Assembly (NCBI GenBank): GCA_001642005.1
Contig: LWCA01000169.1
Location: 1 to 44,834, forward strand
Length of the DNA: 44,834 nt
Reading direction: 5' to 3'
From: Intoshia linei
Taxonomy: Eukaryota; Orthonectida; Rhopaluridae
The notes beneath the pieces are model-generated. The model was not told where the DNA came from. It saw nothing but the letters and a program-made list of their open reading frames with translations, and made no database searches. A program made the position numbers and the translations under genes. Each line of letters opens with the position of its first letter. Position 1 is the stretch's first letter. This document shows positions 1 through 44,834 of the stretch, piece by piece.

Positions 1-112
1 AAAATTTAATATTTTTACTGACAAACTATTTAAAATACTGACACTTTACGGATTAAAATACTGACGCTATAAATACAAGCCCTTTAATGATATTCATGAT
101 TGTCAGTACTAC

Positions 113-3100
113 CTTATTTCTCCAAAAACGGAACCTTGTTCAAGTGTACCCAGCAAATGTCCTTTGTCGTCTAATACATCACACCTCCCGTATGCTATTA
201 TGTACATTTCGTTGCCGATTTCTCCCTTTTTACAAATTATATCACCTGGAGTGAAAACTGTTGATTTGAAGTATTTCATCAAATTCAATATCAGGGACAT
301 TTCACTTTTCTAATTGGTTAATAATAATATGATAATAATTTACTTCAAATAACGAAATATTTTGGATTGTCTCATAATTAACAGCAATTAATACAGTCAC
401 TTTTAAATTTTCTTGTAAAGTATCCAGATATACAAACTCGTCTAAAATTAATCATTTGTTAAAAAGTTAAAATTAGTTGCTAATATTTAATTTTCTACAT
501 GGGTTCTCAACCTTTTTAAAAGGATCACACTTTTTCTTCTGACAGTATTCATGATTCAGTGAACCCATATAATAATAGTGTAATAATAATTAAAGGCCAC
601 ATAATTGACACCCCTGATATAATTGCAATCTGTAAAGCAGGGAATAAACAATTAATAAATAACGATTCATCTTTAATTTTGTCTGAATTTCTAAATTTTA
701 GAGCAGTGGTTCCCGATTAGGGGTTCTTAAACCCCCTGGGGGTCAAAAACTATATTCTTTGGAAAAGTAGCGGATCTAGGTGGGTGAGGCGGCGATATTG
801 GTGTTTTAAAAGTCTACACATTTTACTCTCGTAAATAAAATGGCACAAACAAAATTAAAATTAAAAAACTGGAACATTCCTTAAAATGTGGTACAAAAAA
901 AAATTTCCTAAAACCCTCTAGAAAATATGATAACAAAAATCCCTAAAACTCTCTTAAAAAGATTATAAAAGTTTTTTTATTCTGAAGACGTCACTTTGTT
1001 AGATCAAAATTTTTTGTAATATCTGGAGATAATGAACTGTAATTTTTTTTAAAATTCTGGAACTATTTTCATTCTTTAAAAAAAGGGTCATTTTGGATTT
1101 TGAGACTGAATACATAACTTTTTGAAATTTAAATTTATGACATTTGTTTTTTAAACTATAGAACCCGTTTGATTTTCAAAGAAAGGATAATTAGAGTTTT
1201 TGGCTGGTAAGATATAAGTTTCTGAGATTAAAATTAATCTTAATTTCACCACCGGAAACAACTTTAATAGAAATATGTAATTTTTTAAACTCTAAGACCC
1301 TTAGTTCTTGAAATAAACGATAACTGACAGCTAGACAAACAAAGAGTTTAATATAAGTTAGGATATTATATTTTACTAGGTGGACTGTTATGTACTACGT
1401 ACAAACAGGACCTACCTCTGCAGAGGGCACATTTTTATTATACTTAAAAAATAAATTCACGTTGAAAATCTAATTTAAAAATCCTACTATTCACTATTAT
1501 CAATCCTTTAAAGGAGTGGTTCCCAAATTTGTGTCAGATGGACCATCATATCACATTACTTTTTACTTTAAAGTGAATTATTCCATCTTAATTTTTTGTT
1601 TGTTAACATTTAAAAATAAAGTAAAAACATTTCAATCCTAAAAATTGCTTTTCAAAAAGAGGGACAACTGGGGTTTTTAATCCGCAAGATGTGAGTTTGG
1701 GAGGTTGAAATTATGTTTGCGAACACCCCGGAAAAAACTGTAATTGAAATCTGGACTTTATAAAATTCTAGACGGGTAGTTATTTAAATAAAGCTGGACA
1801 CACTGACACACACATAAAAATCGCGTAGCATATTATATAAGTTAGGATAAATTATTCATTTACCCCATGAGAAGCACTGATCTAAACGGGAACATTTTAT
1901 AAAAGTAAGTTTTAAAATCTTTTTTGATTTTATCAACTTTATTCATTTTTTTTAATGATTGAACCGAGCTACAATGTACTTTACCCTTAGAAGGATAAAA
2001 GACATCCAATCATATATGCCTCTGGTATGTACAATCTACACTGTGGATAGCAAAATCTGACCCAAAACGTTTAAATTCAAAATCACCTATACAATTTTGA
2101 ACAGTCCAAGTATATTTGAACCAATTATTGACTTTTCCACATAATGTATCTGATTGAACATTTTTCATGTATTTTTTCACATTATCATTGTAATAATTGA
2201 ATTGAGTCAAATTTATATTTGCAGATAAAATAATTTCTCTAACCTAATTATTTTTAAAGTCTTACAAAAAAACTTACTTGTCCAATCAAAATTGAAAATA
2301 TAATGACCCCAAACAGCCAATAAAAAGTCATTACAAGAATCTCAAAGGTAGTTTCTACTTTTCTGACGTTACCGATAGATGAAGAGGTTTTAAGAATCAT
2401 AAAAATCCCCATTATATAACTAAATGCAAGATTACATATGCAAACTACATTTAAACGGATCATTAAATCCCGAATAAGTCCAATTATTAAGACCAATTCC
2501 CTCGTACACACTGGCTTGATAATATGAAATGGTTTGTAAATGCATCAAATAAATCATGTAGAATATATTTTTAAACAGCCGGAGCAAATAAACATTGCTA
2601 AGCCGATACTCGTACAAATCAAAAAAGTTGTTGAAAGGATAAAAGTACAATATCCTATTCAACATGAAAATGGTATGATAGTGTCCAAAATGATGAAATA
2701 ATTTAATAAAATGATCAAATGGTATTATGGAAGCAAAGGCAAGCTAAATAAAAATTTATTAACAAGTTTATAAACATCAAGTGTATAAATATATTCCGAT
2801 TGGAAATCGAATTAACAGACCAATTATTGAGAAAAATATCTATAAATGTTGAAAAAATTAAAAAAGCAAAAACTAACAAACCTGAAAAATTAGTAAGTTT
2901 CTGACCAAGATTTTTTCATGAGTAGGACCAAAAAGTCTAATGTAAGCAACGATAATTGTAAAATTACTAAATTCTAATGAATCATTTTTATCACTGAAAA
3001 AATGGTAGATTTTCAAATTAAAATCTCGCTTGTCGATTTTAACATGCACTAGTCCAAATTTGTAAAACATGTAAAGTATAAATCTTCCAACATTCCCAAT

Positions 3101-5717
3101 AAATTGTAAATTGCTTGACGCCATGCTCATTTCCAATAAATTAGTATTTTTGTTAAGTTTTGGAAGTCGGTGTCGAGGACAAGGTAAAAATTTAAATATT
3201 TGAGGACACGAAAACAAAAAATTAATAATTTGAGGGACCATGAGCAATAGTAAAGTTTTTGAAAAATGTCCAATTATTGAAACGGATGAAAATAAGACCC
3301 CAGCAAAGTAACAATATGTGTCTCCGACAAATATCTTTGCGGGGTATTTGTTCATTCGGTAGAGAGGCACAGAGATAATAATGAACGGGAATGTAATCAT
3401 ATAAACAAGAATAGCATTCTCTATGGAAAATTCATTGACGATATGAGCTACCATTTCATAAATAATTATAAAAATGGCAATTATAATAGATTGACCAACT
3501 TCTATCCCATTTACTCCAGCCAAAATATTTACAGCATTTGTCGAAAATATAATAAGCATCGACATGAAAACATAGTATAAAATTCCTAGATTGCAATATA
3601 TTACAGTTGAACCCATTTACCTATATCCATATATGCCACAGTAAAAAATCTGAGAGGCCACGGTATTTTTATGGAAGTTTGATCAAATGTTATTCGGTAA
3701 ACCATCAGTAACGGAATAGAGGCAAATAATGGAAAACACATCTTGTGTTTCCATTTTAAATCCAGCACGTCATCTATGAACCCAAGAAGGGTTATGGAAG
3801 TAACCGATAATAGAATTGTCAAAAATTGAATTAGCTAAACGTTTTCAAAATAACAAATGAAATTTTAACGGTACCTCTTCAAATGGATTGCCTAAAAAGT
3901 TGTGGGCAGAATGGACAAAGTAATGGTATATTGGTATACACAAAAACAAAATTATTATGTAGTAGATTGCAGCGAATACTCCTGTTCCTTCTGATCTTGG
4001 AATAATGTTTTTAAATTTAAATTAATTTCAAAGTACATTTTTATTTTTGAAGTTTTATTCATATCAATCCCGTAAATGTTTGCATCTATCAACATTTTTG
4101 AATATGTGGGTAAGGATTTCCAAAGGTGGTAGGTTAAAATATACGTAATTGCCAATAAAATTATAAAAAAATCAATATTGTAGTCAAATATCATCTTTAA
4201 TTTTGATACAAATCTTATTGAGTTTGTTTGATAAATTTGAGAAATAAGTTTGTCGCATGCTATGGAAATCAACTTGGTTTAGAAATTAACAAAAATTCTC
4301 TAAGAAGTAGAAATTTTGAATTTACAATTTAATAACCCGGATTTACATTATGTACGTTATTTTAACACATTGGGACTCTGACACGTTTATGCGTCAAAAT
4401 TATGTTTCGAATATTTTTAAATTCGTAATTTCAAAATAGATTTATAGCCGTTTCCATGAATGGATTATTAGTACCTTTGGCTGATGTTGTAGCTAATGTA
4501 TTTGACTATCACTTTTCTAAAAACATTTTTCTCGAGTATAGTTTTGCCAACAATTAATTAAAAAATTTTTAAAATTTGAATTAAAAAAAAATACATATAT
4601 TAATAATTATTAATTAATAATATATTATTTAAATTAACAATTATTTAATTAAATTATATATTATTTAAAAATTAACTATATTACACAAAATAGTTATGAT
4701 ATTCAGAATATAATTTTTTAAATGCTCAATTTGGGTAAATGGCCCAGAGGGACCTCGGAGTAAAGTAGGTTAGGATCTGCTTGTGATACACACTAATTAT
4801 AATTAATGATTTAAAATACCTTAAATTGAAAAGATTTCAAGTATTCTTTATACAAAAACCTCACATCAGTCTATTGAGTAATTTAAATTGCATTATATTA
4901 CAAGATAAAATTGTACCTTTAAATATCCATTGAATAATTTTCTAACTGTAGGAAAAATCCAAAAAATATCAATAATGTAAATAAAATCTGTAAAAATATC
5001 AACATAAAACCAAAAATTGTCAAAAACAGAGTAATTGGTTATGAAACAATTAATGTCGGTAACATATTTAACATTTTCTACGGAAATGGCATTTGATTTG
5101 TACTTTTGTTTTGTAATTATAATATAATTGACTAAAAGTTTTTGCAGAGTAATGGCATCTTGATTAGTAAAGTTCCTTAAAATATGATCAAATAATGTTA
5201 CCGACCCGTTATTTTTTCTATAATATTTGAAAGAATCAGCCAACCCATGATAATGGCTATAAATATCTAATTTAGCTTGATCAGTGAGACCTTTCAAACT
5301 ATTCTTATTATTTGGTAAAAATGTTTCAAATAAAAAATTATAAGAACACTCTTTTTCGTTGACATTTTGGATATCATGATAATTGAATTCTGTCGCTTCA
5401 ATTCCATAAAGTCCTTCCAGTTTCTTATTGAATGAAACTATATATTTATTTTTACAATAAAAAGAATAGGAGCATGATTCAGTGAAACCCAATCTGAATG
5501 GTATAGTGAAAATCTTGTATAAGAATGCTAAGAATATGATCACACACCATATTTGATATATTATTGATTCTCGGTTTATTGATGCAATCGGAAAGTTGTC
5601 TTCAATTTTTTTTTCCTTTATTATCAATACATTTTTTAAATTTTCTTTACTAAATTCAAAATTTCGTATTGGTTCTACTTTACATTTTTTTTTAATTTTT
5701 TTTAACTTGACATGCAT
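113..5717 (-). CDS. Cyclic-nucleotide-gated cation channel, beta-subunit-like (3' end beyond left edge)
   Basis: Exons read on the minus strand: 5717-4917, 4870-4820, 2743-2436, 2419-2278, 2243-about 2010, [a micro-exon of about 10 residues not found], 309-113; the donor at 113 continues outside the window. Order of parts: cytoplasmic N-terminus, S1 (IYQIWCVIIFLAF), S2, S3/S4 (ASIIPFDHF... MLNRILYF), S5, pore, S6 (LFGVIIFSILIGQV), C-linker (KVNNWFKYTW) and the start of the cyclic-nucleotide-binding domain (CKKGEIGNEMYII, GSVFGEI). These match CNG channels, and the pore SIGNV, the GQ(V/M)R step after S6 and CKKGEIG point to the beta (CNGB/TAX-2) type. Expected role: modulatory subunit of a cGMP/cAMP-gated sensory channel in the plasma membrane. 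Odd points: an S1-S2 loop of roughly 130 residues, a frame jump near 2436-2419, and a complete ALG7 gene inside the intron 4819-2744. An acceptor-like tract ends one base before the ATG at 5717, so an upstream exon is possible. Confidence 0.88.
880..1330 (-). repeat. Dispersed repeat family A, inverted, decayed copy
   Basis: Contains the reverse complement of the family hallmark near 990-1020 (gacgtcactttgttagatc... versus gcaaagtgac..cttcacgg in plus copies), spaced T-rich blocks, and a ggtcaaaa-like block. Lies in a CNG intron. Confidence 0.5.
1380..1850 (-). repeat. Dispersed repeat family A/B, inverted, nearly full copy
   Basis: Reverse-complement match over most of its length to 31376-31780 and 35880-36115 (gtacgtagtacataac, tagtgaatagtaggattttta, gggaaccact blocks) and, at its far end, to 40040-40160 (the atgctacgca and cagtcttagaattttataaagtcc blocks). 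This copy shows that the separate shorter blocks belong to one element of at least 470 bp. Confidence 0.7.
2755..2760 (-). promoter_or_regulatory. Poly(A) signal of ALG7 inside the CNG intron
   Basis: AATAAA lies 16 nt after the ALG7 stop and about 10 nt before the AG (2745-2744) that starts the next CNG exon. Cleavage the usual 10-30 nt downstream would fall in or next to that CNG exon, so ALG7 and CNG transcripts should overlap or compete. Confidence 0.55.
2777..4272 (-). CDS. ALG7: UDP-GlcNAc:dolichyl-phosphate GlcNAc-1-phosphotransferase (DPAGT1/ALG7)
   Basis: Five exons: 4272-4037, 3995-3875, 3834-3621, 3585-2882, 2839-2777, with introns of 41, 40, 35 and 42 nt; the joined frame encodes 445 aa (human enzyme about 408). 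It makes GlcNAc-PP-dolichol, the first step of N-glycan precursor assembly, in the ER membrane. Family motifs are all present: MNKTSK near the N-terminus, GFIDDVLDLKWKHK with the metal-binding Asp pair, NAVNILAGVNGIE, FVGDTYCYFAG, and the uridine-site loop PCPRHRLP, spread over many hydrophobic segments. The final small exon (IFFSIIGLL...) matches the usual last membrane helix. The start at 4272 is the first ATG in frame; a second Met 26 codons on is also possible. The gene lies wholly inside a CNG-channel intron on the same strand; its stop is 33 nt upstream of that intron's 3' splice site. Confidence 0.97.
4556..4680. repeat. Low-complexity A/T tract
   Basis: About 125 bp almost entirely A and T (attaattaataatatattatttaa-like runs) between CNG exon 2 and the ALG7 start. 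It may lie in the ALG7 upstream region; no specific motif is identifiable. Confidence 0.7.
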
Positions 5718-6349
5718 TCTGAAACAGGAATATAAATAACTATTAAAGCATTATCAATATCGGTAAATATAAATAGGATGTGATTAATTATTTTGTGACT
5801 ACCCAATATTTAATCAATACAATTTACAATAAATTTGATATATAATTATATAAACTTGAAACGAATATATAATTAAGGAATATTAATAGTAAATATATAT
5901 CATCAACATGCACTGCAAATTACGTGTACGTATTTTAATTTAAAAGTATTTTACTAATTATATCCAACAGCCTACATGTATTTTTTATATATAAGAGGGA
6001 GTGAATAATTATTCATTATAGGCAGTTTGAATAGTAGAATTGTAAAATACAATTTCTGGAATTAATTATAATATAAATATTTAATTATATTTTGGTACAA
6101 AAGTAAAATTAATTTTTTGTTAATAACACAGTCCAACAAAAAAACAATTTTTTTAATGAAAGAGTTAAATTTAGTGCACCTTGAAGATATTTGTTTCTTA
6201 ACAAAATCAAAATTTTGTTCATATAACGTCCAGAGTTTTTTTAAAATACATCAAATTTTCGAAAAAGTGCCTAAAATAAGCATATTTGTAGGTCGTTAGA
6301 AATCCTTAACTTATATAACATGGAATGTCTGTGTGTGTTACCGTATATT

Positions 6350-6760
6350 TAAAAAATTAACAATCGTAGAATTTAAAAAATCCAATTTCTAATACAGAAT
6401 TTCGCAGAGATATTGATATCTATTTTTCAGTTAAGAATTCGAGTCATTCAGGGTCAAAACCGCATATTACCCTTTGTTTTAAAAATTAAACATGTCCTAA
6501 AATTTTATCAACATAAATTCTGGCATACTTTTTTAAATCATAAGAATTATCATAAATAGCAACCTTAAAAAAGTGCATTTTCACGATCAAAACCCAAATT
6601 ACCCTTTTTTTAAATGAAAACAACACTAGAAATTTTAAAAAAATTACAGATGATACAGTTATATTCAGTTAACACACACAAAAAATTTCAATCAGCAAAG
6701 TGACGCCTTCACGGTTAAAAAAGCACTTTATAATAAAGTTTATTATTCATTTTTTTATTT
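6350..6760 (+). repeat. Dispersed repeat family A copy
   Basis: Well-preserved copy: ggtcaaaacc..attaccct blocks repeated, aaattctggcata, then atacagttatattcagttaacac, caaaaaatttcaatc, gacgccttcacggttaaaaaagcac. The same order of blocks is found inverted at 42190-42520 and in plus orientation at 10780-11230. Confidence 0.75.
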
Positions 6761-6976
6761 CGAAACTATTTTAATTAAAATAAAAAATTTAAAATTATTA
6801 ATGTGGTACAATTGAAAAAAGATTATTCTGATACAGCTTATTCCAGTTGATATAAATACAAAATTTAAACCTCAGAAATCTACGCATTCTTGGTGAAAAA
6901 TAACTTTTAATATAATATCAATCAATATTTTTTCTAATGTTCTACAATTTTGTTATCATCATTTTTATATTTATTA

Positions 6977-7130
6977 CAGGGGTGCCCACACCTTTTTTAC
7001 AGCAGACCGGTAATAAATTTATCACGGATCGTTAGATTGAAATTACTGAGCAACCTTAGAAAAGATTTAATAAAAAACGTATTAAATTGACTTTTCATTT
7101 GTAAAAATAAAAATTCGGTGCACACCCCTA
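6977..7130. mobile_element. Small hAT-like MITE
   Basis: Ends are imperfect inverted repeats (CAGGGGTGCCCACACC at the left; the right end reads back as TAGGGGTGTGCACCG). 154 bp, no coding capacity, and no clear 8-bp target duplication, so the assignment is tentative. Confidence 0.45.
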
Positions 7131-8023
7131 ACAATACGACGCTGCGCCACTGATAAAAAGCAATTATTAATGTCAATTAACGAAATGCCATTAGAGTATG
7201 TATTTAAAAAACCCAGCTTGATTTTAATTTAGATCAATAACGTTTAAAGTCATATGCAGCTGCAAATCCTAGATAGTAGAGATAAGTAAAATTTTACCCT
7301 AACAAATAATATAATGAAATAAGTGGGAATTACTTTTTTTAATCTATAATATTGCAACTTGCTATTCATAGACGATAAGGATAAGAAAAAATAAAAATTG
7401 GTAATCATGTCAAATACAATAAAAAGTTATCGGCATCCATTTGATTTTGTAAATTACTTTCAGACAGCGTTAATTTTTAAATGTACTTAATTATAAAAAT
7501 TATTGCTTAATAGTGTTCTTTTTGTATTTTTAATAAAAAGAGAAACAATTAAACATTATGTTTTTACATGCCAATAACTTGACTGTTAAAATGAATTGAA
7601 ATGTCCAGACTATTTGGATATACACTTGTACTTTTTAAAAATGATAATAATTCAATTTTTATCATTTCGAAAATTATCAATTCAATTTTGACTTTAAATA
7701 CAATTGCCTAATCAATACAATTGAAAATTAACAAGTAATGTTTTAATTTTGTAATATGTAATTACTACATTGAAAAATAAATACCGACACGCACTTATTG
7801 ACATTTATACAATACATCACTGTCACTGTAAAATGTTGGTTTGACTCGGTTTGTTGCATAATGTTAATTCATTAGGGATGTTTAGTTTACTCGATACATC
7901 TCATAAATTTAATGCAATTTATTGTCTCATTAAATTTCATGTTTACAAGTTAAACTTAAATTGTTTATAAATTAATTTGTAGGAAAATTGTTTCTAAATA
8001 CATATTATCAAAATTGGTTTATA

Positions 8024-11000
8024 ATGATTACAGAAAATGATGAATATTTGGTTCAAAATTGTCACGGTATGAATTATTCTTTTTTTATATCATTTTATCA
8101 TTTTATAATTATTTTTTGTTAATAATCATTTTTAGTAATTAAAAATATGAAAAAGAAAAAATATACTAATTTTAAAGTACCTCTAAAATATCATACCGTT
8201 AATTTCAATTCCAATTTAATAAATTTCGATTTATCTAATCGGTATAGATCCAAATTTGAAAAAACCAATAGAAATAAAAAAAAATCTTCATTCGTCTCTA
8301 GAGAATTTAAAAAAAAATCTTTTAAATTTTCTAAAAACAATTTAACAAAATGTTTTAAATTTCAACCTGATTTTAAGTTGACACATGAAAATCAATTTCG
8401 TATCTATAAAAGAGGTTTAATTATTTTTTTTCGTTTTATTGTTTCTTAGATTCTGATCCAAATTTTTATGAAAATACAAGTGTTAAAAGAAATTTGAATT
8501 GTTCTGACAATTGTTATTCCGGTAATGTATCATTTATAATATCTATATTAGGATTATTAATGGGTTGGGTTCATCAATTTAAATTTAATTTCAATCAGTT
8601 AGTTTATTAATAATTATTCATTTATCCATTATCATTTATTTATTTATATCAATTTATTCGATTAAATCAAGGTACTAAGATTTAAGACTTGCATAAATAA
8701 AAACTTGCATGCTTATGAATTTGCTACACAATCAAAAATTGTGAAATATTAATAATAAAAAAAATTTTTAATTAAAATAACGTTCCCCAATTTTCCATAT
8801 AATCGGTCCGACCGGTGGGCGCAAATTTTTGTCAACACTAAGGTTTGATTTTTTTAATAATTTAAAAAATTTTAAAAATGAGACTGGTCATAAAAATTGA
8901 TTATAAACATAATTAAAAGAGAAATAATGGACACTAAAATGTATAATGAAAATTAAGATATGAGGCACTTTAAAAATATTTCAATATTCATGTTTGTAAA
9001 TTGACTTCACCGTATTTGCTTGCCAGATTCGATACGGGCCATTTCCCAGTTTATAAATAAAATTACTTCCTGTTAATTCTGTTTTTTGTTATTTCATAAT
9101 TCAAATCATTAATTTTTAGAGAACGTATACGATATGGCAATGCCGTCCATGAAAGGTTATAATAAAAATGTTCATTGTAAAAGTTTTAACTCAATTTTAT
9201 TAAAAATATATATTTCATGGAATATTTTAATATTAATCAATAATTTCAAGGTATATCAAACACTCTACCCAAAAGAATATATTATTCAAATGATAGAAAT
9301 AACCCGTCGATGGGAATGATTAAATTGAATAATGAAAAAGGCTCATTGAACGGTTCATTAATATATATTATTTAATTTGAATGTACATTGTAATTCATAA
9401 AACAATACACGGGTTGACATTTATCTGTTTCAGTTAAAAATTTTCTTGGTGTATCCACCCATACCGACCGTTAATATTTAAAAAATATTTTGTTGACTCA
9501 TACAATAGTCGTCTCATACACGGTCTACGGGGTTACAAGACTCCTGACTTTTTATTTCGCAGGTTATCGCAGATCGGCGATCTTATAAAATTTTATAAAT
9601 AAAAATATTTCATCTTTAATATTTAATAATAAATGAAAATTTTTAGTTGTGAAACATGTTGGAGGAAATGATTTAAAAAATATAAACAGATATGAAAATT
9701 TACCATTTAAAAAATATGAAAATATTCAGTAATTAAAAAATGTATATAATGTAAAATTTGTATAATTAGAAACATAAAAGCACTACGCCAAAATTCAAGG
9801 GAATCTATAAAATTACCAAATAAAAAGTTATTTATGTCGACAATAATATTTTCATTGGCAATGATTTTAATTTTTACGTTCATCTGCTTATTTGGTAATT
9901 TACAATTTATAATAATGTTAATATTGTTATGTATAGTAGCAAGTTTCATGCAAAGTAGAGGCAATTCTATACAAAATAACCTTCTCTCTACTACACCTAG
10001 CATAATCAATTATAATAATGCTAAAAACGTTACACAGGATTATTCCATCACTGGTTTTATTGAAATGTGGTCATCGGTTTTATACATTTTAAAATGCAAA
10101 AAGCTCATTAAAGTGCAAGTTGAAGCTCCATTTAATAATTTATTAATTTATGGTAAATTAAATTCAATTCCAACCATATACGATTATGATTTCATTAAAT
10201 ATGCTCGACCGAACATCAACCTTAATAATGTAAATTATCAAAATGTCGACCCTGATTTATATACAAATGATTCACACGTATTGGACATTTATCACGAAAA
10301 AAATGCTTTCTTTCTGTCAGATAATATTTGGTATCTGCGAATTTATAATGATTTTTCAACAAAAGCTAAATATCAATTCACTGTAGAAGGTGTCAATGGA
10401 AAATTAGATAAAGGTTAGATTTGTATCAAATTTCAGTTGTAAATCATTTTAAATGATTTATTGCTACATAATTTTTCAATTAATTTAATTTAATTATATC
10501 CAAATGTTAGATAATATATTTATAATGATAAGGGTTAATAACTTTTCTATTTAAGGGAGCCTTCATTATTCCGTTATTTACTCAAAAAAACTTTAGTTGT
10601 ACTGATTTTACTGATATTTACAAATCCTCCATTATTTGCCAATAATTTTTCAAAATAAGTTAAAAAAATGTGTTGATATCTGTTTGTTCCAGTTTATTTA
10701 AGAAGGTAAGAGGAATCGAGATGTAAAATTACATATTTCTATTACAGTTTTTTTAGAGTCATGTTTTATAGAAAATTTCATTTTTAGAAATTAAGCCCTT
10801 CAAGGTCAAAAACCCAATTGTCCTTTTTTTTAAATTCAAATACGTCCTAGAATTATAAAAAATACATCATTTCATTAAAAACCACATGCACAACATGGAA
10901 AAACCACAAATTAATTTTTTTGTAAAAATGAAAAAAGTCCTAAAATTTTATAAAACATAAATTCTGGAATAGTTTTTAAATCATAAACATTATCATCAAT

Positions 11001-23498: not shown

Positions 23499-24782
23499 TT
23501 AATTATTAACAACATAGTCGCAAATTTTGAACAAGTTATCGGTAAATATAGAAAATGAAAATTTTTCTTGAACAAGATTAATGCTATTTTTAGAAAATTT
23601 CGAGTAAAGACTATCATTAGTGATTATATCATACATGTATTGAGAAAATTGATGTGGATCATTATCACATAAAAACCCTGTTTCATCATGAACAATCGTT
23701 TCCATTGGCCCTCCACTATTGTGTGCAATCACCGGACACCCAATAGCCATGGCCTCAATAGGAACAATACCAAAATGTTCATATTGTGGGGTATATAAAA
23801 TGCACCTTGACCGTTTATATAAAAATCGTTTCATATTTTCATTAATATTTTTTAGAAAAACAACATTTTCATAAATATCTAATCTGTGCGCCATATCCGT
23901 CAATTCCTTATAATATTCAATATTTTCGGAAAGTCGTTCATCGTAGCCGCCAGCTATAACCAAATGGATATTTTTTTTAATCAACTTGTTGGAAATGAGT
24001 TTATAAAAAGCGGCCAATGCTAATACAATATTTTTCTTTTTTTCAAATCGATTCACACTGGTAATAATGACGTCATCCTGAGAAATTCCAAGTCGTTTTT
24101 CGCAAACATCGGCCTTATATTCATCATAATTTGAAGTACAAGGTACAGGATGCAGAATGACAGCATGTTTGTCGATATCTAACAAGAATTTTTGGGCAAT
24201 TTCGAGAGTATATTTGGAATTTACGATAATAAAGTCTGCTAAATTGGTAGATCGTCTCTCCCACATATTTATGAGTCTACGGTAAATAGCAAAACCATAA
24301 TCAGTATGGAGTTTACAAAGCAGCATATCCGGATAATGGCAATAAAATATTGTTTTGTAATTAAATAATCGTAGTATTGGAATAGCAGATGAAACCTAAT
24401 TGGAATATATTAGTTTACGCGTAGCATAATTTACTTGATCAATAATGACGACATCTACTTTTTTTGTTTCACTGATAATTGGAAAAAAACGATAGAATAA
24501 GTGATTACTTGTTGTTCTGAATAAGGCTATAAATATGCTGATCAGCATTATATGAAAGAATGCCAAAAGTGCATGGAATTTTCCAAATATATGTCTCGGG
24601 AACCAGTTGCAGACGGTAGTAATTTTAAATTTCTTGGTTTCTTCAAAACACCGATTTCTATCATAATGTGCGACAATAAATTCAACTTGCATATTTTTTG
24701 AAACGAGGGCTTTAGCACAATTTATCATTGCCAATTCCGCTCCGCCTATACCCAAATCAGAATGTACAAACGTTACCAACAT
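23499..24782 (-). CDS. ALG2: Alpha-1,3/1,6-mannosyltransferase ALG2
   Basis: Two exons, 24782-24435 and 24395-23499, split by a 39-nt intron after DQ; 414 aa against about 416 in human. ALG2 adds the second and third mannoses to the lipid-linked oligosaccharide on the cytosolic ER face (GDP-mannose donor). Visible: N-terminal HSDLGIGGAELAMINCA, AHYDRNRCF, then VSSAIPILRLF, TIFYCHYPDMLL, NRFEKKKNI, VIAGGYDER, and the GT-B/GT4 catalytic EX7E motif EHFGIVPIE followed by NSGGPMETI and TGFLC. The start is the only ATG before HSDLGIGG. It is head-to-head with MRPL14: 42 nt separate the two start codons. Confidence 0.97.
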
Positions 24783-24824
24783 TTAAATTTTAAATCTTTT
24801 TTGTTGCTGTAGTTCTAAATAACA
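24783..24824. promoter_or_regulatory. Shared 42-nt upstream region of ALG2 and MRPL14
   Basis: All the DNA between the divergent start codons. AT-rich with a T run; no TATA-like element stands out. It must contain both 5' leaders and implies a bidirectional promoter, or promoter elements inside the coding exons. Confidence 0.6.
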
Positions 24825-25609
24825 ATGACTCTTAGTTTATTTATTTTATCGTATGCTCATCGTACGCATTACAAATTTGAGGCATTTTAGGTTTTTTGTT
24901 TCAAAATAATATAAACGTATTGATTTTAGTGTTTCTACTCAGCTTAATCACTTGATGAAATTAACGAGGGTAAATGTGGTAGACAATAGCGTTTTAGGAA
25001 TAAAGGCTAGAAAAATTGGCAGACCTGCAAAAATTATTCAAGTAAAATTTAAAAATAAAAGTTAAACTTTTAATCTTAAAATTTAAGCGCCGTCATAGTG
25101 GGTAATATGGACCTAGAGGATCTGAAAAATTTTATTTGTGATTCTTTGGGATGAAGTATATTTACTGAATGTCCACGTTCATGTGATACACTACGTTCTA
25201 AAAACGTTTTGGGGACTCCCATTTTAAGAGTTAGAAAATAACCTGCTTTTTTTAAAAAATGATATTAAAATCCATTAGTTATACATTACTGTCCGAATTA
25301 AACATCATCAACATAAATAACTAAATCAAGTACAAAATAAAATTATAGGTCTATAAAAAGACAGGAATTGGACTTTTAGGTGATAAAGTTTTATTGGCAA
25401 TCTGCGGAGAAAAAAAAAAGGCGATAATAGTGGGAGTTCGACAAGACCAAAAATTGATGAAACCACGCCACGATACAAACAATGTTGTTTTGATAAATGA
25501 AGACGGGTCACCGATCGGTAACAGAGTAACAGCCCCATTGCCATCATTTTTCAGAAAAGAACCGAGAAAATATTCAAAAATTTTATCAATAGCATCAAAC
25601 ATTGTATAA
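24825..25609 (+). CDS. MRPL14: Mitochondrial large-subunit ribosomal protein L14 (uL14m)
   Basis: Exons 24825-24850, 24930-25041, 25349-25609; introns 79 and 307 nt; 132 aa (human 145). A 26-nt first exon gives MTLSLFILS and joins in phase 2 to VSTQLNHLMKLTRVNVVDNS, matching the N-terminal region of the animal protein including its LTRV.VVDNS core. Then VYKKTGIGLLGDKVLLAI, GEKKKAIIVG, NNVVLINEDGSPIGNRV and the end KYSKILSIASN, all typical. Role: uL14 of the mitochondrial large subunit, near the subunit interface; the short N-terminus would act as targeting sequence. A Met at 24955 is an alternative start, but the upstream exon fits family length and phase. Its stop is 24 nt from the BTF3 stop on the other strand. 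Confidence 0.95.
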
Positions 25610-25613
25610 AATA

Positions 25614-25619
25614 TTTATT
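25614..25619 (-). promoter_or_regulatory. Poly(A) signal of BTF3
   Basis: AATAAA on the minus strand, 14 nt past the BTF3 stop and only 5 nt from the end of the MRPL14 coding exon. The BTF3 mRNA end must therefore run antisense into MRPL14 coding sequence. Confidence 0.6.
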
Positions 25620-25633
25620 ACACCTTATTACAT

Positions 25634-26264
25634 TTAATTTTCTGGGACGTTTTCTATTTTGATCTCTTTGGATAATTCGTTTTGATTTTCGACCGTGTCG
25701 AAATCACCAACCAGTTCTAATCCGATTTTAAAACTGAAAATTAATTAAATTACCTGGAATTTCGTCATCTTCTTCTACATTCTTAGCATCACCTGTAAAT
25801 GAAAATTAAACACAACAAAATAACATACCTAAAACATCCCGCCATATTCTGGCTATATCTGGTCCAAGTTGAGGTATAATTCCAGGTAGCATTTCGGTTA
25901 TGTCTAATATTGAAATATAAAAAAGTACACTATAAAAATACTTTTGTCTATTCCATGTCCGCTGATAATAAACGTATTTGAATTTAAACATCCCTGTACT
26001 TTAGGGTTTTGAAAATTGACCACTGAGCAATCTTTTTTAATAATATTGACTTCTTCAATTCCTGGTATCGTGTTGCAGTTTAATTTTTTCAAGTTTGCTT
26101 GTAATTTTTTATCATCTGTACCTTGGGTTTTGTGACAAACTTTTTTTTTTCTTCTGGCACTACCCTATTTAATAGTATTGAATATAAATGCAAATTATAC
26201 AATATCCAACCTTTCCACCAATTCTAACTTGTTGTTCCAGTATTTTCAATTTTTCGGCGTTCAT
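25634..26264 (-). CDS. BTF3: Nascent polypeptide-associated complex subunit beta (BTF3)
   Basis: Five exons: 26264-26211, 26164-25942, 25903-25829, 25792-25754, 25716-25634; introns 46, 38, 36 and 37 nt; 157 aa (human short form about 162). Opens [18 protein letters not shown], then the basic ribosome-binding [19 protein letters not shown], the NAC-domain core [23 protein letters not shown] and ISGHG, then [13 protein letters not shown], and an acidic tail with EEDDEIPELVGDFD. NAC-beta sits at the ribosomal exit tunnel with NAC-alpha and controls targeting of nascent chains. All exon joins keep phase. An earlier acceptor in the last intron would leave only 20 nt and put a stop in frame, so the AG at 25718-25717 is used. 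Confidence 0.97.
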
Positions 26265-26407
26265 TATGTCAATTTGTGATAAAATCAAGTACAGAGAACG
26301 ATATATGAAATATGTAAAATGTTATGACAATTGTATAGTGATAATAAAGGTGTAAATATAAAATGAATTTTAATTTATAAAATTTATTTACACATTTTTT
26401 ATTTTTT

Positions 26408-28304
26408 CTAACAAATTTTGGACACTTTTGACTTGTGTCTGTTTGAATACCGATAGCTACATTTCAAAGTATAACTTTTGGTATTACTGATTGTTGATTT
26501 GGAGCTTCGATCGCCTTTTGGTATCGATTCAGTGTCCGAATGAGAGGGACTGATTAAGTAAAATTGGTCTAAATTCTGTTATTTTTTAACGATCAACTTG
26601 TACCTAGTATAGGTTCAAAGCATTTTTGGTGGACTTTATTGTTTTTAATTTTGTAGATGGAATTGTACACGTTTGTGTGTTTGCGTAGTAAGGATTGATT
26701 GGATCTCAGGATATGTAATTGGTTAATAACTTTTCTTCTGTATTTTATGTTATTTTTTACATTTATATTATACCTCAAAATTTCTCGTTCGGGCCAATTT
26801 TCGCAGCTAAAATTTAAATCTCTTTTATTGTCCAAGTTTATATTTTTGTAATTATTCATCAATTTTTTTAATCTCATGAAATTTTTCTAATTACACAAAA
26901 ATTAATTAATTTTATTTTTAAAATTACTAAAACTAGAACTTGCATTTGAGATAACGTTTCTATATTGTACAGTTGTAAGGGCTAAATTTAAATTTTAAAA
27001 AAGGATGGAAATATTTACCTCTGAATCGGTTTTTTTTATTGATATTTGTCTAATTGAGCTTTTCGCTTCTAAAAATTTTACAAAATTCATTTAATTGTTA
27101 AAAGACCTTTGTTTATGTTGAGTTTTGGTTTCAAATTTTTCATGTAATCCAAATTTATCATATTTTTACTGGTTTGATTGTTTGCCGGAAATTGTATATT
27201 TAATATTTTCTTATTTTTGTATTTATTTTGGTTTAAATTTTCACATTTATTTTTTTTAGGAATTTTATTCATGCGCGTGTGTTTTGGGTCCACGTCAGAT
27301 TCTACAACTGGGTTGACAAAAAAGGGGTTTATTAATTCCAAATTGAGTGTGCTTAATTTCATTTTATCTACAGATTCTGTTAAATCGATTGATTTGTTTA
27401 AATATACACCCAGCATTGTATTTATCCTTTTAAATTTTTCATAATTTATTAATTTTGATCTCTTAACAATTTGCGCTTTCTCGGACTCTACTATTTTTTT
27501 ACCCAATTGTAATTTGATGTAATTCATTATGTTGATTTTCGACATGTCGTTTTGTTCAATATTATTTATTTCTGTTTTTTCGTTTTTTAATTTTAGAATA
27601 TTCATTTCTTTAAATTTAACATCATGGTCATTTTGTTCTTTCTGGGTAGTTTTCCATTTATTAATATTATCCATTTTATGTTTTAGATTGTGGTAAATTC
27701 TGTCCATACTTTTTAACTTCAAATTTGCTGAATTTTCTTCTTTGTTGTTCATTATGGACTTTGCGTTTACACTCAATATACTCGCAGCTTTTACAATCAT
27801 GTTTTTATTAAATATTTCGGAATTCTGTTTTGTTTGGTTTTGATTTGCTTTTGGTTGAGAATATTGATTTAACCTTGATGGTTTAATTTTTTTAATCATA
27901 TTTTCATTTACAATAAAACTTTGCAAATCTTGTGATTTCATTGGAATTGCTAATAATGGTGGTATCAAGGGTTTGTCTTTTGTTTCAGTGTCTACTTTCT
28001 TTTTAAATATAAATGTTTCAACGCTAGATTCTTTTTCTGTTGATTCTGTGTACACTGGCAAGTTTACGGTTTTAATTTCAGAAATAGTGGGAGGTTTTAT
28101 AAATTGTACAGATTTTTTTGATTTGGCAGATTCTACTAATTTACTGTGAATTGTTTCCGGTGTGCTACTGTGATCAGAATAAAGTTTTTCGTCTTCTGTG
28201 ACAATTAGAGTAGTTTCTTTATCAATCCAACTAATCGCTGAAATGTGTTCTTCATTGATTGCATCTATCGAGTCCATCATTACATCGACGTTAGATTCTT
28301 CCAT
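26408..28304 (-). CDS. Unrecognised basic, mostly disordered protein, 563 aa
   Basis: Exons 28304-27107, 27068-27019, 26886-26604, 26568-26408; introns 38, 132 and 35 nt; phases agree. The ATG at 28304 is preceded by AT-rich non-coding sequence and the stop is followed by AATAAA-type signals. The protein starts acidic (MEESNVDVMMDSIDAINEEH) and becomes rich in Lys, Asn, Ser and Ile. Near residue 65 is KKSVQFIKPP; KSVQF fits the RVxF docking motif for protein phosphatase 1. The middle is likely helical or coiled (many KxxxN/E runs), and the third exon holds ENWPEREILRYN. I recognise no domain. It could be a PP1-docking scaffold or simply lineage-specific; the motif alone is weak. It lies 143 nt upstream of BTF3 on the same strand. 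Confidence 0.75.
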
Positions 28305-28587
28305 TTCTTTAATAACTAAATATTGTCAATTATAAACTTAATTTAATTTGTTTAATGATAAACGATTTTAATCTATGAATTAATTACATTTTATCCATTC
28401 TCATTCAATTAAAAAAAAATTAATTATCTTTTACGAAAAAAACCAATTTTGGTCGTTATATCGACTTAGGTGGTCAAAATTATGTCATAAACGCTTTCCG
28501 AATAATGTGGTAAAATTTTGTCACAAGATTTGGCTTTAACGATCCCTAGTTTAGTTTTAAAAGTAATGGGGTTGTTTATATAAAAAT

Positions 28588-30931
28588 TTAGCTACCATGT
28601 GGTGTATTCGCTACAAGTAAACTCATTGAGAAATTTTCGTTATATTTAGCTATAATTATTTCTTTTGTACATTCGTGCGACACTTCAACCTAAAATCAAT
28701 TACAGTCAAATAAAATACAAAATAACGGGAAATTGGTTGATATTATCTCAAATCAATCTTGGTCGAAATCGAAAGATGAAATCGGCGAAGAAGAAAAATG
28801 AAAAAGGAATTTTAAGGCGACTTAATTAATATTGATTTACACCAGGGGTCGGCAACCTTTTGTGTCTCGTGGTCCACTTTTTATATCAAAAAATTCTTTG
28901 GTCTTCGCTTTTGAAAAATTTACACATGATACATTTTAATTTTAACTGAAAAGAAACGGTTCTAGTATATTCAACAACATAATATCCGGGCGATCTGAAA
29001 ATTCAGAATTAAAATGATTATAATAATTAATTTTTTTTTACTATTAATAGTTATTACTATAATTATAGTTATAGTATAGTTATTATAGAAAGTGTTTAAA
29101 AATTTAAAATTAAATAATTTACATATTTACTCAAAGTACCATAAAAAGTATTCTGTGGGCCACTGATTGCCGACCCCTGATTTAGATGCTAAATGAAAAA
29201 ATTCTTAACTATTTCAGTCAAATTAAAATTTAATTCAATTTATTGTAACTCATAAACGTTATTTTTATGGACATGTGAAAGAGAATTTACTTATGTAATA
29301 CAGGCTAATTCCTCATTAGCGGAATAATTGTTTTTGAAAAAAATCTTATTCCGTTAACGGAATTTTATATAAATTATAATACATTAAAGCAGTGGTTCCA
29401 GATTGAGATTCAAAATTATATACCTGGGCTCCGTGAGATTCAAATAAAATAAAGAAAAATTTTATAAATATTTGTTTATTTTAATAGGATAATTTTTAAT
29501 ATTTATTACAGAGTTTCTAGATGTTGATTATCCCAAAGCCTAGACGACCGATACATTATTATTTCAAAAATCTCACTTTTATCCCACCATTAATAAAATT
29601 AAATAAAAAATACGATTTCTAACCTTCAGGGAAAAATTGACTTTTACCGATATTTTTTAGAAAAATCTGATTTGACAAACCTTATGAAAAAAATCCACTT
29701 AATCAAACCACAAAATAAAAAATACAAATTTACCAACCCTTAATATCCTTTTTCCATCATTTTTTTAAGAAAACGATTTTATTAAATCCTATGATGAAAA
29801 ACCTTTAATTTTTTCGTCAATGTTTTATATTTCATATTTCCCTTGGGGTCTAAAAAAATAAAAGAATTTTTTCTGTTAAATATGAATTAGCCTGTACTAT
29901 ATTATTATAGTATAAATTGATAATATTTTATTATTAATAGTAATTAAAAACTCTCAGTAAAGTGACCTCCAGAAAATTGCCACCTCTTTTCAAAAGTAAT
30001 CAAAAAAATATAGATATATAAGACAAATTTAATAATAATTTTGGGAATTGGCAACTGGTAGCCAACTTCTGTTTTAGTGGGTAGGTAAACATGTTTATTA
30101 AATATTTAAAAACCTTAGAGTCGATGATACTTAGCGCCATGTCAAGAATCTTGACTCGAGATGAAATATAAATTAAATGTTTGTTTTGAAAAATCATTAT
30201 TTATCTCATCGTTTTTTAAATCCCGGTCCATAAAATAATTGTGAAAAATGTTTTACTAATTAAAAGTTAATTAATTACATTTTTTATCATTTTTTTTAAT
30301 GTTGCCTAGTAATTTCGTTTTAATGATCCGCGATAATTTTTATAATATATTGCCGGGCCGCCAATAATAATTGTGAAAAAAGTGTGGGATCCCGGATATA
30401 CACATTTGATCATAATACGTATACTTATTCATGATCAATTTTTCATTTGATTTTTTATAAGTTTGATCATATATTGTAAAATCTGTATAATCTATCGGAA
30501 AATACAAATAATTATGTGTATTTACATACATTGTATATTTTATACTACAAATAATTATAATTCAACACATAATTGTAAACATACTGCTCTTTTATACTGA
30601 AAACGACACAAATATTATAATTATACTGTTATACATTGTGTTACTCACTGTCTTAAATTCGAATGTGTCTATCAGACCAGTTAATTACAATTTAACAAAT
30701 TATGATTAAGAAATTTAATTAATATTAAAATTACCTCATTTTCGGTGTATTTATCCGAATTTATTAAAAAATTGTCCAAAGTTTTTGCAGCAGAATCATC
30801 CTTTATAACTAAAAAGTTTTTTGGTACCTGTGAATTGACAACACTGTTCTACATAATTGTATAGTTTATAAATAAAATATAACCTTAGTTTTAAAGTTTC
30901 CCAAAGAATTTTTGGGTTTATCAGATTTCAT
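28588..30931 (-). CDS. Possible small three-exon gene, 87 aa, unknown
   Basis: Exons 30931-30884, 30848-30735, 28689-28588. All joins are in phase 0 with GT-AG signals (35 and 2045 nt introns). It reads MKSDKPKNSLGNFKTK, a middle with FLVIKDDSAAKTLDNFL, and a last exon VEVSHECTKEIIIAKY ending ANTPHGS. Base composition of the exons is richer than the surrounding DNA, which supports coding. No family recognised; no membrane segment or signal peptide. It could also be the 3' part of a longer gene if the ATG used here is internal. The long intron is filled with transposon remains. Confidence 0.45.
28843..29179. mobile_element. hAT-like MITE, 337 bp
   Basis: Terminal inverted repeats CAGGGGTCGGCAACC and (inverted) CAGGGGTCGGCAATC. 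Flanks atttacac and atttagat agree at 6 of 8 bases, a decayed target duplication. No coding sequence. Inserted in the long intron of the 87-aa candidate gene. Confidence 0.85.
29390..29870. repeat. Dispersed repeat family C copy
   Basis: Begins CAGTGGTTCCAGATT and continues with blocks shared in order with 38019-38541 (atatttattacag, tctaga(t/c)gaccg, acattattatttcaaaaatc, cttttaccgata, tgttttatatttcatatttccctt). The second half is also found at 16930-17170. Confidence 0.75.
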
Positions 30932-32042
30932 GCAATCCAAGGTTTGTAAAAATAAAAATACATATATAGGCCATGAATAAATAGAAAACATTTATTTATA
31001 ATTTATAGTACAAATGTAGAATTAGTTCATATCTGAATAATTAATTATGGTAAATCTACAATATAACACACATTTTATTTTCAATTTGTCAATCACATAT
31101 CCACAATACAATTATAGTTGGTATTCACTTGTAGTTATTCGAAAAGTAATCAATAAAAAATTAAATAAATTGATTACAGAATATTCATAAAAATTGTTAT
31201 AATATGCGTCAACAAGAAGGCGGCATGTCACTTATTTCGGATATTAAAATTATTACGAGTGGAGCTAATAAATTACCTTAAAACAAGTGTATCACGATTT
31301 CGGAAAAAATTAGACAATTTACATTTGACATCCTTACTGATATAATATCCTTTGTAATATTTGTTTTGTGTTATCATTTATTTCAATAACTACCAGTCTT
31401 AGAATATTATAAAGTCCACATTCCAATTACAGTTATTTCCGGTGAATTATTATAATTATATATATAAGTAAGGATTCTGTTTAATAAATTAAAAAAGTGT
31501 GATAACAATTTTTTTTAAAATTCTTTACAAAAATGTTAACAAAAAAAATTAAGATGGAATAATTCACTTTAAATTAAAAAGTAATGTGATATGACGGTTT
31601 CACCTGAAACAAGTTTGGGAACCACTCCCTTAAATGATTGATAATAGTGAATAGTAGGATTTTTAAGTTAGATTTTTTTGGTATAATAAAAATGTGCCCT
31701 CGGCAGAGCTAGGTGCTGTTTGTACGTAGTACATAACAATCAACCTAGTCATTTTATATTTAATGATTATTTTTGTACAATGTTTTTATAGAACAAGTCA
31801 TCCTTAACTAAAAATAAAAAAATTTAATGCGACGGAAATATGCATTTTGAATCTATCGATTTTCGCATTTTTTTGACAATTTGAATGGTTTTGACATAAT
31901 GAATACTTTATACTGTCAGTGAATATAATAATGCATTTATTGATATTTATCAAAGATTTCATTAAAAATATTCGTTGCGTAATATATATTGTTCCAATAC
32001 AAATTTTTTACATTGTACTTAAACATTTTATTTCAATCTTTT
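30932..32042. other. Non-coding stretch between the 87-aa gene and MRPS35
   Basis: No exon with family support. Its right part (31376-31780) is a dispersed repeat; the remainder is AT-rich with nothing recognisable. Confidence 0.55.
31376..31780 (+). repeat. Dispersed repeat family A/B copy
   Basis: Shares with the inverted copy at 1380-1850 the blocks cagtcttagaatattataaagtcc, ttccggtga, tcacctgaaacaagtttgggaaccact, tagtgaatagtaggattttta and gtacgtagtacataac, in the same order. Confidence 0.75.
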
Positions 32043-35000
32043 TTATTTATTTTTACAATACAGCAAATTCATTGTAGCTATTTTGTATTCTTGCATTGTA
32101 TCATCATTTAAATTGTCTCGTATACTTTGTGATGCATTTTGATAACTTTTCAACATTTTATCCTAAATCAGAGTTTATATTATACACGTTATTTATTTAC
32201 TTTTTCTGTCTTACTGGTATCCAAATTATCAATATATTTTTCTATGATATTTTTTGATTTTGTCAATTCCCATTTATATTCCAATTCGTCATCCTCAGAT
32301 TTTAATTTTTCAAACGGTGCAAGCTTATGAGATTCGCGAATTAAAACATTCATCAAATATATTAAATAATCATAATTTTGTTTTTTTGTTGGGCATCTAA
32401 ATGTACATTAATCATTTTATAAAATTTTAGCATTTAATGCCTGTCACGGTTAAGCTAGTAAGAACGGATACAATATATTTTAATTCTATAAATCGCAAAA
32501 ATAAATATACAAACACTTCTATTTTTTTGTTGGTTGATTTCATTTTTAAAAAAAGGGGAAATTGGGTTTGTGATAATGAAGGATTCAATTTTAGGAAATA
32601 AAACTTAGATATAAACATCACCTGCGAAAAATTGTATTAGAAATTGGTTTTATTCAATTCTACAACTGTTAATTTTTTAACATGTGTGTAAATAAACAAT
32701 AACACACACAGACAATCAATTTTATATATATTATATACATACATACAATCATACACAAACACATACATATCAATGTAATTAAAGGATATTCATGTATTAC
32801 ATGACCAATGGTAATTATATTAATTATATAGTCATTGACCATGTTTGATTATTATTTACATTATTATAGACGTTCTCTATTTATATAGTCATGTTTGTAT
32901 TTGATATTATTATATATATTACATATCTATCATTTAGGAAAAATTATAAAATATGTTACTGTGTATGCGACCCAAAAAAAATAGAAATAGGACTAATTTT
33001 TCATTTAAGTTAAAAAAAAACTGCTGTTTTTTGCAACTAATTTTTTTTAATAAAATCGTAAAAATGGTTTCTTTGGAATCGTCGCATCACTAGTAAATGC
33101 CCATAAATTGGGAATAACTAAAACTGGTTTAAAATATTAGAATTTGCCCTCACAATGTCAATATAATGTTAATATACATATGTCATTAAGATATAAACGT
33201 CTATAACGTATGTAAATCTAACATTTACCTATCAGAAAAAAGAGAAACAGTATCATTATCTTTATTATATCTTTGTCCAAGTAAATATATTATTTTGTCT
33301 CTGGCACTCTGATTAAAAGAAAGAGAATGTAATTTGAACTAAAATAAATAGAAAAAAATATCTTAGAGAATATCTAAACCTGTACGGAAACATTACTAGA
33401 TTTATCATGTCTTATGGAAGGGCTGGAATGACAAAAATTGGAGTAAGAAACTTTGACAGGAAAATGTTTTTCTATGGCATCATCTGACAACCCTTTTGGC
33501 CAGGGAGTACAAAACTTTTTAAGCAATTTACATTGAGAATCAACATGTCGTGGTGTCAAATGTAAAAAGTTTTGTACTTTTAAAATTTCAGCATTAGCGT
33601 ATTTATTTGGAGGTATGTTTAATTTTGTATTCTAAAATGCAAAATTACATAAAATATAAAAAGTACACAATCAAATCAGTTATTTACAAGTGTGGTTTTC
33701 CAGGACCCTGAGGTATCACAACCAGGGATTGGAAATAATTGATTGGAATCAATTATTTTGTACAAATTAATTAATTGAAAAATAATTATTGAACAAACAA
33801 TTAATTTTATTTTCAATAATTTTTATCAATTAATTCCAATCCCTGATCACAACTGTGAATCTGGGGCGTGTGAAGAAATTAGTTTTTTTGTGGTCGCTTT
33901 CGAAATTGTTGATAATTAACGTTGATATGACTTTTTTAAAATACACAATAATGGACAAGAAAAATAAAATAATTGGCAATGTTTATACATTAAATCGACT
34001 ATATTTTCGGGTTCTCTGGTAGGGTATTACGTTGTGGTGTCAAATTTTAAAAAGTTCCCACACATCAGGTTATGCTGTATAACAGTGGTTTTCAACCGGG
34101 GGTCGTGAGAATTTGAACACAGTATAAAATATAAATAAAACTAAATATGCTTTTTTAATATTTTCATTTATGTGAATTGATAAGATGTTTGGAGTATATA
34201 GAAAATTTTAGGGTCGCGAAAATTTTTTATGTTTATAAGGGGGGTCGCGAACACAAAAAGGTTGAAAACCACTACTGTATAATATATTTGAGAAACGCAA
34301 TAATTTAAATGTCATCACGAGAAAAATTAAAAAATTAAATTTTTTATTAAATATACACAGCTATATTTAACATTTATATATATTAAAGTACATATCAAAC
34401 GTTTTCAAATATATTTATTTTATTTTATTTATTATACACATTTTCATCTATAATATAACTGAAATTTTGAAATATGCTAAAAATAATATCTTTAATCCTT
34501 ATTCTATCTATTGTCGATGGGTACAAAAGTACAGACTCTTTTACATCTCTCGACTATATGTGGTTTGCAAAACAGTTAATGATGTATAACAACCAATACC
34601 TAGTACATGATACACGAAAACTAGTGATATTGAATATTCTTGTTGACAGTTATGTTCATCTATTTATTGTGTTAGCACTTACGGTAATAATAGAAGCTAC
34701 ACTTAATTTTTATATATACAATTACAAAGCGTGTGTGATAAGCACATTAATTACATTACTATTACAAAACAGTTTATTATATCCACAATTTTCTTTGAAA
34801 CAATATGATTTTGATGTGCATTTGTTTTCAAAAACTGATACTGCCCATTATAGGAACTTAAAACGTATATTTATGATATTAGTGAGCTTAGTTAAAAAGA
34901 CTACGGATATTCAGATTGTGATAAAAATATTAACTTGGTATAGAATGGATACTGTTGAAAAATTCTTCAACCAAAAAATTATAATTTTACTAAATATTTC

Positions 35001-36550
35001 TAGTCTAATCATAATTAATAAATGCGCTTCTATTGAAATTTTTATATTGACACTAACTACCCTTGTACACTTTATGGACCTATTTGAATATATTACAGTA
35101 ACATATCTGATAAATATTGTTGAAATTTTCATAATGGGAGCACACTTTGGTTTTATATTAAAATTGATCCTTTATCCAAGTTTTTATAATAGATTTATGA
35201 AGTCATTTGTTCCCCAAAGTTTCTTTAAAGACGATATTATGAGATTTAAAGAAAAATCTTTGGCATTTACTGCATATTCACAACCCAGTAAATTTATTAC
35301 AAGTCCCATTATTATTTTAATTATTAATATTGTTATATTTCTATTGATTCTTTTAGTAGCCATTATTGTGTATACCTTTAAAAAATACAAACTGCAATCA
35401 AAATCTGCACAACTTATTCAACACACCGGAACAGACGATTTAGTATCAAGTCCAGCTTATAATATCATGAATCTTCTCAACACATCCAGCAGGCAATATT
35501 AATATCAATACAATAGTATATTTATATATTTAGTATAGAATATGTAGTTAATAAATCTTAAATCATAATTTAATTTTTAAACGTTAATGTAAGGGCATTA
35601 ACAAAACCTTTTTAGTAGTTAAATTTTGATTTAGTTATACAATCTGTATAACCTAATAAATTAAATTAAATGAAAACAAATCGAATCTTTCCAATCGTTC
35701 GCAATACGCGAAAATACACATTACACTACCTCAGTAATGATTTAGGTCTGTATATCTTTGGAAAAAGGAAACGCAGTGAAAATATTATCTAGAAGGTTAA
35801 ATTCCATAGGGTATTTGGATATATTGAACAATACTTTAAAGCCTTTTCTACAAACTAATGATTTTAATCATCCAGTAATAATGATATGACGGTTCCACCT
35901 GAAACAAGTTTTGGAACCACTGCTTTAAAGGATTGATAATAGTGAATAGTAGGATTTTTAAGTTAGATTTTCAACGGGGATTGATAATAGTGAATAGTAG
36001 AATTTTTAAGTTAGATTTTCAACGTGAATTTATTGGTAGAATAAAAATGTGCCTCGGCAGAGCTAGGTGCTGTTTGTACGTAGTACATAACATTCAACCT
36101 AGTATTTCTATATTACAGTAATAATCACATGGTGAAATACAGAATTGACGGGTTGTGGAGAGAATGATATACATTAAAGTTTCAACATTCATATTTAATT
36201 TAAATATAAATTTTCTTTAATTTTCTTTAAATTAAAAAAAAATTGATAAAAATCCATGACACCTACATGTCCATATGGACCACTTTGACATATGCGAACT
36301 CTGATATACATGTAGATCATAATACCTTGATAAATCCTTGATAAATAGGTAAAGGAACGATATGATGGTTAAACGGTTGTGGATGTGTCCAAATATTTTC
36401 CCATTCTGTTGAAGTCGGTTCCATTTTCTCATGCCTTGGGTTCAAATCACCCTAAATAATTTTTTTAAAATAATATCATTTAAATTATGTTTACCCTAAA
36501 TTTTTTATTTTGGAAATCTTCATTAGGAACAATTGTGTATCCGGGTATCA
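32043..36550 (-). CDS. MRPS35: Mitochondrial small-subunit ribosomal protein S35 (mS35), 5' end unresolved
   Basis: Exons on the minus strand: 36550-36495, 36451-36326, 33631-33380, 33338-33229, 32396-32201, 32162-32043; introns 43, 2694, 41, 832 and 38 nt; all phases agree. About 285 residues are covered (human 323). Matching segments in order: EKMEPTSTEWENIWTHPQPF, IVPLPIYQGF, ILKVQNFLHLTPRHVD, FCTPWPKGL, IEKHFPVKVSYSNF, PSIRHDKSSNVSV, FKLHSLSFNQSARDKIIYLL, GQRYNKDNDTV, the hallmark CPTKKQNYDYLIYLMNVL spanning a splice, then a helical C-terminus ending in NLLYCKNK. The stop is within an AATAAA-like context. The first listed exon begins in phase 1, so at least one exon (the presequence) lies upstream. 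The 2.7-kb intron carries an opposite-strand gene (34474-35502) and three repeats. Confidence 0.95.
32690..32935. repeat. Simple-repeat-rich AC/AT tract
   Basis: Runs of acacaca, atacatacatac and tatatata in the 832-nt MRPS35 intron, with attaattatatagtcat repeated twice (about 32818 and 32880). No coding signal. Confidence 0.55.
33723..33845. mobile_element. Palindromic hAT-like MITE, 123 bp
   Basis: Starts CAGGGATTGGAA and ends as its inverse TTCCAATCCCTG; flanked by a perfect 8-bp duplication atcacaac (33715-33722 and 33846-33853). Almost the whole element can fold on itself. Sits in the large MRPS35 intron. Confidence 0.88.
34083..34274. mobile_element. hAT-like MITE, 192 bp
   Basis: Inverted ends CAGTGGTTTTCAACC and (inverted) TAGTGGTTTTCAACC with a perfect 8-bp duplication ctgtataa (34075-34082 and 34275-34282). 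Lies about 200 bp upstream of the nested membrane-protein gene. Confidence 0.9.
34474..35502 (+). CDS. Unrecognised multi-pass membrane protein, 342 aa, nested antisense in MRPS35 intron
   Basis: Single uninterrupted frame with an ATG at 34474. The first 16 residues form a signal-peptide-like hydrophobic stretch (MLKIISLILILSIVDG). Further hydrophobic segments are at about residues 59-82, 84-103, 168-200 (two short ones), 207-236 and 273-301; the last runs into a basic stop-transfer KKYK and a 35-residue polar tail ending SSRQY. It is Ile/Leu-rich, with few cysteines. I know no family with this pattern; a lineage-specific channel-, receptor- or transporter-like protein cannot be told apart from sequence alone. 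It lies within the 2694-nt MRPS35 intron on the other strand. Lack of introns sets it apart from every other gene here and may reflect retroposition or a recent origin. Confidence 0.75.
   Translation: MLKIISLILILSIVDGYKSTDSFTSLDYMWFAKQLMMYNNQYLVHDTRKLVILNILVDSYVHLFIVLALTVIIEATLNFYIYNYKACVISTLITLLLQNSLLYPQFSLKQYDFDVHLFSKTDTAHYRNLKRIFMILVSLVKKTTDIQIVIKILTWYRMDTVEKFFNQKIIILLNISSLIIINKCASIEIFILTLTTLVHFMDLFEYITVTYLINIVEIFIMGAHFGFILKLILYPSFYNRFMKSFVPQSFFKDDIMRFKEKSLAFTAYSQPSKFITSPIIILIINIVIFLLILLVAIIVYTFKKYKLQSKSAQLIQHTGTDDLVSSPAYNIMNLLNTSSRQY
35880..36115 (+). repeat. Dispersed repeat family A/B, 3' part, with internal tandem duplication
   Basis: Matches 31590-31780 (atgacggttccacctgaaac, gtacgtagtacataac), but the block gattgataatagtgaatagta plus ttttaagttagattttcaacg occurs twice in a row (about 35931-35978 and 35979-36026), a 48-bp tandem duplication. 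It generates a spurious 62-codon frame. Confidence 0.75.
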
Positions 36551-37323
36551 CTAAAACCCGAAATGGAACATCTAAGCATAATACATTATATGAGATGATA
36601 TCTTACATGAGTAGCCACTAGAGTTGAAAATTTACCGAATATACTTTTACCGGTATAATGAATAAAAAACATTTATCAGTAAATGTTTCGTGTACACTAG
36701 AAAACGACTAATCTGTAATTCTAGTCATCCGCGTAGACCAGTTAATTACCACTATTACATACTAAAAAACTGATATTCATACTATTAAACTCAAACCCAA
36801 AGATGGATGGTGGGTCGTCAATATTGTTAAAAACTACTTGAAAAATATTATTGACTGGAAACGTATGCGAAAAAAGTTATACCTGCATTTGCCACAAATC
36901 CATTCCACCCATCTTAAAATATATCATGGATAAACATATCAACACTTTTAAAAGTTATTAACCATTACACGACCATAACATGTATATAAACAAAAAAGAA
37001 CAATCATAAATTTACAATTGTTTGTATACTAGGCCCTAGTAACTAGGGGGTCAATTATATTAAAGTATGATTTATAACGAAAATAAAATCAGTAATATTA
37101 AAAGATAACATTTTTTAAATCGCTGTTATAATAATATAATAAATATATTTACCATTTTGTACTAATTGATGTTCTCTAAAAATATTTGTATACTGTTAGG
37201 GGGGTTGACAATATATTTTTTTGGTAACCACTGCATTAGAAAATGGGCATGAAAAATGAAACAATACTGTTAAACATTATTACATCAACATAATTGAATA
37301 TATAAATTACTCGGCAGTCTCAC

Positions 37324-37449
37324 GAATTTGTTAATTCGTTTTTCATAAGAAGGTTGAGTCGCTTTAATTGTATATTCCTTGTCTTTATTGGAAACAGTTT
37401 CAATGTTTTCTTGTGTTGTATTCCATCTAAATTCATTAAAATGTACCAT
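37324..37449 (-). CDS. Candidate first coding exon of an unidentified or MRPS35 transcript
   Basis: Open stretch of 42 codons beginning with ATG at 37449 (an in-frame TGA lies 12 nt upstream) and ending at a GTGAG donor: MVHFNEFRWNTTQENIE... ending EKRINKF. It lies upstream of the first resolved MRPS35 exon on the same strand, so it may be that gene's missing 5' exon. However, it is acidic and not a typical mitochondrial presequence, and I could not find a phase-consistent link. A separate small gene is equally possible. Confidence 0.35.
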
Positions 37450-38018
37450 AAAAATTTGTAGTCAAATTGAGGTACAATGTATAAATAATATTTATATATT
37501 TACTAATTTTTTACTTTATTACTGAATTTACAATGCCACTAAATAAAATTGAAACGTCCACTAATGAGCGTCTTTGACCAACAAATGAAAAGTTCAATAC
37601 CAATTAAAATACACCTCAACCCTAATTAATGTAATTTATAATAAGACGCACTACGTTAGAGGCCGACAACCGACCAAAATGACAATATTATACACTCGTA
37701 AAACTAATGAGAAAAACTATAAATTCAGTTGTGTTTATTAGTGGCGACTCTGACTCCTCATCGCTACTTAGATCATATAATTCATTAATATATAATTCAA
37801 CAAGACAATACACGTTATTAGAAACATAGTATAGTTTATTTTATAAGAGTCTGATAATCAGACTACTAAATTAGACCTCATCAAACTTTAAAAAAAATTT
37901 AATTTAAAAAAATTATGACCTCTTTCCAGGCATTGTTTTTATATTTTCAAACCATGAAACATTCCATTTTTCCTTATATCTTGGAAATAGTAGGAATAAT
38001 CATCAAGTCCAACGAGGT
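37450..38018. other. AT-rich stretch without a recognised gene
   Basis: A short acidic minus-strand frame (DLSSDEESESP, around 37750) has no start, splice or family support. Nothing else seen. Confidence 0.5.
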
Positions 38019-38541
38019 CAGTGGTTCCCGATTGGAAGAGTCTGGACTCCAAAACTATATCCTTTGGGTCCGTCAGATTCAAATATAAAAATAAAAAAAA
38101 TTTTGTCAACTTTTGTTTAATTTTAGATCTAATATTTATTACAGTTGCCAGATGTTGTGAATTTACCTTAAAGTCTAGATGACCGCTACATTATTATTTC
38201 AAAAATCCTACTATTAATCCCACCATTTAAAATTAACTAAATTTAAAACTCTAACGAAAAAATCGACTTTTACCGATAATTTTTTGAAAAATCCTATTTT
38301 ACCAAATGTTATGAGCAACAACTTCTTAATCCAAAACCCAAAATAAAAAATCCAATTTTACCAACCTAAATTAAGGGGGAAATCACCTTTTTTCAATGTT
38401 TTTGAAAAACACGATTTTACCAAATTTTATGAAAAAAACTTTTTATTTCATAAATGTTATATAATTCATGTTTCCTTTGGAGTCCAAAAAAATAAATATT
38501 TTGAAATGGGGGTCCGTACACTATTTGAATCGGAAACCACT
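38019..38541. mobile_element. Family C element, 523 bp, hAT-like ends
   Basis: Left end CAGTGGTTCCCGATT; right end reads back as AGTGGTTTCCGATT, a clear inverted repeat. The interior matches 29390-29870 block for block. No target duplication is clear. Confidence 0.7.
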
Positions 38542-38644
38542 TATCTAGGTTGAAATTTTTTTTATGATAACTTTCTTAATTTTTGACACTTTATCATAAC
38601 TCTTCTTTGAATATTAACATAATTCCCTCTGTATTATCAATGTA

Positions 38645-38890
38645 GAAACTTAATTGAAAGAATGATTAGATTTTATTAACTAGTAGAAATGCAGAAATTT
38701 TATGACTCTCTTAATAAAAGTCTTTTTTTAGATGGACTTAACTTCTTTAGGCGTCCAATTCTTAAGATACGTTTGTATACACCTTACATTTTTCTAATCT
38801 TACTGCAATTTGTTATTGGCTATGCTATTCATTTACCATAATATCAATTGAACTCCTTTCGCGTTCATTGAAATATTTTCCTTTAGACAT
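38645..38890 (-). pseudogene. Second Tc1-like transposase fragment (N-terminal DNA-binding part)
   Basis: Starting at the ATG at 38890 the frame reads MSKGKYFNERERSSIDIM, then with stops QIAVRLEK, and in another frame GRLKKLSPSKKRLLLRES, which are the first helix-turn-helix and the GRPxKLS linker of Tc1 transposases. Several stops and frame changes: a dead copy of a family different from the one at 21027. A pair of inverted motifs, gtgttaatacct near 38981 and aggtatcaacact near 39065, may be ends of a related element. Confidence 0.7.
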
Positions 38891-39235
38891 CTTTATTAAA
38901 ATTTTTATATTCTGCATGTATTTATAAATTTATAAATTAAACATTTTTTTTAATTAAAAAATTTAGTTTTAACGTTATTCACAGTGTTAATACCTAAAAA
39001 TTTTATCTCTTTGAGCAATTTTGTCGCTTGATCGATAATGAACATAAATATTATGGGCTAATTAGGTATCAACACTTGTAATAAGCTATATTAAGATAAC
39101 TTCACATCCCACCTGGGACCCCATGTTTTAAACTTTTAACTGAGAAAATGGTTTTGATGGTTTTTTATAGGATGCTCTAATGTTTTGTCGGGGATCAATA
39201 CTATATATAAATCAAGATAATAAAATAATCAATAC

Positions 39236-39642
39236 CTTTTGCATATATTTACAGCACGACAGTTTATATTTCTGTTTAGTAAATAGGGAATCATAATATT
39301 TGAAAATTCTTTTTTTAATAAAGTTTATATTTATTTGTATTCTTATTTCATCTGGATTCCATATTTTACAATGAGGTAATTTTTGTCTCAAAGTCTATTA
39401 AAATTTAATTTACACTTTTCACACTCTATTCTATAATATTTTCTCTGTCTGTCAGTTTCTGTAAAACAATTATATTATCCATAACATGAACATTTAAAAA
39501 GATTATTTTTTAATTTCGTATTATAATGTGTAATAGTAGAGAGTACATCAGTGATTTTCAAAGTTTTGAAAGACACATCTTCTGGAAATTTAAAAAGCTT
39601 TTTATTGTTATAATTTAGATTTATAAGAAAAATGTCTTCCAT
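39236..39642 (-). CDS. Doubtful Cys-containing coding segments, opposite to COX7A 5' end
   Basis: Two minus-strand blocks look coding. The first (about 39642-39490) reads MEDIFLINLNYNNKKLF, PEDVSFKTLKITDVL and ends near NNLFKCSC. The second (39394-39236) has an acceptor, 53 open codons and an AAG/GTATTG donor, and reads TLRQKLPHCKIWNP, then IKKRIFKYYDSLF and KLSCCKYMQK. The Cys spacing and the I..I.KYY stretch recall the C-terminal zinc-finger region of DNA polymerase alpha, but I could not join the blocks in phase and no upstream polymerase exons exist here. It may be a gene fragment, a degraded pseudogene or chance. The first block overlaps the COX7A start on the other strand. Confidence 0.3.
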
Positions 39643-40633
39643 TGTATCGGAGAGTATTCCTCTCGTATCGAATATGAAAACTCCACTTCCTAAATCCAAT
39701 AAGGGTATTGTACCAAATACTGCCCAATATAGAAAGATAATGGAAAAGCAAACGTATTATTTGGTTAGTTTAAATTTGATGCTTAAATTTTTTTGGTTAA
39801 ACCGACTTTTTGTAACGTCTTCGTTCAAGAAACTGGAAAGCTTATTGAGTAGAAACGTTATATATGTTAAGCTTCGGTTATACCCTGTTGACGTGGTAAT
39901 TTGTTTGAATCCAAAAAATAATTTTGTTCTAAGTATCAACAAAATATTTTTACTCAAATTAAAAAACTAGAAAAAACGCCATTTGATTTAATCGCAAGAT
40001 TGACGAAAAATAGAGTATATAGTATTTGTAAAAATATGTATTTCCTTACTTATATAATATGCTACGCAATATTTATTTGTGTGTGTGTTCCACTTTATTT
40101 CAATAACTATCAGTCTTAGAATTTTATAAAGTCCACATTTCAATTACATTTCTTTCCGGATGATAATAAGATAAATTTCAAATTCCCAAACTCATATCCT
40201 ACGGGTCAAAAACCCCAATTTTCCTTTTTTTTAAAATTAAACATCTTGGAGAATTTAAAAAAAAAAAATACAGGTGGTACAGTTGTATCCTGTTAACAAA
40301 CAAAAAAATTTCAATCTGAATAAGAGACGACTTCACGGTTAAAAAAGCATTTTAGTATTCCTATATTTTTTTTCCGAAATTTTTATTGAAACAAAAAATG
40401 ACTTTAGCCAAATAAGGGTCGCGATTCGTGGTTTGACGGTATCTGGGTTAAATTCTACATGTTTGCTACTAAAATATTTTAATATACATATTTAGAAGAA
40501 CCAACATATACCGCCATATCTAATTGACAAGAAAATAAGAAACTTGTATTATGCCACTGTTTTTGGATTGATGGTTATGACAGTGGTCACTTTTCAGCAA
40601 ACAATCAGTTTATTTATACTCCGCAAAAAATGA
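39632..40633 (+). CDS. COX7A: Cytochrome c oxidase subunit 7A-like protein
   Basis: Two exons, 39632-39763 and 40496-40633, phase 0, encoding 89 aa. The key match spans the splice: EKQ, eight residues, then IPPYL followed by LYYATV, the same spacing as EKQ...IPxYL...LYR in COX7A proteins, then one membrane helix (ATVFGLMVMTVV...) and a basic end RKK. The N-terminal 35 residues (IPLVSNMKTPLPKSNK) look more like the long-N-terminus COX7A2L type than a cleaved presequence. Expected place: inner mitochondrial membrane, complex IV or supercomplex. Alternative exons between 39830 and 40010 (KLESLLSRN, YQQNIFTQIKKLE) can be read, but they break the conserved EKQ-IP spacing. The intron carries a family-A repeat. 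The stop lies 26 nt from the Kv4 stop on the other strand. Confidence 0.82.
40040..40380 (+). repeat. Dispersed repeat family A copy in COX7A intron
   Basis: Contains atgctacgca, cagtcttagaattttataaagtcc, gggtcaaaaaccccaatt, ggtggtacagttgtatcc and gacgacttcacggttaaaaaagca in one piece. It links the blocks seen separately in other copies. Confidence 0.8.
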
Positions 40634-40640
40634 GGGAATA

Positions 40641-40646
40641 TTTATT
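40641..40646 (-). promoter_or_regulatory. Poly(A) signal of Kv4
   Basis: AATAAA on the minus strand 13 nt past the Kv4 stop and 8 nt from the COX7A stop, so the Kv4 transcript end must overlap COX7A coding sequence antisense. Confidence 0.6.
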
Positions 40647-40659
40647 TAGTAATTAAATA

Positions 40660-43600
40660 TTAGTGATTTGAGCCATACTCTGGTTGTTTAATGTGTTTAT
40701 CTTCGATATGGTTGGTTGAAAAACTTTTCATTTTGGTATGTTGACTTAGATCTTTAAGTTGATAGAAAGGTTCGATAATACAAGATTTCATACTCTTGGT
40801 GTCTTCGCAGAGAGTGATTAAATCTTCAATGTTGTTTGATTTTTCCAGTTGGCTTGATAAATGGATTCTAACTCGTTTTTTCTCTTCTTTTTTTGATTTA
40901 AAATGTAAGTTCAATTCAATATCACAACATTTACAGCACATGCATTTTAATTTATTCAACAAGTTTCCACATGTTTTTTCATTACTTAAAGATTTAAAAT
41001 CATCAATTTTATTTAATTTTCTGTATATGGGAATTATGTTCATCTTGGTTTTCTAAAAAATGTATATATTGTATTATGGGAAATGTATTACTGTAATATG
41101 TTCAATAAGATCTATTATTTTGTATTGGATCAGAATTTCTGGTTCAGTATAATTGGATTGATGTGGTTCACTTAATTGCATTTTATTTGATTTGATTAAC
41201 TGTTCCAGGGTGCCTCGTTTTTCGGTAAATATTTTTAGTTGGTTGTTGTTTATGATGGTTTGTCTTGTTAAATGCGCAATCTACGATTACATTATGTCCT
41301 GTTGATAGGGCAAGTTTTTTAGTAACCCATAAATAAAACAATCTCATGATTGCTTTAATGCAGCGGTTCCCAAATGGGGTACTGGGAATTATTTTGGGGT
41401 ACCAGCTCGTCTGATACTATGCCTCATAAATTATAGATATTTTTTAAATTCCCAAAATTAATTTGTAATAATATACTTAGTTAATTTGATAGTCTCTGAG
41501 ATTTTAAGGTTGTATATTAAATATGTATGTATGTACGTATCTATTTCGTCATTAAATTTTTAATTATTTTTTTTCAGTTTAGGGGTACCAACTGTGAAGT
41601 ATGTTGGGAACCGCTGGTTTAATGAAATAACAAATAATCCAACTACTTGTGAATATTTCGGTCTTTTTTTTAGGTCAATAAAAAAATTTCCCTAATTATA
41701 TTTTTATGTATCTCATATATTTTTACTTTTTGGGATTGTCTTTTGTCTGAACGTTGACTTTGTTGGTATATTCGGCTAAAATTAGAAACTATTACAGGTA
41801 CTGGTAAAGCAATAACTAGAACACCAGACAATGAACACAGACCTCCGATGAATTTACCAAAAACAGTTTTCGGTACCATGTCTCCATATCTAAATTTCAA
41901 TTAATTTTAAAATGATAATGTTACCCCAATGTAGTCATTGTTACAATTGTATACCAGAACGAAGCCGGTATGCTGGTAAATGTTGTTTTTGCTTCATTTT
42001 TTTCGCAATAATACATCATTGTGGCAAATATTATAATTGCCAATGAGAGCGAAAAAAGCAGGAAGCACAACTCACTAGCACAACTAAATGAAACGTTATA
42101 TAACTGGAATAAGCTCTATCAGAATAATCGTTTTTTTTAATTGTAGGACCATTAATTATTTCAAATTATTTATTTTAATAAAATAGTTTCGAAATAAAAA
42201 AAAAATGAATATTAAAGTAATTGGTTGACCGTGAAGGCGTCACTTATTCAGATTGAAATTTTTTGTGAGTCTTAACAGGATACAACTGTACCATCTGGTT
42301 TTTTTAAATTTTAGGGATGCTTTTATTTTAAAAAAAATTGGTATGTGGGTTTTGATCGTTAAAATTATATTTTTTTGTTTCCATTTATAACAATGTTTAT
42401 GATTTTAAAAACTATCCCAGAATTTATGTTTAAAAAAATTTTAGGATGTTTCATTTTTAAAACAAAGGGTAATTTGTATTTTTGACCATGAAGGTATGCG
42501 TTTCTGAGGCTGAGATTAACGACAATGTTAATGATTTTAAAACGCGTCTCCGAATGTATTTTATTACATGTTTAGGCTGATTTTTTTTAAACAAAATGAA
42601 AAATTGGTTTTTGAATTTATTGTATATTTGAATTTTATTATATTGTTTTTTTAAAATCCTGCGACTATCATTTTTTTCAATAAATGGCTACACATACTAA
42701 AAAAAACACACAGACATTCATTTTTATATAATTTTAAGTAAAGGATTATATAAAATTTTCATTTTCAAAAATTAGTCCTTCAAGGTCAAAACATAATTTT
42801 CCCACTTATTTTTAAAATAAAATGATAATATCGATGATTATAGAACAATTCGTACATCTCAGCCTCAAAAAAGTACATTTTCAAACCCTAGATTATCTTT
42901 TTCTAAAAAATGTACAGATCATACAGTTAACATGCACAAAATTTAGAATAAGTTGGAAGGATGGTGTATTAAACGAAGAATGATTGATATATTAAAATAA
43001 TGCATCCTCATTTGAATTAATCCATCTGATTTTGACCTTTTAAATTATCAATATAATTTCATTAATACTTTTATAGTTATTTATAAGCACATACTGTAAT
43101 ATTGATAAATGAATTTATGAATCTACCAGCATTATACATATACAAAGATTTTAAAACGTTAACTCTAGACTCTAAAATACTCAAAATTTTCAATTTTATG
43201 AAACTACTCAATTTAATTTAATTAAATTTGCTTTTATAATTATTTCCATTCAAACGCAGTTTAAATGATTTAGTTTAATAAAACGGATCTATATTCTATA
43301 TCAACAATTAATTACCTTTTAAGGGTGTACCCCAATATTCGCAACCCTACAACGATAATTAAATTGTATATATTAAACGTACCGGCAGAGTGTCTTGAAA
43401 ATTTGATGATTCTAAAAACTCGAAATACTCTCAAAGTGACAAAGACATTTCCTAATGTGTTTTTGTTAGGCATAATTAAAGTAATATAATAAGGTACAAT
43501 CGCCACAAAATCAACGAGTGACATGAAATTTCTAAAAAATTTGATTCTATGAGGTGATGAATACAATCGGAGAATATATTCAACGGTAAAAATAATAACA

Positions 43601-44710
43601 CACGTACTATCCACACAAAAAAATATAACGGCGTATTTGTCGCCACAGATGATGTACTGAGTAGCAGATTTGTTATCGCAGCGCATCGTTTCCAAAACAT
43701 TGACAAACACAGACAAGGCTATGAAAAAGCCAGTGACATAGTAGAAAACTAACGCGAAATTGCTGGATTGGGGATTTTCACAAGATTCCCACAATCGTTC
43801 ACGGAATGTCTTTTTCTCTATTTTATTTTTCTTGGCAGCTTTAAGTCTTCTAGCTTTATTTAGTCGATTTGTGGCTATAGATTCTCTCATGCGTGTAAGA
43901 AGAACAGAATTTGATTTTCCGAAATCTTCAGTGAGGTTATCGTAATTTTTCTCAATTTCGTGATGTTGTATGATTTGATGAGTAGAATAGATAGATTCCA
44001 GGTCAGATTCATCGGATGAGTTTTCTATGTCCAGTTTGTCTTCCGTATCTTTTGGCATACATTTAATACATACAGGATAAGTGGATAGGCAACGCGATTT
44101 TCGCATTTCCACCGATTCACGTGAATTGATTAATTTTGATTTCATTTTTTCATAAATGGATGGTTTTTTCTTCTGTTCTACTTTACTTGTGGTCTCTGCT
44201 TCGGCGGCTTCATTGATTTCATTAATTTCTCTGCGTCTAAGTTTATTAATTGTAATTAACATTAACAATGATCAATAAATATAAAAACCTTTCTCGGTAT
44301 TCTTCATGGCAGCAATCACTAATATTGTCAAATAGAATACGAAAAAATCCAATTTCGTCATCGAACAGTTTAACACAAACGTCGCGAGGGTAATGTAATT
44401 TCCCTGTTCTATAGAAATTTAAAATATAACGGAAAAGATCTGGATCACGATCAAAGAAATATTGGTTGTTTTCAGAGTCATAAAAATATTCACGCTCGTC
44501 TGACCCGAGAAGAGTATCAGGATACCAGTCTAATGTATATTTATTTACATGAAATATGGTGCCACTGACATTTATTTGTAAACGGATTTCATCAAGGTGA
44601 AGGGAAATGTTTTCGCACTTGTCGCTGGTCATTTTATTATGGAGAAAAGGTAGCCATCCAATGGTTGAAGCGCGTACTAAAACCAACCACGCAGAACTGG
44701 ACGAAATCAT
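40660..44710 (-). CDS. KCND/Shal: Shal-type voltage-gated potassium channel (Kv4)
   Basis: Seven exons: 44710-44289, 44236-43383, 43346-43316, 42083-41925, 41889-41727, 41280-41092, 41052-40660; introns 52, 36, 1232, 35, 446 and 39 nt; 736 aa. N-terminus [20 protein letters not shown] is the KChIP-binding signature of Kv4. The T1 domain ([34 protein letters not shown]) keeps the zinc site HX5CX20CC. Then [13 protein letters not shown] (S1), S2-S3, the S4 ladder [31 protein letters not shown], the pore TMTTLGYGDMVP (a 35-nt intron splits the first Gly codon) and S6 [15 protein letters not shown]. The tail keeps an [15 protein letters not shown] helix like the Kv4 HHHLLxCLEKTT segment and adds CMCCKCC. 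Role: fast A-type current. Odd: about 120 extra residues between T1 and S1, including [12 protein letters not shown]. Confidence 0.98.
41361..41616. mobile_element. hAT-like MITE, 256 bp, in Kv4 intron
   Basis: Terminal inverted repeats CAGCGGTTCCCAA and (inverted) CAGCGGTTCCCAA; flanks ctttaatg and gtttaatg form a 7/8 duplication. It accounts for more than half of the 446-nt intron. Confidence 0.9.
42180..42560 (-). repeat. Dispersed repeat family A copy, inverted, in Kv4 intron
   Basis: Near full-length inverse of 6440-6760: gaccgtgaaggcgtcac, gattgaaattttttgtg, ggatacaactgtaccatctg, gggttttgatcgt, ccagaatttatgtt, aaacaaagggtaat, ttttgaccatgaagg, in that order. Confidence 0.8.
42770..42950 (+). 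repeat. Dispersed repeat family A fragment in Kv4 intron
   Basis: Starts ccttcaaggtcaaaac, then acatctcagcctcaaaaaagtacattttc and gatcatacagttaacatgcac, as in the plus copies; decayed and in opposite orientation to its neighbour at 42180-42560. Confidence 0.55.
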
Positions 44711-44834
44711 TGGGCAGGCTAATCGAAATATGTAACAAAATCCAATCGCATTTATCTGAATAAAAGTATATATTGTATGCCTTAGATACTATTAATCATT
44801 TAAAGTTACAGGAACTTTCAATTATAATTAAAAA
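44711..44834. promoter_or_regulatory. Kv4 upstream region (window edge)
   Basis: 124 bp upstream of the Kv4 ATG, AT-rich; no TATA box, initiator or splice acceptor stands out clearly. Presumed 5' leader and proximal promoter. Confidence 0.35.

Follow-up and report, generated by a model that had tools for sequence, protein, structure and literature searches.

The genes encoding VAChT and ChAT lie on the same strand and both proteins serve one pathway. VAChT is located within the first intron of ChAT with its coding sequence in one exon, an arrangement conserved in nematodes, Drosophila and mammals (PMC3053374). Among the simple nested pairs counted in PMC8467205, 220 of 296 in human and 193 of 248 in mouse are on opposite strands, leaving by subtraction 76 and 55 same-strand pairs, respectively. 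In the human set described in PMC2330155, 75 nested parallel pairs were present among 749 overlapping pairs and same-strand overlaps are stated to be strongly selected against. Host genes can also undergo intron retention and cryptic polyadenylation because of the genes nested in them (PMC3192792). Since mammalian nested pairs are mostly on opposite strands and VAChT/ChAT provides a precedent, same-strand nesting is an uncommon but known kind of arrangement.

The window analysed here is the whole of contig C265 of the parasitic orthonectid Intoshia linei (44,834 nt, G+C 27%) and carries an ALG7 gene within intron 2 of a channel gene. As in other parallel nested animal genes, a complete gene lies in the intron of another in the same orientation, although here the guest stop is separated from the next host exon by only 33 nt. 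The likeness to VAChT/ChAT extends to the intronic position, whereas ALG7 has five exons in place of a single coding exon. We know of no pathway link between ALG7 and the channel. No earlier report of this nested pair was found in the literature searched, which comprised sources other than the publication that first described the genome (Mikhailov et al. 2016).

The channel host gene and its long introns

The host gene, a cyclic-nucleotide-gated (CNG) channel gene, lies on the minus strand, beginning at 5717 and running off the contig end within its nucleotide-binding domain, and its seven exons (Table 1) give 577 codons free of stops. Residues 229-577 of the spliced product give a single continuous alignment with CNGB3 (8ev8_D) that crosses both long introns (E 9.7e-63). 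When compared with solved structures the channel scored 215.8 bits against CNGB3, about 203 against CNGB1 and at most 166 against CNGA. The pore motif of beta subunits lacks glutamate, and none is present in the channel motif SSIGNV, which is aligned to ITIGGL of CNGB3; the pore and the higher CNGB scores both fit a predicted beta-type subunit. The profile PF00027 was matched over positions 3-54 of 89, the remainder falling past the contig end, and searches of other contigs with the binding-domain family and the CNGA-like tail gave no assignable 3' piece of the gene. No match to Pfam Ion_trans (PF00520) was obtained for the spliced channel at E 0.01, indicating a divergent gene, and the CNGB3 alignment covers S2-S6. 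The exon 1 and exon 3 frames taken singly likewise gave no Pfam match above cut-off.

Some details of this gene model concern its first exon and third intron. Alignment of S1 in exon 1 to CNGB3 scored 0.3 bits, non-significant alone; if it is right, approximately 149 residues between S1 and S2 would be without CNGB3 counterpart, an unusually long loop. One base before the channel ATG the stretch TTCCTGTTTCAG (5718-5730, minus strand) forms a good acceptor-like sequence (TTTCAG-A), suggesting that the 5' UTR contains an intron or that another exon lies upstream. A 16-nt intron at 2435-2420 was rejected in favour of a 37-nt intron at 2456-2420, one of 22 frame-keeping choices listed, which is gap-free against CNGB3 there and of usual size.

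Table 1. Features of the channel gene and of the ALG7 gene nested in it, in window positions
Feature	Positions	Strand	Basis
Channel (CNGB-like) exon 1, 267 codons, S2, probably S1, long S1-S2 stretch	4917..5717	-	CNGB3 alignment
Channel exon 2, 51 nt, S2-S3 linker, ends YLKSFQFK	4820..4870	-	gene model
Channel intron 2, ALG7 host, 2,076 nt	2744..4819	-	sequence
Dispersed short repeat remnant, upstream of ALG7	4662..4741	-	37 of the 40 matches listed fall at or around it (40 of 269 candidates scored)
Second decayed repeat remnant, upstream of ALG7	4362..4555	-	two other copies listed, 74-75% identical
ALG7 exon 1, ATG at 4194	4037..4194	-	gene model
ALG7 exon 2	3875..3995	-	gene model
ALG7 exon 3	3621..3834	-	gene model
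ALG7 exon 4	2882..3585	-	gene model
ALG7 exon 5 and TGA, missing in deposited protein	2777..2839	-	DPAGT1 alignment to residue 413 of 419
AATAAA, overlapping YTNAY branch-like motif TTAAT (2762-2758)	2755..2760	-	motif match only
Channel exon 3, S3-S5 and turret, starts LAFASIIPFDHF	2457..2743	-	CNGB3 alignment
Channel exon 4, pore SSIGNV, S6	2278..2419	-	CNGB3 alignment
Channel exon 5, C-linker	2087..2243	-	CNGB3 alignment
Channel intron 5, 1,645 nt, over half repeat	442..2086	-	repeat matches
Channel exon 6	344..441	-	gene model
Channel exon 7, first part of cyclic-nucleotide-binding domain	113..309	-	Pfam and CNGB3 alignment; gene runs past contig end

The intron holding ALG7 is bounded by a donor AAG/GTATTT at 4819 and the acceptor TTTTTATTTAG, whose last base is 2744. 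An earlier note on this DNA had proposed that exons 2 and 3 are consecutive in one channel gene, and this is supported by the CNGB3 alignment, which crosses their junction gap-free, and by a CNGA-like paralogue on contig C1125 of the same genome, in which the junction-flanking residues (FVKSIHLKISLLSIIPTDLF) lie in a single open frame. We regard it as very improbable that the nesting is absent, whether because the two halves of the channel come from different genes or because the contig is misassembled. In favour of this, the data come from a single assembly; against it, the single CNGB3 alignment runs through the junction, the C1125 paralogue reads contiguously across it, the window contains no Ns and there is no second close channel copy as alternative partner, the remaining channel matches in the genome (C1125 and C213) being only 27-37% identical. 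The ALG7 coding exons (4194-2777) lie entirely inside intron 2 on the strand of the channel, and the location claimed for them in a CNG-channel intron agrees to the base with our coordinates. Also as claimed, all five exons fit within its 2076 nt, with GT-AG introns and an intact frame to the TGA. Intronic nesting of ALG7 in the channel gene is real at the level of sequence and well supported by the full ALG7 frame, the open channel codons and splice sites of the usual type. That ALG7 and its CNGB-type host, whose intron 2 holds it in the same orientation, are two separate genes is in our judgement probable.

The other channel introns measure 46, 37, 34, 1645 and 34 nt, so that four of the six are in the range 34-46 nt, and the median intron given for I. 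linei in PMC6543705 is 57 bp. The length of intron 2 is accounted for by ALG7 together with the 625 nt, containing two repeat remnants, that precede the ALG7 ATG. Within intron 5 repeat matches extend over about positions 231-1142 and 1200-1254 of the intron, and the portion at 440-724 is present in high copy (76 matches listed, with 40 of 4,060 candidates scored). Among the listed copies of this high-copy dispersed repeat, identity is as high as 94-96% over about 245-285 bases, and the repeat may therefore be fairly young. No gene was found inside intron 5, where open frames are of at most 67 codons, and no open frame of more than 66 codons was present in the long gap of the CNGA-like gene on C1125 (L019, 891-2551). 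The repeat content of intron 5 suggests that long introns in the channel gene are due to inserted material. ALG7 has four introns and is therefore not an intronless retrocopy; it may have arrived by insertion of a DNA segment bearing its introns.

The ALG7 gene and deposited protein A3Q56_01984

ALG7/DPAGT1 extends from an ATG at 4194 to a TGA at 2779-2777 on the minus strand and its five exons encode 419 aa with no earlier stop, separated by introns of 41, 40, 35 and 42 nt, all GT-AG. Residues 27-413 align with residues 29-402 of 5lev (E 3.3e-84), the structure of human DPAGT1, and PF00953 (Glycos_transf_4) scored 98.4 bits (cut-off 27); full-length similarity and domain are thus both those of ALG7/DPAGT1. 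The frame and this alignment bear out the completeness attributed to the gene by the earlier note. Conserved stretches in the alignment of this putative enzyme include GFIDDVLDLKWKHK, NAVNILAGVNG and PCPRHRLPKLN. A protein search with exon 4 gave top identities in the forties among the best 120 of 3,617 proteins, the length limit of the search leaving out the 685-aa deposited protein. Searching the single I. linei assembly (34,653,042 bases, 1,319 contigs) with the PF00953 profile at E 0.001 gave two matches, both parts of this ALG7, and no second copy was found. As a housekeeping gene for which the assembly gave no second copy, and which is nested within a channel gene in the disfavoured orientation, ALG7 provides a clean natural example in a highly reduced animal.

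A search with the channel protein matched A3Q56_01984 of I. linei with 99% identity over half of the query. This deposited protein of 685 aa consists of channel exons 1-2 followed by ALG7 from its Met, and consequently carries 284 ion-channel residues at its front under an ALG7 name. It terminates in LLIFQVC, where ALG7 intron 4 has been read through to a stop, and the last ALG7 exon is missing. The acceptor implied by the join, AAATTAAAG, has no pyrimidine tract. Nine of the ten acceptors modelled in both genes end in TAG, the exception being ALG7 intron 1 with AAG. No deposited protein for channel exons 3-7 was found among lengths of 162-514 aa and about 318-1011 aa, in a search that returned one protein per channel query because its first step is word-based. 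Owing to the poor acceptor, the loss of the last ALG7 exon and the omission of channel exons 3-7, the chimera is probably a prediction error. The chimeric nature of the model is a new result, and among the concrete outcomes of the analysis the correction to A3Q56_01984 is the most useful. The remainder of the channel was not found among the deposited proteins searched.

A genuine fusion transcript of the deposited kind, if only as an alternative isoform, is unlikely; in it the donor at 4819 would be joined to an acceptor at 4195, and the promoter and first exons would be common to both products. The join is present in A3Q56_01984, an AG stands directly before the ALG7 ATG, the join is in frame, since 284 whole codons come from channel exons 1-2, and such an acceptor is possible given that ALG7 intron 1 also ends in AAG. 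Against this, the acceptor is without a pyrimidine tract, A3Q56_01984 lacks both the final exon of ALG7 and the remainder of the channel, and the ALG7 N-terminus is already normal in length without the channel extension, its residue 27 aligning with DPAGT1 residue 29. The reading of two separate genes is followed below.

The 33-nt boundary and expression of the two genes

The distance from the ALG7 stop to channel exon 3, given as 33 nt by the earlier note, was recovered exactly (2776-2744; TGTTTATAAACTTGTTAATAAATTTTTATTTAG), and the AATAAA said to lie between stop and acceptor is present (Table 1). YTNAY has three matches in this interval, and the branch-like A of TTAAT is 16 nt from exon 3. 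A further ATTAAA is found inside channel exon 3 at 2707-2702. AATAAA occurs in 201 of 3,167 windows of 33 nt on the minus strand of 5801-9000; because the DNA is AT-rich and 6.3% of such windows carry it, the motif alone is weak evidence. Cleavage falls 10-30 nt past AATAAA, which would place the expected end of the ALG7 mRNA at approximately 2745-2725, a range that starts at the splice site and reaches about 19 nt inside exon 3. The earlier note held that this end must overlap CNG coding sequence; overlap is indeed likely, but it is not forced. An interval of 33 nt suffices for an acceptor region, since short introns of both genes are complete in 34-46 nt. As the AATAAA shares these 33 nt with the acceptor and probably the branch site, formation of the ALG7 3' end may compete with channel splicing. 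With a splice acceptor and a candidate poly(A) signal packed together in this way, the boundary lends itself to testing how termination and splicing stay apart.

Separate transcription with possible interference is the most likely mode of expression on present sequence evidence. ALG7 would have a promoter of its own within the 625 nt of intron that precede the ATG, and its transcript would end near 2745-2725 through the AATAAA at 2760. Channel transcripts would cross ALG7 and be spliced from 4819 to 2744, ALG7 being discarded with the intron, and the two processes may compete for the same 33 nt. Interference of the kind described in PMC3192792 could be expected here, that work dealing with endogenous transcripts and minigenes whereas our expectation comes from the layout. 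No sign of a promoter was seen in the 625 nt before ALG7, where repeat remnants only were found; a bacterial promoter scan gave seven sites against 5.9 expected, the model being bacterial and uninformative for an animal gene.

Other modes of expression can be envisaged. The donor at 4819 can be joined in frame to either ALG7 (4194) or the channel (2743), and the poly(A) signal overlaps the branch region, so an either/or switch might yield the products of an essential glycosylation gene and of a sensory channel gene as mutually exclusive outputs from partly shared transcripts, a scheme that we think distinctly improbable. It is very doubtful that ALG7 is an operon-like intronic gene, released from the channel pre-mRNA by trans-splicing of a spliced leader to the AG that precedes the ALG7 ATG. 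Such a mechanism would be consistent with the AG abutting the ALG7 ATG and the TTTCAG-A preceding that of the channel; however, an AG within two bases was seen at only two of six starts (channel and ALG7), those without it being the starts of two tubulins, an ALG2-like gene and an ORF starting at 34474. This very small sample provides no support for general spliced-leader use. SL1 gave no match, which says little as the control was equally silent. Trans-splicing is moreover reported in PMC7854359 to be absent from the annelid Dimorphilus, as in other annelids, and orthonectids are placed within annelids in PMC6543705. Separate transcription of the two genes remains our preferred reading.

Other features of the contig

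A glycosyltransferase gene at 23499-24782 on the minus strand gave a Glycos_transf_1 match of 132 bits in its second half, the first half being without Pfam match. It is a putative ALG2, which would make it a second dolichol-pathway gene approximately 19 kb from ALG7. Pieces of a teneurin-like gene at 9750-16198 on the plus strand scored 26.9 bits against the Tenm3 galactose-binding domain, whose cut-off is 27, and also matched the FN-plug and NHL domains. Long frames past these pieces reach 19804, and the one tested (17306-19399) gave no Pfam match. A fragment of a Tc-type transposase (PF01498) is present at 21911-22219 on the minus strand. At 41781-41894, also on the minus strand, a full-length match to the Rfam potassium channel RNA editing signal scored 82.6 bits, and an Ion_trans frame lies nearby at 43312-44271; the Rfam match may be due to conserved coding sequence for a Kv pore and not to editing.
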